A DNA stretch of 64,000 bases. It comes from Guyparkeria sp. SCN-R1. GTDB taxonomy: Bacteria > Pseudomonadota > Gammaproteobacteria > Halothiobacillales > Halothiobacillaceae. The stretch covers positions 186,001 to 250,000 of the forward strand of contig NZ_QZMT01000001.1 in the NCBI RefSeq assembly GCF_003932495.1, in the 5' to 3' direction. Of the stretch, positions 1-64,000 are shown in pieces. Each line of letters begins with the position of its first letter. Position 1 is the stretch's first letter. Both the position numbers and the translations under genes were made by a program. The notes beneath the pieces were generated by a model, which was not told the DNA's origin, did no database searches, and was given only the letters and a program-made list of their open reading frames with translations.

Positions 1-2
1 CA

Positions 3-827
3 CTGCGTGAGGCCACCGATCCTGCCCTGCAGGCACAACTGGAAGAGCGGTTGGACGCCCTACACCTGGGCCAGTCGGTCGAGGCCGGCCAGTTGTCGGT
101 TGCGTTGGTGGACGTCACTGACCCGGACCAGCCGCGACTGGCCGAGGTCAATGGCGATGCCATGCTCTACGCGGCGAGCCTGCCCAAGATCGCGATCCTG
201 CTCGCCGCCTTCCAGCGGGTCGACGAGGGCGCGTTGACTCTCGATGACGAGACCCGCGACCTGATGACCCGCATGATCCGCAACTCGTCGAACACCGCAG
301 CCACCGCCATGATCGGCAAGGTGGGTCGAGATTACATCAACGAGCTGTTGCGTTCGCCGCGCTATCGCCTCTACGACGAATCACTCAACGGCGGTCTATG
401 GGTCGGCAAGGAATATGGTCGGGGTTCGGCCTATCAGCGCGACCCGCTGCATCATCTCTCCCACGGGGCGACGGCCTTCCAGGTCGCCCGGTTCTACTAC
501 CTGCTCGAAAAGGGCGAGCTGGTCTCGCCGCAATCCTCCCGCGAGATGAAGCGCATCCTCGGCGAACCCGCCATCTCGCACAAGTTCGTCGGTGGCCTGC
601 TCGCCGAGGCGCCGCAGGCGCAGATCTACCGCAAGTCTGGTTCCTGGCGCGACTGGCATGCCGACAGCGCCATCGTCGAGCACGACGGTCGCACCTACAT
701 CGCCGTGGGCCTGGCGCAGAATCCCAGCGGTGGCGAGTGGCTCAAGCGGCTGATCGTCGAGCTTGATGGCTTGATCATGGACGCACCGCTCCGCACGGCC
801 GGACTCGAATCGGTCTCGGCGCGCTGA
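3..827 (+). CDS. Serine hydrolase of the beta-lactamase/penicillin-recognising fold, 5' partial
   Basis: The reading frame is open to the left edge of the window, so the gene probably starts upstream; a TTG at 51 is the first possible start inside. The visible part has the three landmarks of class A beta-lactamase-like serine hydrolases: SxxK (SLPK, Ser codon at 177), SxN (SSN near 278) and a KSG motif (near 634). The product is likely a cell-wall-related or beta-lactam-interacting serine hydrolase; the KSG box and the absence of an obvious omega-loop ExxxN make a true lactamase uncertain. It converges with the next gene, only 4 bases apart, and the two proteins share the pattern DxxDPDxPRxAExNG and the stretch EKGELVxxxSSRExKRxL, so they are paralogues. 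Fold assignment is firm; substrate is unknown. Confidence 0.8.
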   Translation: MREATDPALQAQLEERLDALHLGQSVEAGQLSVALVDVTDPDQPRLAEVNGDAMLYAASLPKIAILLAAFQRVDEGALTLDDETRDLMTRMIRNSSNTAATAMIGKVGRDYINELLRSPRYRLYDESLNGGLWVGKEYGRGSAYQRDPLHHLSHGATAFQVARFYYLLEKGELVSPQSSREMKRILGEPAISHKFVGGLLAEAPQAQIYRKSGSWRDWHADSAIVEHDGRTYIAVGLAQNPSGGEWLKRLIVELDGLIMDAPLRTAGLESVSAR

Positions 828-831
828 GCGA

Positions 832-2130
832 TCAGTCCTCCCTGGCCTCCATCACGCGATGCAGGCGGGTGGCGAAACTCTGGTGCGCCACCGCCGAGTT
901 CTTGTTGAGCACGTTGGAGGTCATCGTCACCAGGTAGACCTGTTCCGGGTGGCCGGCCGGGTGCTCGACGATCGCGACCGAGTGCATGTAGTTGTACACA
1001 TTGCCGCGGTACTTGCCGCAGTCCGGATTCGCCTCCCGGTCACACTTGTAGAGTGATCCTGACTTGAAGAACACCGCCGCATCGCTCAGTGCCGGCGACG
1101 AGGCGTAGCGGATACGCCGCTGGGTCATGTACAGCAATCGCTTCAATTCCCGGCTCGACCATTCGTCGACCAGTTCCCCCTTCTCCATCTTGACCAGCAG
1201 ACGCATCAACTCCCGGGTGGTGCCCAGGCTGTTGGTGCCCGAGACCCGCGCCTTGCCACCGCTGGTAAAGAACGCCCCCTGGCGCAACTGCTCGGTATCC
1301 AGACCGTTGCGGGCGATGGGCTCGACCAGGGCTTCGAGCAGGATGTCGCGCCGCTCGGCGGGTGGCCGGTCGAACAGTTCGGCCTCTCGCTCCGGCGCCA
1401 CCGGATAGTCCTCGTCGAAGTGGTGCAGCAGCATCAGCTGTTTCATCACCGCGCTGGCCGCGGCGTTCGAACTGGCCGACATCGCCCAGTCGAGGTAGCT
1501 CCAGAGGTTCGCGGTGTCACCGACACGCAGCGGGCGGCGCTTGAAACGCCGATTCTCCCCATCCCAAAAGGGCACCGTGTGACTGTCCCACTGGATGAAT
1601 TCGTCCGCGGTGACCTGGGTATCACGCAGCAGTCGCTGTCGGGCCTCGATGTCGTCGGGGTAGCGGTCGGCAATCGCCTGCAGCAACGCGGTGGCCAGCA
1701 TGACCTTGCCGACGCTGCCGGGCGTGCGGCGGGTCAGGCCGTTGTGTTCGGCGTAGCGGGGACGATCCGGGTCGCTGATGTCGAGCACGCTGACGCTGTA
1801 GCGGGATGCCTCGGGGCCCAGCAGGCCAATCACGCGACGCGTCAGGGCGGCATCGGTGTCGGGCAATTCGAAGCCCGGACGGTCGGCCAGGCGCAGGCGG
1901 ATCTGCTCGCTATCAAGCAGGGCCCCCGGCGGCACCCGGTTGCCGGCGATCTCCCCCTGGTTGGCCAGGCGGTAGCCCTCCAGGCGTTCGATGCCGGTCT
2001 CCTCGGCGGCATCGAGGGGATAGGCTGGCAGGGTAGTGGGCAGCAGCAAGCCGATCAGGGCAGTCAGTGCCACGGAGAGCACCGGGGCCAAGGCCGGGCG
2101 GGGAGGGGGTTGTCGCGTAAAGGGACTCAT
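832..2130 (-). CDS. Exported serine hydrolase, beta-lactamase-like
   Basis: 432 aa with an N-terminal hydrophobic segment (about residues 16-36, ending in a plausible signal-peptidase site), so probably periplasmic. Catalytic landmarks: SVGK (Ser about 139, Lys about 142), SSN (about 218) and KSG (about 358), as in penicillin-recognising enzymes. It is longer than a typical class A lactamase (about 290 aa), with an extra N-terminal domain before the SxxK box and a two-Cys insertion after KSG (residues CDREANPDC) that could form a disulfide. It lies 45 bases downstream of the exported dikinase-like gene on the same strand and is likely co-transcribed with it. It converges with its paralogue at the window edge. 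Whether it is a peptidase, esterase or lactamase cannot be told from sequence alone. Confidence 0.8.
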   Translation of the reverse strand: MSPFTRQPPPRPALAPVLSVALTALIGLLLPTTLPAYPLDAAEETGIERLEGYRLANQGEIAGNRVPPGALLDSEQIRLRLADRPGFELPDTDAALTRRVIGLLGPEASRYSVSVLDISDPDRPRYAEHNGLTRRTPGSVGKVMLATALLQAIADRYPDDIEARQRLLRDTQVTADEFIQWDSHTVPFWDGENRRFKRRPLRVGDTANLWSYLDWAMSASSNAAASAVMKQLMLLHHFDEDYPVAPEREAELFDRPPAERRDILLEALVEPIARNGLDTEQLRQGAFFTSGGKARVSGTNSLGTTRELMRLLVKMEKGELVDEWSSRELKRLLYMTQRRIRYASSPALSDAAVFFKSGSLYKCDREANPDCGKYRGNVYNYMHSVAIVEHPAGHPEQVYLVTMTSNVLNKNSAVAHQSFATRLHRVMEARED

Positions 2131-2175
2131 GATTCGAGCATAGGCCAGTCGGAGGCGAAAGGAGGGCTGGTGAGC

Positions 2176-5169
2176 CTATCGACCGGGTGGTCGCGATAGG
2201 TCGACGGCCGGGACATCGGCGTCACGCAGCGGTCGATCCAGCGCGATGAGGTGTTCGTTGGCCCGGGCCCATCGATTTTCCACCAGCGGACGAATCTGGA
2301 ACAGGGCCAGTCGATCGTCGACAAAGCCGAATTCGATGTCGGCCACCGGTCGGTCCCCCGCGTCGTCGACCGGCAGCATATCCCTGGCTTCGACGTCGTC
2401 GGCCAGGTGGCGCAGCCGGTCGATATTCGCCGTCGAGAGGAGGGTGGCGGGTCCCTCGGCGGCGATCCGCTCCACACCGCCCCCCGGTCGCGCAGCCAGT
2501 CGCGTGGGGGCCGTGGCCTGACTGAGCAGCCGCACGGCGCCGCTTTCCCGGTGGACCCGCAACTCCTCGGCCGCCTGTCCATCGACAGCACCGCCCAGTC
2601 CCTCGCTGGTCGCGATGCTCAGCCACTGCCGGTCGCCGGTATCCAGGTCGGTGGTGACCAGCACGCCCGACTTGTCCACCGCCACCGTCGCCTGCAGCAA
2701 CACCGCCGGGTAGACGTGTTGCGGGGCATCCATGTGTGCCTGGCGCCAGGCATGCGCGCGCTGGGTGAACGGTGAGGCCCACACCTCGCGAATAGCCTCG
2801 ATGATGGCCTCGAAGCCGACCACGTTGGCGACGGTGCGATTGAGCCCAGCCCCGCTGAAACCCGGCAGGTCCTCGACGTTGGTGTCGCTGCGCACGAACA
2901 CGCCGGTGGTGTCGGCCGACCCGAAGGTCTCGGTCAGCCGCTCACGCAAGCGCTCGCGAAAACCGCTGGGCAATTCGGCCGTCGCGATCCAGTGCCGCAT
3001 TCGGGCCAGCGTCTCGGTAGTGGCCGCGGTGCGGGTCTGGGCATCCTCGATGCGGCCCAGGCGTTCGTACTCCTGCTTGAGCCACTCGAAGGCCGTCGGG
3101 CCGCCGGGGCGGAACGGTCGGGCGACCAGTTGGCGGAAGACGCCGAACGGGATTGCCAGCCCGGCGCTTACTTGCCCGGGGTAGTGGTGCGCGAGCTCGC
3201 CCAGGTTGGCCGCCTTGGGGCCAACCTGGCGCCCGGAGGCGTCGGCCCGCAACCCGTGGAGTCCACGCAGGGTGTCGTTTTCCAGGTCGAGCTTGTTCCA
3301 GTCCGGCTCGATTCGCTGCCCCGGTCGCTGCTCCGGCTCGCCTTCCCCTCGGCCGAGAACCTCCTGCCACTTTGGGCCGTCGGTGGACAGTTCAACGCGC
3401 CCACCCGGGCTCACCGCAAGCACGACCCGCTCGCCGACATGTGCCTCGATTCGATCGAGCAGCGCCTCGTCGACCACCACGTTGGGAATGCCCAGATTGC
3501 GGGCCAGTAGCTGGACGTGCGAGAGCGAGTTGCCCGCTCCGCGAGTGAGAATGCCGGCCACCGGCGGGAGCGAGGCGGTAGTCTCGGGTAGCAGGTAGAT
3601 GCCTTCGGGGTCGAACGGCTCGCCATCGGCCGGTGCCGGGCGCAACACGCCACGGCTCAGGCCGGGGTTGAGCGGTCGCAGCCCGGTGGCAAGGGGCTGG
3701 CCGAACAGGTGATGCCGTGTGTCGGTCAGGTGCCCGGCGTCATTGCGCAGTCCGTCGAGCAGGCGGCTGTAGAACAGCAACGGGCTGTCACGCAGCCGGT
3801 CGGGGATGAAGTGTTCGACCAGCGGGGTGAGATCCGCCCAGCGGTCGATGGCGAGATCGAAATGAAACCCGAGTGCTCGCTGTGCCCAGCCGGGCGTGCG
3901 CGCCAGGTAGGCCAGTTCGGTGGCATAGCGCGACGCCGCCACGGGCGGGGCGTCGAGGAGTCCGTCGATGGACGCCGAGAGCTGTTGCCATTGCCGGGCG
4001 GACAGCAGGCCGGTGCCATACAAGCTTTCGCCCAGGGCGCGCAGCCAGGTCAACTGCTCGTGGCGGCTGGCCGGATCGGTCTGGTTGCGCTCGAACAGGT
4101 GGCTGGCCACCGCGAAGGCTTCCTGCTCGAGCGCCAGGCTGGCTTGCAGGAGGCGCAGCTTCTGTTCCGGCGAACTGGTGGGCGCTTCGATGCGCTGGCG
4201 GACCTGGTGTGCGAGTTGCCCGGTCGTGGTCAGCCGATCGGTGAGTGTCTGGCTCTGCTCGAGACGGTCGGCGGCCTCGAGCAGAGAGCGGCGCAGCTCA
4301 GCATCGGGGCTGCGGCCGCCCAGTGCCCGCAGGCGATCCACGGCGGCCTGGGGGGCGTAAAGGGCTTCGAGTGCCCGGCCCAGCCTCTGCAGTGGCGCGT
4401 TTAGGGCCGGGTCGTCGTTCTGTCGGGCGAACTCGGTTACCCGCTGGATGTCACCGGCATCCGGCATGCCGTGCAACTTGATTCGCAGGTCCTGAAAGTC
4501 CGGGGCGGCCTCGGCGATCTCGATGGCGAGATCGCGCGCCTGGCTTGCCGCCGGGTGGTCGCCATCGACCGGCAACAGGCGGGTCGCCTCGCGCAGCAGC
4601 AGGAAGCGATCCGGGTCGTGCCACCAGGGATCCCCGGCGAGGGCGAGCATCAGGGCGCGCGCCTGGCGCTCCTCGTCCTCGATCTGGATCGCCCCGCGGT
4701 AATAGCGTGCTCGGCGGAAGACCCAGCCGTCATCGGCCCGGACCAGGAAGCGTTCGATCAGGATCTGGCGTAGTACCTGGTGTTGCCCGTTGGGGCCGGG
4801 GTAGTCGGCGGGTTCGAGTTCCGCAAGCAGGGTGGCCAACGGGTACCCCTGGGCGCGTATGGTCTGCGTGCGCTCGTTCCATTCCCCGTGCTGGATGCCG
4901 CCGCCATGGTCGCCGCAGGCATACGGTTTCGGTGGCAGGACGGCCCCGTCCTCGCAGAACCAGCGAATCCGCTCGAATGGCCCGCGCGGGGCGGTTTTCA
5001 TCGCCTCGATCCAGTCGCGCATCTGTTCGGTGGTGGGCGGCGAGGCGTCATCGGCCCCTGCCGGCTTGCCAACCACCGCCACGCCGAACAGCAGGAATGC
5101 GGCGGCGATCAACGCGGTAACTCGCGAGGGGGGCGCTTTCCGGGGCAGATGTGTGGGTAGGCCAAACAT
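2176..5169 (-). CDS. Exported PEP/pyruvate-binding-domain protein, dikinase-like
   Basis: 997 aa. A signal peptide is clear (hydrophobic run at about 17-36, then GKPAGADD). Residues about 40-440 are a helical, charged region with no domain I recognise. A phosphohistidine swivel-like motif follows (GNSLSHVQLLARNLGIPNV, His about 552), then a PPDK/PEP-synthase N-terminal ATP-grasp-type domain from about 640 to the end (KAANLGEL; VRSDTNVEDLPGFSGAGL). The order His domain then ATP domain is the reverse of PEP synthase and is the order of glucan/phosphoglucan, water dikinases, as is the wording LSHVxxxAR. An ATP-dependent enzyme outside the cytoplasm would be unusual, so either the signal is a membrane anchor or the substrate donor differs. 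The ATG at 5169 has GGAGGAG 14 bases upstream. Likely heads an operon with the serine hydrolase. Domain call firm, activity unknown. Confidence 0.75.
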   Translation of the reverse strand: MFGLPTHLPRKAPPSRVTALIAAAFLLFGVAVVGKPAGADDASPPTTEQMRDWIEAMKTAPRGPFERIRWFCEDGAVLPPKPYACGDHGGGIQHGEWNERTQTIRAQGYPLATLLAELEPADYPGPNGQHQVLRQILIERFLVRADDGWVFRRARYYRGAIQIEDEERQARALMLALAGDPWWHDPDRFLLLREATRLLPVDGDHPAASQARDLAIEIAEAAPDFQDLRIKLHGMPDAGDIQRVTEFARQNDDPALNAPLQRLGRALEALYAPQAAVDRLRALGGRSPDAELRRSLLEAADRLEQSQTLTDRLTTTGQLAHQVRQRIEAPTSSPEQKLRLLQASLALEQEAFAVASHLFERNQTDPASRHEQLTWLRALGESLYGTGLLSARQWQQLSASIDGLLDAPPVAASRYATELAYLARTPGWAQRALGFHFDLAIDRWADLTPLVEHFIPDRLRDSPLLFYSRLLDGLRNDAGHLTDTRHHLFGQPLATGLRPLNPGLSRGVLRPAPADGEPFDPEGIYLLPETTASLPPVAGILTRGAGNSLSHVQLLARNLGIPNVVVDEALLDRIEAHVGERVVLAVSPGGRVELSTDGPKWQEVLGRGEGEPEQRPGQRIEPDWNKLDLENDTLRGLHGLRADASGRQVGPKAANLGELAHHYPGQVSAGLAIPFGVFRQLVARPFRPGGPTAFEWLKQEYERLGRIEDAQTRTAATTETLARMRHWIATAELPSGFRERLRERLTETFGSADTTGVFVRSDTNVEDLPGFSGAGLNRTVANVVGFEAIIEAIREVWASPFTQRAHAWRQAHMDAPQHVYPAVLLQATVAVDKSGVLVTTDLDTGDRQWLSIATSEGLGGAVDGQAAEELRVHRESGAVRLLSQATAPTRLAARPGGGVERIAAEGPATLLSTANIDRLRHLADDVEARDMLPVDDAGDRPVADIEFGFVDDRLALFQIRPLVENRWARANEHLIALDRPLRDADVPAVDLSRPPGR

Positions 5170-5379
5170 GGCTGACAGGGGCTCCTCCGTGGCCGAGTGG
5201 GGTGGCGATTTGTTAGATGAGTCTAGCCCGGTTGAAGGCCCTCGACGTCAGGAAACGGTCATCGAGCGGGTGTGTCTCGCTATCGAATTCGGTAGGATGC
5301 GAACCGTTTTGCCGCCGGGGCCACCAATGAGCCCGACAGGCTCCATTCACTCACCCGACCAGACGAGTTGACCTGCCCC

Positions 5380-5622
5380 ATGACCAACCGCGAGATACTG
5401 ACCAGTGATGCCATCAAGTTCGCACTCGATTGGCTCGAGGAAAACCGGGTCGAGATCGAGCCGTTGAAATCGGCCCTGGCCGCGCAGATGAAGGTTTGGG
5501 ATCACGCCCAGGGGGTGCCGAGGCTCCAGCGCGAATCGGTGATCGAGACGGCGGCCTCCCGGGCCGTTCGCCAGCACATCGAGAAGCTCAAGTCGCGGAC
5601 CGCGTGGTGGCAGCGGGCCTGA
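5380..5622 (+). CDS. Small conserved-looking protein of unknown function
   Basis: 80 aa, mostly helical and charged (MTNREILTSDAIKFALDWLE at the start), with no signal peptide or membrane segment. I start at ATG 5380; a TTG 12 bases upstream is also in frame. Neither has a strong Shine-Dalgarno sequence, so the start is uncertain. The gene is transcribed away from the dikinase-like gene and ends just before a good bidirectional hairpin terminator, which argues that it is a real single-gene transcript. I do not recognise the family. Confidence 0.55.
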   Translation: MTNREILTSDAIKFALDWLEENRVEIEPLKSALAAQMKVWDHAQGVPRLQRESVIETAASRAVRQHIEKLKSRTAWWQRA

Positions 5623-5650
5623 CCCGTAGTGCTGCGCGACCGGATACAGA

Positions 5651-5680
5651 AAAGGCCCGACACCATGTCGGGCCTTTCTC
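5651..5680. terminator. Bidirectional hairpin terminator
   Basis: A perfect 12-bp stem (5651-5662 with 5666-5677) around a 3-base loop, starting with AAA and ending with TTT. It sits between the convergent small gene and the dienelactone hydrolase gene and could stop transcription from both sides. Confidence 0.85.
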
Positions 5681-5699
5681 GTTGCAGCCGGGGTCGGGC

Positions 5700-6506
5700 T
5701 CAGAAGGCCTGGTCGAGCAACTCGGTGAATGCCGCCCAGGATTGTTCGTCGGCCCGTTCCTGGTAGGCCCCGGTGCCGAACACCGTGAAGGCATGCGGGG
5801 CGCCGGAGTAGACCTCGATGGTGTAGGTCGCCCCTGCGTCCTCGAGTTCGCCTGACAGCGTGGCGACATCGTTCATCGAGATCATCGAGTCGGCTGCCCC
5901 GTGGGCGATCAGGATCGGCGCGCCGGGATCCGACCAGCTTTGTCCCTCGGGCGTGCCCAGCCCGCCGTGGAAGGTGGCGAAGCCCGCTGCCTGGTCGACC
6001 AGCCCGTTGCGTGCTGCCTCCAGTACCACCGCACCGCCGAAGCAGTACCCCATCACGACGGTTTCCTCGGCCACGCCCTGCTCGCGGGCGAATTCCAGCC
6101 CGGCGCGCGTGAGCGACTGCATGCGCTCGCGATCCTTGTACAGGCGCTCGGTCTCGGCCTTCTTGGCGCCGGTTTCCTGCGGACGGTTGCCCTCGCCGTA
6201 CAGGTCGACGGCAAAGGCATCGAAGCCCATCGCCGCGATCATGTCGGCGCGCTGGCGCTCGTAGTCGTCGATGCCGTCCCAGTCGTGGATGACCAGCACC
6301 GTGCCGCGCGACTCGCCGTCGGCCGGCGCCAGGTAGCCCTCGAAGGACTCACCGTCGACCTGGTAGCCGATGTCCTCGCCGCTGGGCTCCCAGGTGCCGC
6401 CGTGGTTGTCGGCCAGGGTGGGGGTCTGGAAGACCAGCCCGGCGGCCAGCATCGTCGCGGGCAGCACGGTGGTCGGCAACCGCATCTTGGTGGTTCTGGT
6501 TTTCAT
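5700..6506 (-). CDS. Exported dienelactone hydrolase family protein
   Basis: About 268 aa. An N-terminal signal peptide (hydrophobic stretch ending TPTLADN) predicts a periplasmic enzyme. The alpha/beta-hydrolase nucleophile is a cysteine in GYCFGGA, and GAPHAF supplies the catalytic His, the Cys-Asp-His arrangement of dienelactone hydrolases. Family members hydrolyse dienelactones or other small cyclic esters; no catabolic neighbours are present, so the true substrate is open. AGGAG lies 9 bases before the ATG at 6506 but only 3 before the ATG at 6512, so I prefer 6506. It ends at a shared bidirectional terminator. Confidence 0.85.
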   Translation of the reverse strand: MKTRTTKMRLPTTVLPATMLAAGLVFQTPTLADNHGGTWEPSGEDIGYQVDGESFEGYLAPADGESRGTVLVIHDWDGIDDYERQRADMIAAMGFDAFAVDLYGEGNRPQETGAKKAETERLYKDRERMQSLTRAGLEFAREQGVAEETVVMGYCFGGAVVLEAARNGLVDQAAGFATFHGGLGTPEGQSWSDPGAPILIAHGAADSMISMNDVATLSGELEDAGATYTIEVYSGAPHAFTVFGTGAYQERADEQSWAAFTELLDQAF

Positions 6507-6579
6507 GATCATTGGCTCCTGCTGAGGTTCCCAAAGGCAACGGCAGGGAGTATAGGCAGGCCGACCGTCCCACGCCGGT

Positions 6580-8145
6580 TCAGTCCTCTCGGAGCAGCCC
6601 CTGCGCGCGGGCCATGGAATAGGCCGTTTTCGGCCCGGTCCAGAGCGAGGGCAGCAGGATCAGCGACACTGGAATGGCGGTGATGACGATGAACTGCTGC
6701 AGGACGCTGATCTGGCCGGAGCCCATGTAGAGGAGCATGGCGGCCATCACGGCCATCACGCCGCCCCAGAAGGCGCGGATGAGCGGGTGGGGCGCATCGT
6801 GACCCGAGCCGACCATGGCGATGGAATAGCTCATGGAATCGCCGGTGGTGGCGACGAAGATCAGCGTGAGCAGCATGATCGCCGCGGCCATCCAGGTGCC
6901 GCCCGGCAGAGCCTGGGCGACGGTGAGTGTCGCCACGTCGAACTGGAAGTTGTTCAGCGGTTCGGTCAGGTCGAAGACGTCGTTGAGCTGGTAGTAGATG
7001 CCCGAGCCGCCCAGCAGCGTGAACCAGATGGTGGTCGCGATCGGCGCCATCACGGCGACCGCGAGGATCATCTGGCGGATGGTGCGCCCGCGCGAGATGC
7101 GTGCGACGAACACCGCCATCAGCGGCGCATAGCCGATGAACCAGGCGAAGAAGAACACCGTCCACCACTGCATCCACCAGCCCGGCGCGGTTTCGGCGGT
7201 CATGGTGGCCATGGTGAAGAACGACGAGACGTAGGTCCCCATGCCCTGCACGTAGGCGTTGGCCAGGAACAGGGTCGGGCCGAAGACGAAGATAACCGCG
7301 CCGATCGCGATCGCCAGCAGCACGTTAAAACGGCTGAGCAACTGGATGCCGCGATGCACGCCGGTCACCGCCGAGGAGATGTAGATCAGGCCCAGGAAGG
7401 CGAGGATGCCCAGCTGGGTGGCGAAGGTTTCCGGCAGGCCGAATAGCTCGGACAGGCCGAAGCTCAATTGCGTGGCGAGAAAGCCGATCGGCCCGACCGT
7501 GCCGGCGACCACCGCGATTACGCAGAACGAATCGACCACGCCGCCGAACCAGCCGCGCATGATGCGCTCGCCGAATACCGGGTAGAGCAGGGTGCGTGGG
7601 CGTAGCGGCTGGCCCTTGATGTAGTGCGCGTAGGCCAGCACCACGGCCGTCAGGGAACCCAGCACCGCCCAGGCGAGAAAGCCCCAGTGCATGAACGATT
7701 GCGCCAGGGCGCCGGCGACCGCCTCACTCGTCCCGGCCTCGGTATCGAAGGCCGGCGGGGTGACCAAGAAGTGGTACACCGGCTCGCCGGCCGCGAAGAA
7801 CACGCCGCCACCGGCCAGCAGGGTGCACATGATGATCGAGAGCCACTTGAACGTGCTCATCTCGGGCGTTTCCAGATCACCGACGCGGGCCTTGGCGGCC
7901 GGCGAAAGGGCCACCCCGATGCCGATAAAAAAGGTCAGCAGCAGGAAGATCTGGAAATAGGAGCCCAGCACCCGGGCGGTCCAGGCAAAGCCGGTGCCGA
8001 TGCCGTCGGCTACCCGGTCCATGTCCCACAAGGACAGGCCGATGAAGGCAATCACGAAGCCGATGGTCAGGATCAGGACCAGCGGGTCGCCGAAGCGGGC
8101 GAGCCCGGTCTCGGGCGATTGGCGGGAGGACGACGGTTGGCTCAT
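6580..8145 (-). CDS. BCCT family transporter (betaine/carnitine/choline type)
   Basis: 521 aa integral membrane protein with about 12 hydrophobic segments. The BCCT hallmark regions are visible: GTVGPIGFLATQLSFGL in the middle, and the tryptophan-rich WWMQWWTVFFFAWFIGYAP segment that forms the substrate cage and TM8 region. Members import glycine betaine, choline, carnitine or ectoine driven by Na+ or H+, usually as an osmotic stress response. The C-terminal tail after the last helix is short (about 15 residues), unlike osmosensing BetP, so strong self-contained osmosensing is less likely. The ribosome-binding region is inside a predicted hairpin (see 8147-8175). It stands alone between two monocistronic genes. 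Confidence 0.92.
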   Translation of the reverse strand: MSQPSSSRQSPETGLARFGDPLVLILTIGFVIAFIGLSLWDMDRVADGIGTGFAWTARVLGSYFQIFLLLTFFIGIGVALSPAAKARVGDLETPEMSTFKWLSIIMCTLLAGGGVFFAAGEPVYHFLVTPPAFDTEAGTSEAVAGALAQSFMHWGFLAWAVLGSLTAVVLAYAHYIKGQPLRPRTLLYPVFGERIMRGWFGGVVDSFCVIAVVAGTVGPIGFLATQLSFGLSELFGLPETFATQLGILAFLGLIYISSAVTGVHRGIQLLSRFNVLLAIAIGAVIFVFGPTLFLANAYVQGMGTYVSSFFTMATMTAETAPGWWMQWWTVFFFAWFIGYAPLMAVFVARISRGRTIRQMILAVAVMAPIATTIWFTLLGGSGIYYQLNDVFDLTEPLNNFQFDVATLTVAQALPGGTWMAAAIMLLTLIFVATTGDSMSYSIAMVGSGHDAPHPLIRAFWGGVMAVMAAMLLYMGSGQISVLQQFIVITAIPVSLILLPSLWTGPKTAYSMARAQGLLRED

Positions 8146-8146
8146 T

Positions 8147-8175
8147 GGGAAGTCCCTCGTGGTGACGGACTTCCC
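8147..8175 (-). promoter_or_regulatory. Hairpin over the ribosome-binding region of the BCCT gene
   Basis: A perfect 9-bp inverted repeat (GGGAAGTCC at 8147-8155 and its complement at 8167-8175, 11-base loop) ends one base before the ATG. Read on the minus strand, the Shine-Dalgarno-like GAGGGA overlaps the loop and the 3' arm. As RNA it could mask translation initiation; as DNA it could be an operator. Just upstream are two direct copies of GGTGAATTC (8199-8207 and 8209-8217). Confidence 0.45.
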
Positions 8176-8308
8176 GCGGGGCGGGTCATCCGTGACCGGG
8201 TGAATTCAGGTGAATTCCGCGAAAGATAGCATGCGTGGGCTCGGATGCCTTGGGTGCGGAAGGTAAGGGCGGGGTGCCGAGCCCGGGGCATGCCGGGTCG
8301 CGTTTGGC

Positions 8309-9928
8309 TCAATCGCTGGCGCCCTGTCGGTTGTCCGTATTGAACTGGGCCAGCAGGGCTTGCAGCTCGGTTGCCATCGTCGAGAGCGACTGGCCGAGTT
8401 TGGCGACATCGCGGCTGTTCTCGGTGGTTTCCTCGGTCTCGCCGGAAATCGAGGTGATGTTGCGGCTCATCTCTTCGGCTACCGCGCTCTGTTCTTCCGT
8501 GGCCGTGGCGATCTGGGTGCTCATCTGGCTGATTTCGTCGACCGCCTCGGTAATCGAGTCGAGCGCGCGGTCGGTGGCCTCTGCCTGATGTTCGACGTCG
8601 TTCATCCGGCCGCGTCCCTGCTCGACGCTTTCCACCGCCGACTGAATCCCGTGGCGCAGGGTCTCGATCATGTCGCGGATTTCTCCGGCCGAGTCCTGTG
8701 TCTTGCTGGCGAGCGAGCGGACCTCTTCGGCAACGACGGCAAAGCCGCGACCGTGTTCCCCGGCCCGTGCCGCCTCGATGGCCGCATTGAGGGCGAGCAG
8801 GTTGGTCTGATCGGCAATGCCGCCGATCACCTGGATGATGCTGTCGATCCGGTCGCCGTGGGCCCGCAGGGATTCGATCGACCCGGCCGTGCGTTCGAAC
8901 TGGCCGGAGAGTTCCCCGACGGCCGCGTGGGTGCGTCGCACCTGTTCCTTGCCGCCGTGGGCCTCGCGATCGGCGCGCTCGACGGTCTCCGCGGTGCGCG
9001 CGGCGCTGTGGGCGACTTCCTCGACTGTTTGCGCCATCTCGTTCATGGCCGTGGCGACCTGTTCGACCTCGCGGGTCTGTTGGTCCATGCGTTGCGAGGT
9101 CTGCGCACCGGTGGCAGAGAGCTGGTCGGCCGAAGCGGTGAGCGACAGCGCCGACTCGGTGAACTGGCCAAACACCGTGCTCAGGCGAGCCTGCAACAGC
9201 TTGGCGGACTGGTTGATCTGGCCGATCTCGTTCTCACCTTGGACGTGGATGGGCTGGCGGAGTTTGCCGCCGGCCATCCGGCGCAGCACCTCGCCGGTTT
9301 GCTCGACGGGTCGGAATACCGCACGCCAGAGCAGCCACGCCAACGCCACGGTCAGCAGGATGCCAAACCATTCCAGGCCAAGCCCGCCCCGCGCGGCAAG
9401 CCAGCTTGGATCGATGATTTCCAGCAACTGGATCAAGCCCAGTGCGGCCAGGCCCGTGAGCGAGACGTGCGCCAGGCTCAGGTCGGCGAGTCGCTTTTTC
9501 GATGGCAACGTCTCGACCTTCTTCTCGTTCATCCATCGATACAGGCTCTCGGCCTTGGCGATCGCCTCCTTGCTGGGCTTGGTGCGAATCGACTGGTAGC
9601 CGACGATCTCGTCGCCGGCGTAGACCGGGGTGACATAGGCATCCACCCAGTAATGATCCCCGTTCTTGCAGCGGTTCTTGACGAGCTGGTGCCAGACGCG
9701 ACCGGCCTTGATGGTCTGCCAGAGGTCCTTGAAGGCCGCCGGCGGCATGTCCGGGTGGCGGATGAGGTTGTGCGGGCGGCCGATCAATTCGTCCCACGCG
9801 TAGCCGCTGACCTTGATGAAGTCCTGGTTGACGTAGGTGATCTGTCCCTTGAGGTCCGTGGTCGAGATTAGTTGCATGTCCGCGGGGTAATCGACGTCCT
9901 TCTGCGTGACCGGAAGATTGACCTTCAT
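8309..9928 (-). CDS. Methyl-accepting chemotaxis protein with N-terminal PAS domain
   Basis: 539 aa. Residues about 15-125 form a PAS domain of the Aer type ([28 protein letters not shown]), cytosolic because no membrane segment precedes it. Two hydrophobic segments follow at about 155-205, then a HAMP-like linker and a classical MCP signalling hairpin with the conserved tip ([20 protein letters not shown]). This arrangement is that of energy/redox taxis receptors, although FAD or haem binding cannot be confirmed by eye. GGGAGGAG is 8 bases before the ATG. No che or flagellar genes are nearby, so it is an orphan receptor feeding a pathway encoded elsewhere. Confidence 0.93.
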
Positions 9929-10304
9929 GGTGTTGCGCTCCTCCCTGGAAAGGGATCTGCCGGGGGCGAACGGCCACGAACCCGCGGATCGTTTCTCGTG
10001 ACGTCGCGCTAAACCCGACTAAACCCCTTGGTTTTGTGTGGTTTTATCGACGTCGGCCAACTTAGTTCAGCGTGTCGTTATCTGCCAATAAGCTAATTCT
10101 TTGCTTCCAGTGTTCGATTGATGCTCCGGCGGAGAGGGGCGCGCTCCCCGGGCTGGACTCGTCCCCGGAAGCGGCGGTGTCGAGGGCCGCGCGGATTGAC
10201 AGGATGGGCCCCGCTCCTTACTGTTTGTACCCTTTGCCTGCGCCCGGCCCTTCCGCCGATCCGGCGTCGTTTTGTCCACCTTTCCAAGACGCATCAGAAT
10301 CCAA
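9929..10304. other. Divergent intergenic region between the chemoreceptor and alaC
   Basis: About 375 bases with no convincing gene. For the rightward alaC transcript a -35-like TTGACA (10196-10201) and a weak -10 TACTGT (10219-10224) are separated by 17 bases. Near 10010-10048 there are repeated CTAAACCC words and a G/T-rich stretch that may belong to the chemoreceptor promoter. I did not find a convincing sigma-28 site. Confidence 0.4.
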
Positions 10305-11513
10305 GTGAACGAACATTTCGCCCGCATCAAGCGACTGCCGCCCTACGTCTTCAATATCATTGGTGAGCTCAAGGCGAAGGCGCGTGCCGCCGGCGAGGAC
10401 ATCGTCGATTTCGGCATGGGCAATCCCGACCAGCCGACGCCGCCGCATATCGTCGAAAAGATGGTCGAGGCCACCCGGCGCGGTGACACGCATCGCTACT
10501 CGCAATCCAAGGGGATTCCGCGCCTGCGCCGGGCGATCGCCAACTGGTATCGCTCGCGCTACGACGTCGATATCGATCCCGAGTCCGAGGCAATCGTCAC
10601 CATCGGCTCCAAGGAGGGCCTCGGCCACCTGGCGATGGCGACCATGTCGGCCGGGGATACCGTGCTGGTGCCCAACCCGGCCTATCCGATCCACCCCTAC
10701 GGTTCGGTGATCGCGGATGCCGACATCCGCCACGTGCGCCTGACGCCGGAGGTGGATTTCTTCGAGGAGCTCACCCGGGCGATCAAGGAGACCTGGCCCA
10801 AGCCGAAAATGCTGATCCTCAACTTCCCGGCGAACCCGACCACGCAGTGCGTGGACCTGGAGTTCTTCGAGAAGGTGGTCGAGATCTGCCGCGAGGCGGG
10901 CATCTGGGTGGTGCATGACCTGGCCTACGCCGACATCGTCTTCGATGGCTACAAGGCGCCGTCGATCATGCAGGTGCCGGGCGCCAAGGACGTGGCGGTG
11001 GAGTTCTTCACGCTCTCGAAGAGCTACAACATGCCTGGCTGGCGCGTGGGCTTCATGGTGGGCAACCCGACGCTGGTCAACGCACTGGCGCGGATCAAGT
11101 CGTACTTCGATTACGGCACCTTCACGCCCATTCAGGTGGCCTCGATCCTCGCGCTCGAGGGCGACCAGACCTGCGTGCACGAGATTTGCGACATGTACCG
11201 GCGTCGCCGCGACGTGCTCTGCGAGGGACTGAACGCGGCCGGCTGGCCGGTCGAGCCGCCCAAGGCGACCATGTTCGTCTGGGCGAAGATCCCCGAGGCC
11301 TTTGCCCATATGGGGTCACTGGAATTTACCAAGCTGCTGCTGGCGGAAGCCAAGGTGGCCGTCTCGCCGGGCATCGGCTTCGGCGACTACGGCGATGATC
11401 ACGTGCGTTTCTCCCTGATCGAGAACGAACACCGCACCCGGCAGGCCATCCGTGGCATCAAGGCGATGTTCCGTGCCCACGGAGTGCCCGTGCCGTCGGA
11501 GGGAGGACAATGA
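10305..11513 (+). CDS. alaC: Alanine transaminase AlaC-type
   Basis: About 402 aa, fold-type I PLP aminotransferase. The PLP lysine is K239 in [16 protein letters not shown], with NFPANPTT supplying the conserved Asn region. The N-terminus ([14 protein letters not shown], then [19 protein letters not shown]) matches AlaC/YfdZ, which makes alanine from pyruvate and glutamate. I use GTG 10305 because it starts right before the conserved core; an in-frame TTG at 10272 is possible and neither has a clear ribosome site. The stop overlaps the start of hom by 4 bases (ATGA), so the two are translationally coupled. Confidence 0.9.
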
Positions 11514-12856
11514 GCGACATGCAGACGAATCAACACGAACAATTTCCGCCGGTGCGCATCGGCCTCTTGGGGCTGGGTACCGTCGGCGGGGGCGTGGTCA
11601 ATGTCCTGACCCGCAATGCCGAGGAGATCGCCCGCCGTGCCGGTCGTCGCATCGAGGTGGTGCACGCCTCGGCGCGCAATCTCGACGCGCCGCGCATCTG
11701 CCCGCTTGAAGGCATCCTGCTGACCACTGATCCGATGGAAGTGGTCGAGAACCCGGAAGTTGACGTGGTGGTCGAGCTGATCGGTGGCATGAAGCCAGCG
11801 GGCGACCTGATGCGCCGGGCGCTCGAGCTCGGCAAGCCGGTGGTCACGGCCAACAAGGCGCTGATTGCCCACGAGGGCATGGAGCTGTTCGAGCTGGCGC
11901 AGAAGCACCACACCATGGTGGCCTTCGAGGCGGCCGTGGCCGGTGGCATCCCGATCATCAAGGCGATCCGCGAGGGTCTGGCGGGCAATCGCATCGAGTG
12001 GCTGGCCGGCATTATCAACGGCACCGGCAATTACATCCTTACCGCCATGCGCGACGAGGGCCGGGCGTTTGCCGAGGTGCTCGCCGAGGCCCAGTACCTG
12101 GGCTACGCCGAGGCCGACCCCACCTTCGACGTCGAGGGGATCGACGCGGCACACAAGCTGACCATCCTTGCCGCGATCGCCTTCGGCATGCCGCTCAAGT
12201 TCGACGAGGTCTACACGGAAGGCATCTCGGGCATCGAGACCGATGACGTGCGGTATGCCGGCGAGTTCGGCTACCAGGTCAAGCACCTGGGGATCGCGCG
12301 CCAGCGCGACGATGGTGTCGAACTGCGCGTCCACCCGACCCTGATCCCCGAGCGTCGCCTGCTGGCGAACGTCGACGGCGTGCAGAACGCCGTGCTGGTC
12401 TGGGGCGACTCGGTCGGCCCAACGATGTACTACGGCGCCGGGGCCGGGGCCGAGCCGACCGCCTCGGCGGTGGTCGCCGATCTGGTCGACGTGGTGCGCA
12501 CGCTTACCGCCGACCCGACCCACCGCGTGCCGCATCTCGCCGTCGTGCCGGACCAGATCAGCGACATGCCGGTCGTGCCGATGGACTCGATTGCCACGGC
12601 CTACTACCTGCGCTTTGCCGTCGAGGACAAGCGCGGCGTGCTCGCCAAGATCGCCCAGATCCTCGCCGACCACGAGATCTCCATCGAGGCGATGATGCAG
12701 AAGGAGATGACCGAGGACGAGCGCACGCTGCCGATCGTCATGCTGACCCACCAGGTGCGCGAGAAGGACATGGATGATGCGCTCGCCGAGATCGAGGCGC
12801 TGGATACCGTCCGGGCCCCGGTCGTGCGCATGCGCGTGGAGACGCTCGACGCCTGA
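11510..12856 (+). CDS. hom: Homoserine dehydrogenase
   Basis: 448 aa, monofunctional. Order: NAD(P)-binding Rossmann domain ([14 protein letters not shown] from about residue 16), catalytic/dimer domain ([43 protein letters not shown]), and a C-terminal ACT domain (about 355-425; [18 protein letters not shown]). It reduces aspartate semialdehyde to homoserine for threonine and methionine; the ACT domain usually gives threonine feedback control. A strong GGAGGGAGG precedes the ATG. Coupled with alaC upstream; thrC is not adjacent, unlike in many relatives. metY at 33.5 kb uses the downstream branch. Confidence 0.96.
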
Positions 12857-12858
12857 CG

Positions 12859-14295
12859 GTGACGAACCTCTTACAGCCCGGCGAATGCATCGAGGCGCTG
12901 GCGTCATTGCCAGCGCCTTTCGATCGTCTGGCCTTTGTCGACGTCGAGACCACCGGCACGCGGCCGACGCGTGACCGGATCACCGAGGTCGCGATCATTC
13001 CCGTCGACAACGGCGTAGTGGGCGAGCCATTCCAGACCCTGCTCGATCCGGGCGTGGCGATTCCACCGACCATCACCCGCCTGACCGGCATCAGCGATGA
13101 CATGGTGGCGGGCGCGCCGGTATTCGCCCGTCTGGCCGACGAGGTGCGCGACCTGTTCGACGGCCGCCTGCTGGTCGCCCACAACGCCCGTTTCGATGCC
13201 GGCTTTCTGCGCAATGCATTCCGTGAGGCCGGTCAGGTGGTCACGCTGAGGGAACTGTGCACGGTCAAACTCTCGCGACGGCTCGATCGCGGCGAGCGCC
13301 GCCACAACCTCGACAGCCTGATTGCACGCCACGCGCTGCCCGTGGGTGATCGCCACCGGGCGATGGGCGATTGTCAGGCCCTGCCAGCCTTGCTGTCCCG
13401 CTTTGTCGAACGCGACGGCCTCGAGGTCGTGCTCGACGCGCTCGCCCGCCAGATCAAACGGGCAAGCACGCCGCCCAATCTCGACCCCACCCGACTCGAC
13501 GAGGTGCCTGCCGTCCCGGGTGTCTACCGCTTTTTCGGCGAGGAGGGGGCGCTGCTCTATGTGGGCAAGAGTGTCAACCTGCGTGCAAGGGTGCGCTCGC
13601 ACTTTGCCGACGATCACCGTAATGATCGGGAAATGCGAATCGCCCAGCAGACGCATGACATCGACTGGATCGAGACGGCCGGCGAGATCGGGGCGCTGCT
13701 CACCGAGGCCCGACTGGTCAAGCGAGAACAGCCAATCTTCAATCGCCGCCTGCGCGCGCAGCGCGGCCTGCTCGCCTGGGACTGGGACGACGAGTCGGCC
13801 GAGCCACCGGCGCTGGTGCGGATCGATGAGCTGGCGCCGTCGGATCTGGGGCGTGCCCACGGGGTGTTCCGTTCGCGGATGAAGGCCAGCGAGCGCCTCA
13901 GGGAACTGGCCAAGGAACACCGCCTTTGCCCGCAATACCTCGGATTGGAGCAGGGCGCTGGACGTGCCTGCTTTGCCCACCAGATCGGGCAATGCGGTGG
14001 CCTGTGTGCCGGGCGGGAGTCCGAGATTGCCCACCGATTGCGCCTCAAGCAGGCGCTTGGGCCGTTGGCGCTCCAGGCCTGGCCCTATCCCGGCGCGATT
14101 GCGATTCGTGAGGTGCGCGACGGCAGGGAAGAGCGTCATCTTTTCCGCCACTGGCGCTATCTCGGCACGGCGCGTTCCGAGGGGGAGCTGGCCGAGTTGC
14201 TGGAGGGCGGTGACGAGTATCCGCTGGACATGGACATGTACCGGCTGGCGGTGGATGCCATCCGCGGCGGGGCTAAGGTCGAGCCGGTGGAGTGA
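12859..14295 (+). CDS. DnaQ-like 3'-5' exonuclease fused to a GIY-YIG nuclease (UvrC/Cho-like)
   Basis: 478 aa. Residues about 20-185 are an epsilon-type DEDD exonuclease (FVDVETTGTRPTRDRITEVA; VAHNARFDAGFL; HRAMGDCQAL). Residues about 210-290 are a GIY-YIG domain of the UvrC N-terminal type (PGVYRFF; LLYVGKSVNLRARVRSHF; EIGALLTEARLVKREQPIFN). A Cys-containing tail (LCPQYLG, ACFAHQIGQCGGLCAG) resembles UvrC/Cho. The protein lacks the UvrB-binding and RNase H-like C-terminal parts of UvrC, so it would make a single incision and perhaps trim the product. The GTG start is 2 bases after hom, so expression rides on the alaC-hom transcript. The fusion is known in proteobacteria; its role is poorly defined. 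Confidence 0.88.
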   Translation: MTNLLQPGECIEALASLPAPFDRLAFVDVETTGTRPTRDRITEVAIIPVDNGVVGEPFQTLLDPGVAIPPTITRLTGISDDMVAGAPVFARLADEVRDLFDGRLLVAHNARFDAGFLRNAFREAGQVVTLRELCTVKLSRRLDRGERRHNLDSLIARHALPVGDRHRAMGDCQALPALLSRFVERDGLEVVLDALARQIKRASTPPNLDPTRLDEVPAVPGVYRFFGEEGALLYVGKSVNLRARVRSHFADDHRNDREMRIAQQTHDIDWIETAGEIGALLTEARLVKREQPIFNRRLRAQRGLLAWDWDDESAEPPALVRIDELAPSDLGRAHGVFRSRMKASERLRELAKEHRLCPQYLGLEQGAGRACFAHQIGQCGGLCAGRESEIAHRLRLKQALGPLALQAWPYPGAIAIREVRDGREERHLFRHWRYLGTARSEGELAELLEGGDEYPLDMDMYRLAVDAIRGGAKVEPVE

Positions 14296-14339
14296 GTCGG
14301 GCGGGCTAATCGTTTCGGTCGATGGGCCAACCGACGCGA

Positions 14340-14402
14340 TTCGCGGCTAAAGCCGCTCCTACACAAGTTACGGGAAACCGTAGGAGCGGCTTTAGCCGCG
14401 AA
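14340..14402. repeat. REP-like inverted repeat, possible terminator
   Basis: A perfect 23-bp inverted repeat (14340-14362 with 14380-14402) around a 17-base loop. Each arm carries GTAGGAGCGGCTTTAGCCGC or its complement, and the GCGGCTTTAGCCGC core is itself palindromic, which is typical of REP sequences that occur in many copies in Pseudomonas and relatives. It lies between convergent genes and may also end transcription. Confidence 0.85.
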
Positions 14403-14464
14403 ATATCAAGCGGCAGCCCGATGTCAGCTGAGGTTCGCCGAATGGGGGGCGATCCTGCCGCCGA

Positions 14465-15979
14465 TCACCCCAACCGTTCAGCGATCTGCGGCCCGAAGGG
14501 CGTATCGCACTTGAGGCGCACGCAATGCCGGGCCTCGTCGGGGCCAAGCGACTCGAGTTTCTGCAACTGCTGCTGCAGCACCTGCTCGTCGGCCTCCGAG
14601 ATATCGCCGCCGTGTGCCTGGCGCTCGCGCAGGTAGTCGAGCAACTGCTCGTTGTCGCACTCGATGAACAGGATCGTGTAGGGCACGCCGATCTCGTCGG
14701 CCAGTGTCTCGAACTGCTGGCGGCGGGCTCGCTCGAGGAAGGTGGCGTCGATGGCCATCGGCCAGCCGCTCTGCGCACCCAGCCGGGCGATTTCGGCCAG
14801 TCGATTGTAAGTGCTATCGCTCGCCATCTCGGTGTATCGCTCGGCCGGATCGGTGAACATCCGCTGGCGCTCGGCATCCGACCGCACCCGGATCGCGCCC
14901 CGGGCGAGCACCAGTTCGCGGCTGGCCAGCGACTTGCCGCTGCCGCTCACGCCCATGGTGATGAACAGCTCGCCCTGGGCCGGGGTGAAGAACGCGTTGG
15001 CAAGATCGGCGTAGTCGCGGAAATCGGCCCAGGCCGCGTCGCGTTCCTCGTCGGGCATGCCATCGCGCAGGCCGAGCAGGGCGATCTTGGCGCGCACCGC
15101 GGCACGGTAGCCCTGGTAGAAGCGCAGGGTCGGCAGGGCCTCGTAGTCCCCGCTGATCTCCAGATACCGGTTGAGCAGTTGGCGCGCAGGACCGATCAGC
15201 TTGCGCTTGTGCAGATCCATCAGCGCGAAGGCCAGATCGTTGGCCGTGTCGGTCCATCGGAAATCATCGTTGAACTCGATACCGTCGAAGATGGTCACAG
15301 CTCCGTCTTGCAGCGCCATGTTGGCCAGATGCATGTCGCCGTGGCATTCGCGGATGTGCCCCTCGCGCTTGCGCTGCTGAAGGGTGGGGCGGATGGCTTC
15401 GAAGGCCGCGCGCGACAGGCGTTCCATCTCGGCCAGCCGCTCGCGGTCGGCATCGGTCTCCAGCAAGGGGGCGATCTGTTCGAGGTTCTGCTGCATGGGC
15501 GCCCAGACGGTGTCGGGCTCGCCGAAGTGCGTTTCGGCGGTGGCGACCTCGGCCTTGGCGTGGAAGGCGGCGATCTGGTCGGCGATCTGTTCGACTAGGG
15601 CCTCGTCCAGGCCGATGCGGCGGGCGACGTGATCGAGTCGGTCGGCCTGGTCGAAGCGCCGCATGCGGATGACGAATTCCTCGGCCGAGTCATCCGCCTC
15701 GATCAGCTTGCCGTCGGCATCCAGGCCCAGTACCGAGTCATAGAGCTCGGGGGCCAGGCGGGCATTGAGCCGTAGCTCCTCCTCGCAGAAGTGGCGCCGA
15801 CGGTCGAGGCTGGAGAAGTCGAGGAAGCCGAAGTTCATCGGCTTCTTGATCTTGTAGGCCCAGGGGCCGGTCAGGAACACGTGCGAGATATGGGTCTGCA
15901 GGTGCTCGAGGGAGGAATCGCTCTCGGCGAGGTTCTCCTTGAACCGTTCGATCAATCGCTCTTGCGGGTGCTCGGCCAT
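14465..15979 (-). CDS. Aminoglycoside-phosphotransferase-like domain fused to an AAA/P-loop kinase domain
   Basis: 504 aa. The N-terminal part (about 1-310) is APH/choline-kinase-like, with the catalytic loop HGDMHLANM followed by the metal-binding IFDGIEFND. The C-terminal part (about 335-504) is a small P-loop kinase with Walker A GVSGSGKS at about residue 345 and later LLDYLRERQ. Proteins of this architecture are widespread and annotated as bifunctional aminoglycoside phosphotransferase/ATP-binding proteins, but there is no evidence of drug resistance and the natural substrate is unknown. It stands alone, divergent from mrcB and separated from it by about 160 bases. Confidence 0.85.
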   Translation of the reverse strand: MAEHPQERLIERFKENLAESDSSLEHLQTHISHVFLTGPWAYKIKKPMNFGFLDFSSLDRRRHFCEEELRLNARLAPELYDSVLGLDADGKLIEADDSAEEFVIRMRRFDQADRLDHVARRIGLDEALVEQIADQIAAFHAKAEVATAETHFGEPDTVWAPMQQNLEQIAPLLETDADRERLAEMERLSRAAFEAIRPTLQQRKREGHIRECHGDMHLANMALQDGAVTIFDGIEFNDDFRWTDTANDLAFALMDLHKRKLIGPARQLLNRYLEISGDYEALPTLRFYQGYRAAVRAKIALLGLRDGMPDEERDAAWADFRDYADLANAFFTPAQGELFITMGVSGSGKSLASRELVLARGAIRVRSDAERQRMFTDPAERYTEMASDSTYNRLAEIARLGAQSGWPMAIDATFLERARRQQFETLADEIGVPYTILFIECDNEQLLDYLRERQAHGGDISEADEQVLQQQLQKLESLGPDEARHCVRLKCDTPFGPQIAERLG

Positions 15980-16141
15980 GGGCGCTCCTGGTTAGGTCGA
16001 ATCGGGGATATGGACCGGGTGGTGGACGAGTGTTGACGCGCCTGGTAACGGCCGCTCGCCTCACCTTCGGGCCTGATAGACTGGCGGCCCGACCGCGCCA
16101 CATTGCGGTCGGATTCATTTTCAAAAGTGTAACAGCGTGGG

Positions 16142-18604
16142 TTGAACGTGGCATCCAGCAAGGGCAGCGGCAACACAAAAACCAAGGGGGCGGCCACGGC
16201 CGGCAAGGGGCGTAGCGGACGCACACGCCGTGCGGCGAGCGGCAAGTCCGCTCCGTCGCGACGTCAAGGGGCGCGTCAGGGCGCATCACGCGGTACCGGG
16301 GCGTCTCGGCGCGGCTGGCGGGCACGGCTGTTCGGCTGGGTGATGCGGGGGCTGCTGATTGCGGCGGCCATCGGCTTGCCCCTGCTGGGTGCCTGGGCGT
16401 GGTATCTCAATGAGCGGGTGACCGAACGCTTCGAGGGGGCGCTGTTCACCATGCCGGCGACCGTCTATGCCGCGCCGGATGAAATCTACATCGGCCAGTC
16501 GATGGATATCGACAGCCTGATTGCGGCTCTGGAGCGTCTGAATTACCTCGCTGTCGATTCTCTCGACGAGACCGGTACGTTCCGTCGCCGCGGCAATCAG
16601 GTGTCGTTCCACCGGCGGGCGTTCGATTTCCCCGACGGTGAGCAGCCGTCCCGCCTTGTCGACGTGCGTATCGTCGGCGGCCAGGTGACCGAGCTCGACG
16701 GGCCGGATGGCGAGTCGCTCGGTATCGTCCGGCTCGAACCCCGCTCGATCGGCACGCTCTATCCCAATCGGGCCGAAGACCGAGTACTGCTGGCGATCGA
16801 GGAGGTGCGCGAGGAGGCACCCTTGTTGCTCGATAGCCTGCTGGCCGTCGAGGATCGCGCGTTCCACGAACACCACGGCGTCGTGCCGACGGCCATCCTG
16901 CGGGCCTTCCTGACCAACCTGGTCTCGGGCGAGCGGGTTCAGGGCGGCAGCACCATCACCCAGCAGCTGGCCAAGAACCTCTTTCTTACCCACGATCGGA
17001 CCTACCGGCGCAAGTTCGCCGAGATGATCATGGCGCTCGAGATGGAGTGGCACTATCCCAAGGACAAGATCCTCGAGGCCTATCTCAACGAGGTCTACCT
17101 CGGTCAGGACGGTGGGCGGGCGATTCACGGTTTCGGGCTGGCCGCGAGTTTCTATTTCGGTCGACCGATCGATGAGCTTCAGCCCGAGCAGATCGCCTTG
17201 CTGGTGGGGATGGCCAAGGGGGCCAACTACTACAACCCGCGGCGTCATCCCGAGCGCGCGTTGGATCGCCGCAATGTTGTCATCGACGTGATGATCGATC
17301 TGGGCCTGGTCGACCAGACCACCGCTGCCGAATGGCAGGGACGGCCGCTGGGCGTGCTCGAGACGGCCGGCTCGCGCGCGCGCCACCCGGCGTTTGTCGA
17401 CCTGGTCCGTCGTCAGCTCACCGAGCAGTACGATCCCGAAGACCTTCAGACACGTGGGCTGAATATCTTCACTACCCTGCGCCCGCGCGTGCAGGAGGCG
17501 CTCGAGCAGAGCACGGCCCGTCTCGACGAGGTCGAGGCCAGTCGTGGGCTCGAGTCCGGCACCCTGGAGACCGCCGGCGTGATCGCCTCGGTGAGTACCG
17601 GCGAGATCGAGGCAATGATCGGCGGGCGAGATACCCATTACGAGGGCTACGATCGCGCGCTGGATGCACGTCGGCAGATCGGCTCGCTGATCAAGCCGGC
17701 GATCTATCTCACCGCCTTGTCGCGCCCGGCCGAGTACAACCTGATCACCTCGCTGGAGGACGAGCCGATCACGGTGGAGCAGAAGGGATCGGCCGACTGG
17801 GAGCCCAAAAACTACAGCGGCAAATTCCATGGCCCGACCCCCTTGATCGAGGCGCTGGCGCATTCGCGGAACGTGCCCAGCGTGCGGCTGGGGATGGATG
17901 TCGGGCTGGAGTCGGTCGCCGAGACCATCGAGCAGCTCGGGGGACCGCGTCCGTCGCCGTTCTATCCCTCGATGCTGCTCGGTTCGATGGGCATGACGCC
18001 CTTCGAGGTCGCGCAGATGTACCAGACGCTTTCGGCCGATGGGTTCATGACGCCGCTGCGTGCCATCCGCACCGTGGTGGACCGCGATGGCGAGCCGTTG
18101 TCGCGTTACTCGCTCGACGTGCGCCGGGCCGCCGAGCGCGAGCCGCTCTACCTGCTGCAATACGGTCTGCAGACGGTGGTGGCCGAGGGGACCTCGACGC
18201 GCCTGAACCAGATGGTCTCGCCGGCGGTGGGCGTGGCCGGCAAGACCGGCACCACCAACGATGGCCGCGACGCCTGGTTCGCCGGCTTTACCGGCAATCG
18301 GGTCGGCGTGATCTGGGTGGGGCGTGACGATGACCGGCCGTCCAACCTGACCGGGTCGAGCGCGGCCCTGCCGCTGTGGGGCGCGACCTTTGCCGAGCTC
18401 GACAACCAGCCGCGCGACATGCATCCGCCACGCGGGGTGCGTTTTGCCCGCGTCGATCCAGAGCGACAGTTCGTCGTCCCGGATCGTTGCCCGGGCGAAT
18501 CCCTGCCGTTCATCACCTCGCATCGGCCCGAACCGGCCGCCGATTGCGAAGGCGGCCGCCGCGAGGACAAGGACTCGAGTACGATCTGGGACTGGTTTCG
18601 TTGA
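16142..18604 (+). CDS. mrcB: Penicillin-binding protein 1B, bifunctional peptidoglycan synthase
   Basis: 820 aa class A PBP. A basic, low-complexity cytosolic tail (1-60), one transmembrane helix (about 63-85), a UB2H-like region (about 95-180), then a GT51 transglycosylase (catalytic Glu237 in VEDRAFHEHHG; GGSTITQQLAKN) and a transpeptidase with SLIK (Ser515), SRN and KTGTT. It polymerises and crosslinks peptidoglycan at the inner membrane. Start is unsettled: TTG 16142 or GTG 16148, both without a clear ribosome site, so translation may be weak. The next gene encodes an LpoP-like lipoprotein, which fits an activator pair. The UB2H domain is where LpoB contacts E. coli PBP1b. Confidence 0.95.
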   Translation: MNVASSKGSGNTKTKGAATAGKGRSGRTRRAASGKSAPSRRQGARQGASRGTGASRRGWRARLFGWVMRGLLIAAAIGLPLLGAWAWYLNERVTERFEGALFTMPATVYAAPDEIYIGQSMDIDSLIAALERLNYLAVDSLDETGTFRRRGNQVSFHRRAFDFPDGEQPSRLVDVRIVGGQVTELDGPDGESLGIVRLEPRSIGTLYPNRAEDRVLLAIEEVREEAPLLLDSLLAVEDRAFHEHHGVVPTAILRAFLTNLVSGERVQGGSTITQQLAKNLFLTHDRTYRRKFAEMIMALEMEWHYPKDKILEAYLNEVYLGQDGGRAIHGFGLAASFYFGRPIDELQPEQIALLVGMAKGANYYNPRRHPERALDRRNVVIDVMIDLGLVDQTTAAEWQGRPLGVLETAGSRARHPAFVDLVRRQLTEQYDPEDLQTRGLNIFTTLRPRVQEALEQSTARLDEVEASRGLESGTLETAGVIASVSTGEIEAMIGGRDTHYEGYDRALDARRQIGSLIKPAIYLTALSRPAEYNLITSLEDEPITVEQKGSADWEPKNYSGKFHGPTPLIEALAHSRNVPSVRLGMDVGLESVAETIEQLGGPRPSPFYPSMLLGSMGMTPFEVAQMYQTLSADGFMTPLRAIRTVVDRDGEPLSRYSLDVRRAAEREPLYLLQYGLQTVVAEGTSTRLNQMVSPAVGVAGKTGTTNDGRDAWFAGFTGNRVGVIWVGRDDDRPSNLTGSSAALPLWGATFAELDNQPRDMHPPRGVRFARVDPERQFVVPDRCPGESLPFITSHRPEPAADCEGGRREDKDSSTIWDWFR

Positions 18605-18701
18605 CCCGGCGTGAGACCGCTCGTCGGCTTGGTCGGCTCCCCGGACAGGGCATGACGGGTTACGATGGAGCGCAGCCCCAAGACAATTCAGGTAGCACCC
18701 A

Positions 18702-19304
18702 ATGGACATCAGCAAACCGATGAGTCGCCCGTTTATCCGCTCATTTCCCTCGTTTCGCGTCATGGCCGTGGTTTCAGCCGGGCTATTCCTGGCCGCCTGT
18801 GCCCCGATGACCCCGCCGCCGGGCTCTTCCGAGCCGCGCTCTGAACCGGCGCCCGCGCCTGAACCAGAGGTGCGCTCGACCCCCCTGTCCACACCGGATA
18901 TCCAGGAAGAGGCGCTGCCTACGGATCGCCAGGAGGAATCGAGTGAACCGGCTACCTCGCCGGCTGTGCTCGCCCTGGTGGAGCAGGCCGACCAGCGCCG
19001 TGAATCGGGCGATCTGGCCGGGGCACAATCGACCCTGGAGCGGGCCGTGCAGATCGAACCCAGCAATGCACGACTGTGGCTGGATCTCGCCCAGTTGCGT
19101 CTGGCGCAGAACCAGCCCGAGCAGGCCGAGCAATTGGCCCTGCGGGCCGTCGAGCACGCCCGGGACAACCGCACCCTGTCGGCCGCCTGGCAACTGGTGG
19201 CCAAGGCCCGTCGTGCTCAGGGCGACGAGGCCGGTGCCCGTGAGGCCGAAGAACGTGCCGGAAGCGAGTCGGCCCGACGTGCCGAGGGTGCCCGCGCGGC
19301 ATGA
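18702..19304 (+). CDS. lpoP: TPR lipoprotein, likely PBP1b activator (LpoP-like)
   Basis: 200 aa (ATG 18702; 194 aa if ATG 18720 is used). A lipobox LAAC (Cys33 from the first Met) predicts an outer-membrane lipoprotein because the residue after Cys is Ala. A long Pro/Glu/Ser-rich linker (about 36-85) is followed by tetratricopeptide-like helices (about 86-185; ESGDLAGAQSTLERAVQIEP, LWLDLAQLRLAQNQPEQAEQ). LpoP of Pseudomonas aeruginosa, a TPR lipoprotein encoded beside ponB, activates PBP1b; the same architecture beside mrcB here supports that role by inference. The stop overlaps the yoaA start by 4 bases. An AGGT-type ribosome site is 8 bases before 18702. Confidence 0.75.
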   Translation: MDISKPMSRPFIRSFPSFRVMAVVSAGLFLAACAPMTPPPGSSEPRSEPAPAPEPEVRSTPLSTPDIQEEALPTDRQEESSEPATSPAVLALVEQADQRRESGDLAGAQSTLERAVQIEPSNARLWLDLAQLRLAQNQPEQAEQLALRAVEHARDNRTLSAAWQLVAKARRAQGDEAGAREAEERAGSESARRAEGARAA

Positions 19305-21334
19305 CCGAGGCGAGCCGCCGGAGTCAGCTGGGGCTCGATGACGTCTTCGGCCCCGGGGGGAGGCTGGCCGGGGCCTTCGAGGGCTATCAACCCCGCGCGG
19401 GTCAGCGGCGGATGGCCGAGCTGATCCGTGATTCGATCAATGATCAGCACACGCTGGTCCTTGAGGCGGGCACCGGCGTGGGCAAGACCTTCGGCTATCT
19501 CGCGCCGGTGCTGCTTTCGGGCAAGCGCGCGCTGATTTCCACTGGCACCAAGCACCTGCAGGATCAGCTGTTCGACCGTGATCTGCCGCGTCTGCGCGAC
19601 CTGCTGGGAGTCAAGGCCAAGGTGGCGCTGCTCAAGGGGCGGGCGAACTACCTGTGCAAGTATCGCCTCGAACTGGCCGACGAGCAGGCCCGTCTGCCGC
19701 GACGCGATGATGCCCGGGCACTTGCCCGCATCCGGGACTGGGCGACCCGCACCATCGATGGCGACCGCGCCGATTGCGCCGGCGTCGGCGACGATCACGA
19801 GATCTGGCCACTGGTCACCTCGACCAACGACAATTGCCTGGGTCGCGAATGCCCGCTGTACGACGAGTGCTTCGTAGTCAAGGCACGGGAGAAGGCACAG
19901 AAGGCCGACATCGTGGTGATCAATCACCACCTGTTCTGCGCCGATCTGGCCCTGCGCCAGACCGGTTTTGCCGAACTGCTGCCCGAGACCGACGTGGTGG
20001 TGCTCGACGAGGCCCACCAGGTGCCGGAAATCGCCTCGATGTTTTTCGGCGAGGCGATCGGATCGCGCCAGCTGCGCGATCTGGCCGCCGATACCCGTGC
20101 CGAGCAGAAACACGAGGCCCGCGACCAGCCGGGGCTGGCCGAGGCGGCCGATACCCTCAAGGGGACGACCGACCCGGTGCTAGAGGCCCTGGCACGCATC
20201 GACAACGAGCGCCTTCCCTGGGCGGAGCTGGCCGACGAGGCAAGCGTTACCGAGGCACTCGATCGCCTGGGTGACGCTCTCGACGGGCTGGTGAAGGAAC
20301 TGGAGATTGCCGCGCCGCGGGGCAAGGGTTTGCAGGCACTGCTTGGCCGGGCACAGGGTCTGCGCGATGAACTCACCGCCTTCCGCGAGGGCAAGGCGGA
20401 GACCCAAGGCCACGCGGTGCGCTGGGTGGAACGCCGCACCCGCTCGTTCACCCTGCACACCACGCCGGTCAACGCCGCCGGGCAGCTCAAATCGCATGTC
20501 GAATCGGCGCCGCGAGCCTGGATCATGACGTCGGCGACGCTTGCCGCCGGCTCGGACTTCAGCCACTTCACCCGCCGCATGAACCTCGATGACGCCCGCT
20601 GCGAGCAGGTCGAGTCGCCGTTCGACTTCCCCAACCAGGCCGTGCTCTACCTGCCGCCGAACCTGCCCGAACCTGTCGGGCCGGGCGGGGCGCGCGAGCA
20701 CACGCTCGCGTCATTGCGGGCGGTCTACCCGCTCTTGAAGGCCAGCGGAGGGCGGGCCTTTCTGCTGTTCACCTCCCACCGGGCATTGAAGCTCGCTGCC
20801 GAGACGCTCGGCGAGCATCTGACCGAATTGCCACTGTTCGTGCAGGGCACACAGGCCAAGTCGGCCTTGCTGGAGGCGTTTCGCGAGGCCGGTAACGGTG
20901 TGTTGCTCGGCACGCAGAGCTTCTGGGAAGGGGTGGACGTGCGCGGCGAGGCGCTGTCGCTGGTGATGATTGACCGCATTCCGTTTGCTGCACCCGGCGA
21001 TCCCGTGCGCGCCGCCCGCGAGCAACGCCTGAAGGACAAGGGGCTGGTGCCGTTCATGCACATGGCACTGCCGGAGGCGATCATCACACTCAAGCAGGGC
21101 GTCGGCCGGTTGATCCGTGACACCGCCGATACCGGTGTGATGGTCTTGTGCGATCCGCGCCTGCAGTCCAAGGGTTATGGCCGCACCATCCTCGATGCCC
21201 TGCCGCCGATGCGACGTACCCGTGATGGTCGCGTGGCGCGCGACATGCTGCTTCGCCCGGTGGAACCCCCGATCAAAGACCCGAGCGAAACACCGACTGA
21301 ATCCTTGGCCGAGGGTAGCGAAAACACGATTTGA
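19301..21334 (+). CDS. yoaA: DinG/YoaA-family ATP-dependent DNA helicase
   Basis: 677 aa XPD-like superfamily 2 helicase. Walker A is EAGTGVGKT (about 52-60) and motif II is DEAH (about 235). Between them lie four cysteines typical of a 4Fe-4S domain: one in GRANYLC, then DNC, REC and DEC within about 75 residues. C-terminal motifs include LGTQSFWEGVDVRGEALS and QGVGRLIRD. YoaA works in DNA damage tolerance with the polymerase III chi subunit in E. coli. Length and lack of the N-terminal differences of DinG favour YoaA. It is translationally coupled to the lipoprotein gene upstream. Confidence 0.88.
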   Translation: MTEASRRSQLGLDDVFGPGGRLAGAFEGYQPRAGQRRMAELIRDSINDQHTLVLEAGTGVGKTFGYLAPVLLSGKRALISTGTKHLQDQLFDRDLPRLRDLLGVKAKVALLKGRANYLCKYRLELADEQARLPRRDDARALARIRDWATRTIDGDRADCAGVGDDHEIWPLVTSTNDNCLGRECPLYDECFVVKAREKAQKADIVVINHHLFCADLALRQTGFAELLPETDVVVLDEAHQVPEIASMFFGEAIGSRQLRDLAADTRAEQKHEARDQPGLAEAADTLKGTTDPVLEALARIDNERLPWAELADEASVTEALDRLGDALDGLVKELEIAAPRGKGLQALLGRAQGLRDELTAFREGKAETQGHAVRWVERRTRSFTLHTTPVNAAGQLKSHVESAPRAWIMTSATLAAGSDFSHFTRRMNLDDARCEQVESPFDFPNQAVLYLPPNLPEPVGPGGAREHTLASLRAVYPLLKASGGRAFLLFTSHRALKLAAETLGEHLTELPLFVQGTQAKSALLEAFREAGNGVLLGTQSFWEGVDVRGEALSLVMIDRIPFAAPGDPVRAAREQRLKDKGLVPFMHMALPEAIITLKQGVGRLIRDTADTGVMVLCDPRLQSKGYGRTILDALPPMRRTRDGRVARDMLLRPVEPPIKDPSETPTESLAEGSENTI

Positions 21335-21488
21335 CGCCACTCGACGCCGCCACATCGGCGTGATTGGTGTATCAGTCTTACATTAACTGAGTGCGCCACT
21401 GCGTTGCGTGTATCGGCCCAGCTGCATACCATCCGCCCATTCGTCCCAGCCAGGGAGGCGCAGCGGATTGGTTCACGGTTATCGCGAA

Positions 21489-24059
21489 ATGTCTCGCATG
21501 CGCACCATCAAGTCGTTCATCCTCGCGATGTCCCTGCTCGTCTCGCTGCTGTTCTTCGGCGGGGCCTACCTGATCGTCTCCGGTATCTTCAACCAGTCCG
21601 TGCAGCAGAGCGCGCTCAAGGACTCGGATCTGCTGGCTCGCTCGACCTTCGCCTCCATGTACCAGCTGATGAGCACCGGCTGGACCCGCGAGCAGCTTGA
21701 GGGCTTCGTCGAGGCCAATCGCCAGGCGCTGGCCGGCAGCGGCTACGATCTCGAGATCTACCGTGGCCCCGTGGTCGCCGAGCAGTACGGCCAGATCGAC
21801 CAGGCCCCGATCGACGACTCGGTGGCGGCGGTTTTCGATTCCGGGCGCACCCTCGAGCACGTCGAGGAACATTCGGTGCGCTATACCTTCCCGCTTACTG
21901 CCGAGGCCAAGTGCCTGGCCTGCCATGCCACGGCCGAGGAAGGCGACGTGCTGGGCGTGATCGACGTCGAGCAGGATTTCTCTGCCGCGATCGCCGAGGC
22001 GCGGGACAACTTTTTCTTCTGGCTGATCCTGCTCGCCCCGCTGCCGATCATCGGCGCCGGGCTGATCACGGTGTTCGTCAACCGGCGCATTACCCGCTCG
22101 GTCGAGCTGCTCGAAGAGAACGCCGCGAAGGTCAACCGCGTCGCTGACCTGCGCAATCTCTCGCTCGGCGACACCGACCTGGGTTTCGACGAGCTCAACC
22201 GCGTGTTCCGGAGCTTCGAGGAGCTGGTGGGCAAGTTCCGTAGCGTGGCGGTCGATCGCGACCTGCTCGAGTTCGAGATCAAGCTCCTGGAGAAGTTCAT
22301 CATCACCTCGGAGGTGGTGCGCGACTGGCACGACTACATCTGCCGGTTGATGACGGATATCAACGAGGTGATCGAGACCTATACGCTGTTCTCGATCTTC
22401 AAGGTCGACGACGAGCTGTTCGACCTGGACGTGTTCTGGCGGTCGCCACCCTCGGAGGATAGCCGCAAGCTGCTCGAGCGGGCGGTGCGCGAACACATGG
22501 CCGACCACCCCAACTTAAGCGACGCGACGCTGGTGCATATCAACCACCACGTCGCCGATCACGATGGTCCACCGATCGAGCTCGACGAATCTGACGTGCG
22601 GGTGCAGGTGAAATCCCTGCTGGTGGACTCGCCCAAGATCGGCGGCATCGTTGGCATCGGCGTGCAGGCCGAGACGGTCAACGACGAAACGCGTCTGCTG
22701 GTGATCGAGAGCGTGCTCTCGACGTTGCTGAACGTGGTCGGCTCGGTAAAGGCGATCTTCAAGTACACGCGGGATCTCGAGTACTACGCGACCCGTGACC
22801 CGCTCACCAACCTCTATAATCAGCGCGTGTTCTGGGAGCTGATCGGCTACGAGATCGACCGGGCCCAGCGCCACGACCAGCGCTTTGCGTTGCTGCTGAT
22901 CGACCTGGACAACTTCAAGCTGATCAACGACAGCTACGGTCACGCCTTCGGCGATTCCTTCCTCAAGGCCTTCGCCGATGCCATCGGCAAGGGGCTCAAG
23001 CGCGGTGACATCTTCGCCCGTTACGGTGGTGACGAGTTCGTGGTGGTGCTGCCGGAAACCGACCTGGAAAAGGCCTGCGTGACGGCGAACCGTGTGCTCG
23101 CCGAGACGGACGGCATCGTGTTGTTCGCGCCGGATGGCGAGCCGGTGTCGGCCTCGGTGTCCATCGGCATCGCGGTCTACCCGGAACACGCGCGTGAGCC
23201 CAAGGATCTGTTCCTGTTCGCCGACAACATGATGTACAAGGCCAAGGCCGAGGGTAAGGCGCGGGTGGCGGTGCCGAGCGAGGAGGACGTCATGGACGTG
23301 TTCCGCTCGATCAGCGAGAAGGGGCTGACCATCCTGCGTGCGGTCGAGGAAAAGCGCATCGTGCCGTACTTCCAGCCGATCCTCGCCACCGGGCCGGATC
23401 GTATCGAGGCGGTCGAGGTGCTCTCGCGCATCGATTTGGGCGACACCATCATGGGCGCTTCCGAGTTCATCGAGATCGCCGAGAAGATGGGCGTAATCGA
23501 CCGCATCGATTACATCATGATCGAGAAGACGCTAGCCGAGGTAAGTGCCAGCGGCTTTGACGGCATGGTGTTCATCAACCTCTCGCCGCGGGCGCTGGTG
23601 CTCTCCGAGTTCATCCCGACCGTCCGCAAGATCGTGGAGGAGGCCGGTGTGGAAAAGTCGCGCATCGTCTTCGAGCTGACCGAGCGCGACACGGTCAAGA
23701 ACATCCAGCTGCTGGAGAAATTCGTCCAGGAACTGCGGCTGGAGGGCTTCAAGTTCGCGATCGACGACTTCGGCTCGGGCTTCTCCTCGTTCCACTATCT
23801 CAAGCACTTCCCGATCGATTTCCTGAAGATCGAGGGCGACTTTGTGCTCAATCTGCTGGAGGACTCGCGCGACCGCGCCTTCGTGCGCCTGATCGCCGAA
23901 CTCTCGCGCGAGCTCAAGATCCACACGGTCGCCGAGTTCGTGGAAAGCGAAGAGGTACTCGAGCAGGTGCGCGCACTCGGCATCGACTATGCACAGGGTT
24001 TTCTGATCGGCCGACCGGCCCCTTCACCAATGCGCTACCTGCCGGCGACGGCTGAGTAG
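21489..24059 (+). CDS. GGDEF/EAL protein with a periplasmic c-type haem sensor
   Basis: About 856 aa from ATG 21489; an upstream in-frame GTG at 21408 would add an unlikely 27 residues. Order: TM helix (about 5-30), periplasmic domain of the Tll0287/DUF3365 type with CLACH (C142, C145, H146), second TM (about 175-200), a cytosolic linker resembling a degenerate GAF-like fold, GGDEF (YGGDEFVVVLPETD) and EAL. The EAL core keeps its acidic and lysine residues (EVLSR, INLSP, ELTE, IDDFGSG, LKIEGDF), so both domains look competent. CxxCH in an exported domain predicts covalent haem, making this a candidate redox or gas sensor controlling cyclic di-GMP. Monocistronic. Ligand is unknown. Confidence 0.88.
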   Translation: MSRMRTIKSFILAMSLLVSLLFFGGAYLIVSGIFNQSVQQSALKDSDLLARSTFASMYQLMSTGWTREQLEGFVEANRQALAGSGYDLEIYRGPVVAEQYGQIDQAPIDDSVAAVFDSGRTLEHVEEHSVRYTFPLTAEAKCLACHATAEEGDVLGVIDVEQDFSAAIAEARDNFFFWLILLAPLPIIGAGLITVFVNRRITRSVELLEENAAKVNRVADLRNLSLGDTDLGFDELNRVFRSFEELVGKFRSVAVDRDLLEFEIKLLEKFIITSEVVRDWHDYICRLMTDINEVIETYTLFSIFKVDDELFDLDVFWRSPPSEDSRKLLERAVREHMADHPNLSDATLVHINHHVADHDGPPIELDESDVRVQVKSLLVDSPKIGGIVGIGVQAETVNDETRLLVIESVLSTLLNVVGSVKAIFKYTRDLEYYATRDPLTNLYNQRVFWELIGYEIDRAQRHDQRFALLLIDLDNFKLINDSYGHAFGDSFLKAFADAIGKGLKRGDIFARYGGDEFVVVLPETDLEKACVTANRVLAETDGIVLFAPDGEPVSASVSIGIAVYPEHAREPKDLFLFADNMMYKAKAEGKARVAVPSEEDVMDVFRSISEKGLTILRAVEEKRIVPYFQPILATGPDRIEAVEVLSRIDLGDTIMGASEFIEIAEKMGVIDRIDYIMIEKTLAEVSASGFDGMVFINLSPRALVLSEFIPTVRKIVEEAGVEKSRIVFELTERDTVKNIQLLEKFVQELRLEGFKFAIDDFGSGFSSFHYLKHFPIDFLKIEGDFVLNLLEDSRDRAFVRLIAELSRELKIHTVAEFVESEEVLEQVRALGIDYAQGFLIGRPAPSPMRYLPATAE

Positions 24060-24187
24060 GGTGGCGGCGCCGGGCGCGATCGAGTCAGCCTGGTGAGTGG
24101 CTTGGTGAGCGGCCTGGTTGAGGCGGCCGTTGAGTCGGTCTGGGGCGCATGCGACAATCGCGCCTTTCCCCGCACGTGACACGTCCC

Positions 24188-25048
24188 ATGACTGCAAGAA
24201 TCCTCGACGGGCGAGCCGTCGGCGCCACCGTGCGCGCCGGGCTTGCCGAGACGATCGCCGCCTTCACCGAGAATGGCCACCGGCCGCCCGGTCTGGCGGT
24301 GGTGCAGGTGGGCGGTGATCCGGCCTCATCGGTCTACGTCGCCAACAAGCGCAAGGCCTGCGCCAAGCTCGGCATCGCCTCGTTCTCGCACGACCTGGAC
24401 GAGACGATCAGTCAGGGCGAACTCGATGCGCTGGTTGACGAGCTCAATGCCGACGAGCGCATCGACGGCATCCTGGTGCAACTGCCGCTGCCGGAGCACC
24501 TGAGCGCCGACTCGATCATCAACCGCATCGACCCGGACAAGGACGTCGATGGCTTTCACCCCACCAACATCGGCCGGCTCGCGATCCGTCAGCCCGGTCT
24601 GCGCCCTTGCACGCCCTACGGGGTGATGCGGCTGCTCGAGGAGACCGGTCGCGACCTGCACGGCATGGAGGCCGTGGTGGTGGGCGCCTCGAACATCGTC
24701 GGGCGGCCGATGGCGCTCGAATTGCTGCTGGGCGGGGCGACTGTCACCGTGTGTCATCGCTTTACGCAGGATCTGGCCGCGCACGTGCGCCGTGCCGACC
24801 TGGTGGTGGTTGCCGCCGGCAAGCCGGGACTGGTCAAGGGCGAGTGGATCAAGGACGGGGCGATCGTGATCGATGTCGGCATTCATCGTCGTGAGGACGG
24901 CACGCTGCATGGCGATGTCGACTTCGAGGCAGCCGCCGAGCGGGCTGGATTCATCACGCCGGTGCCTGGCGGGGTGGGGCCGATGACCATCGCCATGCTG
25001 ATGCACAACACGGTCACGTCCTGGCGTGGTCGGCTGGGGCTGGATTGA
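24188..25048 (+). CDS. folD: Bifunctional methylenetetrahydrofolate dehydrogenase/cyclohydrolase
   Basis: 286 aa from ATG 24188. It interconverts 5,10-methylene- and 10-formyl-tetrahydrofolate with NADP+. Signature features are [17 protein letters not shown] (catalytic Tyr/Lys region), [22 protein letters not shown], and the NADP site [18 protein letters not shown], then [15 protein letters not shown] at the end. Length matches the family (about 285). The end overlaps the region before the rnt start, which lies 8 bases after the stop, so the two genes are probably co-transcribed. Confidence 0.97.
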
Positions 25049-25055
25049 GCGCCCG

Positions 25056-25718
25056 ATGAGCGAGGCTTCTACCGAACAGCCCGACTGGACCATCGCGCGC
25101 CGCTTTCGTGGCTTCGTGCCGGTGGTCGTCGACGTCGAGACCGGTGGGCTGGACCCGCAGGGGCACGCCCTGCTGGAACTGGCGGCCGTGCTACTGGATG
25201 TCGACGAGCACGGTCGACTCTATCCCACCGAGGAGATTGCCGTCTCAGTGCATCCCAGCGCCTTGACGGTGGTCGACCCCGTCTCGATCAAGATCCACGG
25301 AATCGATCCCTCGGATCCGGAACGTGAAGCGGTGGAAGAGCGAGCCGCGCTGGATGCCTTCTTCCGCCCGATCCGTCGGCAGGTGAAAGCACTGAATGCA
25401 CGCCGCGCCATCCTGGTCGGTCACAACGCGCCGTTCGACCTGGCGGTGGTCAAGGCCGCCTGCGAACGCACCGGCTACAAGCGCAACCCCTTCCACCCGT
25501 TCTCCACGCTCGACACGGTCACGGCCGCTGCCGTGGCCATCGGCGAGACCGTGCTGGCCAAGGCCTGCACCGCCGCGGGCTTCGACTGGGACAACAGTCG
25601 CGCCCACGGCGCGCTCTACGACGCGCAGAAGACCGCCGAACTGTTCTGCCACATTACCAACCGGCTCTCCACCGAGAATGGTCGGGCGGCGCTGCGGGTG
25701 CGTGAGCCGGTCAAGTAG
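25056..25718 (+). CDS. rnt: Ribonuclease T
   Basis: 220 aa DEDD-family 3'-5' exoribonuclease. Motifs: RGFVPVVVDVETGGLD (first Asp and Glu), LVGHNAPFDLAVV, and the C-terminal AHGALYDAQKTAEL (His and Asp). The opening phrase RRFRGFVPVVVDVETGG is diagnostic of RNase T. It trims 3' ends of tRNA and other stable RNAs and is largely restricted to gammaproteobacteria, which supports the taxonomic guess. ATG 25056 chosen because the extension to 25026 overlaps folD and is not conserved-looking. Confidence 0.95.
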   Translation: MSEASTEQPDWTIARRFRGFVPVVVDVETGGLDPQGHALLELAAVLLDVDEHGRLYPTEEIAVSVHPSALTVVDPVSIKIHGIDPSDPEREAVEERAALDAFFRPIRRQVKALNARRAILVGHNAPFDLAVVKAACERTGYKRNPFHPFSTLDTVTAAAVAIGETVLAKACTAAGFDWDNSRAHGALYDAQKTAELFCHITNRLSTENGRAALRVREPVK

Positions 25719-25773
25719 GGTCGGCTCAGCCCGGTCTTCCCAGGCCCATCCTGCTTGCATCCATTGGTCGAGC

Positions 25774-26664
25774 TCAGTCGGTCGACGTGTCGCGCGCCTC
25801 GGGATCGGCTTCATTCTTACGCCGCACCACGTTGAGCGTGATCCGTCCGCGGCCCTGTGAGGCTTCATCGCCCTCGAAACGCTTGTGAATCGTCACGGAT
25901 TCCTCGGCCGTGGAACCGGCTTCGGCATGCACGTAGCGCTCACCAATAGGAACCTGCAATGGCGAGGTATCCTGCGTGGCGTGTGCGATTGCGCTGCGGG
26001 CGATGGCATCCAGCTCGGCCGGCGTGATGTCGACCACCACATTGAGATCACGCACCGCGGCCTGCAGGTGCTTGGACGTCAGCGGCGGAGCCGGGGGCTC
26101 GTCCCACCGGGCCAGGCCGATCGGGTAGCGCCGCCACGGGAACGGGTAATTCGCGATCACAGCGATCAGAAACAGGATCGCGGTGTTCGCCAGCACCGGC
26201 ACGGCCAGGTAGAGATACCCCAGCTCATGTACCGGCGCACCGCCGATCACGGCGATCAGGGCGGTCGCCCCACCGGGCGGGTGTACGCAGCGCAGCAGCT
26301 GCATCGCCGCGATCGCACCACCGACGGCGACACCGGCGGCCAGAGCCGGGTCGGGGATCCAAATGGCGGCACTGACCCCGACCATCGCGGAGACGATCTG
26401 GCCGCCGAACACCGGCCAAGGCTGTGACAGCGCCCCGTGCGGGACGGCGAACAGCAGCACCGCCGCCGCGCCCATCGAGCCGACCATCAGGACTGCCGCC
26501 CACGGACCGGCGACCCAACTGGTGAGGGCGTAGACCGCCCAGATTCCCACCAGGGCGGCGATCCCGGCAATCACCACTTCGCGCCAGCCGACTCGTGTCG
26601 TGCCGGGGCCGATGAAGTTCTGCATTTGCGTCAGGGCGCGCCTGACTGGGGACTCTCGTGTCAT
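25774..26664 (-). CDS. HPP family membrane protein
   Basis: 296 aa from ATG 26664. Four to five hydrophobic segments occupy about 25-175, with the family motif CVHPPGGATAL (about 133-143) that names the HPP family. Some HPP proteins take part in nitrite transport in plastids and cyanobacteria; the bacterial role is mostly unknown. A hydrophilic C-terminal portion of about 120 residues (from PIGLARWDEP on) is presumably cytosolic. The gene converges with rnt and stands alone; no nitrogen-assimilation genes are beside it. Confidence 0.85.
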   Translation of the reverse strand: MTRESPVRRALTQMQNFIGPGTTRVGWREVVIAGIAALVGIWAVYALTSWVAGPWAAVLMVGSMGAAAVLLFAVPHGALSQPWPVFGGQIVSAMVGVSAAIWIPDPALAAGVAVGGAIAAMQLLRCVHPPGGATALIAVIGGAPVHELGYLYLAVPVLANTAILFLIAVIANYPFPWRRYPIGLARWDEPPAPPLTSKHLQAAVRDLNVVVDITPAELDAIARSAIAHATQDTSPLQVPIGERYVHAEAGSTAEESVTIHKRFEGDEASQGRGRITLNVVRRKNEADPEARDTSTD

Positions 26665-26748
26665 GCGGCTGTTACCTGCAACCAGTGGCGGGGGGAAAAG
26701 ACGCGCGGATTCTACCGCCCTTGCCCCGTGATGGTGCAACCGACCGGA

Positions 26749-26776
26749 TTGACGGCGCGCGGGCCGAGCGGATAAA
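26749..26776 (+). promoter_or_regulatory. Promoter of the metal ABC importer
   Basis: TTGACG (26749-26754) and GATAAA (26771-26776) separated by 16 bases. The predicted start of transcription falls at about 26783, inside the palindrome that follows, so a bound repressor would block initiation. Confidence 0.5.
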
Positions 26777-26780
26777 GTTG

Positions 26781-26802
26781 AAAGTTAGTCTTGACTAACT
26801 TT
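26781..26802. promoter_or_regulatory. Perfect 22-bp palindrome, likely metalloregulator operator
   Basis: AAAGTTAGTC (26781-26790), a TT centre, and GACTAACTTT (26793-26802). An A/T-rich palindrome of this size before a Mn/Zn ABC importer fits DtxR/MntR-type repression (established for such importers; the actual regulator here is inferred). Confidence 0.7.
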
Positions 26803-26883
26803 GACGGGGACGGCTTCATGCGGGTAGACGAGGGGGCAGCGGTTCGGCCGTTGGCCTGGCGGACGACATGCCGAGAAGTGGCC

Positions 26884-27855
26884 ATGCAACGCGTGCTCAC
26901 GGCGGTGCTGGCCCTCGGGGCGGCGCTCGCCTTGCTGCTGATGCCCCCCTCGGCGAGTGGCGCCGACCAGCGCCTGTCGGTGGTGGCGACCACCGGGATG
27001 ATCGCTGATGCGGTACGTGAAATCGGGGGCGACCAGGTCCAGGTGGATGGCCTGATGGGCCCGGGCATCGACCCGCACAGCTACCGTCAGACCCGCAGTG
27101 ACATCGTCGCCATGACACGCGCCGACTTGGTTCTCTGGCATGGCCTGTACCTTGAGGCGCAGATGGAGGAATTCCTGCAGCGACTGATCAAGCGTCAGAC
27201 CGTGGTCGCCGTGGCCGAGGAGCTCGATCGGGACCGGTTGCTCGGTCACGAGGATTATGACGACAAGCGCGATCCGCACGTCTGGATGGACCCGGCGCTC
27301 TGGGCCGACGTGGTTGCCACGGTGCGTGATGCCATGATCGAGGCGCGCCCCGATCTCGAAGCGATTTTCCGCGCGCGGGCGACCGATTACATCGAGCGAG
27401 TCGAGCGGTTGGGCCAGTGGGCCACCGAGGTCACGTCGAGCGTGCCGGTCGAGTCGCGCGTGCTGCTGACCGCTCACGACGCCTTTGCCTATTTCGGTCG
27501 CGCCCACGACTTCGAGGTGATCGGTATCCAGGGCATATCGACCGAATCCGAGGCCGGGCTGCGCCGCATTCGCGACCTGGTCGACCTGTTGGTCGAGCGC
27601 GAGATTGCGGCGGTGTTCGTGGAGAGCTCGGTTTCGGAACGCAATATCCGCGCCCTCGTGGAGGGAGCGGCCTCACGCGGGCACGAGGTGCGCATCGCCG
27701 GCACACTCTACTCCGATGCCATGGGTCCGGCGGATCGTTACGAGGGGACGTACATCGGCATGATCGACCACAACATCACCACCATCGTCCGTGCCCTCGG
27801 TGGCGAGGCACCCGCCGGTGGCATGCAGGGCCGCCTGACGGAGGCTGCACCGTGA
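26884..27855 (+). CDS. Metal (Mn/Zn/Fe) ABC transporter substrate-binding protein
   Basis: About 323 aa from ATG 26884, preceded by GAGAAG and starting directly with a signal peptide (MQRVLTAVLALGAALALLL, cleavage near ASGADQ). ATGs and a TTG upstream (26791, 26818) would bury the signal. It is a cluster A-I (TroA/PsaA/ZnuA) binding protein: IDPHSYR and DPHVWMDP carry two metal-ligand His residues and ESSVSE and LYSDAM the later acidic ligands. No His-rich loop is present, which favours Mn or Fe over Zn as in ZnuA. Four overlapping or adjacent genes form the importer; regulation likely through the palindrome at 26781-26802. Confidence 0.92.
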   Translation: MQRVLTAVLALGAALALLLMPPSASGADQRLSVVATTGMIADAVREIGGDQVQVDGLMGPGIDPHSYRQTRSDIVAMTRADLVLWHGLYLEAQMEEFLQRLIKRQTVVAVAEELDRDRLLGHEDYDDKRDPHVWMDPALWADVVATVRDAMIEARPDLEAIFRARATDYIERVERLGQWATEVTSSVPVESRVLLTAHDAFAYFGRAHDFEVIGIQGISTESEAGLRRIRDLVDLLVEREIAAVFVESSVSERNIRALVEGAASRGHEVRIAGTLYSDAMGPADRYEGTYIGMIDHNITTIVRALGGEAPAGGMQGRLTEAAP

Positions 27856-28667
27856 TCCGGGCGCTACAAACAGCGATGGGACGATCTCCGATCGGTGATC
27901 CGCTCGATACCTTGTCGGACAAGCCGCTGGCGGTGCGGGGCCTGACGGTCTCCTATGGCGACAAGCCCGCCGTGTTCTCGCTCGACATGACGGTCGAGGA
28001 TGGTTCGATGACCGCGATAATCGGCCCGAACGGTGCGGGCAAGTCGACCACTCTCAAGGCCGTTCTGGGCATCGTGCCGCGGTTGTCAGGGGTGGTGTCG
28101 GTGTTCGGTCAGCCGTTGGCAAAAAGCCGCCCCCGCATCGCCTATGTCCCGCAACGGGCGTCGGTCGACTGGGATTTCCCCACGCGCGTGATCGATGTGG
28201 TCCTTATGGGGCTCTCACGTGAACTGGGTCTGTTGCGGCCGGTGCGCGAGAGCCACCGACAGCGGGCCTCCGATTGCCTCGAGCGAGTCGGCATGCGTGA
28301 TTTTGCCGAGCGGCAGATCGGTCAGCTTTCCGGCGGGCAGCAGCAACGGGTCTTTCTTGCCCGGGCCTTGGCGCAGGACGCGGATCTCTACCTGCTCGAC
28401 GAGCCGTTCGCCGGAGTGGATGCTGCTACCGAGCGGGCCATCATCGACGTGCTCAAGGGGCTGCGCAGCGAGGGGCGCACGGTGGTGGCCGTTCATCACG
28501 ATCTTTCCACGGTGCGCGACTACTTCGATCACGTCATGATGATCAACGTGCACAAGGTCGCCGAAGGGCCGGTCGCCGAAGCCTTCAGCGAGGAAAACCT
28601 GCAACGCGCCTATGGTGGCCGACTGGCGGCGAACCTCATGAATCAGTTGCAGCTCGGCGGCCATTAA
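27852..28667 (+). CDS. Metal ABC transporter ATP-binding protein
   Basis: 271 aa from GTG 27852, whose start overlaps the previous stop (GTGA); ATG 27876 is an alternative. Walker A GPNGAGKST, Q-loop in YVPQRASVDWDFP, signature LSGGQQQR, Walker B LYLLDEP and H-loop VAVHHD are all intact. The SVDWDFP stretch after the Q-loop is characteristic of Mn/Zn importer ATPases. It powers uptake by the two permeases encoded downstream. Open frame upstream of the start overlaps the binding protein gene and is not coding. Confidence 0.93.
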   Translation: MIRALQTAMGRSPIGDPLDTLSDKPLAVRGLTVSYGDKPAVFSLDMTVEDGSMTAIIGPNGAGKSTTLKAVLGIVPRLSGVVSVFGQPLAKSRPRIAYVPQRASVDWDFPTRVIDVVLMGLSRELGLLRPVRESHRQRASDCLERVGMRDFAERQIGQLSGGQQQRVFLARALAQDADLYLLDEPFAGVDAATERAIIDVLKGLRSEGRTVVAVHHDLSTVRDYFDHVMMINVHKVAEGPVAEAFSEENLQRAYGGRLAANLMNQLQLGGH

Positions 28668-28812
28668 TGGGTACCTCGACAAACCTGCTGCGCCCCCCGA
28701 TCGCGGCGTCACGTGCTCATTCGCTCCTCGCCTATCGTCTTGATATGTCTCGTCGCTCGTTGCGCGGTTCCTTGCGCTCGGGCGGCTCGCGACGGTTTTT
28801 CGAGGCACTCTG

Positions 28813-30018
28813 ATGTTGATCGATGCCGTGACATTGCAGCTGGGCTACAACGCCACGCTGGTGGCGATCGGCGCGGCCCTGTTGGGGATTGCCGCCGGCG
28901 CCTCCGGCACGTTCCTGTTCCTGCGCAAGCGTGCACTGGTCTCCGATGCCATCAGTCACGCCACCCTGCCGGGCGTGGGGCTGGCGTTTCTGGTCATGAC
29001 GGCCTTTGGCGGTGACGGGCGTCACCTGGTCGGGCTGTTGATCGGGGCGTCGCTGACCGCGGCCTTCGGGCTGTGGATCATGCACGGGCTGACCCGTCAC
29101 ACTCGACTGGCCGAGGATGCCGCCATCGGGGCCGTGCTGTCGGTGTTCTTCGGTTTCGGGGTGGTGCTGCTGACGGTCATCCAGACCGTCTCGGTTGGTC
29201 GACCGGCGGGGCTGGAGGACTTTCTGCTCGGTGCCACGGCGGGAATGCTCTATCAGGATGCCGTCCTGATTGCCGTGGCCGGGGCACTGGCGGTGTTGGT
29301 GGTCTGGGCCTTGTGCCGACCGATGACCCTGGTGGCCTTCGATGCCGGTTTTGCGGCCGCCGCGGGGGTCAACGTCCGGCGGGTAGATCTGGCCATGATG
29401 GGCCTGGTGCTGGCGGTGACCATCATCGGGCTCAAGGTCGTCGGCCTGGTGCTGATCGTCGCGCTGCTGATCATCCCGCCGGTGACCGCTCGTTTCTGGA
29501 CTAATCGCAGCGACCGAGTGGTGGTCATCGCCGGGTTGTTCGGCGGGCTGTCGGGCTTTGTCGGCGCGGCGATCTCCGCGACGGCACCGTCACTGCCGAC
29601 CGGACCGATCATCGTGCTGACCGCGTTCGTCCTGTTTGCCGTCTCGATGCTGTTTGCCCCCGGCCGGGGCGTGCTGGCCGCGTGGATGAGGCACCGGCGT
29701 CAGCAACGACGCATCCACCTGCGCCAGGGGCTACTGGCCATTGCCCAGGATTTGCCCATCTACGAGCGCTACACCCTGCAATTGCTGGTGCGCGCGGGGC
29801 TGGCGCGCGCCGACGGGGTGCCCACCGAGCTCGGACGCCGACGTGCCGAGAAGGCCTGCCGCGACGAATCGCGCTGGGCGGTTGCCCGGCGCATGCACTC
29901 GCACGAATCGGCCGTGTCGCGCTACGACGGCTTGTTGCCGATCGAGGACGTGCTGACCCGTGACGAGATCCGTGAAATCGATCGCCAGATCGCCGATGTC
30001 GGCGGGGAGTGCGCCTGA
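28813..30018 (+). CDS. Metal ABC transporter permease with C-terminal winged-helix-like domain
   Basis: 401 aa. Residues about 10-285 are an ABC-3 (ZnuB/MntB) permease with about 8 helices and the coupling stretch RKRALVSDAISHATLPGVGL. About 115 further residues are hydrophilic and resemble a DtxR-type winged helix plus dimerisation helix (YERYTLQLLVRAGLARADGV; then LLPIEDVLTRDEIREIDRQI). Such fusions occur in some Mn importers; DNA or metal binding by the tail is unproven. GAGG lies 8 bases before ATG 28813. About 145 bases separate it from the ATPase gene, with no gene between. Confidence 0.88.
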   Translation: MLIDAVTLQLGYNATLVAIGAALLGIAAGASGTFLFLRKRALVSDAISHATLPGVGLAFLVMTAFGGDGRHLVGLLIGASLTAAFGLWIMHGLTRHTRLAEDAAIGAVLSVFFGFGVVLLTVIQTVSVGRPAGLEDFLLGATAGMLYQDAVLIAVAGALAVLVVWALCRPMTLVAFDAGFAAAAGVNVRRVDLAMMGLVLAVTIIGLKVVGLVLIVALLIIPPVTARFWTNRSDRVVVIAGLFGGLSGFVGAAISATAPSLPTGPIIVLTAFVLFAVSMLFAPGRGVLAAWMRHRRQQRRIHLRQGLLAIAQDLPIYERYTLQLLVRAGLARADGVPTELGRRRAEKACRDESRWAVARRMHSHESAVSRYDGLLPIEDVLTRDEIREIDRQIADVGGECA

Positions 30019-30944
30019 TGGGTGGCGAATTCGTGATGCTCTCGCTGGTGCCGATCCTGATCGGCGTGCTCGCTGCCATTGCCTGCGCGCTACCGGGCAA
30101 CTTTCTCGTCCTGCGCCGTCAGGCCCTGATCGGCGATGCCATCAGTCATGTCGTTCTGCCGGGGATCGTGGTTGGCTTTCTCTTGAGCGGCACGGTCAGT
30201 TCCTGGGCGATGATGGCCGGTGCCGCCGGCGCGGCGGTGGTGGCCGTGCTCCTGATCGAGCTGATTCGGCGGCTGGGGCGCATCGAACCGGGCGCGGCCA
30301 TGGGCGTGGCCTTCACTGCACTGTTCGCCTTCGGCGTGCTCCTGCTCGAGCAGTCGGACACCTCTTCGGTGCACCTGGACGTGCAGCATGCGCTCTATGG
30401 CAACCTCGAGAGCCTGATCTGGGTGGAGGCCAAGGGCTGGAGTTCGCTGTTCGATCCGGTCGCCCTGGCCGGGTTGCCGCCCGAACTGCCGCGGATCGCC
30501 ATCGTGGCGCTGTTGATGCTGGTCTTTACGGTGCTTTTCTGGCGGCCGCTCAAGATCTCGACCTTCGACGAGGGGTTTGCTCGTGTGCTGGGTATGCGCA
30601 CCAACCTGATCGGCTTCGGATTGGTCATCATGGCGGCAATCGCCGCGGTCGCGGCCTTCGACGCGGTGGGCTCGATCATTGTCATCGCCATGTTCATCTG
30701 CCCGCCGGCGGCAGCTCGCCTGATGACCAACCGCCTCGAGGCCCAGGTGCTCTGGTCGGTGGCCTTTGCCGTCTTTTCGGCAGTCATGGGCTACGTGCTG
30801 GCAGGTTACGGGCCGTTGTGGTTGGGGGCCGACGATGCCGTGAGCGCTGCGGGCATGATTGCCACGGTGTCCGGCCTGGTGTTGGCACTGGCCGCACTCT
30901 ATGGCCCGCACCGCCGATCCAGCGGTAGCCCGGCCGAAGGGTGA
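30018..30944 (+). CDS. Second metal ABC transporter permease
   Basis: 308 aa ABC-3 family permease with about 8 hydrophobic segments and the paralogous stretch RRQALIGDAISHVVLPGIVVG. It is the heterodimer partner of the preceding permease but lacks the cytosolic tail. ATG 30018 overlaps the previous stop (TGATG) and has GGGGAG 8 bases upstream; an in-frame GTG at 30009 is less likely. Final gene of the importer operon. Confidence 0.92.
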   Translation: MGGEFVMLSLVPILIGVLAAIACALPGNFLVLRRQALIGDAISHVVLPGIVVGFLLSGTVSSWAMMAGAAGAAVVAVLLIELIRRLGRIEPGAAMGVAFTALFAFGVLLLEQSDTSSVHLDVQHALYGNLESLIWVEAKGWSSLFDPVALAGLPPELPRIAIVALLMLVFTVLFWRPLKISTFDEGFARVLGMRTNLIGFGLVIMAAIAAVAAFDAVGSIIVIAMFICPPAAARLMTNRLEAQVLWSVAFAVFSAVMGYVLAGYGPLWLGADDAVSAAGMIATVSGLVLALAALYGPHRRSSGSPAEG

Positions 30945-31059
30945 GTGTCTCGGCCTGTCGCTGGGCAGTTTCCGGCTCGGGTAGACTTGTGCCGGTCGGA
31001 GGCGTCCTCCGCGCCCCGTGCGATCTCCAGCAAGAATCACTCGATGAGGAATACAACGC

Positions 31060-31374
31060 ATGATGGATGTCATGAAGACAGGGAAGGTCATCGGCCTGAC
31101 CGCACTGGCCGGGATGTTGTCGGTGATGCTGGCCGGGTGCTCAGGTCCCAGGGCCGATTTCGAGGCCGCCTGCGAGAAGAACTCCGGTGATGCCGAGGGC
31201 TGCGCCTGCATGGGCGAGCGGCTGGAAAACAACCTCAGCGAGGAGCAGTTGGGTGAACTGGTCAAGCTGATGGGTGACGAGGAAGCGTCTCTCGAGGAGG
31301 TGGGTGGCCGTCTTGAGGAAAACACCTTCCAGGAACTGATGATCGCCGCGAAGCAGTGCGAGACGCGCCCCTGA
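31060..31374 (+). CDS. Small cysteine-rich lipoprotein
   Basis: 104 aa. A signal sequence ends in LAGC, a good lipobox, and the residue after Cys (Ser) predicts outer-membrane sorting. The mature part is acidic and helical with paired cysteines (ACEK, EGCACMG, KQCE), likely two disulfides in the periplasm. GAGGAA lies 8 bases before ATG 31060; a second ATG directly follows. The 3' end overlaps the YiiX-like gene by 19 bases, so they are coupled. I do not recognise a named family. Confidence 0.7.
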   Translation: MMDVMKTGKVIGLTALAGMLSVMLAGCSGPRADFEAACEKNSGDAEGCACMGERLENNLSEEQLGELVKLMGDEEASLEEVGGRLEENTFQELMIAAKQCETRP

Positions 31375-31961
31375 TCGCCCGCGCCGTTGCGCTCGCTTTC
31401 ATCCTGGTTGCGCCGCTGGCCCACGCGCAACCTCCGTCCCCGCCGCATTCCCTGGAGACTGGCGACATCGTTCTGCTGGGCAATGACAGCGCCTGGGGCT
31501 TTGTCGCCCGCCGGTTCGCCGATGGCGACAGCCGCTGGAGCCATGCCGGGATGGTGATCCGAGACGGGGAGAGAGTCGCCGTGGTCCACATGGACGGCTC
31601 GCCCCTGGGAGGGCGGATCCGGCGTGAGTCGGTAGCCGCGTTCACCTCGGAAGCTCGGCATGTCAAGGTGGTGCGCCCGGCACTCGACCCCCGCCAGCGC
31701 GCGCAGGTCGGCGGTTGGCTTGCCGACCACCTGGCGCAAGGAACCGCTTTCGACACGCGTTTCCGGCTGGACGACGATCCGAGCCTGTACTGCTCCGAAC
31801 TGGTCTGGCGTGCGCTGGATCAGGTGGCGATGACGCCCGGGGATGACAGCCTGCCGCGTGCCGCTGGCCGGGCTTACGTGCCGGTCGATCGACTCGCGAC
31901 ACTCGGTCGGGTCCTCGGCGGCCGAGAGCGGCCGCCGTCGGTCGTCGCCGAGGCGCGCTGA
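31356..31961 (+). CDS. YiiX/YebB-like NlpC/P60-superfamily cysteine hydrolase, exported
   Basis: 201 aa from GTG 31356. An N-terminal signal peptide (VALAFILVAPLAHAQPP) exports it. The permuted NlpC/P60 (LRAT-like) catalytic residues are visible: His in SRWSHAGMVI and Cys in LYCSELVWRALD. Family members cleave peptides, amides or thioesters, sometimes in cell wall or lipid contexts. It overlaps the small lipoprotein gene by 19 bases and may act with it at the envelope (inference). Confidence 0.75.
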   Translation: MRDAPLIARAVALAFILVAPLAHAQPPSPPHSLETGDIVLLGNDSAWGFVARRFADGDSRWSHAGMVIRDGERVAVVHMDGSPLGGRIRRESVAAFTSEARHVKVVRPALDPRQRAQVGGWLADHLAQGTAFDTRFRLDDDPSLYCSELVWRALDQVAMTPGDDSLPRAAGRAYVPVDRLATLGRVLGGRERPPSVVAEAR

Positions 31962-32004
31962 CGCATCGCAAACGACCGGCTCCACCGCAGACAGGAGACG
32001 CGCA

Positions 32005-32640
32005 ATGGCCAGAGAAGCCGCCTTTGAGGCCCATCACCGGCGCTATGAAGACTGGTTCGAGCGCCACAAGGCCGCCTATGTCTCCGAACTGCTCGCCCTG
32101 CGGGCGTTCCTGCCCCGCGAGGGCGAAGGATTGGAGATCGGCGTGGGCAGCGGCCGCTTTGCCGGGCCACTGGGCGTGCGGGTGGGGCTCGACCCGTCCC
32201 CGGCCATGCTGGAATATGCCGCCCGGCGTGGCATTGAGGTGGTCGAGGGGGTCGCGGAGGATCTGCCGTTTGCGTCAGACCGCTTCGACTACGTGCTGTT
32301 GGTCACCACGATCTGTTTTCTGGATTCGCCCGAGGCGATGGTCGCCGAGGCCTGTCGTGTGCTGCGACCGGGTGGGCGGCTGGTGATCGGTTTCATCGAT
32401 CGCGAGAGTCCGCTCGGGCAGGTCTACGCGACACACCAGCAGGAGAGCGTGTTTTATCGGGACGCCACGTTCTACTCGGCCGACGAGGTGGCGAATTTCC
32501 TCGAGGGCGGTGGTTTCCGCGTGGATGCCTGGGGCCAGACACTGGCCCACTCCCTTGCCTCGACGCGGGAGATCGAGCCCTTGCGGCCCGGGCACGGCGA
32601 TTGTGCCTTCGTGGTCGTCTCGGCCATCAACGGGGGCTGA
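32005..32640 (+). CDS. Class I SAM-dependent methyltransferase
   Basis: 211 aa from ATG 32005 with AGGAGA 7 bases upstream. The SAM site is GLEIGVGSGRFAGPLG (motif I) followed by GLDPSPAMLEYA; VVEGVAEDLPFASDRFDYVLL and EACRVLRPGGRLVIGFID are the remaining class I motifs, all of the UbiE/Methyltransf_11 type. Substrate is not indicated. The stop is 6 bases before the DUF1614 start, so the two are probably one transcript. Confidence 0.85.
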   Translation: MAREAAFEAHHRRYEDWFERHKAAYVSELLALRAFLPREGEGLEIGVGSGRFAGPLGVRVGLDPSPAMLEYAARRGIEVVEGVAEDLPFASDRFDYVLLVTTICFLDSPEAMVAEACRVLRPGGRLVIGFIDRESPLGQVYATHQQESVFYRDATFYSADEVANFLEGGGFRVDAWGQTLAHSLASTREIEPLRPGHGDCAFVVVSAINGG

Positions 32641-32645
32641 TACTG

Positions 32646-33299
32646 ATGCCGGGCGGTCCGTTCCTGTTCGCCCTGTTCGGGTTGATGTTCCTCTTCGTCC
32701 TGATCCAGGTCGGGGCATTGCAGGTCGCCTTCCACAAGCTGGGGCTCGACCCGCAAGCGGGAATGACGCTCCTGTTCGTCTCCCTGATGGGCAGCCTCGT
32801 CAACGTGCCGTTGTTCCGCATCGAAGCCGAGGAGCCGGCCGAGCCGCCCCCCGAACCGTTCCGCGGCCTGCTCAAACACCGCCAGGTGCCCTTCGAGGGC
32901 TTCACGACGGTGGCCGTGAACCTGGGTGGCTGCCTGTTACCGGTCACCTTTGCCGCTTACCTCGTGCTCAATGCGGGCGCTTCGCTGGAAAACTACCTGC
33001 TGGCCGTCGGCCTGGTCTCGACGGTGGCCTACGTGGCCAGCCGTCCAATACCGGGGCTGGGCATCGGCATGCCGGTCCTGGTCGCGCCACTGGCCGCGGC
33101 GGGCTTCGGTCTGCTGCTTGACCCGGCGCATAGTGCGGCCTTGGCCTACGTGGGTGGGACGATCGGTGTCCTGATCGGCGCGGATCTGCTGCGCCTGAAG
33201 GACGTGCGCAAGATGGGATCGCCGGTGGCCTCCATCGGCGGGGCGGGGACCTTCGACGGGATCTTCATCACCGGCATCATCGCCGTGCTGCTGGCCTGA
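32646..33299 (+). CDS. DUF1614 family membrane protein
   Basis: 217 aa with about seven hydrophobic segments and a hydrophilic loop rich in Glu/Pro (EAEEPAEPPPEPFRG) after the second. The phrase SPVASIGGAGTFDGIFITGI near the C-terminus is typical of DUF1614 proteins, which have no established function. ATG 32646 lies 6 bases after the methyltransferase gene. It ends shortly before a REP-like doublet. Confidence 0.8.
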   Translation: MPGGPFLFALFGLMFLFVLIQVGALQVAFHKLGLDPQAGMTLLFVSLMGSLVNVPLFRIEAEEPAEPPPEPFRGLLKHRQVPFEGFTTVAVNLGGCLLPVTFAAYLVLNAGASLENYLLAVGLVSTVAYVASRPIPGLGIGMPVLVAPLAAAGFGLLLDPAHSAALAYVGGTIGVLIGADLLRLKDVRKMGSPVASIGGAGTFDGIFITGIIAVLLA

Positions 33300-33336
33300 G
33301 GCGGCCAAGCCCCTTACCAGATGATCACCGTCATCC

Positions 33337-33437
33337 GTAGGTCGGGCTTCAGCCCGACATTCCACCCGGATGACAGGTGATTCGGTTTCGGCAGGGAGGG
33401 GCGCCTTGGGCGGCTGTCGGGCTGAAGCCCGACCTAC
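33337..33437. repeat. REP-like doublet in inverted orientation
   Basis: Two copies of a 22-base unit (33337-33358 and, as its exact complement, 33416-33437), 57 bases apart. The core GTCGGGCTTCAGCCCGAC is itself a hairpin. It differs from the unit at 14340, so at least two REP families exist here. The doublet lies between convergent genes, a common REP location. Confidence 0.85.
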
Positions 33438-33493
33438 AGTGGTGTCGCTCGTTCGCTGGGCAGCGCGAGTGTTCGCGTCCGTCCTCGATTACG

Positions 33494-34765
33494 TCAGCGT
33501 GCCGCCTTTAGCGCCTGGTCGAGATCCTCGATCAGATCCTCCACGTGCTCGATACCGATCGACAGGCGCACCATGTCCGGCGGCACCCCCGCGGCGCGCA
33601 GCTCCTCGTCGTTGAGCTGGCGGTGGGTGGTCGAGGCGGGGATCGCCGCGCAGCTCTTGGCATCGCCGATGTTGACCAGCCGCAGGATCAGGTTGAGCGC
33701 GTCGTAGAATTTCACGCCCGCCTCGCGACCGCCCTTGAGGCCGAAGCTGAGGATGCCGGAGGCGCGGCCGTCCATGTACTTCTGCGCCAGCCGGTGGTCC
33801 TTGTGTTCGGGTAGGCCGGCGTACTGGACCCAACTGACCTGCGGATGGCCTTCGAGGAACTCGGCCACTTCCTGGGTGTTCTCGCAAATGCGGTCCATGC
33901 GCAGCGAAAGTGTTTCCAGACCCTGAAGCAGGTTCCAGGCGGACTGGGCCGACAGGGCCGCGCCGGTGTTGCGCAGGGGTACCACGCGGGCGCGGGTGAT
34001 GAAGGCAGCCTCACCGACGTCGTTGGTGTAGCTCACGCCGTGGTAGGACGGGTCGGGCTCGATCAGCAACGAGAAGCGTTCCGGGTGCGCGGCCCAGTCG
34101 AAGTTGCCCGAGTCGACGATCACGCCGCCAAGCGTGGTTCCATGCCCGCCGATGTACTTGGTCGCCGAGTGGATGACGATGTCGGCACCGTAATCGATGG
34201 GTTTCAACAGGAAGGGCGTGGCCACCGTGTTGTCGACCATCAGCGGCAGGCCATGACGGTGCGCGATGTCGGCAAGTCGCTCGATGTCGGCGACGCTGCC
34301 CGAGGGGTTGCCGATCGATTCGCAGTAGATCGCGCGGGTGCGCTCGTCGATCGCCGCCTCGATGCCGGCAAAGTCGTCCTTGTCCTGCATCCGCACCTCG
34401 ATGTCCTGTCGCGGGAAGGTGTGCGCGAACAGGTTGTAGGTGCCGCCGTAGAGTTCGCTGATCGAGATGATGTTGTCGCCGGCCTGGGCGATGGTCTGGA
34501 TGGCGTAGGTGATCGCGGCCATGCCGGTGGCCGTGGCCAGCGCACCCACGCCGCCGTCGAGGGCGGCCATGCGCGCCTCGAGCACCCCGCAGGTGGGGTT
34601 CATGATGCGCGAGTAGATGTTCCCCTGGACCTTGAGATCGAACAGGTCGGCGGCGTGCTGGGCGCTGTCGAAGCTGTAGGAGGTGGTCTGGTGGATCGGC
34701 ACGGCCACGGCGTGCTGGTCGTCCGGTTCGTAGCCCGTGTGCAGGGCGATGGTTTCGGGGCGCAT
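33494..34765 (-). CDS. metY: O-acetylhomoserine sulfhydrylase / aminocarboxypropyltransferase
   Basis: 423 aa Cys/Met-metabolism PLP enzyme. The PLP lysine is in [13 protein letters not shown] and the substrate region in [18 protein letters not shown]. Length and [11 protein letters not shown] match MetY (about 425-430) rather than MetB/MetC (about 390). It makes homocysteine from O-acetylhomoserine and sulfide, so it continues the pathway begun by hom at 11.5 kb. GGGAGGAAA precedes the ATG. Monocistronic. Confidence 0.92.
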
Positions 34766-34828
34766 GGTTTCCTCCCAGTGTCCGTCAGTACCGAGATTAG
34801 CAGGGAACCGAGCACCCGAGCCGCGGAA

Positions 34829-35461
34829 TCACTCGGCTTGCCGGAGAGACTCGATTTCCTCACGCAGTTGACGGATTTTCTTGCGCTTGTAGAGGCGGTT
34901 AAGCCAGGGACTGACCGCGCGGATCGGGATGCCGGCGCGGTCGCCCAGCCCGTCGATCATCACGAAGTGCCCGTCCGGATGCCGGGCGAGGTTGTCCGCC
35001 GACAGGTCGTTGATCAGCACGTTGGAGGTCAGCGCCCAGTCGAGGAAGGTCTCGAGTGCCCGCTGCTCGCGCCCCCCGTAGCGCCCGGATTCCACCAGGT
35101 CGCGCAGGGTGGGCGCCAACTCACCGTTTTCATCGAGTACCGCCTCGACCAGCAGGGCGGCGCCCATGTCCGTGTCGACCACGCCGAGAATGTTCTGGAT
35201 GTGCGGGCAGGGTGCGCACTGGCCCGGATGCCAGGCCCGGGAAACCAGATGTTCGATCATTTCCCGGGCGAAGGCGCGGTGATGCCCGATGCGACGGCGC
35301 TTCTGGTAGAAGCGGTCCCGCTTGTCCCGGCGCTCGATAAAGCGCGGATTGACCACCTTGACCAGCACGCGCGGGTCATCCGGGTGGCGAAAGACCAGTT
35401 TCTGCGCGCCTTGGCCAACCGGTTCGAGGGAGGAGAGTTCTAGGGGGGTGATCAGGTCCAT
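34829..35461 (-). CDS. yrbL: YrbL family protein
   Basis: 210 aa from ATG 35461. The sequence PVGQGAQKLVFRHPDDPRVLVKVV and the later NDLSADNLARHPDGHFVMIDGLGD are a compact protein-kinase-like fold (nucleotide-binding loop and catalytic-loop-like region), the pattern of YrbL, a PhoP-regulated protein in enterics. Its biochemical role is unknown. A basic C-terminal tail (LYKRKKIRQLREEIESLRQ) is probably a coiled coil. It stands between metY and ldhA on the same strand with gaps of about 50-60 bases. Confidence 0.8.
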   Translation of the reverse strand: MDLITPLELSSLEPVGQGAQKLVFRHPDDPRVLVKVVNPRFIERRDKRDRFYQKRRRIGHHRAFAREMIEHLVSRAWHPGQCAPCPHIQNILGVVDTDMGAALLVEAVLDENGELAPTLRDLVESGRYGGREQRALETFLDWALTSNVLINDLSADNLARHPDGHFVMIDGLGDRAGIPIRAVSPWLNRLYKRKKIRQLREEIESLRQAE

Positions 35462-35512
35462 GGGCGCTCGGGGCAAAACGGGGGATTGTAGCGCCCCAGA
35501 GGGGCGGGCCGA

Positions 35513-36520
35513 TCAGTCGGCCTGTTCGTCGGTTGGGGTGATCTCGCGCTCGCAGGCCGTGCCGGTCTCGATGCAGGTCAGGTTCTGGAGGGTCTGACTG
35601 GCGATCTGGTCGAGTGCCTCGTGGGTGAGGAAGGCCTGGTGGCCAGTGATCACCACGTTGTGAAAACCCAGCAGCCGGGCGAACAGGTCGTCGGTGAGGA
35701 CCTCGTCGCTGCGATCCTCGAAATACAGCGGCCCCTCGTGCTCGTAGACGTCCATTCCCAGCCCGCCGATCCGCCCGGCCTTGAGGCCCTCGATGACCGC
35801 CGGCGTGTCGATCACCGCGCCCCGGGCGGTGTTGACGATCACCACGCCGGGTTTCATCCGCGCGATGGCGGCCGCATCGATCAGGTGATGGCTGTCCTCG
35901 GTCAGTGGGCAGTGCAGGCTGATCACATCCGCCTGCTCGAACAACACCTCCCGGGAGACGTACTCCACCCCCATCGCCTGGCAGTCGGGGTTGGGGTAGG
36001 GGTCGTGGGCGATCACTCGCGCGCCGAAGCCCGCCTTGAGGATCCGGGCGAACACCGTGCCGATCTTGCCTGTGCCGATCACGCCCACCGTCTTGCCGAC
36101 CACGTCGAAGCCGGCCAGCCCGTGCAGGGCGTAGTTGCCCATGCGCAACCGCGCGGTTGCCCGCGGGATTTGCCGGTTGACCGCCTGCATCAGCGCCACG
36201 GCGTGTTCGGCGACGGCGTTGGGCGAGTAGGCCGGTACGTGGACGACGCGCATGCCGGTCTCGGCGACCGCATCGAAGTCGACGTGGTTGCAGCCGGCAC
36301 AGCGCAGGGCGAGCACCTCGGTGCCGCCCTCGGCCAGTGCCTGGATCACCGGGGCGCCAAGCACGTCGTTGGCAAAAGCGCAGACGGCCGGATAACCACG
36401 TGCAAGATGGACGCTGTCCTCGGTCAGTCGCTGGGGGAAGAAGTCGATCTCGTGGCTGTGATCGATCGCCTCGAAGGACTCGCGGTCATAGGGCTTGGTG
36501 GAAAAGAGTGCGACTTTCAT
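35513..36520 (-). CDS. ldhA: D-lactate dehydrogenase (fermentative, NAD-dependent)
   Basis: 335 aa D-2-hydroxyacid dehydrogenase. The NAD site is GKTVGVIGTGKIGTVFARIL; catalytic residues appear as NTARGAVID (Arg), YEHEGPLYF (Glu) and GHQAFLT (His). RCAGCNHVDFDA and the position of FEDRSDEVLTDD match LdhA of E. coli (329 aa). It reduces pyruvate to D-lactate. The ATG overlaps the tmcA stop by 4 bases (ATGA), which implies shared transcript and coupling, an unusual partner. Confidence 0.92.
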   Translation of the reverse strand: MKVALFSTKPYDRESFEAIDHSHEIDFFPQRLTEDSVHLARGYPAVCAFANDVLGAPVIQALAEGGTEVLALRCAGCNHVDFDAVAETGMRVVHVPAYSPNAVAEHAVALMQAVNRQIPRATARLRMGNYALHGLAGFDVVGKTVGVIGTGKIGTVFARILKAGFGARVIAHDPYPNPDCQAMGVEYVSREVLFEQADVISLHCPLTEDSHHLIDAAAIARMKPGVVIVNTARGAVIDTPAVIEGLKAGRIGGLGMDVYEHEGPLYFEDRSDEVLTDDLFARLLGFHNVVITGHQAFLTHEALDQIASQTLQNLTCIETGTACEREITPTDEQAD

Positions 36521-38757
36521 GTCCGTGATCCCTGTTGCCCGTTCGTGAAACCCGGATTGGCCGCCTCACCGGGTGTGTCGAGTGCAGCGAGCATCTCGGC
36601 AAGCGCCTGTCGGCAGGTGGCCTCGACCGCGCGTCGACCGGACAGGCCGGAGCGTTGGGCGAGCCGAGTCCCGTCCTGCAATTGCAGCATACGACCAATC
36701 AGCAGCGCGCGCTGTTCGATATCCAGCGTCCGGACGGCCGCCGCGTGAGTCAGGGCCGGCGTCAGCCAGCGGCGTAGCGGCTCGAGAGCGGCATCGAGGT
36801 GGTGCCTGTGCCGGGCGCAGGCCATCAGTTGATGCCGCTCAACCGTAGTTAGTGAGGGGAGGGGATGCGGCTGGCTCGCGGCCAGCAGTGCGGCGATCCG
36901 CTCGGGATCGACGTGTCGCAAAGGCCCGGCGGCGCGCGCGGCAAGCTGGCGGACAAAAGACCCGGCGGCGTGTTCGACGGCCGCCGTGCCATCGGCGGTG
37001 AGCCCCATCGCCATCACCACGGCCTCGCTGCCGGAGGCGTGGTCGCGATGCTGGCCCAGGTGCAGCACCTGCATGCCGCATGCCGCCCAGAAGGCGATCA
37101 AATCGTCCTCCATACCGAAACTTACGCCGAGAAAATCCTGGCCCTCGGTGCGGGCGGTCGCCGCGATCGCGCTCACCAGTCGCCTCCCCGCCCCCTGTCG
37201 TCGGGCCGCCGGGTGAACGGCAATGCGCTGGATACGCCGCCCACGCCGTCCCGGCCAGTCGGGCAGCCCGGCGTGGGCCGCCAGTGTCTGGGGCAGCAGG
37301 TGGCCGCGCAGGCGACGCTCGCCGTGAAAGACGGCCTCGGCGAGGTCGGCCGGCAGGTTGCCTTCGTCCTGGGTGGCGGCGGCCGCGATCCCCCCGTCAT
37401 CGGTCTCGGTGGTCCAGAGTTGGCTGGCCGGGCCGTCGAGCAGCTGGCGCAAGTCCTGGGGGGTGGTGCGGTAATGCGCGCTGACCAGCAAGCCGAACCA
37501 TTCGCCCAGGCGGCGCTCATCGGCGGCAAGCTCCCGGGGATCGAGACGTTGCGGCGGGTGGGCCGTCTGTAGCGCTCGGGATGACAGGGACTCTGCGGGG
37601 TCCGCATCCAGCAGCAACAGGCGGTCGACCAACCGTTCGAGCGGATCGCCCGGCGCCCAGCGGATGGGCGTGGTCAGCCAGTGGTGATGCACGGAGACGG
37701 CCATGGCCTCAAGGCGGGGCAGAAAGCGCAGGGTAAATCCGCGCCCGCTGCCCTCGTAGCCGTGCTCGGTGGTGGCGAAGACACAGCGCGGGTAGGCGGC
37801 GAACAGTGCCTCGAGCATGGCAGACGGCAGGGCGGCGGCCTCGTCGATCAGCAGCAGGCGGGCCGCAGGTTGTTGCTCGGGGCGCTGCTCGGGACCTTGC
37901 TCGATCAGCACATCGGGCGGCAGGAAGCGCAGCTGGTGGTCGCCGACCCGGACGGTCCCGTCCTTGTCTGTCGTCGAGCCGGTCGTTTCACGCAGGCGGT
38001 CGAACAGCGGGGCGACCGCCTCGCGCCGCGGGGCGGTCACCAGCACGTCGCCCAGCCCTTCCTCCAGCACTCGCGCCGCGGCCAGGCCAAGCGCCGAGGT
38101 CTTGCCGCGGCCACGATGCGATCGCAGCACCAGCGGGCGGCGCGGGCGCCCGCGGGCGGCGGCGAGGATGCGGTCGATGGCGCGGGCCTGGTCGTCGGTG
38201 CGGCAGGGGGCGGGCGTGTCCGTGCCGATAGTCCGGGTGTGGTCAGGCTGCGGCGGCGCGGCAATGGGCTGATCTTGCGCAACCTGCCACAGGTGGGTGG
38301 CCTCGCCGAGACAACGCACCAGTCGCTCACGGTAGGTCGGCCCGGCGTCGCTCGCCTGGTAGGGGTACGGCACCAGCCGCGCCATGTCGGGGTCGGTTTG
38401 CGACGGCCAGTCGGCAAGTGGCGGGGTCAGCAGGATCAGGCAGCCGCCACCGCGGACTCGCCCGGCCGCCGCGCCGAGTGCATCGGGATCGAAGCCCGAC
38501 AGGGCATTGACGACCACTCGGCCGTTCTCGCCGCCGAGCGCTTCACCCGCCCGACGAAAGCCGAGTGACGGCACGCCGGTGGGGCCGTCCGGGCCGACCC
38601 AGAGGCTGTCCTCGTCGATCAGGGATTGGGCGTGGGCGATCGCCCAGTCGCGCGTGCCGCTGATGAGCACCGCCAACCGATGCCCGGCGCGTTGCCATGC
38701 CGGCAGGGTCGCGTCGAGCGTGTGGCGAAGGGTCGGGTCGGTCGGGTGCGCTGGCAT
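36517..38757 (-). CDS. tmcA: tRNA(Met) cytidine acetyltransferase
   Basis: 746 aa. It makes N4-acetylcytidine at the wobble base of elongator tRNA-Met using ATP/GTP and acetyl-CoA. Domains: N-terminal DUF1726-like, a helicase-like ATPase with Walker A SHRGRGKTSAL (about 215-225) and Walker B LLLIDEAAALP, then a GNAT domain with RIQRIAVHPAARRQGAGRRL (about 515-535) and a tRNA-binding C-terminus. Length is close to the E. coli enzyme (671 aa) with a slightly longer N-terminal part. It is upstream of and coupled to ldhA. Confidence 0.93.
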   Translation of the reverse strand: MPAHPTDPTLRHTLDATLPAWQRAGHRLAVLISGTRDWAIAHAQSLIDEDSLWVGPDGPTGVPSLGFRRAGEALGGENGRVVVNALSGFDPDALGAAAGRVRGGGCLILLTPPLADWPSQTDPDMARLVPYPYQASDAGPTYRERLVRCLGEATHLWQVAQDQPIAAPPQPDHTRTIGTDTPAPCRTDDQARAIDRILAAARGRPRRPLVLRSHRGRGKTSALGLAAARVLEEGLGDVLVTAPRREAVAPLFDRLRETTGSTTDKDGTVRVGDHQLRFLPPDVLIEQGPEQRPEQQPAARLLLIDEAAALPSAMLEALFAAYPRCVFATTEHGYEGSGRGFTLRFLPRLEAMAVSVHHHWLTTPIRWAPGDPLERLVDRLLLLDADPAESLSSRALQTAHPPQRLDPRELAADERRLGEWFGLLVSAHYRTTPQDLRQLLDGPASQLWTTETDDGGIAAAATQDEGNLPADLAEAVFHGERRLRGHLLPQTLAAHAGLPDWPGRRGRRIQRIAVHPAARRQGAGRRLVSAIAATARTEGQDFLGVSFGMEDDLIAFWAACGMQVLHLGQHRDHASGSEAVVMAMGLTADGTAAVEHAAGSFVRQLAARAAGPLRHVDPERIAALLAASQPHPLPSLTTVERHQLMACARHRHHLDAALEPLRRWLTPALTHAAAVRTLDIEQRALLIGRMLQLQDGTRLAQRSGLSGRRAVEATCRQALAEMLAALDTPGEAANPGFTNGQQGSRT

Positions 38758-38793
38758 GGGGAGGATTCTAGGTTCCTTGGCCAGCGACGGCGA

Positions 38794-40371
38794 TCACCCG
38801 CCGGCGAACAGCGCGCGGATCACGAAGAAGAACAGCGCGGCCAGCAGGGCGGCTGCCGGTACGGTGATCACCCAGGCGGCAATGACCTTGAGCAGCAGCG
38901 AGCGCTTGACCAGTTCACGCTTGTAGATCTTCTTCAGGCCCTTGCGCTGACGCTTGCTGATGTGTGCCTCGCGGCGCGTGTCCTTGTCCTTGAGCTCCTG
39001 GAGCATCACCTTCTTGTGCTTGAGCGGCGCGGCCCGGAAGCGCTCGAGATATTCCTGCATCACCTCGTCGTCGTCGCTCTCCGGGTGGAGATCGCGGACC
39101 TGTTGCTCGAGACGGTCGTAATTGGACTTGAGGTACTCGCGCAGGAAGCCCACCCCGAACACCGCACCGATGGTGACGTGGGTGGTGGAGACCGGCAGGC
39201 CCAGCTGCGAGGCGAGGATGACGGTCAGGGTGGCGGCCATCGCGATGCAGTAGGCCCGCATCGGATCGATGTCGGTGATCTCGTGACCGACGGTGCGGAT
39301 CAGCTTCGGGCCGTAGAGGGCAAGACCCACCGCGAGCCCGAGTGCACCGATCAGCATCACCCACAGCGGGATGGCCGCCTTGCTGGCGGTGCCCGCCTGC
39401 GTCAGCGCGTCGTTGATGGCCGCGAGCGGACCGACGGCGTTGGCCACGTCATTCGAGCCATGGGCAAAGCTCAGCAGGGCGGCGGCGAAGATCAGCGGCA
39501 GGATGAACAGGCGGTTGACGCTCGCCTTGTTGTTTTCCTGCATGCCGTCGGCGGCCCGGGCGACGATGGGACGGACGATGAAGAACACGATCGCGGCGAT
39601 CACCAGGCCTATCAGTGCGGCGCCCAGGAACGGGATCTCGACGATCTTTTTCAGGCCCTTGACCACGAGGTAGGTGCCGAAGGCCCAGGCCATCAGGGCG
39701 AGGAACCAGGGAACGCGCTTTTTCGCCGCCTCGATCAGGTCGCCCTGATAGGTGATGCTGCGCTTGATCAGGTACAGCAGGACGGCGGCGAGCAGCCCGC
39801 CGAGCAGGGGCGAGATCACCCAGCTGGCCGCGATCTGGCCGACCGTGCCCCAGTTGGCGATGCCCCAGCCGGCCGCGGCGATGCCGCCGCCCATCACCCC
39901 GCCGACAATCGAGTGGGTGGTCGAGACGGGGGCACCCAGTGCCGTGGCGAGGTTGAGCCAGATCGCCGCGGCCAGTAGGGCGGCCATCATCAGCCAGACG
40001 AAGGTCATCGGATCGCCGATGGCGGCCGGGTCGATGATGCCGCCCTTGATGGTGCTGACCACGTCACCACCGGCGATGATCGCGCCGGCCGCCTCGAAGA
40101 TCGCGGCGATCGCGATTGCCCCGCCCAGTGTGAGGGCCTTGGAGCCCACCGCCGGGCCGACATTGTTGGCGACGTCGTTCGCGCCGATGTTCATGGCCAT
40201 GTAGGCACCGATCACCGCGGCGACCACCATCACGAGACTGACGTGCCCCTGGGTGAGCCAGGTGAACAGTGCCACGCCGATGACGAACAGCAAGGCCACA
40301 CCAAAGCGGAACAGCTCCCGGCGAGCGGGTTGGGCAACCTTGTCGAACGCGTCCACCTCGTTGAGATCCAT
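38794..40371 (-). CDS. PiT family inorganic phosphate transporter
   Basis: About 525 aa from ATG 40371 (GTG 40389 is also in frame). Two PHO4/PiT repeats are visible: GANDVANNVGPAVGSKALTL with APVSTTHSIVGGVMGGG in the first half and GSNDVANAVGPLAAINDAL with LPVSTTHVTIGAVFGVG in the second. About 10 membrane helices, plus a long charged cytosolic loop (about 400-480) before a last hydrophobic hairpin; that loop is rich in Lys/Arg/Glu. It takes up phosphate (or metal-phosphate) with protons or Na+. No PhoU-like DUF47 partner gene is adjacent. Confidence 0.92.
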   Translation of the reverse strand: MDLNEVDAFDKVAQPARRELFRFGVALLFVIGVALFTWLTQGHVSLVMVVAAVIGAYMAMNIGANDVANNVGPAVGSKALTLGGAIAIAAIFEAAGAIIAGGDVVSTIKGGIIDPAAIGDPMTFVWLMMAALLAAAIWLNLATALGAPVSTTHSIVGGVMGGGIAAAGWGIANWGTVGQIAASWVISPLLGGLLAAVLLYLIKRSITYQGDLIEAAKKRVPWFLALMAWAFGTYLVVKGLKKIVEIPFLGAALIGLVIAAIVFFIVRPIVARAADGMQENNKASVNRLFILPLIFAAALLSFAHGSNDVANAVGPLAAINDALTQAGTASKAAIPLWVMLIGALGLAVGLALYGPKLIRTVGHEITDIDPMRAYCIAMAATLTVILASQLGLPVSTTHVTIGAVFGVGFLREYLKSNYDRLEQQVRDLHPESDDDEVMQEYLERFRAAPLKHKKVMLQELKDKDTRREAHISKRQRKGLKKIYKRELVKRSLLLKVIAAWVITVPAAALLAALFFFVIRALFAGG

Positions 40372-40523
40372 GTCGAATATGCCTGTCACAATGTCATGAA
40401 AAACGGCACGTTAGCGGACCAGCGCCGCTTCGTCCATTTCCCGAGTTCTGGAGTCGGTCTTGAGCGCGCGTGTTTGACCGTGCGCGGTTTCCTTCCGAGG
40501 CCGAATCTGGCCCAATACGCGCC

Positions 40524-42329
40524 ATGTCAAAAACCCCCCGCGAAATCCTGAACAGCGTCTTCGGCTACGAGGACTTCCGCCCGCCGCAGGGCGAGGTGAT
40601 CGAGACGGTCACCTCGGGCCGCGATGCCCTGGTCCTGATGCCCACCGGCGGCGGCAAGTCGCTGTGTTACCAGGTGCCGGCGCTGTCGAGCCCCGGTACG
40701 GCCATCGTGGTCTCGCCACTGATCGCCTTGATGCAGGACCAGGTTGCCGCGCTACGCCAACTGGGGGTGGCGGCCGCCTTTCTCAATTCCAGCCTCTCGG
40801 CCGAGGAGTCCCGCGAGGTGATCCGGCAACTGCACGCCGGTGAGCTCGATCTGCTCTACATGGCACCGGAGCGGCTGATGACCCCGGCGGCCCTCGACCG
40901 ACTGTCGAGCCTGCCGGTGAACCTGATCGCCATCGACGAGGCGCACTGCGTCTCGCAGTGGGGCCACGACTTCCGCCCCGAGTATATCCGTCTGGGCGAG
41001 CTGGCTGACCACTTCCCGACCGTGCCGCGCATCGCCCTGACGGCTACGGCCGACGAGGCGACCCGCGAGGAGATCGTCAATCGCCTGCGGCTCACGAATG
41101 CGCGGCGGTTCGTTTCCGGCTTCGATCGACCCAATATCCGCTACCGGATCAGCCAAGGCAGTGGTGGCAGCCGCGACCGGCTGCTGCGTTTCATCCGCGA
41201 GGAACACGACGGTGAGGCCGGCATCGTCTACTGCCTGTCACGCAAGAAGGTCGAGCAGACCGCCGACTGGCTGACGGCACAGGGCCTGGTCGCCTTGCCT
41301 TACCACGCCGGGCTGTCGGCCGAGCACCGTCGGACCGTCCAGGAGCGCTTTCTCGCCGAGGAAGGCGTGATCGTGGTCGCGACCATCGCCTTCGGCATGG
41401 GGATCGACAAGCCCGACGTGCGCTTCGTCGCGCACCTGAACCTGCCCAAGAGCATCGAGGCCTACTACCAGGAGACCGGTCGGGCCGGGCGTGACGGCCA
41501 GCCGGCGGATGCCTGGATGGACTACGGCCTGCAGGACGTACTCACCCTGCGCCAGATGATGGCCGGCTCAGAGGCCGACGAGCGCATCAAGCGCATCGAG
41601 CGCGCCAAGCTCGACGCCATGCTCGGGCTGACCGAGGAAACCCGCTGTCGTCGCCAGTCCCTGCTGGGCTATTTCGGCGAGACGCTGGCTGAACCCTGCG
41701 GCAACTGCGACAACTGCCTCGAGCCACCGGAGACCTGGGATGCCACCGAGGCCGCGCAGAAGGCGCTGTCCTGCATTCACCGCACCGGGCAGCGCTTTGG
41801 CGTCAACTACCTGGTTTCCGTGCTGCGCGGCGAGGCGGACGATCGGATGCGCCGCTTCGGCCACGACCAGATATCCACCTTCGGTATCGGCACGGAGCTT
41901 TCCGCCACCGCCTGGCGGGGCCTGTTCCGCCAGTTGATCGCGCGCGGGCTGATCGCGGTCGATGCCGAAGGCCACGGTGGCCTGCACCTCGACCCCAGTG
42001 CCCGGGCTGTCCTGCGCGGCGAGGAGCGTCTGCACCTGCGTCCCGAGAAAAAGCGCCAGGCCGGAAGGCGCGGGGCGAAGCCGGGTAGCGCCCCGGTCCC
42101 CACGGAAGACGAGCCGCTCTGGGATTCGCTGCGCGCCCATCGCAAGCGGCTGGCCGAGGAGCAGGGCATTCCGCCGTACATGGTGTTCAGTGATGCCACG
42201 CTCAAGCACATGCTCGAGATCCGTCCGACCCAGCTCGAGGAGATGGCTGCAGTCTCCGGGGTGGGCGAGCACAAGCTGGAGAAATACGGCGAGGGTTTCC
42301 TGCGCATCCTGGTGGCCCATGCCGGCTGA
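40524..42329 (+). CDS. recQ: ATP-dependent DNA helicase RecQ
   Basis: 601 aa from ATG 40524. Helicase motifs: LMPTGGGKSLCYQ (Walker A), IDEAHCVSQWGHDFRPEY (DEAH plus RecQ aromatic-rich loop), TATAD, and QETGRAGRDGQ. The RecQ C-terminal zinc site is C(GNC)DNC with an earlier Cys (TRCRRQSLLGYF), and an HRDC domain ends the protein (AEEQGIPPYMVFSDATLKHM). Functions in recombination and fork repair. About 120 bases separate it from dnaE2, which has its own LexA box, so they are probably separate transcripts. Confidence 0.97.
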   Translation: MSKTPREILNSVFGYEDFRPPQGEVIETVTSGRDALVLMPTGGGKSLCYQVPALSSPGTAIVVSPLIALMQDQVAALRQLGVAAAFLNSSLSAEESREVIRQLHAGELDLLYMAPERLMTPAALDRLSSLPVNLIAIDEAHCVSQWGHDFRPEYIRLGELADHFPTVPRIALTATADEATREEIVNRLRLTNARRFVSGFDRPNIRYRISQGSGGSRDRLLRFIREEHDGEAGIVYCLSRKKVEQTADWLTAQGLVALPYHAGLSAEHRRTVQERFLAEEGVIVVATIAFGMGIDKPDVRFVAHLNLPKSIEAYYQETGRAGRDGQPADAWMDYGLQDVLTLRQMMAGSEADERIKRIERAKLDAMLGLTEETRCRRQSLLGYFGETLAEPCGNCDNCLEPPETWDATEAAQKALSCIHRTGQRFGVNYLVSVLRGEADDRMRRFGHDQISTFGIGTELSATAWRGLFRQLIARGLIAVDAEGHGGLHLDPSARAVLRGEERLHLRPEKKRQAGRRGAKPGSAPVPTEDEPLWDSLRAHRKRLAEEQGIPPYMVFSDATLKHMLEIRPTQLEEMAAVSGVGEHKLEKYGEGFLRILVAHAG

Positions 42330-42429
42330 CCAACCGCCTTGCCGCCGGGGGCGGGGATCCTGATCGATGATTCGAGTCGGTCATACGGCTTGGTACAGAT
42401 CGACGTGATCAGTGACTGGATATCGTAAG

Positions 42430-42445
42430 CTGTATTTATATACAG
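42430..42445 (+). promoter_or_regulatory. LexA (SOS) box upstream of dnaE2
   Basis: CTGTATTTATATACAG fits the CTG-N10-CAG consensus exactly with the preferred A/T-rich centre. It ends 7 bases before the dnaE2 ATG. A -10-like TATACA (42439-42444) lies inside the box; if used, transcription would start at about the ATG, giving little or no leader. Confidence 0.92.
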
Positions 42446-42452
42446 TATCGGC

Positions 42453-45400
42453 ATGAACGCCCATGCCGAGCTCTCCGCCCGTTCCAATTTCAGCTTCCTC
42501 ACCGCCACTCCCGACCCCGAGCGGCTGGTCGAGGTGGCGGCCGAGCGCGGTTATGCGGCCATCGCGCTGTGTGACGAGTGCTCGCTCGCCGGGGTGGTGC
42601 GGGCCCAGCAGGGGTGGCGGGCGTTGCCGGAGGATGGGCGTCCGCAGTTGGTCATCGGTACGCGGCTGGTGCTCGAGGAGGGCGACGAGCTGGTACTACT
42701 CGCCGCGAGCCGGGCGGGTTACGCCACGATCAGCCAGCTGATCACCCGCGGGCGGCGCGCGGCGGCCAAGGGCGAGTACCGGCTCGAGCGGGCGGACGTG
42801 CTGGAAGGCCTGATGGAGGGCCCGGTAGATGGCATGGGCGCCGGCGTACGCGTGATCTGGCAGGTGCCGGCCGGCGAGAGCCGCTCGCCGCACTGGCTGC
42901 TCGCCGGCGGCATCCGCCCGTGGCTGGGCGTGGTGGCGTGGCTCGACGGGCTGGACGGGCGTCGGGCGGCCCACGTCCGGGCCCTGGCCTCGGCCCATGG
43001 CCTGCCGATCACCGCGCTGGGCGACACGCTGATGGCCGATCGAGAGGAAAAGCCGCTGCTGGACGTGGTCACGGCCCTGCAGCATCGCCTGAGCGTGATG
43101 GAGGCGGCCGACCGGTTGCCGTCGAACGCCGAGCGCCACCTGCGCCCGGTCGAGGCGCTCGCCGTACTCTTCCCGGACGAGTGGCGCGCCGAGGCACTAC
43201 GACTCGCGGAATCCTGCCGCTTTTCGCTTGACGAGCTTTCCTACCAGTACCCGCTGGACGATATCCCGCCAGGCATGACTGGGCGCGAGCAATTGCGCCG
43301 GCTGACCTTCGAGGGCGCGGCCGTGCGCTGGCCCGAGGGCATTCCCGAGCGCGTGGTCGTCCAGATCGAGCGCGAGCTCTCGATCATCCACGAGATGGCC
43401 TTCGAGCCGTATTTCCTGACCGTGCACGACATCGTGCGCTTTGCCCGCTCGCGCAGCATTCTCTGCCAGGGACGCGGTTCGGCGGCCAACTCGGCGGTGT
43501 GTTTCGCGCTGGGGATCACGGCGGTCAATCCGGCCGAGTCCTCGATGCTGTTCGAGCGCTTCATCTCGAAGGAGCGCGCCGAGCCGCCCGACATCGACGT
43601 CGACTTCGAACATCACCGCCGCGAGGAGGTGATGCAGTACATCTACCGCCGCTACGGTCGCGACCGCGCCGCGCTGGCGGCCACGGTGATCCGCTACCGG
43701 CGCAAGTCCGCGCTGCGTGACGCCGCCCGGGCGCTGGATGTGGGCGAGGACGTCACCGAGCGCGTCAACGAGCAGCTGGCCTGGTGGGACCGGGAGGTCA
43801 GCGACGAGAAGCTCGCCGCTGCCGGAATCGACGGCAACCTGCGCCAGATTCGCTGGTGGCTGGCGATCGCCCGGCAGCTGACCGGCATGCCGCGGCACCT
43901 GTCCCAGCACGTCGGCGGTTTCGTCATCGCCCGCGGCCAGTTGGCCGACCTGGTGCCGGTGGAGAACGCCTCGATGGCCGATCGCACGGTGATCCAGTGG
44001 GACAAGGACGATCTCGACGCCGTGGGGCTGATGAAGATCGACGTACTGGCACTGGGCATGCTTTCGGCGGTTCGCCGGGCGATGGAGCTGGTCAATCGTC
44101 ATCGTCCACGCGATAAGGAACTGGCGCTGTGGTCCATCCCGCGCGAGGACCCGGCTACCTTCGAGATGATCAGTCGGGCGGATACCGTCGGCGTGTTCCA
44201 GATCGAATCGCGGGCACAGATGAGCATGCTGCCGCGCCTCAAGCCGAGCTCGTTCTACGATCTCGTGATCGAGATCGCCATCGTCCGTCCCGGTCCCATC
44301 CAGGGCGAGATGGTTCATCCCTATCTCAAGCGCCGGCAGGGGCTCGAACCCGAGGAGTATCCCAACGAGGAAATCCGGCGGGTGTTGGGGCGCACGTTGG
44401 GCGTGCCGATTTTCCAGGAGCAGGTGATCGAGCTGGCGATGGTGGCCGCGGGGTTTTCCGCCGGCGAGGCCGACCAGTTGCGCCGGGCGCTGGGTGCCTG
44501 GCGCAAGCGCGGCACGCTGGAAGATTTTCGCAAGAAGCTATTCGACGGCATGACCGCGCGCGGCTTTGCTGCCGAATTCGCCGATCGCGTCTACCGCCAG
44601 ATCCTCGGTTTCGGCGAGTATGGCTTTCCCGAGTCGCACTCGGCGAGCTTCGCCGTGATCGCCTACGCCTCGGCCTGGCTCAAGTGCCACGAGCCGGTGG
44701 CCTTCTACTGCGCGCTGTTGAACAGCCAGCCGATGGGCTTCTATGGCCCCTCGCAACTGGTGCAGGACGCCCGCCGCCACGGCGTGGTCGTGCGCCCGCC
44801 CTGCGTGATGGCCAGTGACGGCGAGAGCACGCTGGAACCGCTGGAAGACGCGGAGCATGCCGTTCGGACCCATGCCCTGCGCCTAGGCCTGGGACGCATT
44901 CACGGCCTCTCCGCCGCCGGAATCGAGCGGCTGCTGGCCGCCCGGGACCAGGCGGCCTTTCGCGACGTGGCTGACTGCGTGCGCCGGGCGCGCCTGGATG
45001 CCCGTGACCGCCGCGCGCTGGCCCATGCCGGCGCCTTCGCCGCGCTGGAAGGTAATCGATACGTGGCGCACTGGTCGGCGAGCGGCATCCCCGCGGACAT
45101 GGACCTCGAGGCCGGCTTGCCGGCCGACCGAATGGTGGCCGAACCGTCCGTCGACCTGCCCGCGCCGAACCAGGCCGAGACCATCGTCGCCGACTACCAG
45201 CGACTGGGGTTGTCGTTGAACGGCCATCCGCTGGGCCTGCTGCGCGAGCGGCTGCGGCGTCTGCGGCTGCGGCGCAGCGATGAGCTGGCGACCCGTCACG
45301 ACGGCGCGCACACGCGCTACTGCGGGCTGGTGACCATGCGCCAGCGTCCCGGCACGGCCAAGGGCACGGTGTTCCTCACGCTCGAAGACGAGGTCGGCAC

Positions 45401-45587
45401 GGTCAACGTGATCGTCTGGCCGGATCGTGTCGCCGAATACCAGCAGGTGGTGGTCAATGCCCGTCTGCTGGAGGTGCGCGGCCAATGGCAGCACCGCGAC
45501 GGCGTCGCCCATCTCGTCGCGCGCATGCTGGTCGATCACAGCGAGTGGCTGGGCGAGTTGCCCACCCGCTCGCGGGATTTTCATTAG
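42453..45587 (+). CDS. dnaE2: Error-prone DNA polymerase DnaE2 (ImuC)
   Basis: 1044 aa C-family polymerase. PHP domain at the N-terminus (ELSARSNFSFLTATPDPERL; CDECSLAGVVRA is the DnaE2 variant), palm with PDIDVDFEH and the second acidic motif near DAVGLMKIDVLALGML, finger/helix-hairpin region, and a C-terminal OB fold ending in SRDFH, a DnaE2 hallmark. It does damage-induced mutagenesis and lacks the beta-binding tail of replicative DnaE. In many proteobacteria it is co-transcribed with imuA and imuB; here neither flanks it. No Shine-Dalgarno precedes the ATG, consistent with a very short leader. Confidence 0.96.
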   Translation: MNAHAELSARSNFSFLTATPDPERLVEVAAERGYAAIALCDECSLAGVVRAQQGWRALPEDGRPQLVIGTRLVLEEGDELVLLAASRAGYATISQLITRGRRAAAKGEYRLERADVLEGLMEGPVDGMGAGVRVIWQVPAGESRSPHWLLAGGIRPWLGVVAWLDGLDGRRAAHVRALASAHGLPITALGDTLMADREEKPLLDVVTALQHRLSVMEAADRLPSNAERHLRPVEALAVLFPDEWRAEALRLAESCRFSLDELSYQYPLDDIPPGMTGREQLRRLTFEGAAVRWPEGIPERVVVQIERELSIIHEMAFEPYFLTVHDIVRFARSRSILCQGRGSAANSAVCFALGITAVNPAESSMLFERFISKERAEPPDIDVDFEHHRREEVMQYIYRRYGRDRAALAATVIRYRRKSALRDAARALDVGEDVTERVNEQLAWWDREVSDEKLAAAGIDGNLRQIRWWLAIARQLTGMPRHLSQHVGGFVIARGQLADLVPVENASMADRTVIQWDKDDLDAVGLMKIDVLALGMLSAVRRAMELVNRHRPRDKELALWSIPREDPATFEMISRADTVGVFQIESRAQMSMLPRLKPSSFYDLVIEIAIVRPGPIQGEMVHPYLKRRQGLEPEEYPNEEIRRVLGRTLGVPIFQEQVIELAMVAAGFSAGEADQLRRALGAWRKRGTLEDFRKKLFDGMTARGFAAEFADRVYRQILGFGEYGFPESHSASFAVIAYASAWLKCHEPVAFYCALLNSQPMGFYGPSQLVQDARRHGVVVRPPCVMASDGESTLEPLEDAEHAVRTHALRLGLGRIHGLSAAGIERLLAARDQAAFRDVADCVRRARLDARDRRALAHAGAFAALEGNRYVAHWSASGIPADMDLEAGLPADRMVAEPSVDLPAPNQAETIVADYQRLGLSLNGHPLGLLRERLRRLRLRRSDELATRHDGAHTRYCGLVTMRQRPGTAKGTVFLTLEDEVGTVNVIVWPDRVAEYQQVVVNARLLEVRGQWQHRDGVAHLVARMLVDHSEWLGELPTRSRDFH

Positions 45588-45624
45588 GTCACCCGAGGGT
45601 CTGGCGGGCTGTCATCAACTTGTT

Positions 45625-45675
45625 ATGCAAACGGCAATGCGAAACGTTTGCATTCGCATAATGGGGCGATATACT
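45625..45675 (+). promoter_or_regulatory. Promoter with overlapping palindrome, upstream of the putative small RNA
   Basis: TTGCAT (45648-45653) and TATACT (45670-45675) with a 16-base spacer; start expected near 45682. A perfect 9-bp inverted repeat (ATGCAAACG at 45625-45633, complement at 45645-45653, 11-base centre) covers the -35 element and could be a regulator site. Confidence 0.6.
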
Positions 45676-45681
45676 CGTCTC

Positions 45682-45904
45682 GTCACTTGAGAACGAAGGG
45701 GCGGTCGAGTCGGCCAAACCCCAGGAATCGACCAGCGCAGCGCATTGATTCCAGCGATTCATCGTGATTTGGGGAACTCCTGAATCTCGTCCCGGTCATA
45801 GGCCATGAGTCGCGTTGAGATGCTTCTTCGTTTTCATCGACTCCTCCTGCGGTGAGTTTTGCGGGCAGGTCTGTTCCCACGGGGAGCGACCTGCCCATTT
45901 TTTT
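45682..45904 (+). ncRNA. Putative orphan small RNA, about 220 nt
   Basis: Bounded by the promoter above and the terminator at 45863-45904. A long-range stem is possible: 45719-45723 with 45770-45774 and 45726-45729 with 45766-45769, leaving a 2-base bulge. The only open frame worth naming is 16 codons (45805-45855, MSRVEMLLRFHRLLLR), rich in Leu and Arg and ending 7 bases before the terminator stem, so a leader-peptide role is an alternative. No known RNA family (6S, 4.5S, tmRNA, RNase P) fits by eye. Confidence 0.45.
45863..45904 (+). terminator. Strong rho-independent terminator
   Basis: GGGCAGGTC (45863-45871) pairs perfectly with 45888-45896, with a second small stem TCCC-ACG-GGGA inside, followed by A and seven T. 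The T-run is on the plus strand only, so it ends rightward transcription from the interval, far after the dnaE2 stop. Confidence 0.92.
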
Positions 45905-46081
45905 GCCTGTTCGAAAGAGAATTGCCGTCACCTCAACCGGCCTCCCGGGACTGTCTGCGTTAGCGGGGAGTCATTAGCCAAGAAATCGTTTGACGACATA
46001 TACGGCTGGGCATGACCAGTCGGCGCGGGCTACACTCCGACGTCGACGTCCAATGACTCGTCCACCAAAGGGGAGATAACA

Positions 46082-46990
46082 ATGAAAAGCACGTTGAAGC
46101 AGTTTGCTGCGGCAGCGATCTGCCTGCCGCTGGTCGGCGGGCTCGGCTTGGCTCAAGCGGCTGATCGGGTCGAGCTGGAGCATGACGACATGACCCTGCT
46201 CGGGCACATGGAAATGGCGGATGGCAGCTCGGTCGAGGACGGCGTGGTCCTGATGGTCCACGGTACCCTTGCCCACGGGCAGATGGAGATCATGAGCAGC
46301 ATGCAGGAATTGCTGCGTGATGCCGGTTACAACTCCTTGGCCATCAACTTGAGCCTCGGACAGAACGCTCGTGAAGGCATGTACGACTGCGATTCCACCC
46401 ATCGTCACAAGCACGAGGATGCGGTCGACGAGATCGCTGCCTGGGCCGAGTGGCTCAAGGGCGAGGGTGCCGAGCGACTGGCCGTCATGGGGCACTCGCG
46501 CGGCGGCAACCAGGTGGCGCGCTATCTCGCCGATCAGGCCGACCCGATGGTCGAGAAGGCGGTCCTGCTGGCACCGCAGACCTGGTCCGAGGGCTACTAC
46601 GCCAAGGACTACAAGTCGAACTACGACACAGAGCTCGCCCCGCTGCTGGAGAAGGCCGAGGCACTGGTCGACGAGGGCAAGGGTGACGAGATCATGGAAA
46701 TGGATTTCATCTACTGCCCGGACACCCGTGCCGCCGCCTCGAGCGTGGTCAGCTACTACCGCGAGGACCCGCGGATGAACACGCCCACCGTGCTGGGTGA
46801 AACCTCGATCGAGACCCTGGTCGTGGTCGCCGGCGCCGATGACACGGTCACCGACCTCGAGAAGAAGATGGAAGAGCGGGTCGAGGACGATCACGTCGAG
46901 ATGACGGTCGTCTCCGGCGCGGATCACATGTTCCGCGACCTGTTCCTCTACGACGCGGCCGATGCCGCCACCGCGTTCATCGGTTGGTAG
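46082..46990 (+). CDS. Exported alpha/beta hydrolase
   Basis: 302 aa with a signal peptide (QFAAAAICLPLVGGLGLAQA, mature start near ADRVE). Alpha/beta-hydrolase landmarks: oxyanion region VLMVHGTLAHG, nucleophile elbow GHSRGGNQ (Ser), a late Asp in VVAGADDTV, and catalytic His in SGADHMFRD. It carries paired cysteines (YDC; FIYC). Substrate unknown. GGGGAGA is 6 bases before the ATG. It ends at a bidirectional terminator. Confidence 0.85.
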   Translation: MKSTLKQFAAAAICLPLVGGLGLAQAADRVELEHDDMTLLGHMEMADGSSVEDGVVLMVHGTLAHGQMEIMSSMQELLRDAGYNSLAINLSLGQNAREGMYDCDSTHRHKHEDAVDEIAAWAEWLKGEGAERLAVMGHSRGGNQVARYLADQADPMVEKAVLLAPQTWSEGYYAKDYKSNYDTELAPLLEKAEALVDEGKGDEIMEMDFIYCPDTRAAASSVVSYYREDPRMNTPTVLGETSIETLVVVAGADDTVTDLEKKMEERVEDDHVEMTVVSGADHMFRDLFLYDAADAATAFIGW

Positions 46991-47035
46991 TAAGGCGTGA
47001 CATGCCGGCCGCGGGAGGCCGGCGCATCCAGTAAA

Positions 47036-47064
47036 AAAGGGCGGGCCCAACGGGTCCGCCCTTT
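47036..47064. terminator. Bidirectional terminator
   Basis: A 13-bp stem with one G-U pair (47036-47048 with 47052-47064), AAA at one end and TTT at the other, between the exported hydrolase gene and the convergent CBS gene. A second GC hairpin (47004-47010 with 47017-47023) precedes it. Confidence 0.85.
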
Positions 47065-47092
47065 GTTCGTCAAGTCCTTCGATACCGCGTGC

Positions 47093-47503
47093 CTATTCGT
47101 CGGCCTGCTCCAGGATCGCCCCGACGATATCGCTCATGGTGATCAGCCCGACGAGCTCGTCGTTCTTGAGCACGATCACTCGTCGGATGCCCTGCGAGAC
47201 CATCAGACGTGCCGCGTACTTAGTCTCCATGTTGCCGGGGACCGAGATCGCCGGCTTGTTCATCTCGTCGTAGACGTTGGCCATGTCGATATCGCCGTCC
47301 TCGGCGACGATGGCCTTGAGAATCGAGGTGTAGGTCAGGATGCCGTAGGCGTCGTGTTCGTGGGCCTTCTCGACCACCAGCGATTTCACACGCTTCTGGC
47401 GCATCAGCCGCAATGCCTCACGCAGGCTCGCCATGGGCGAGATGGTGACCACCTCGCGGTTCATCAGCTGTTCGACGAGTTGCGGTTGGTGCTCAGAGGT
47501 CAT
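47093..47503 (-). CDS. Two-CBS-domain protein
   Basis: 136 aa consisting of a CBS pair and nothing else: first CBS (VVTISPMASLREALRLMRQKRVKSLVV), second (AISVPGNMETKYAARLMVSQGIRRVIVL, then GLITMSDIVGAIL). Stand-alone CBS pairs bind adenosine nucleotides (AMP, ATP, SAM or cyclic di-AMP in other proteins). The ATG lies inside the end of the PII-like gene (11-base overlap), so the two are tightly coupled. Last gene of the DUF1538 operon; likely a soluble regulatory subunit of the permease (inference from context). Confidence 0.88.
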   Translation of the reverse strand: MTSEHQPQLVEQLMNREVVTISPMASLREALRLMRQKRVKSLVVEKAHEHDAYGILTYTSILKAIVAEDGDIDMANVYDEMNKPAISVPGNMETKYAARLMVSQGIRRVIVLKNDELVGLITMSDIVGAILEQADE

Positions 47504-47840
47504 CTTTTACATTCTCCTGGAAGCGTTTCACCTGTCCGGTCTCTATGCCGGCAATGTGCTCTATCGGCATGGTAAACACCACGCCCTTGGAGTGCTCGTT
47601 GAGCTCCAGTTCGCGGGTCAGCGCCTTCATTACCTTGAGCGACAGTGAGCGTTCGAGCACGAACAGCAGTACCGACTGGCTGCCCTCGTAGGTCAGGCCG
47701 AAGAAGGTCTTCTTCTCCTCGGCGCCGATGCCGCGTGCATCGAGCAGGGTAACCCCGCCGGCACCGGCGGCCTTGGCTACCTCGATAGCCTTTTCCTCCA
47801 TGTCCTCGGCAACCATTGCGGCCAGTACGGAAAATCTCAT
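47493..47840 (-). CDS. PII-like nitrogen-regulator family protein
   Basis: 115 aa ferredoxin-like fold of the GlnB/PII superfamily (GGVTLLDARGIGAEEKKTFF; VVFTMPIEHIAGI at the end, the position of the GlnB C-terminal signature). The T-loop is short and has no uridylylated Tyr51 equivalent, so it is not a classical GlnB/GlnK. PII-like proteins often bind adenine nucleotides and gate a neighbouring transporter, as GlnK does for AmtB and SbtB for SbtA. GAGGAC is 8 bases before the ATG; the DUF1538 gene ends 24 bases upstream. Confidence 0.82.
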   Translation of the reverse strand: MRFSVLAAMVAEDMEEKAIEVAKAAGAGGVTLLDARGIGAEEKKTFFGLTYEGSQSVLLFVLERSLSLKVMKALTRELELNEHSKGVVFTMPIEHIAGIETGQVKRFQENVKDDL

Positions 47841-47864
47841 CGCAGTAGGTCCTCTTCAGTCTGT

Positions 47865-49385
47865 CTATATGTCGGGTGGCGAGTCGGCCGCCCGACGCTT
47901 CGCCTGCCAGCGGTTTGTGTAGTCGGCCACGGTTGCATAGCCGAGCACGGTCACGATCGGGAAGATCGAGGCAAAGGCAATCAAACCGAAACCGTCCATC
48001 AGTGCATCGCGCCCCTCGATCTGGGTGGCAAGGCCAATGCCCAGCGCGGTGACCAGCGGCACGGTTACCTCAGAGGTGGTCACCCCGCCGAGATCATAGG
48101 CCAGCGCCACGATGTAGCGTGGGGCGAGGAAGGTCAGCAGGATCACCAGCGCGTAACCACCGATCACGTAATAGTGGATCGAGTCGCCCGCGATGATCCG
48201 GTGTACGCCAATGGTGATGCCGATGGCCACCCCGGCCGCGACCAGCAGCCGGATCACGTTGGCACGGATCTGCCCCTGGGCGGCCTGTTCGGCCTGGTCG
48301 CCGATCGCGATCAGGGCCGGCTCGGCCATGGTGGTGGCAAAGCCGATGGCGAAGGCGAACAGGTAGAGGAAGATCACGTTGTCGCGGGCGATCAGCTGGT
48401 CGGCCATGCGCTCGCCGATCGGGAACAGGCCTAGCTTGAGACCGATCACGAAGGCGTACAGGCCCAGGATGACCAGCAGAAAGCCGATCACCACGCGCTT
48501 GAGGTGTGGGATGCGCTGGCGGAGGATGGCCAGCTGGAAGAACAGTACGGCGGCGATGATCGGCAGCACGTCGCGGACCGTCACCAGGAGCCCCATGAGT
48601 ATGCCCATTGGGTCGAGGTTGGCCGACTTGGCGTCGTCCGGTTCGCCGAGGTCCAGGGCATCGGCCGCCAGGTCGACGCCGACGATCTCGAACACGTAGA
48701 TCCCATAGGCCTGCACGGTGATCATTGGCACCATCACCGCCAGCGCCACCAGGCCGAAGCCGTCTGAGAGGACGTTGCGGCCGCTGATCGAGGCGGCCAG
48801 CCCCATGCCCAGCGCGGCGATCAACGGCACGGTGACGATGTTGGTGGTCACGCCGCCTGAGTCGTAGGCCAGCCCGACGATCTCGGGCGGGGCGAACCAG
48901 GTGACGCTGACCACCGCGATGTAGCCGCCGATCATGAACCAGTGGATGGGCCAGCCGAGCAGGGTGCGCAACACCCCCAAGGCCACCACCAGCCCCACGG
49001 AGGTGGCGATTATCAGTCGCAGGGTCAGCGCATCGATGTGCCCCTGGCTGATGGTCTGTGCCTGCTCGGCCACCGCGATCAGGGCTGGCTCGGCGATGAC
49101 GGCGGCAAAGCCGAACGAAAAGCCGAAGCCCAGCAGCAGGGGCAGGGAGCCGCGCCGGGCAAAGGCGTTCGACAGGCTTTTGCCGATTGGGAAAATGCCC
49201 ATCTCCAGGCCCTGGAGAAACAGCGCCACCCCGACGACGACCCCCAAACCGATCAGGATGCCGGTCAACCCTTCGGGCACCGATTGCAGTACGAAAAGCT
49301 GGAACGCCGCGACCACCAGAATGATCGGCAGCAGGTTACGGCCGGCGTGTAACAGGGTGTTCCAGAATATCTTGATGTCCTGCAA
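47865..49385 (-). CDS. DUF1538 membrane protein, duplicated permease-like
   Basis: 506 aa, about 12 hydrophobic segments. It is an internal duplication with an offset of about 255 residues: AEPALIAVAEQAQ (about 97) matches AEPALIAIGDQAE (about 353), and AYDSGGVTTNIVTVP (about 174) matches AYDLGGVTTSEVTVP (about 430); GLEMGIFPIGKSLS and GLKLGLFPIGERMA also match. The conserved acidic and GGVTT motifs in membrane regions suggest a transport path. DUF1538 has no established substrate. Start is TTG 49385 with GGAG 11 bases upstream; no ATG or GTG lies upstream before a stop. First gene of the operon with PII-like and CBS genes. Confidence 0.85.
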   Translation of the reverse strand: MQDIKIFWNTLLHAGRNLLPIILVVAAFQLFVLQSVPEGLTGILIGLGVVVGVALFLQGLEMGIFPIGKSLSNAFARRGSLPLLLGFGFSFGFAAVIAEPALIAVAEQAQTISQGHIDALTLRLIIATSVGLVVALGVLRTLLGWPIHWFMIGGYIAVVSVTWFAPPEIVGLAYDSGGVTTNIVTVPLIAALGMGLAASISGRNVLSDGFGLVALAVMVPMITVQAYGIYVFEIVGVDLAADALDLGEPDDAKSANLDPMGILMGLLVTVRDVLPIIAAVLFFQLAILRQRIPHLKRVVIGFLLVILGLYAFVIGLKLGLFPIGERMADQLIARDNVIFLYLFAFAIGFATTMAEPALIAIGDQAEQAAQGQIRANVIRLLVAAGVAIGITIGVHRIIAGDSIHYYVIGGYALVILLTFLAPRYIVALAYDLGGVTTSEVTVPLVTALGIGLATQIEGRDALMDGFGLIAFASIFPIVTVLGYATVADYTNRWQAKRRAADSPPDI

Positions 49386-49521
49386 AACGACGTCGGCTCC
49401 AACGGTGGGCGTAGGCGGTCACAGTGCCGCAGGGTGGCCTGACGTTGCGTCTCGCTGGTGTCAGGCGGGTCGAGCAATGGTACCTTTTGTGAGATGACAA
49501 TGCCGAGACACGGAGCATCTT

Positions 49522-50421
49522 ATGGCCAAGCACCCGCCGATACTGGTCGCCAGCGATCTGTCCAATGCCAGCGAGGTCGCGGTGACCCGAGCGATGCAGA
49601 TGGCGTCGGGTCATGGCCACTCGTTGACCGTCTTGCACGTAATCCGGGAGGAGCCGTTGTGGTGGTTGGTCAAGAGCCGCGACGTTGACCCAGATGAGCT
49701 ACGCGGCGAGCTGCTGCGCGAGGCGCTGGCCGAGCTCGACTTGCAACTTGAGGGCGCGGCGGGGCAGTTGGCCATCGAGCCGCCCGAGTCAGAAGCCCAA
49801 GTGCGATTGGGTAAGCCGGCCGCCGTCATCAACGACATGTCGTCGTCTATCGAGGCGTGTCTGATCGTGGTGGGGGCCCACGGTCGTCACGCGGTGCGCG
49901 ACTGGTTCATCGGCACCACCGCGGAGAAGGTGGTACGTGCCGGCAACGTGCCGGTGCTGGTCGCCCGGGTCGAGCCCACCCACAGTTACCAGAAGGTGGT
50001 GGTGGCGGTGGACTTCTCCGAGTCCAGTCGTGCCGCCCTGCGGGAAGCACTCGCCTGGGTACCACGGGCGCAGTTCACCCTGGTGCATGCCTACGAGACC
50101 TGGTTGCCCACCCACGTTGATGCGTCGACCTACGAGCGCCTTCAGCGCGAAGAAGAGGGTTTGCTACGTGACCGGTTGCGCCAATTTGCCCACGAGGCGG
50201 GGGTGCACAGCGAACACGAGCCGGATTATCGCGTGCTTCCCGGCCCACCAGGCGCCACCGTGGCAAATGCCGCGGTGAATGCCCATGCCGATCTCACCGT
50301 CTGTGGCACGCAGGGCGAGACCGGCCTGCGTCACCTGCTGCTCGGCAGCGTCGCCCAGCACATCCTGCGCGAATCCAAGGGCGACGTGCTGACCGTGCGC
50401 GCCGGTGGTACAACGGGCTGA
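49522..50421 (+). CDS. Tandem universal stress protein (UspA-UspA)
   Basis: 299 aa made of two Usp domains (about 1-150 and 152-297). The ATP-binding signature G2xG9xGS/T is present in both: GAHGRHAVRDWFIGTTAEKV and GTQGETGLRHLLLGSVAQHI. GGAG is 7 bases before the ATG. It is divergent from the DUF1538 operon with about 135 bases between, so shared control is plausible. Usp proteins bind ATP and often accompany ion transporters; a link to the DUF1538 permease is inference. Confidence 0.9.
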   Translation: MAKHPPILVASDLSNASEVAVTRAMQMASGHGHSLTVLHVIREEPLWWLVKSRDVDPDELRGELLREALAELDLQLEGAAGQLAIEPPESEAQVRLGKPAAVINDMSSSIEACLIVVGAHGRHAVRDWFIGTTAEKVVRAGNVPVLVARVEPTHSYQKVVVAVDFSESSRAALREALAWVPRAQFTLVHAYETWLPTHVDASTYERLQREEEGLLRDRLRQFAHEAGVHSEHEPDYRVLPGPPGATVANAAVNAHADLTVCGTQGETGLRHLLLGSVAQHILRESKGDVLTVRAGGTTG

Positions 50422-50548
50422 TCGGCGGCCCAGTCGGTCGCCCAATCGGTAGCTACAGCACTCGATACCGGCGGGATTTCCTTTACAACGGCCGGGTCGG
50501 GTGCTTGATTTGACCGATGCCCGCCCACCCGTCGACGAGGAATCCCCC

Positions 50549-51490
50549 ATGCTGATCTACAGCCACCCGGTCTGCTGGAAGCACGTAAACGAGAACGACG
50601 TCATGCTGCCGCACCCGGAGCGCCCCGAGCGCCTGGATGCCGTGATGGCGGCCATCGACCGCTTTCCGGCCGATCGGCACACGCGGGTCGAGGCCCCGTT
50701 GGGCGACAAGAGCGACTACGAGCTGGCCCATGACCCGCGCTACGTCGAGGCGATCTTCAGCCAGGCGCCGACAGCCGGCGATTTCCAGGCGTTGCGGGTC
50801 GATGGCGACACCTCGCTCAACGAGTACACCATCGAGGCCAGTCGGCGGGTGGTGGGCGCGGCCAAGGCGGCGATCGATGCCGTGCTGCCGGGGCCCGAGC
50901 GCCGCGCCTTTCTCGCCACCCGCCCGCCGGGCCATCATGCCGGGCCCTGCCAGCCGCGCGGGTTCTGCGTGTTCAACAACGTCTCGATCGCGGCCTACTA
51001 CGCCATCCGTCACCATGGCCTCGAGCGGGTGGCGATCGTCGATTTCGACGTCCACCACGGCGACGGCACCGAGGAGATCGTCGCCAACAGCGACGCGGTG
51101 CGCTTCTTCTCGATCTTCCAGCACCCGTACTACCCGTACGCGGGCATCCCGCCGATCGCCGACAACTGCTTCCCGATCGGCCTGCCCAACATGACCGATG
51201 GCAAGGCGTTCCGACAGGGGGTGCGCGACTCGGTCTGGTTCGAGACGCTGCGCGAGTTCCGCCCGCAGCTGCTGCTGTTCTCCGCGGGTTTCGACGCCCA
51301 CAAGAACGATCCACTGGGCGGCTGGATCCTCGAGGACGAGGACTTCGCCTGGATCACCCGCGAGGTGATCGCCGCGGCCGGCGGGGACGACCTGCCGGTG
51401 GTCTCCCTGCTGGAGGGTGGCTACGACCTGGAGGGCCTGGAAGACTCGGTGCTCGCGCACCTCAAGGCCCTGGACGGGGATGCCGGCTGA
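50549..51490 (+). CDS. Histone-deacetylase-like amidohydrolase
   Basis: 313 aa class II HDAC/acetylpolyamine amidohydrolase family. Zinc and catalytic motifs: TRPPGHHAGPC (His pair), FCVFNNVSIAA, IVDFDVHHGDGTEE (zinc ligands), and SAGFDAHKNDPLGG. Bacterial members deacetylate polyamines or proteins. GAGGAA lies 7 bases before ATG 50549; an upstream in-frame TTG at 50501 is less likely. The stop overlaps the start of the next gene by 11 bases. Confidence 0.9.
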   Translation: MLIYSHPVCWKHVNENDVMLPHPERPERLDAVMAAIDRFPADRHTRVEAPLGDKSDYELAHDPRYVEAIFSQAPTAGDFQALRVDGDTSLNEYTIEASRRVVGAAKAAIDAVLPGPERRAFLATRPPGHHAGPCQPRGFCVFNNVSIAAYYAIRHHGLERVAIVDFDVHHGDGTEEIVANSDAVRFFSIFQHPYYPYAGIPPIADNCFPIGLPNMTDGKAFRQGVRDSVWFETLREFRPQLLLFSAGFDAHKNDPLGGWILEDEDFAWITREVIAAAGGDDLPVVSLLEGGYDLEGLEDSVLAHLKALDGDAG

Positions 51491-52079
51491 GCCGGTCGCA
51501 CTCGAGGAGCTCGAGGCCGAGATACGCGCCTGCCGGCTGTGCGCGGCCGATCTGCCGCTCGGCCCGCGGCCGGTGTTCATCGCCCGCCGCGAGGCCCGCC
51601 TGCTGATCGCCGCCCAGGCCCCGGGGCGGCGGGTGCACGAGACCGGCCTGCCGTTCAACGACCCCAGCGGTGACCGGTTGCGCGACTGGCTTGGTGTCGA
51701 CCGCGAGACCTTCTACCACCACCCGGCGATCGCCATCGTGCCGATGGGCTTCTGCTTTCCCGGCACCGGCCGGGGCGGGGACCTGCCGCCGCGACCCGAG
51801 TGCGCCCCGACCTGGCGCCGGCCGTTGCTGGCGGCCATGCCGGAGGTGGAAACCACGGTCGTGATCGGCCGCTACGCGCTGGCCTGGCACCTGGGACTCA
51901 AGGGTGGTCAGCGGCTGACCGACGTCGTCGCCGACTGGCGCCGGCTTGCCCCGACACACTTTCCGCTGCCGCATCCCAGCCCGCGCAACAATCGCTGGCT
52001 ACGCAACAACCCCTGGTTCGAGGCCGAGGTGGTCCCGGCCTTGCGCGAGCGCGTCGCGCGGCTGCTCGAAGCCGGATGA
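51480..52079 (+). CDS. Uracil-DNA glycosylase superfamily protein with 4Fe-4S cysteines
   Basis: 199 aa. Motif 1-like region AAQAPGRRVHETGLPFNDPSGDRL and C-terminal HPSPRN (His motif of the leucine-loop region) place it in the UDG superfamily. Four cysteines, C18xxC21 and C92-x15-C108, match the 4Fe-4S site of family 4/5/UdgX-type glycosylases. The motif 1 residues differ from canonical families (VHETG), so base specificity is open. Start ATG 51480 is inside the deacetylase gene, so translation is coupled. Converges with nhaP2. Confidence 0.8.
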   Translation: MPAEPVALEELEAEIRACRLCAADLPLGPRPVFIARREARLLIAAQAPGRRVHETGLPFNDPSGDRLRDWLGVDRETFYHHPAIAIVPMGFCFPGTGRGGDLPPRPECAPTWRRPLLAAMPEVETTVVIGRYALAWHLGLKGGQRLTDVVADWRRLAPTHFPLPHPSPRNNRWLRNNPWFEAEVVPALRERVARLLEAG

Positions 52080-53807
52080 TCAGGTCTCTTCGCGGAACTT
52101 GAGGCCCACCTGCGTGATCGTGGGTCCGTCCATCTCGCGCACGGTCAGGCTGACGCGATCGAGGTCGACCGAATCGCCCACGACCGGCGGGTTGCGCAAC
52201 AGCGACTTGATCGCCTCGTCGAGGGTCGCCTCCTGCAACGCCTCGGGCGGTTGGATGCCGTAGACCTGGGCGAGATCGGCGATCCGCGCCCCGCCACGCA
52301 GCGAGAAGGCACCGAAGAACGTCTGCTCGGCGAGCGCCGCCTTCTTGCGCCGTTCGCCGGTGAAGAAGCGGTTGAGGTCGTTGATCATGTCTTCGGGGAT
52401 GATGGTCAGCACGATATCGCCGGCCTGGAAGCGAAAGCCGCGCTCTGCCTTGCGCAACGCGAGGTTGCGCACCACGCCGGCGACCGTGACCGATTCGCCG
52501 AACGGCAGCCGGTCGAGGCCGGCGCCGTCGGCGTCCGTGTGCTCGCCCACCACGAACTGCACCATCTCCAGGCGCGGTTCGATCGGCAGGTTCAGATCGG
52601 CGCGCTGGCGTGGCTCGGCCAGCGGCGGCACCTCGACCTTGAGCAGGCGCGCGGCCAACGGCACCGTGCTGCCCTGGATCAACAACGAGGTGATCACCAC
52701 CACGTAGGCGATCTCGAAGAAGCGTTCGGCATCCGGGATGCCGTAGATCATCGGGAACAGGGCCAGCACGATCGGCACCGCGCCACGCAGGCCCACCCAG
52801 GCGATGAAGGTGGTCTCCCGCCAGTTGAAGTGAAACGGCCACAGCCCGATCCAGATCGCGATCGGGCGGGCGACCAGCAGCAGGGCGAAGGCGAGGATCA
52901 GCGCCGGGACGATCTGGTCGAGCACCGCCGTGGGCGTGACCAACAGACCCAGGATCAGGAACATGCCCGCCTGCGCCAGCCAGGCCAGCCCGTCCATGAT
53001 GCGCAGGACGTGGAAGGTGCCACGGTTGCGTGCCGTGCCGATCACCAGCCCGGTGAGATAGACGCCGAGGAACCCGCTGCCGCCGAGCTCGTTGATCAGC
53101 GCGAACGACAGCAAGCCCCCCGAGGCGATCAAGAGCGCATAGAGCCCCTCGGCCAGTTCGATCCGCCGCAGCACCTCGCGCAGGAGAAAGCCGAAGGCCA
53201 CGCCCAGCACCGCGCCGATGCCGAACTGCTGGACCAGGAAGACCAGGATCCACGGGTCGAGCAGGGATTGGCCGGCCGAGATCACCTCGAGCAGGGTGAT
53301 GGTGAGGAAGATCGCCATCGGGTCGTTGATGCCCGACTCGATCTCGAGCGTCGAGCCGACCCGTTCGTTCAGCCGCGTGCCGCTGCCCTTCAACAACGAG
53401 AAGACCGCCGCGGCATCCGTCGAGCCGATGATCGCCCCCATCAGCAGCCCGTAGTACCAGTCGAAGCCCATCAGCCAGGTGGCCAGCGCGCCCATGGCCC
53501 CGGCGGTGATCATGACGCCGACGGTCGCCAGGGACACGGCGGGCCTGAGGGCGACGCGGAAGGTGCGGATATGCGTGCGCAGGCCGCCGTCGAGCAGGAT
53601 GATCGCCAGCGCGAGGTTGCCGATCAGGAAGGCGGTCTGGAAATCGTCGAACACCACGCCGCCGACGCCGTCCTGGCCGGCAAGCATGCCGACGCCGAGA
53701 AAGATCAGCAGCAGCGGGAAGCCGAACCGCGACGAGGCCATGCCGGCAAGGATGCTGGTGAACAGCAGCAGGGCGCCGAGCAAGATAAACGAGTTGGTCG
53801 CGTCCAT
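52080..53807 (-). CDS. nhaP2: K+/H+ (CPA1) antiporter with TrkA-C and CorC-like domains
   Basis: 575 aa. About 12-13 helices (1-390) with CPA1 signatures (TDAAAVFSLLKGSG; ESGINDPMAIFLT carries the ND ion-binding pair; VGLRGAVPIVLALFPM). A TrkA-C domain follows (about 400-485; ESVTVAGVVRNLAL, FRFQAGDIVLTIIP) and a CorC/HlyC-like module ends it (about 490-575). This matches NhaP2/CvrA, which exports K+ or Na+ for volume and pH control. It ends 1 base from the converging glycosylase gene. Its 5' side carries a short MITE-like copy. Confidence 0.93.
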   Translation of the reverse strand: MDATNSFILLGALLLFTSILAGMASSRFGFPLLLIFLGVGMLAGQDGVGGVVFDDFQTAFLIGNLALAIILLDGGLRTHIRTFRVALRPAVSLATVGVMITAGAMGALATWLMGFDWYYGLLMGAIIGSTDAAAVFSLLKGSGTRLNERVGSTLEIESGINDPMAIFLTITLLEVISAGQSLLDPWILVFLVQQFGIGAVLGVAFGFLLREVLRRIELAEGLYALLIASGGLLSFALINELGGSGFLGVYLTGLVIGTARNRGTFHVLRIMDGLAWLAQAGMFLILGLLVTPTAVLDQIVPALILAFALLLVARPIAIWIGLWPFHFNWRETTFIAWVGLRGAVPIVLALFPMIYGIPDAERFFEIAYVVVITSLLIQGSTVPLAARLLKVEVPPLAEPRQRADLNLPIEPRLEMVQFVVGEHTDADGAGLDRLPFGESVTVAGVVRNLALRKAERGFRFQAGDIVLTIIPEDMINDLNRFFTGERRKKAALAEQTFFGAFSLRGGARIADLAQVYGIQPPEALQEATLDEAIKSLLRNPPVVGDSVDLDRVSLTVREMDGPTITQVGLKFREET

Positions 53808-53835
53808 GGCCTCGAATCCGGCGTGGGTGGTTTAA

Positions 53836-53894
53836 GGAATCTCTGCACGAATGCCAGGCCCCGCAGAGCGGTATGGCATTCGTGCAGAGACTCC
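53836..53894. repeat. Short, internally deleted copy of the MITE-like family
   Basis: A perfect 16-bp inverted repeat (53841-53856 with 53874-53889), extended by near-matching GGAAT/ACTCC ends, around a core that includes CCGCAGAGCGGTATGGCAT. The complement of that core occurs near the left end of the 274-bp element at 61631, and GGGGCCTGGC of that element is also shared (as complement), so this looks like a deletion derivative. It sits upstream of nhaP2. Confidence 0.7.
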
Positions 53895-53979
53895 TCATAA
53901 CTATACGCGAGGCGGACCATCGAGCGGGCCTGTTCACGCGAGCTGCAGGCGTGCCGGGCCGAGCCCGGCGCGGGCGGGC

Positions 53980-54285
53980 TCAGCTCGCGGTGGCGAGAAA
54001 GGCCGGTGGCGGGAGAAAGGCCCGTACGGTGGCCGGCACGGCCGGTTGCGGTGCCGCCGGCTGGCGGAAGCGGGCGTCGATCTCGCGGCGCACCGCGGCC
54101 TGTTCGGGCAGCAGCGGCAGGTGGCCGTTGGCGAGCATCTCGACGGCATCGGACAGCCCCAATCGATCGAGATGCTGGCTGGGTGCCTCGAGGAAGGTCT
54201 CCAGGTCGAGGCCGGCCGTCGACAGGCGGCAGGCGCGGAAGATGTTGGCCCAGAAATCGATCACGTCGTCGTGGTAGGTCTGCAT
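53980..54285 (-). CDS. Small protein of unknown function, divergent from a WYL regulator
   Basis: 101 aa, no signal peptide or membrane segment. N-terminal two-thirds acidic and helical (HDDVIDFWANIFRACRL; LETFLEAPSQHLDRLGL), last third Pro/Ala-rich. GGAG is 8 bases before the ATG. Its promoter is covered by a palindrome next to the divergent WYL gene, which suggests it is the regulator's main target. I do not recognise the family. No nuclease or transmembrane effector is adjacent on this side. Confidence 0.65.
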   Translation of the reverse strand: MQTYHDDVIDFWANIFRACRLSTAGLDLETFLEAPSQHLDRLGLSDAVEMLANGHLPLLPEQAAVRREIDARFRQPAAPQPAVPATVRAFLPPPAFLATAS

Positions 54286-54321
54286 GGCGGTGCTCCTTTC
54301 GTTTACTGCCTACAAACTAGG

Positions 54322-54359
54322 CATGTCCAGATAGTAGGTATACAATCTGGGCGTGTCAA
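54322..54359 (-). promoter_or_regulatory. Promoter and operator of the 101-aa gene
   Basis: On the minus strand TTGACA (54354-54359) and TACTAT (54331-54336) are 17 bases apart. An imperfect 11-bp inverted repeat (CATGTCCAGAT at 54322-54332 with 54345-54355, 12-base centre, 9 of 11 matching) covers the spacer and -10. A second GTGTCAA/TTGACAC pair lies toward the WYL gene. Confidence 0.6.
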
Positions 54360-54413
54360 CAAACTCACGTCATTTTTATTGACACACCAGAAGCGGGGCG
54401 GAGAATGGGCCGC

Positions 54414-55289
54414 ATGAACCGCATCACCCCGACTACCATCGATGACCTGAAATGGGACCTGCGCCAGCGCCTCAAGCTGCTCGAGTGCACTGTGCTGCTC
54501 AACGGCTGGGTGCGCACCCAGGCGCTGACGGAGAGTTTCGGCATCAGCCGGGCGCAGGCCTCCAAGGATTTCGCCGTCTACCAGGCACTCGCCCCGGACA
54601 ACCTGGTTTACAACCGTTCGCAGAAGTACTACGAGCCCGGTGATCGCTTTGCCGCGCTGCTGCTATCGGGGCGGACGTCCGAGTTGCTGGACGTGCTGGC
54701 CGCCTTGCCGGGGGAGGACCGGCCGGTAGTCGCGCTGGCGGCGGCCGGGCCGAACGTGGAACTGCTGCGGCCGCTCGAACGCGAACTGGACCTGGGCATC
54801 CTGCGCGTGGTGTCGGCGGCGGCCAGCAACGGCCACCGGCTGCGCGTGGATTACCAGTCGATGCGCCGACCGCATCCGCGACCGATCGAGTTATCCCCGC
54901 ACACGCTGGTCTACAGCGGCTTTCGCTGGCACCTGCGGGCGTTCAGCCACGAACACGGCGAGTACCGCGATTTTGTATTGGCACGGATGGGGAATGCCGA
55001 GGCCCTGCCGGACCGGCCGGGCGCACCGCGGGACGACGATGCCGACTGGTTCGAGGAAGTGACGTTGCGGGTCGGGGTGCATCCCGACCTGGCGCCGGCC
55101 CAGCAGGCGGTGATCGCCGCGGATTACGGCATGGTCAATGGCGAGCGCCGTGTGACCGTGCGCCGTGCATTGCTGCCTTACCTGTTGCGTTTGATGCAGA
55201 TCGAGCCCGAGCGGGAACACTCCGACCCGGTGGTTCAGCAGATCCGCCTGCTCAATCCCGAGGTGGTGGCCAGGAACGGTTGGGACTGA
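54414..55289 (+). CDS. WYL-domain transcriptional regulator (CapW/BrxR-like)
   Basis: About 291 aa from ATG 54414; ATG 54405 is in frame but has GGAG only one base upstream. N-terminal winged HTH (LKLLECTVLLNGWVRTQAL; FGISRAQASKDFAVYQAL), central WYL domain (about 130-215; LRVDYQSMRRP, FRWHLRAFSHE) and a C-terminal WCX-like region. This is the architecture of BrxR/CapW repressors, often located beside phage-defence systems. Here only a small unknown gene is divergent. The palindrome between them suggests autoregulation. Converges with the GGDEF-like gene. Confidence 0.85.
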   Translation: MNRITPTTIDDLKWDLRQRLKLLECTVLLNGWVRTQALTESFGISRAQASKDFAVYQALAPDNLVYNRSQKYYEPGDRFAALLLSGRTSELLDVLAALPGEDRPVVALAAAGPNVELLRPLERELDLGILRVVSAAASNGHRLRVDYQSMRRPHPRPIELSPHTLVYSGFRWHLRAFSHEHGEYRDFVLARMGNAEALPDRPGAPRDDDADWFEEVTLRVGVHPDLAPAQQAVIAADYGMVNGERRVTVRRALLPYLLRLMQIEPEREHSDPVVQQIRLLNPEVVARNGWD

Positions 55290-55292
55290 GGC

Positions 55293-56678
55293 TCAAGTCG
55301 GTCCGATTCTCTGGCAGCGGTTTCCGCCCTGGGCCTTGGCGTGCTGCAAGGCCTCCAGCGCGTGGCGGTAGGCTTCTTCGGAGGTCTGGCCGATCTCCAG
55401 TTCGGTCACACCGCAGGATAGGGTGAGCGACAGGCTCTTGCTGCCATGGCGCAGTCGCGTGCGCATCACGCGCGTCCGGATCGCCTCGGCCAGTTCCAAG
55501 GCAGCATCGCCGTCCTGTTCCTTGGTCAGGATGGCGAACTCGTCGGGGCCGATGCGGGCGAAGTAGTCGCTGTAGTGGATCATCCGCGAGATCGTCTGCA
55601 CCAGCACGATCAGGATCTTGTCGGCCGTCTGCTGGCCGTGGCTCTTGGCGACTTTTTTCAGGTGGTCGATGTCGACGAACAGCATCGAGAGGGGTGGCCG
55701 ACCGGGCCGCAGTCGCGCCACTTCGTTGCGTAGCTGCTGCTCGAAGGCAAAGGCATTTGGCAGGGCGGTCAGCGTGCAGCGGTTACGATCGCCACACTGC
55801 TCTTTGAGCTTGTTCTCTTGCATCTGTGCCCGCTTGATTACCGTCGTGAGGTAACCGCGCAGGCGCAGGTTCTGGCTCTCGAATTCCGCCAGTCGTCGAC
55901 CCTCTGTCTCGTGGAATTCCCGCACCTTGCCGTGCAGCTGTTCGATCTGGTCGCGGACGGTCTGCTTGATGGTGTCGATGTCCTCGGCCTCCTCGATCTG
56001 CTTTTTCAGCTTGCCGACGCTGCGCCCGAGCATGTTGTCGAAGCGCCTGAGCTTGCCGCGGCGCTCCTCGGCCTGCTTGCCCTGGTGAAACGCGTCCTCC
56101 TCGATTCGCTGTACCGAGGCCTTAATCTCGTCGAGAAACAGGGTCAGCTCGGTCTTCTCCTGCTCGATCATCTGGCGCATCTCGTTGATCAACGCCACGG
56201 TGCGGTCGATCACGAGGCTGGGGTGGGCGTCGAACTGGTGGGCGGCGATCGCATCGAGTAGCTGGCGGCGGTGGCTTTCCAGCGGACCGATAAAGGCGAT
56301 GCCCTCGAGCATCTGCGGAACGAACTCGCGGACGAACAGCTTGCGCTGGTATTCGGCACGTGAGTTGTCGGGTTTCTCGTCGGCGGGTGCCGCGTTGTCG
56401 CGGCCGCTTTCCAGCTCCCGCAGGCGTTGCGAGAGCTGCTCGATGTCGACCTGCAGGCGGTCGAGCGGAAAGTCGGCATCGGCCTGGCGGCTGACATGGC
56501 CACGGATGCGATTGCACAACGGCACGAGGCTGGGGTAGGCCTTCTCCACCGCGATCAGGGTGCGGCTGACGGTCAGCTTGAACAGCTTGACCAGGCGCAG
56601 GTCGTGGTCCTCCAGGCGGGTGAATTCCCGGAGCATGCGCTCGTAGCTTTTACGATAGAAGTCGCTCGACTCCGCCAT
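55293..56678 (-). CDS. GGDEF-domain protein with degenerate GPDEF motif
   Basis: 461 aa, cytosolic: no membrane segment. Residues 1-300 are largely coiled coil (KQAEERRGKLRRFDNMLGRS; EQLHGKVREFHETEGRRL), then a GGDEF fold (about 305-460; NAFAFEQQLRNEVARL, LFVDIDHLKKV). The signature reads RIGPDEFAIL, so the first Gly of GGDEF is kept and the second is Pro; activity as a diguanylate cyclase is doubtful, and it may be a sensor or scaffold. It converges with the WYL gene 3 bases away. Confidence 0.82.
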   Translation of the reverse strand: MAESSDFYRKSYERMLREFTRLEDHDLRLVKLFKLTVSRTLIAVEKAYPSLVPLCNRIRGHVSRQADADFPLDRLQVDIEQLSQRLRELESGRDNAAPADEKPDNSRAEYQRKLFVREFVPQMLEGIAFIGPLESHRRQLLDAIAAHQFDAHPSLVIDRTVALINEMRQMIEQEKTELTLFLDEIKASVQRIEEDAFHQGKQAEERRGKLRRFDNMLGRSVGKLKKQIEEAEDIDTIKQTVRDQIEQLHGKVREFHETEGRRLAEFESQNLRLRGYLTTVIKRAQMQENKLKEQCGDRNRCTLTALPNAFAFEQQLRNEVARLRPGRPPLSMLFVDIDHLKKVAKSHGQQTADKILIVLVQTISRMIHYSDYFARIGPDEFAILTKEQDGDAALELAEAIRTRVMRTRLRHGSKSLSLTLSCGVTELEIGQTSEEAYRHALEALQHAKAQGGNRCQRIGPT

Positions 56679-57009
56679 CCCATGTCCCCGGAAAATCGTG
56701 CCCGTTGGTTATCGATAGTTCGACGAACCAGTTTTCGGGGCCAATTTACCCCACTGCCTTGCTCGGAGAAAGAATAACGTCAGCCGACCGGGTAACGCTG
56801 GCAGTGACGGCGTGTCGATGCGCGGCCGGCCGTCCCCTCTTCGCGGACAACCCTGTTTCCGTTGTGGGTGATATTGAATTCCCAACGCACCTCATTAACT
56901 AATGGCGAGCTAATAACCTGTTGATTTATGGGGAGGTATCCGCGTTGTAATCCCGGCGTTCCCGGCTATAACAATGGGGTATGTCCACATAAAAAAGGGG
57001 GAACCCGAG
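56679..57009 (+). other. Divergent interval between the GPDEF gene and the GlcG/HbpS gene
   Basis: About 330 bases with no convincing gene. For the rightward gene TTGTAA (56945-56950) and TATAAC (56967-56972) form a promoter with a 16-base spacer; start expected near 56979. An open frame in 56705-56902 has no ribosome site or family resemblance. Confidence 0.5.
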
Positions 57010-57510
57010 ATGAGCAAGGTACGCAATACGATTTTTGCCGGCACGGCACTGATGATCACCGCCACGCCGCTGCATGCCGCCGAGGGTACGTTCGACACGC
57101 CGGCCGTGGTTCCCGAGGTGGCCGTCAAGGCCGTTGCGGCGGCCGTGGAGGCCTGTCGTGAGCGGAACGCCCAGGTCACCGCCGTGGTCGTGGGGCCGGA
57201 CGGTACGGCCCAGGCACTCAAGCGCGACCGCTATGCCGGGCCGCACTCGGTGGAAACGGCCCAGAGCAAGGCCTGGACGGCGGTGAGCTTCCGCACCGAT
57301 ACCATCGAGTTGCACGGGACCAGCAAGCCCGGGGACGAGAGTTACGGCATCCAGCACCTTGACGGGGTGACGGTGCTTGGCGGTGGCAAGCAGATTACCT
57401 CCGACGGGCGTATCGTCGGCGGGATTGGCGTGTCCGGTTCGCCAAGCGGCAGCATCGATGACGAGTGTGCCGCGGCCGGTATCGAGGCAATCCAGGACGA
57501 ACTGCTCTAA
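57010..57510 (+). CDS. Exported GlcG/HbpS family haem-binding protein
   Basis: 166 aa from ATG 57010, preceded by GGGGGAA. A signal peptide (IFAGTALMITATPLHA) exports it. The single GlcG/HbpS domain is recognised by VVVGPDGTAQALKRDRYAGPHSVETAQSKAWTAVSF and the Gly-rich VGGIGVSGSPSGSIDDECAAAGI. HbpS binds and degrades haem and protects against oxidative stress in Streptomyces; other members bind corrinoids or act in glycolate operons. No glc genes are near. Its own promoter and terminator make it monocistronic. Confidence 0.85.
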   Translation: MSKVRNTIFAGTALMITATPLHAAEGTFDTPAVVPEVAVKAVAAAVEACRERNAQVTAVVVGPDGTAQALKRDRYAGPHSVETAQSKAWTAVSFRTDTIELHGTSKPGDESYGIQHLDGVTVLGGGKQITSDGRIVGGIGVSGSPSGSIDDECAAAGIEAIQDELL

Positions 57511-57816
57511 GAGCAACCGTCATGGCACCTGTCCCGTCATCTCATCGCGGTGGGGTGATTGGGTAGCGAAAACGTCCCTTCCCGGGGCGTTTTTTTGTTG
57601 CTGGCCCAAGGCTGCGCCACAGGATAAGGAGTCAAGTCGTCTCCCCCAGATCATTCGCCTGCGAGCCCTGATGCCTGCTGGCTGGGAAACGTGCGATTAT
57701 CGTCTAGAGGAGTCCGTGCCGGACAAACCGGCTCGTTTTGACGGGGAAGCCCGTCGGATCAGCTCCTCGCGCATGATGGATATGCTTGAATCGCCTTAGG
57801 GCAAGGAGCCTGTTGC
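57511..57816 (+). other. Interval between the GlcG/HbpS gene and yhiI
   Basis: About 305 bases. It holds the terminator at 57569-57596. From 57600 to 57816 I see no gene or clear promoter; AAGGAG just before 57817 is the ribosome site of yhiI. Confidence 0.5.
57569..57596 (+). terminator. Rho-independent terminator
   Basis: AAAACGTCCC (57569-57578) pairs with 57584-57593 (one T-G pair), loop of five bases, followed by a run of seven T (57590-57596, overlapping the stem base). It ends the GlcG/HbpS transcript. Confidence 0.85.
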
Positions 57817-58893
57817 ATGTCACCGATTCGTCGACGCTGGCTAATCCGCATAATCGCCATTGCCTTGGTGTTGGCTTTCCTTGGCTGGTGGGCCTGGCAG
57901 CAGTTGACCGTGGTGGACGAGTATCCCGGTCTTGCCAGCGGCAATGGGCGGATCGAGGCGGTGGAGATCGATATCGCGGCGAAGGTGCCCGGACGGGTGG
58001 AATCGATCCATGTCGATGAGGGCGAGTTCGTCACCACCGGACAGCCGGTCGCCGCCATGGATACGCGTACGCTTGATGCCGAGCTCCATCAGGCCGAGGC
58101 ACGCCTGCGTCAGGCGAGTAGCGACGTGGTGACCGCGCGCAGTCAGGTGGCTCAGCGCGAGGCGGAGAAGGCCGCGGCCGAATCGCTGCTGGCCCAGCGC
58201 CAGGCGGAGCTGGATATCGCCGAGAAGCGCTTGGCGCGCACCTCGCAGTTGGTCAAGAGTGGCTCGGTTTCCCGGCAGGACGTGGACAACGACGAGGCGC
58301 GGGTGAAGGGCGCGGCGGCCGCGGTCAGTGCCGCACGTGCCCAGATCGCCGCGGCCGAGGCGGGCATCGCCACGGCCCGGGCGCAGGTGGTTGGTACCGA
58401 GGAAGCCGTCTCCGCGGCGCGGGCGACCATCGAACGTATTGAGGCCGACATCGCCGACAGCACGCTCCACGCCCCGCGCGACGGGCGCATCCAATATCTC
58501 GTCGCCCAACCGGGAGAGGTGGTCGGTGCCGGTGGCCGGGTGATGAACATGGTCGATCTCAAGGACGTCTATATGACGTTCTTCCTGCCGACCGATGTGG
58601 TCGGTCGTATCGGGCTGGGTAGCGAGGCACGGCTGGTGATCGATGCCGCCCCGCAATACGTCATCCCGGCGCGGATCTCGTACATCAGCGACGTGGCACA
58701 GTTCACCCCCAAGACGGTAGAGACCCGGGTCGAGCGCCAGAAGCTGATGTTCCGCGTGCGTGCCCGCCTGCCGGTGGATCTGCTCGAACGATACATTGTC
58801 CAGGTGAAGACCGGCCTGCCTGGGATGGCGTGGGTACGCCTCGATGACGAGCAGCCCTGGCCCGAGCATCTCAAGGTACGGGTGCCCGACTGA
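57817..58893 (+). CDS. yhiI: HlyD/EmrA-type membrane fusion protein (YhiI-like)
   Basis: 358 aa. One N-terminal membrane anchor (about 8-28), a biotinyl-lipoyl-like half ([40 protein letters not shown]) split by a long alpha-helical hairpin rich in Ala/Gln/Arg (about 80-210), then a beta-barrel domain. It links an inner-membrane ABC exporter to the outer membrane. AAGGAG is 8 bases before the ATG, and the stop overlaps the rbbA start (TGATG). E. coli yhiI-rbbA-yhhJ has the same order. Confidence 0.92.
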
Positions 58894-61634
58894 TGGCAAG
58901 CCCCGCACCGGTTGCCCGGTTGCGCGGGGTCGGCCTGCGCTACGGCGAGACGGTGGCGCTCGACGGAATCGACCTCGATATCCCCGCCGGGCAGATGGTC
59001 GGGCTGATCGGACCGGACGGTGTGGGCAAGTCCAGCCTGCTCGCGCTGGTCGCCGGGGCCCGCGCGATCCAGTCCGGGACGATCGAGGTGCTCGGTGGCG
59101 ACATCGGGCGGGCGCGCTTTCGTGGACAGGTCAGCCCGCGCATCGCCTACATGCCGCAGGGGCTGGGTCGCAATCTCTACCCGACCCTGTCGGTGTTCGA
59201 GAACGTCGATTTCTTCGGTGGGTTGTTCGGACATGCCCCGGCAGAGCGCCGGCGGCGCATCGCCGAGCTGCTGGAGGCCACCGGCCTGGCCCCGTTTGCC
59301 GACCGACCGGTGGGCAAGCTCTCCGGCGGCATGAAACAGAAGCTTGGCCTGTGCTGTGCGCTGATCCATTCGCCGGATCTGTTGATCCTTGACGAGCCCA
59401 CCACCGGCGTCGACCCGCTTTCACGCCGCCAGTTCTGGCGCCTGATCGAACGTATCCGCGCCCAGCACGACGGCATGAGCGTGCTGGTGGCAACCGCCTA
59501 CATGGAAGAGGCCGAACGCTTCGACTGCCTGGTGGCGATGAATGCCGGCCGGGTGCTGGCGACGGGGGCGCCCGAGGCCTTGCTGGAACAGACGGGACGG
59601 GAGACGCTGGAGGCGGCCTTCATTTCGCTGCTGCCGGCGGGTGCTCATCACGAGCATCGCCCGGTCGACCACAGCGCGCACCCGGACACGAACACCGCTC
59701 CGGTGGCCATCGAGGCCCAGGGGCTGACCAAGCGCTTCGGTGCCTTCACCGCGGTCGAGGACGTCAGTTTTTCCATTCCCCGCGGCGAGATCTTCGGCTT
59801 TGTCGGCTCGAACGGTTGCGGCAAGACCACCACCATGAAGATGCTTACCGGCCTGCTGCCGGCAAGCGAGGGCGAGGCCCGGCTGTTCGGCCACCGCCTC
59901 GACCCGCATGATCTCGCCACCCGCCACCGGGTCGGTTACATGACCCAGGGGTTTTCCCTCTACGGCGAGCTGAGCGTGCGGCAGAACCTCGAGCTGCATG
60001 CCCGGCTGTTTGGCTTGGCCGGCTCGGCAGTCGATGCGCGGGTGGACGCGGTGGCCGGTCGTTTCGGTCTCGATCGTGTCATGGACGCGCTGCCGGACGA
60101 GCTGCCCCTGGGCGAGCGCCAGCGTCTGTCGCTGGCCGTGGCACTGGTGCACGAGCCCGAGATCCTGATCCTCGACGAGCCCACCTCGGGCGTCGATCCG
60201 ATAGCCCGCGACGCCTTCTGGCGCATCCTGATCGAGCTGGCCCGCGACGAGCAGGTGACGATCTTCATTTCGACGCACTTCATGAACGAGGCCGAGCGCT
60301 GCGATCGACTCTCGCTCATGCATGCCGGTCGCGTGTTGGTCACGGGCACGCCCGATGAGGTGATCGCCTCCCGCGGGGCGATCGACCTGGAGGAGGCCTT
60401 CATCGGCTATCTCGAGGAGGCCTCCGAACGGGAGGACGTGGCTGGAACGCAAACGGGCGACGAATCGGTGGAGACGGCCGTTGGCGAGGCCTCTGCCGGA
60501 TCGGTGGCGTTCAGTCCCCGGCGGCTGGCGTCTTACGCACGCCGTGAGGGGCGCGAGCTCACGCGCGACCCCATCCGCCTGACCCTTGCTGCCGTTGGCA
60601 CCCTGTTGTTGATGTTGGTGCTCGGCTACGGGATGAACATGGATGTCGAGGATCTGACCTTCGCCGTGCTCGATCGCGACAACACCACGGTCAGTCGCGA
60701 CTACGTCGCCGGGTTGTCGGGGTCGCGCTATTTCACCGAACACGCGCCGGTGGCCAGCTACGCCGAGCTCGATCGCCGCATGCGCTCGGGCGAACTGGGA
60801 CTGGTGATCGAGATTCCGCCCGGCTTTGCCCGTGACCTCGCCCGAGGCACGGCGGTCGAGGTAGGGGCCTGGGTCGACGGGGCGATGCCGACCCGGGCCG
60901 AGACCCTGGCGGGCTATGCCCAGGGCATGCATCAGCACTGGCTGACGATGCGGGCGCGTGAGCGTCTCGGCGAGTCGGCCTTGGCCGTTCCGGCGTCGAT
61001 CGAACCGCGCTTTCGCTACAACCCGGACGTGAAAAGCCTGCCGGCGATGGTGCCGGCAATGATCCCGCTGCTACTGATGCTGATCCCCGCCATCCTGAGT
61101 GCGTTGTCGGTGGTGCGCGAGAAGGAGTTGGGGTCGATCGTGAATTTTTATGTCACCCCGGTCACGCGTCTGGAGTTCCTGCTCGGCAAGCAATTGCCCT
61201 ACGTGGTGCTCGCGATGAGCAACTACCTGTTGCTGGTCGTGCTGGCGGTGTTCGTCTTCGGCGTGCCGATCACCGGCAGCTTCCTTGCCCTGAGCCTGGC
61301 TGCCCTGTTGTACGTGTTCGCTTCGACGGCCCTGGGACTGTTGATCTCCACTTTCGTAAAGAGCCAGCTGGCGGCCATTTTCGGCACAGCGATCCTCACC
61401 ATGATCCCCTCGGCGCAGTATTCGGGGCTGATCGACCCGGTCACCTCGCTGGAGGGGCTGGGCGCGGTGATCGGTCAGGTGTTTCCGGCGACGCACTTCG
61501 TCACCATCGCGCGCGGCACGTTCTCCAAGGCACTGGGCTTCGAGGATCTGGCCGGTTCGTTTTTGCCGTTGTTGCTGGCCGGGCCGGTGATGATCGCGAT
61601 CGCCATCCTCTTGCTGAGAAAACAGGAGCGTTAG
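58893..61634 (+). CDS. rbbA: RbbA-type ABC transporter, two ATPase domains plus permease
   Basis: 913 aa, close to E. coli RbbA (911). First ATPase: [47 protein letters not shown]. Second ATPase: [37 protein letters not shown]; its signature reads LPLGERQRL rather than LSGGQ, so one composite site is degenerate. From about 540 an ABC-2 permease follows (about 6 helices; [20 protein letters not shown]). E. coli RbbA was described as ribosome-associated; export with YhiI and YhhJ is the more obvious role from gene order. Coupled to yhiI. Confidence 0.93.
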
Positions 61635-61904
61635 GGAGCCTCTATACGGATGCCATACCGCTCTGCGCGCCTTGAGCCGGGTAGATGCAAGGCGACCGTC
61701 CGCCGCGGAAGAGTTATTCTCTTTCCAAGGACGGCAACGCCGCAGATGCCCGGCTCAAGGCGTGCCCTGCGGGGCCTGGCGAGTCCCCCGTGCTCCGCGT
61801 TGCGATGTCTTCACGTGGCCACCGGCACGCCGGCGACATCGCGCCTTGATCACGAACGACTCGCTAGGCCAGAGTGGCATGGCATCCGTATAGAGGCTCC
61901 CTAA
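61631..61904. mobile_element. MITE-like element (274 bp) between rbbA and yhhJ
   Basis: Perfect 26-bp terminal inverted repeats (61631-61656 and 61879-61904), with a second perfect internal inverted repeat of 14 bp (CGCCTTGAGCCGGG at 61668-61681, complement at 61749-61762). The left repeat contains the rbbA stop codon and the right one ends 3 bases before the yhhJ ATG. No transposase is encoded; an open frame spanning the element is only a by-product. No clear target duplication. A related short copy is at 53836-53894. Confidence 0.8.
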
Positions 61905-61907
61905 GGC

Positions 61908-63026
61908 ATGTGGCGCAATATCTGGTATCTGGGCCTGAAGGAATTTCGCAGCCTGTGGCGCGACACCATCATGCTGGTTCTGATCGTCTTTGCCTTCTCG
62001 CTCGCGATCTACACCGCCGCCACCGCCATGCCGGAAACCCTCAACAAGGCACCGATCGCGATCGTCGACGAGGACCGCTCGCCGCTTTCGATGCGCATTG
62101 CCGATGCCTTCTACCCGCCGTCGTTCCTGCCCCCGCGCCTGATTTCCGCCGTCGAGATGGACGAGCGCATGGACGCCGGGCTCGACACCTTCGCCCTGCA
62201 CATCCCGGCGGGCTTTCAGCGCGACGTGCTGGCCGGCCGGAGCCCGACGATCCAGTTGAACGTCGATGCCACCCGCATGAGTCAGGCCTTTGTCGGCAGT
62301 GGCTATATCCAGGCGATCGTCCAGGGCGAGATCCAGACCTTTCTGGCGGGGACCCGCCAGGCCGCAGCCCCGGCGGTCGAACTGGTCTGGCGGGCCCGCT
62401 TCAATCCGGAACTGCAGGCATCGTGGTTCGGCGCGGTGATGGAGCTGATCAACAACATCACCATGCTGGCGATCGTGCTCACCGGTGCGGCGCTGCTGCG
62501 TGAACGCGAGCACGGCACGGTCGAGCACCTGCTGGTCATGCCGGTCACGCCGTTCGAGATCATGGCCAGCAAGATTTGGTCGATGACGGTGGTCGTGCTG
62601 GTGGCCGCGACGTTCTCCCTGACTATCGTCGTGCAGGGGCTGTTGGCCATCCCGATCGAGGGGTCCGTGATGCTGTTCCTTGCCGGGGCGTTGCTGCACC
62701 TTTTCGCGACCACCTCGCTGGGGATCTTTCTGGCGACCATCGCCCGCTCGATGCCTCAGTTCGGGCTGCTGATCCTGATGGTACTGCTGCCGCTGCAGAT
62801 CCTTTCCGGCGGGATGACCCCGGCCGAAAGCTTGCCCGACTGGATACGCCTGTTGATGCAGGCCGCTCCGACGCTCCACTTCGTCGCCATGGCGCAGGCG
62901 GTGCTCTACCGCGGGGCGGGATTCGACGTGGTCTGGCCGCAATTCGCCGCGCTGGCGGCTATCGGCGGCGTGCTGTTCATGCTCTCGCTGGCACGTTTTC
63001 GACGGATGTTGGCCTCGTTGGGGTGA
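61908..63026 (+). CDS. yhhJ: ABC-2 type permease (YhhJ-like)
   Basis: 372 aa (E. coli YhhJ 374). One N-terminal helix (about 20-42), a periplasmic stretch with the family phrase APIAIVDEDRSPLSMRIADAF, then five to six helices ending LARFRRMLASLG. It pairs with the permease half of RbbA. CTAAGG 6-3 bases before the ATG comes from the right end of the inserted MITE-like element, so translation initiation may have been rebuilt by the insertion. Third gene of the yhiI operon. Confidence 0.92.
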   Translation: MWRNIWYLGLKEFRSLWRDTIMLVLIVFAFSLAIYTAATAMPETLNKAPIAIVDEDRSPLSMRIADAFYPPSFLPPRLISAVEMDERMDAGLDTFALHIPAGFQRDVLAGRSPTIQLNVDATRMSQAFVGSGYIQAIVQGEIQTFLAGTRQAAAPAVELVWRARFNPELQASWFGAVMELINNITMLAIVLTGAALLREREHGTVEHLLVMPVTPFEIMASKIWSMTVVVLVAATFSLTIVVQGLLAIPIEGSVMLFLAGALLHLFATTSLGIFLATIARSMPQFGLLILMVLLPLQILSGGMTPAESLPDWIRLLMQAAPTLHFVAMAQAVLYRGAGFDVVWPQFAALAAIGGVLFMLSLARFRRMLASLG

Positions 63027-63044
63027 GCCGCTGACGGGGTAGTG

Positions 63045-63599
63045 TCAGTCGAGCTCGGCGATCAGCGTGTCGATGCAATGCCAGACGTGCCGGCGCAGCA
63101 CCGGGTGGCCACGGTTCAGTCGTCGAACCAAGCTGGCCTTTTCCTGCAGATAGGTGGGTGAAAAGCTCGGGTCGTGCCGGGCGATCGACTGCACGTTGTG
63201 CAAGACGTCGGCGTACTTGATCGTCTGGGCGCGCGGCTCGGCACGGGCGACATGGTCGTGATCGATCTGCTTGCGACTCGATCGGTCGCCGTCGGTCGCG
63301 CTGGCCTGATTGGTCAGCGAGAGCACCATCCGCACCACCGAACTCGGCATCTCGCGGGCGAGATCGGCGGCGGTAACCGGCGTGTCCTCGACGACGTCGT
63401 GGAGCAGGGCGGCTGCGAGTACCAGCGGGTCGGGATTGAAGGGGGCGACCGTCTGGGCGACGGCAATCGGGTGCGTGACGAACGGTTCATGGGTGTAGCG
63501 GCGCACCTGGCCCTCGTGGGCCTCGGTAGCGATCGCCAGGGCGTGACGAACCACGAGTGAGGGGTGATGGGCGAAGGTGTGGGCGTGAGGCGTGGTCAT
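63045..63599 (-). CDS. HD-domain hydrolase of the RelA/SpoT hydrolase type
   Basis: About 184 aa from ATG 63599; a GTG at 63647 would add 16 residues, and neither has a clear ribosome site. HD motifs in order: RYTHEPFVTHPIAVAQTV (His), LAAALLHDVVEDT (His-Asp), and KYADVLHNVQSIARHD near the end (Asp). This is the pattern of the (p)ppGpp hydrolase half of SpoT/MESH1, as a stand-alone small enzyme. It may hydrolyse (p)ppGpp or another nucleotide. Converges with yhhJ. Confidence 0.82.
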   Translation of the reverse strand: MTTPHAHTFAHHPSLVVRHALAIATEAHEGQVRRYTHEPFVTHPIAVAQTVAPFNPDPLVLAAALLHDVVEDTPVTAADLAREMPSSVVRMVLSLTNQASATDGDRSSRKQIDHDHVARAEPRAQTIKYADVLHNVQSIARHDPSFSPTYLQEKASLVRRLNRGHPVLRRHVWHCIDTLIAELD

Positions 63600-63720
63600 C
63601 GTGGCGAAGGTGTCGTGAAGGCGTTCTGGGTGGCTGGCGTCTGGCACTCAACGTGGAAGGCCGCAAGTGTGCCCGCCGAAACAACCACGCTCAAGCCGTT
63701 CGTCCTGGCGCCGACCCTGA

Positions 63721-63787
63721 GTGCACCGATGGTGCACCACGATGGATTGCATGTCCGGTTGGTCGTATCGTAGGTGCTAGGTATATA
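63721..63787 (+). promoter_or_regulatory. Promoter and palindrome before the last gene
   Basis: TTGGTC (63759-63764) and TATATA (63782-63787) with a 17-base spacer. Upstream is a palindrome GTGCACC-GAT-GGTGCAC (63721-63737), a possible activator site. Confidence 0.45.
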
Positions 63788-63815
63788 CGCCCAATCACAA
63801 CCAGCGAGTGTCGCC

Positions 63816-64000
63816 ATGACCGTATCCCGCCGCCTGCCTTTGCATAGCCTGTCTGTCCTGAGCCGCCCGCTGGGCGCATTGCTTCTGGCCCTCGGCCTGG
63901 GTGCTGCCATGCCCGCGCTGGCCGCCAATGCCGATGACTCGGCAATGGCCATCTACGACGACGTCCGCTTCGTCGATCACCTCGCCGACCTCCCCGCGGA
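63816..64000 (+). CDS. Start of an exported protein, 3' partial
   Basis: The frame opens at ATG 63816 and runs off the window. The first 37 residues are a signal peptide (MTVSRRLPLHSLSV, hydrophobic core LGALLLALGLGAAM, cleavage near ALAAN). About 24 mature residues are visible (ADDSAMAIYDDVRFVDHLAD), not enough to name a family. It has its own likely promoter. The divergent HD gene is about 215 bases away. Confidence 0.7.
   Translation, partial: MTVSRRLPLHSLSVLSRPLGALLLALGLGAAMPALAANADDSAMAIYDDVRFVDHLADLPA

Follow-up and report, generated by a model that had tools for sequence, protein, structure and literature searches.

The best-known role of PII proteins is the sensing of nitrogen and carbon. 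In the AmtB-GlnK pair the PII protein is sequestered at the membrane. In canonical GlnB/GlnK we take K90, R101 and R103 to be the contacts with the ATP phosphates, and Tyr51, in the T-loop, to be the tyrosine that is uridylylated. In the bicarbonate system the SbtB trimer docks on the SbtA trimer via its T-loop (PMC8352866), and PII-NG clusters with Czc (PMC7726332).

The transporter in the present case belongs to DUF1538. Halomonas UmpAB, a DUF1538 pair, was shown in 2017 to be a Na+(Li+,K+)/H+ antiporter that needs both subunits for full function (PMC5484666). Antiport of Na+, Li+ and K+ was measured, along with salt and alkali tolerance. The published clone is 4.2 kb long and carries ORF1-ORF4 with umpAB at its end, and the text of PMC5484666 never mentions PII or CBS, so the antiporter was assayed without its partner. 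It must be noted that this is the one study testing DUF1538 function that we found in the open-licence literature, and it was done without the linked regulator. UmpAB complemented E. coli KNabc with no PII-like or CBS genes co-cloned (PMC5484666). Since UmpAB works in E. coli without partner genes, the PII-like and CBS proteins can only modulate transport. The first-pass annotation held that a known substrate carried without such regulators would count against it, and in this assay that is partly what is found. DUF1538 also stands beside Mrp, TrkH and K_trans in a list of pH-adaptation features (PMC13255231).

The window is the whole 64,000-nucleotide stretch of Guyparkeria sp. SCN-R1 DNA that was analysed. 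The features considered are these:

47865-49385, minus strand: putative fused UmpA-UmpB antiporter with two DUF1538 repeats, 506 aa, TTG start (from the ORF and Pfam)
47493-47840, minus strand: PII-like protein, the conserved partner of DUF1538, 115 aa (Pfam P-II, predicted fold)
47093-47503, minus strand: stand-alone CBS pair, 136 aa (Pfam CBS twice)
47036-47064, minus strand: likely operon terminator, a hairpin then a U run (from RNA folding)
49522-50421, plus strand: divergent tandem Usp, judged to be outside the system, 299 aa (Pfam Usp twice)

The ORF coordinates confirm the three-gene operon as first described. The DUF1538 and PII-like genes are separated by 24 bases (47841-47864), and the PII-like and CBS genes overlap by 11 (47493-47503). 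The Usp gene is divergent from them and tandem, as claimed (1.1e-49 for the two Pfam Usp domains). The hairpin lies just 3' of the CBS gene, with a folding energy of -20.4 kcal/mol and a z of -3.42. It is absent from the list of a simple pattern scan for terminators and was found by reading and folding.

Judged by its sequence, the DUF1538 gene is a fused UmpA-UmpB. Pfam PF07556 (DUF1538) matches twice, at 1.2e-131. The doubled motifs on which a two-repeat carrier had been proposed are both there: AEPAL at residues 98-102 and 354-358, and GGVTT at residues 177-181 and 433-437. The fused protein scores 443.8 bits against NCBIfam UmpA and 389.5 bits against UmpB, under the curated equivalog cut-offs of 490 and 500. 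The UmpA cut-off is passed by none of the 81 Halomonas-group genomes in a six-frame search either (best 446 bits). We therefore call the window protein a member of the DUF1538/UmpAB family, and no certified equivalog. UmpAB of Halomonas zhaodongensis has the same family and repeat pair, but there the two halves are separate genes and in the window they are one. The description "uncharacterised transporter" in the first-pass annotation does not hold, as Na+(Li+,K+)/H+ antiport has been known for this family since 2017 (PMC5484666). Its reading of a PII-like protein and a CBS pair next to a two-repeat membrane carrier is supported, and so is its suggestion of cation homeostasis, which is the likely role.

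The PII-like protein passes the Pfam P-II cut-off (1.9e-07, 31.8 bits against 25). A PII fold is predicted for it with a pLDDT of 82.8. The solved folds nearest to the model are TTHA0516, SbtB, PII and CPII, with Foldseek E of about 1e-5 and a modest TM of 0.49-0.60 by query. The top three structural matches have a Z of 11.5 and an rmsd of 2.1-3.7 over 83-103 aligned residues. A natural DUF1538-PII fusion is also predicted to contain the ferredoxin-like PII fold, matching solved PII, SbtB and CPII. We have fair confidence that the PII-like protein adopts a PII fold. No fold is claimed for the DUF1538 part. It has no sequence relatives in the PDB at E <= 1. Matches to the PII domain crowd the Foldseek and VIA lists, and the long matches to the fusion model (4f35, EAAT3 and CLC7) are weak, with E of 0.013-0.019.

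The residues are another matter. Aligned to the GlnK-like protein of the window's own genome (L398), which alone served as the yardstick, the column of K90 holds I/L/V/M/F/Y and that of R101 holds Gly in 197/197 strong members of the PII-like family, and the column of R103 holds Arg in 2/197 and otherwise mostly D/A/S/T. The position of the uridylylated tyrosine is Phe in 194/197. The T-loop is short and hydrophobic (KTFFGL), and it is strongly kept, with F46 and G48 in 194 and L49 in 174 of the 197. The alignment shows that the canonical ATP-phosphate and uridylylation residues are replaced in these strong members, so ATP sensing is not required of the PII-like protein. That it senses nucleotides, as first proposed, is unproven: the adenine-side Thr is kept in all 197 strong members, but the basic phosphate contacts are found in 0, 0 and 2 of them.

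The genes were also compared by their distribution. The sample of 370 genomes of the class has 126 with both DUF1538 and the PII-like gene, 241 with neither, one with DUF1538 only and two with the PII-like gene only, which gives a phi of 0.98. The latter two (G111 and G196) lack any match to DUF1538. When class loci are anchored on the PII-like gene, DUF1538 is present in 122/127, and in 120/127 it is encoded on the PII strand, at most 500 nt upstream; these counts lean towards linked members, since the sequences behind the PII profile were themselves linked to DUF1538. Two of the 127 PII-like genes (L183 and L254) have no DUF1538 in 1.4-1.5 kb of upstream sequence. Anchored on DUF1538, 76 of the 80 named loci have the PII-like gene, and the other four have DUF1538 within 23 bases of a contig end. 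As a side observation, the three discordant genomes of the class sample are drafts.

The same adjacency is found in Pseudomonadota, Campylobacterota and Actinomycetota. In the phylum sample, 82/299 genomes have DUF1538, and the loci examined are a part of those 82. The PII-like gene is present with DUF1538 in 21/21 genomes of the Campylobacterota sample, and it follows umpB in all 25 Halomonas-group loci of the umpA type that were examined, of which H. zhaodongensis is not necessarily one. It is also present with DUF1538 in 16/16 Actinomycetota-sample genomes that pass the Pfam cut-off. There 17 genomes matched DUF1538 at E <= 0.001; the one left out (G899) fails the Pfam cut-off and has no DUF1538 or PII with the profiles used. 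One locus at a contig end (L370) was counted through another contig of the same genome (L378), and the PII paralogues of G174, G259, G121 and G311 were left out of the examined loci. The locus sets overlap in part (L079/L007 and L080/L004 are on the same contigs), and counts were never summed across sets.

DUF1538 comes in split, fused and half-size forms across the three phyla, and the PII gene is kept beside all of them. In 11 of the 80 named loci there is an in-frame DUF1538-DUF1538-PII fusion, and 8/21 genomes of the Campylobacterota sample carry PII as an in-frame fusion with the antiporter. A Mantel test, run without a species-tree control, finds that all parts co-diverge across 167 loci. 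The first-pass annotation would have been contradicted by DUF1538 genes that elsewhere lack PII or CBS neighbours. This was checked: the PII linkage is nearly universal, close to absolute, and a CBS gene is a common companion, though not a constant one. We found no paper on the PII-DUF1538 link in the open-licence literature, which is no proof of absence.

The CBS protein has two CBS stretches (Pfam 7.2e-25). The ribose motif of nucleotide-binding CBS domains is [ST]xx[DN]. In the second CBS domain S/T is found in 164/183 and D/N in 166/183, the two motif columns being counted apart. The first CBS domain of the window reads TYTS, so the D/N is absent. A CBS gene lies directly 3' of the PII-like gene in 111/114 strong-type class loci, in 0/13 divergent-type class loci and beside none of the DUF1538-PII fusions. 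It is found in 1/16 genomes of the Actinomycetota sample and in 13/25 Halomonas-group loci, for which about 350 nt 3' of PII were covered. Most loci of Pseudomonadota and Campylobacterota have a CBS gene in this place.

No other neighbour family exceeded 13 of 140 loci, with rough gene calls. The window also contains a CPA-type exchanger at 52080-53807. We take it to be unrelated: over 4 kb separate it from the PII-like gene, and it is found in 2/80 named loci with flanks up to 6 kb (one of them of the same genus) and in 2/142 class loci, a weak test as those loci span PII +/- 4 kb. Five PII-like paralogue loci have no DUF1538. One (L287) adjoins a CPA2 antiporter and another (L293) a protein of the ligand-gated-ion-channel type. 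An ORF at L288 has no Pfam match, and the neighbours of L286, L288 and L297 were left out because greedy gene calls in high-GC loci gave some antisense ORFs.

We argue that the operon probably encodes a monovalent-cation/H+ antiporter with its own docking PII-like regulator, with the CBS pair as a possible second sensor. One can imagine that the gene order is accidental or hitch-hiking and means nothing for function. We found no point in its favour, and with a phi of 0.98 and a PII gene kept in three phyla beside every form of DUF1538 it is almost certainly wrong. The tandem Usp was first proposed as a possible third sensor. It is upstream of DUF1538 in 6/7 same-genus genomes that have DUF1538 (G005 has none in 1.4 kb upstream), and at one other class locus (L271) a weaker Usp match occupies the equivalent divergent position. 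However, a Usp like that of the window is found in only 4/140 class loci, one of the same genus (484 bits) and three weak (15, 41 and 70 bits), and in 4/80 named loci, two of the same genus and two weak. It is mainly confined to the window's genus. We reject it as part of the system; a third sensor here is highly improbable.

The remaining alternatives deserve more weight. Adjacency and fusion fit gating but are no demonstration of it, and the PII protein may instead aid assembly or carry a signal from the membrane. The PII-like protein would then bind UmpAB without gating it, as an assembly or stability subunit, or be recruited to the membrane to relay an ion or pH signal. Universal linkage and fusions would also be expected of a fixed subunit, and the missing ATP-phosphate residues of GlnK agree with this. 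However, the conserved F46, G48 and L49 of the T-loop point to contact with a target, and E. coli makes active UmpAB in the absence of the PII-like protein (PMC5484666). We hold a non-gating subunit to be quite unlikely. It is also unlikely that in the cell this DUF1538 clade transports something other than Na+/K+ against H+, with the E. coli antiport an incidental property of one Halomonas pair and PII-CBS in control of some other solute. A single study of function was found, the window protein is below both equivalog cut-offs, and the weak Foldseek matches include a dicarboxylate/sodium symporter (E 0.015) and EAAT3 (E 0.019), with TM of 0.12-0.22. On the other side are the cation antiport and the salt and alkali tolerance measured for UmpAB (PMC5484666), the company of Mrp, TrkH and K_trans (PMC13255231), and the paralogues that neighbour a CPA2 antiporter and a protein of the ion-channel type.

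Under the preferred reading, an antiporter with a docking PII-like regulator, the PII-like protein would most likely form a trimer and dock on the antiporter from the cytosolic side. Since the fusions are one to one and PII proteins are trimers, the stoichiometry would be trimer on trimer. The docked trimer would raise or lower exchange in response to a small-molecule signal, acting through the short T-loop. We infer the direct docking, the control by the T-loop, and the sign and ligand of that control. The CBS pair may be a second cytosolic sensor in most Pseudomonadota and Campylobacterota loci. A broader proposal is tentative, and we consider it possible rather than probable. It holds that there is a separate PII subfamily for monovalent-cation transport (UmpAB and, through the paralogues, a Kef-like CPA2 and a ligand-gated-type channel). 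PII trimers would sit on antiporter trimers, a cell-state signal other than ATP/2-oxoglutarate would set cation/proton exchange, and the stand-alone CBS pair would be a second input, one that fusion of PII makes unnecessary. The link of a PII-like protein with a Na+(K+)/H+ antiporter, seen in three phyla, would bring pH and salt homeostasis under PII control. For structural work there are split, fused and PII-fused forms to draw on.

It is worth returning to the known systems. The window's genome has PII-family genes of other kinds: a GlnK-like gene adjoins an ammonium transporter gene, and others adjoin an RND pump and DabA. The names PII-NG and CPII for these last two are labels from genomic context. 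In the tree, the genome's own GlnK, GlnB and RND-linked copy are apart from the Ump-type PII (100/100), and the DabA-linked copy is placed unsurely on a long branch. PII-NG with CzcABC/CusA and CPII with DabA are likewise PII paralogues tied to one transporter, but they are different subfamilies from that of the window. AmtB-GlnK is also a PII paired with a transporter, but the PII-like family has other residues at the Tyr position and at the K/R phosphate contacts of GlnK. The best reading of PII-DUF1538 is a variant of PII-gated transport that we did not find in print. Compared with SbtA-SbtB it has another transporter family and substrate, its T-loop is the short KTFFGL, and natural fusions exist. 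SbtB is among the nearest solved folds of the PII-like model, and in both systems the PII-like gene adjoins the transporter gene. A PII gene linked to a transporter gene, one mark of a PII-gated transporter, is what is found here.

The four genes at 47093-50421 were confirmed as open reading frames at the positions of the first-pass annotation. Its family names DUF1538, PII-like, CBS and UspA are each backed by Pfam, and both its 24-base gap between DUF1538 and PII-like and its 11-base overlap between PII-like and CBS are exact.

The operon and its divergent neighbour in the window (families by Pfam)
47865-49385, minus strand, DUF1538 gene
47493-47840, minus strand, PII-like gene
47093-47503, minus strand, CBS pair gene
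49522-50421, plus strand, tandem Usp gene

On the operon strand, sequence reading and RNA folding place a hairpin and then a U run directly 3' of the CBS gene. The closest named relative found is in a Guyparkeria genome (locus L079), with 89% DUF1538 identity. Positions 50501-51490, 3' of Usp and in its orientation, encode a Histone-deacetylase-domain protein. At 52080-53807, 2.7 kb from the DUF1538 start, a protein is encoded that combines Na_H_Exchanger and CorC_HlyC domains with a TrkA_C match below cut-off. This exchanger was considered as a part of the system and taken as unrelated, with matches in 2/80 of the named loci found via DUF1538.

The transporter had been called uncharacterised, and that must be withdrawn, since the family has a published Na+(Li+,K+)/H+ antiporter. 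PMC5484666 showed UmpAB of Halomonas zhaodongensis to be such an antiporter with a pH optimum of 9; full function requires both subunits, and umpA and umpB are the last two genes of a cloned fragment, ORF1-ORF4. A word search of that paper found neither PII nor CBS. DUF1538 also appears with Mrp, TrkH and K_trans in a table of pH-adaptation features (PMC13255231, in part). NCBIfam UmpA is best on the N-terminal half of the window protein and UmpB on the C-terminal half; the whole protein scores 443.8 and 389.5 bits respectively, both below the curated cut-offs. Because the two models fit its halves and antiport by UmpAB is published (PMC5484666), the window gene is, judged by sequence, a fused form of the characterised antiporter family.

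DUF1538 and the PII-like family are almost always found in the same genomes. Among 370 gammaproteobacterial genomes, evenly drawn at completeness >=90, DUF1538 is present in 127 and the PII-like family in 128 (profile, E <= 1e-8). Both occur in 126, DUF1538 only in 1 (G390), PII-like only in 2 (G111 and G196) and neither in 241 (phi 0.98). All three genomes with only one of the two are draft assemblies, in about 390, 560 and 410 contigs. With the best PII locus of each PII-positive genome as anchor (n=127, the window's own genome left out), DUF1538 is found in 122/127 and lies on the same strand, <=500 nt upstream, in 120/127, but the profile was built from DUF1538-linked sequences and favours such members. 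Of the other seven, L185 and L272 carry DUF1538 at another place in the locus, and in L189, L250 and L283 the contig ends 120-513 nt upstream of the PII gene. In the last two, L183 and L254, 1.4-1.5 kb of sequence upstream of the PII-like gene contains no DUF1538.

Counts anchored on DUF1538 are free of this bias. A PII domain is present in 76/80 named loci, and in the 4 misses the contig stops <=23 bases from the DUF1538 end. An earlier set, with two loci from many genomes, gives 73/78, the 5 misses having contig ends within 176 bases. Above the DUF1538 cut-off, PII is present in 16/16 genomes of the Actinomycetota sample (n=246) and 21/21 of the Campylobacterota sample (n=150). Within the genus to which one Halomonas genome belongs, the UmpA profile matches 44/81 genomes, and a PII-like gene follows umpB in 25/25 best UmpA loci from these. 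The expected association of DUF1538 with PII-like genes thus stands, but that with CBS genes holds only in part: CBS is present in 63/80 named loci (of the 17 without, 11 are the fusions and 6 lie where a contig ends) and in 1/16 Actinomycetota-sample genomes (L133). L132, another named Actinomycetota locus, also has it. CBS follows PII in 111/114 strong-type gammaproteobacterial loci (PII score >=95 bits) versus 0/13 of the divergent type, 6/13 of which have a detected second PII-like domain. Part of a CBS gene is covered in 13/25 Halomonas-group loci, with none detected in the other 12 over the ~350 nt covered after PII. In the second CBS domain the key columns of the nucleotide motif are mostly retained. 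Across 167 loci with all parts, the distances for each DUF1538 half, for PII and for CBS correlate with one another at 0.78-0.93 (shared species ancestry ignored), and none of 300 shuffles approached this. No further neighbour family exceeded 13/140 loci by rough gene calls.

PII is kept by all forms of DUF1538, which are two genes, one fused gene, a longer divergent fused gene and a single half. The single half, an open frame of 249-280 aa accompanied by PII, is found in five Actinomycetota-sample genomes (L372-L376) and is possibly a homomeric antiporter. In 11/80 named loci, all Campylobacterota, a PII domain is fused in frame at the DUF1538 C terminus. The same fusion is found in 8/21 Campylobacterota-sample genomes, at least one of them common to the named set. 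Locus L218 has three consecutive DUF1538 halves, then PII and CBS genes. Five loci (L082, L105, L109, L119, L120) have an extra diverged PII-like gene upstream of fused DUF1538 as well as the usual copy downstream.

The window PII-like protein is modelled as a PII fold (48-row alignment; pLDDT 82.8, the T-loop part <50). Its best solved folds among the Foldseek matches listed are TTHA0516, SbtB, PII and CPII (E 6e-6 to 9e-5, TM by query 0.49-0.60, best 50 rows). The model of a natural fusion reaches an overall pLDDT of 86.9, with some stretches of its PII domain below that, and this domain matches SbtB, TTHA0516 and GlnK-type chains with Z 10.3-11.5, rmsd 2.0-3.7 and 80-103 residues aligned. 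We compared 197 strong members (from 262 domain hits) with the GlnK-like protein of the window's genome. Its Thr on the adenine side is kept in 197/197. Its ATP-binding Lys is replaced by an apolar or aromatic residue in 197/197. One Arg position is Gly in 197/197 and the other is still Arg in 2/197; the tyrosine is replaced by Phe in 194/197. Two defining features of GlnB/GlnK were tested and neither was found, so on these residues the window protein is PII-like and not GlnB/GlnK.

The window's 2.4-Mb genome has five PII-family genes (L398-L402), and 4/5 lie next to a gene for a transporter, namely an ammonium transporter, DabA, an RND pump and DUF1538. GlnK, GlnB and the RND-linked copy stand apart from the Ump type in a tree with 100/100 support; the DabA-linked copy has a long branch and its place is unsure. 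Among 13 further PII-like loci, 5 are without DUF1538 (L286, L287, L288, L293, L297); of these five, neighbours are assigned for L287 and L293. In L287 (4004-6383) the gene that comes after the PII-like gene encodes a CPA2-type antiporter (PF00999 with TrkA_N). In L293 (4001-6046) PII-like genes in tandem adjoin a gene whose product has SBP_bac_3, Lig_chan and ion-channel domains and may be an ion channel under PII control. The PII pair of L288 is similar. A CPA2 gene also lies downstream in L189, where the contig ends 120 nt upstream of PII, and in L231, which has DUF1538 upstream and no CBS. The PII-like genes of L287, L189 and L231 are in line with CPA2 (Na_H_Exchanger + TrkA_N) antiporters.

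Given the linkage, the fusions and the fold, we argue that the PII-like protein is best read as the antiporter's own regulator, acting on it directly, and we consider this probable. Fusions carry one PII per antiporter chain and PII proteins are trimeric, so a UmpAB trimer would lie beneath a PII trimer. In E. coli, UmpAB works with no partner co-cloned, so transport does not need the PII-like protein, which would tune it. The CBS pair may be a second input. A literature search of open full text found no paper linking PII to DUF1538 among the matches listed. In the SbtA-SbtB system the SbtB trimer sits on trimeric SbtA with its T-loop in a cleft (PMC8352866). The gene layout described here is like that of SbtA-SbtB and AmtB-GlnK.
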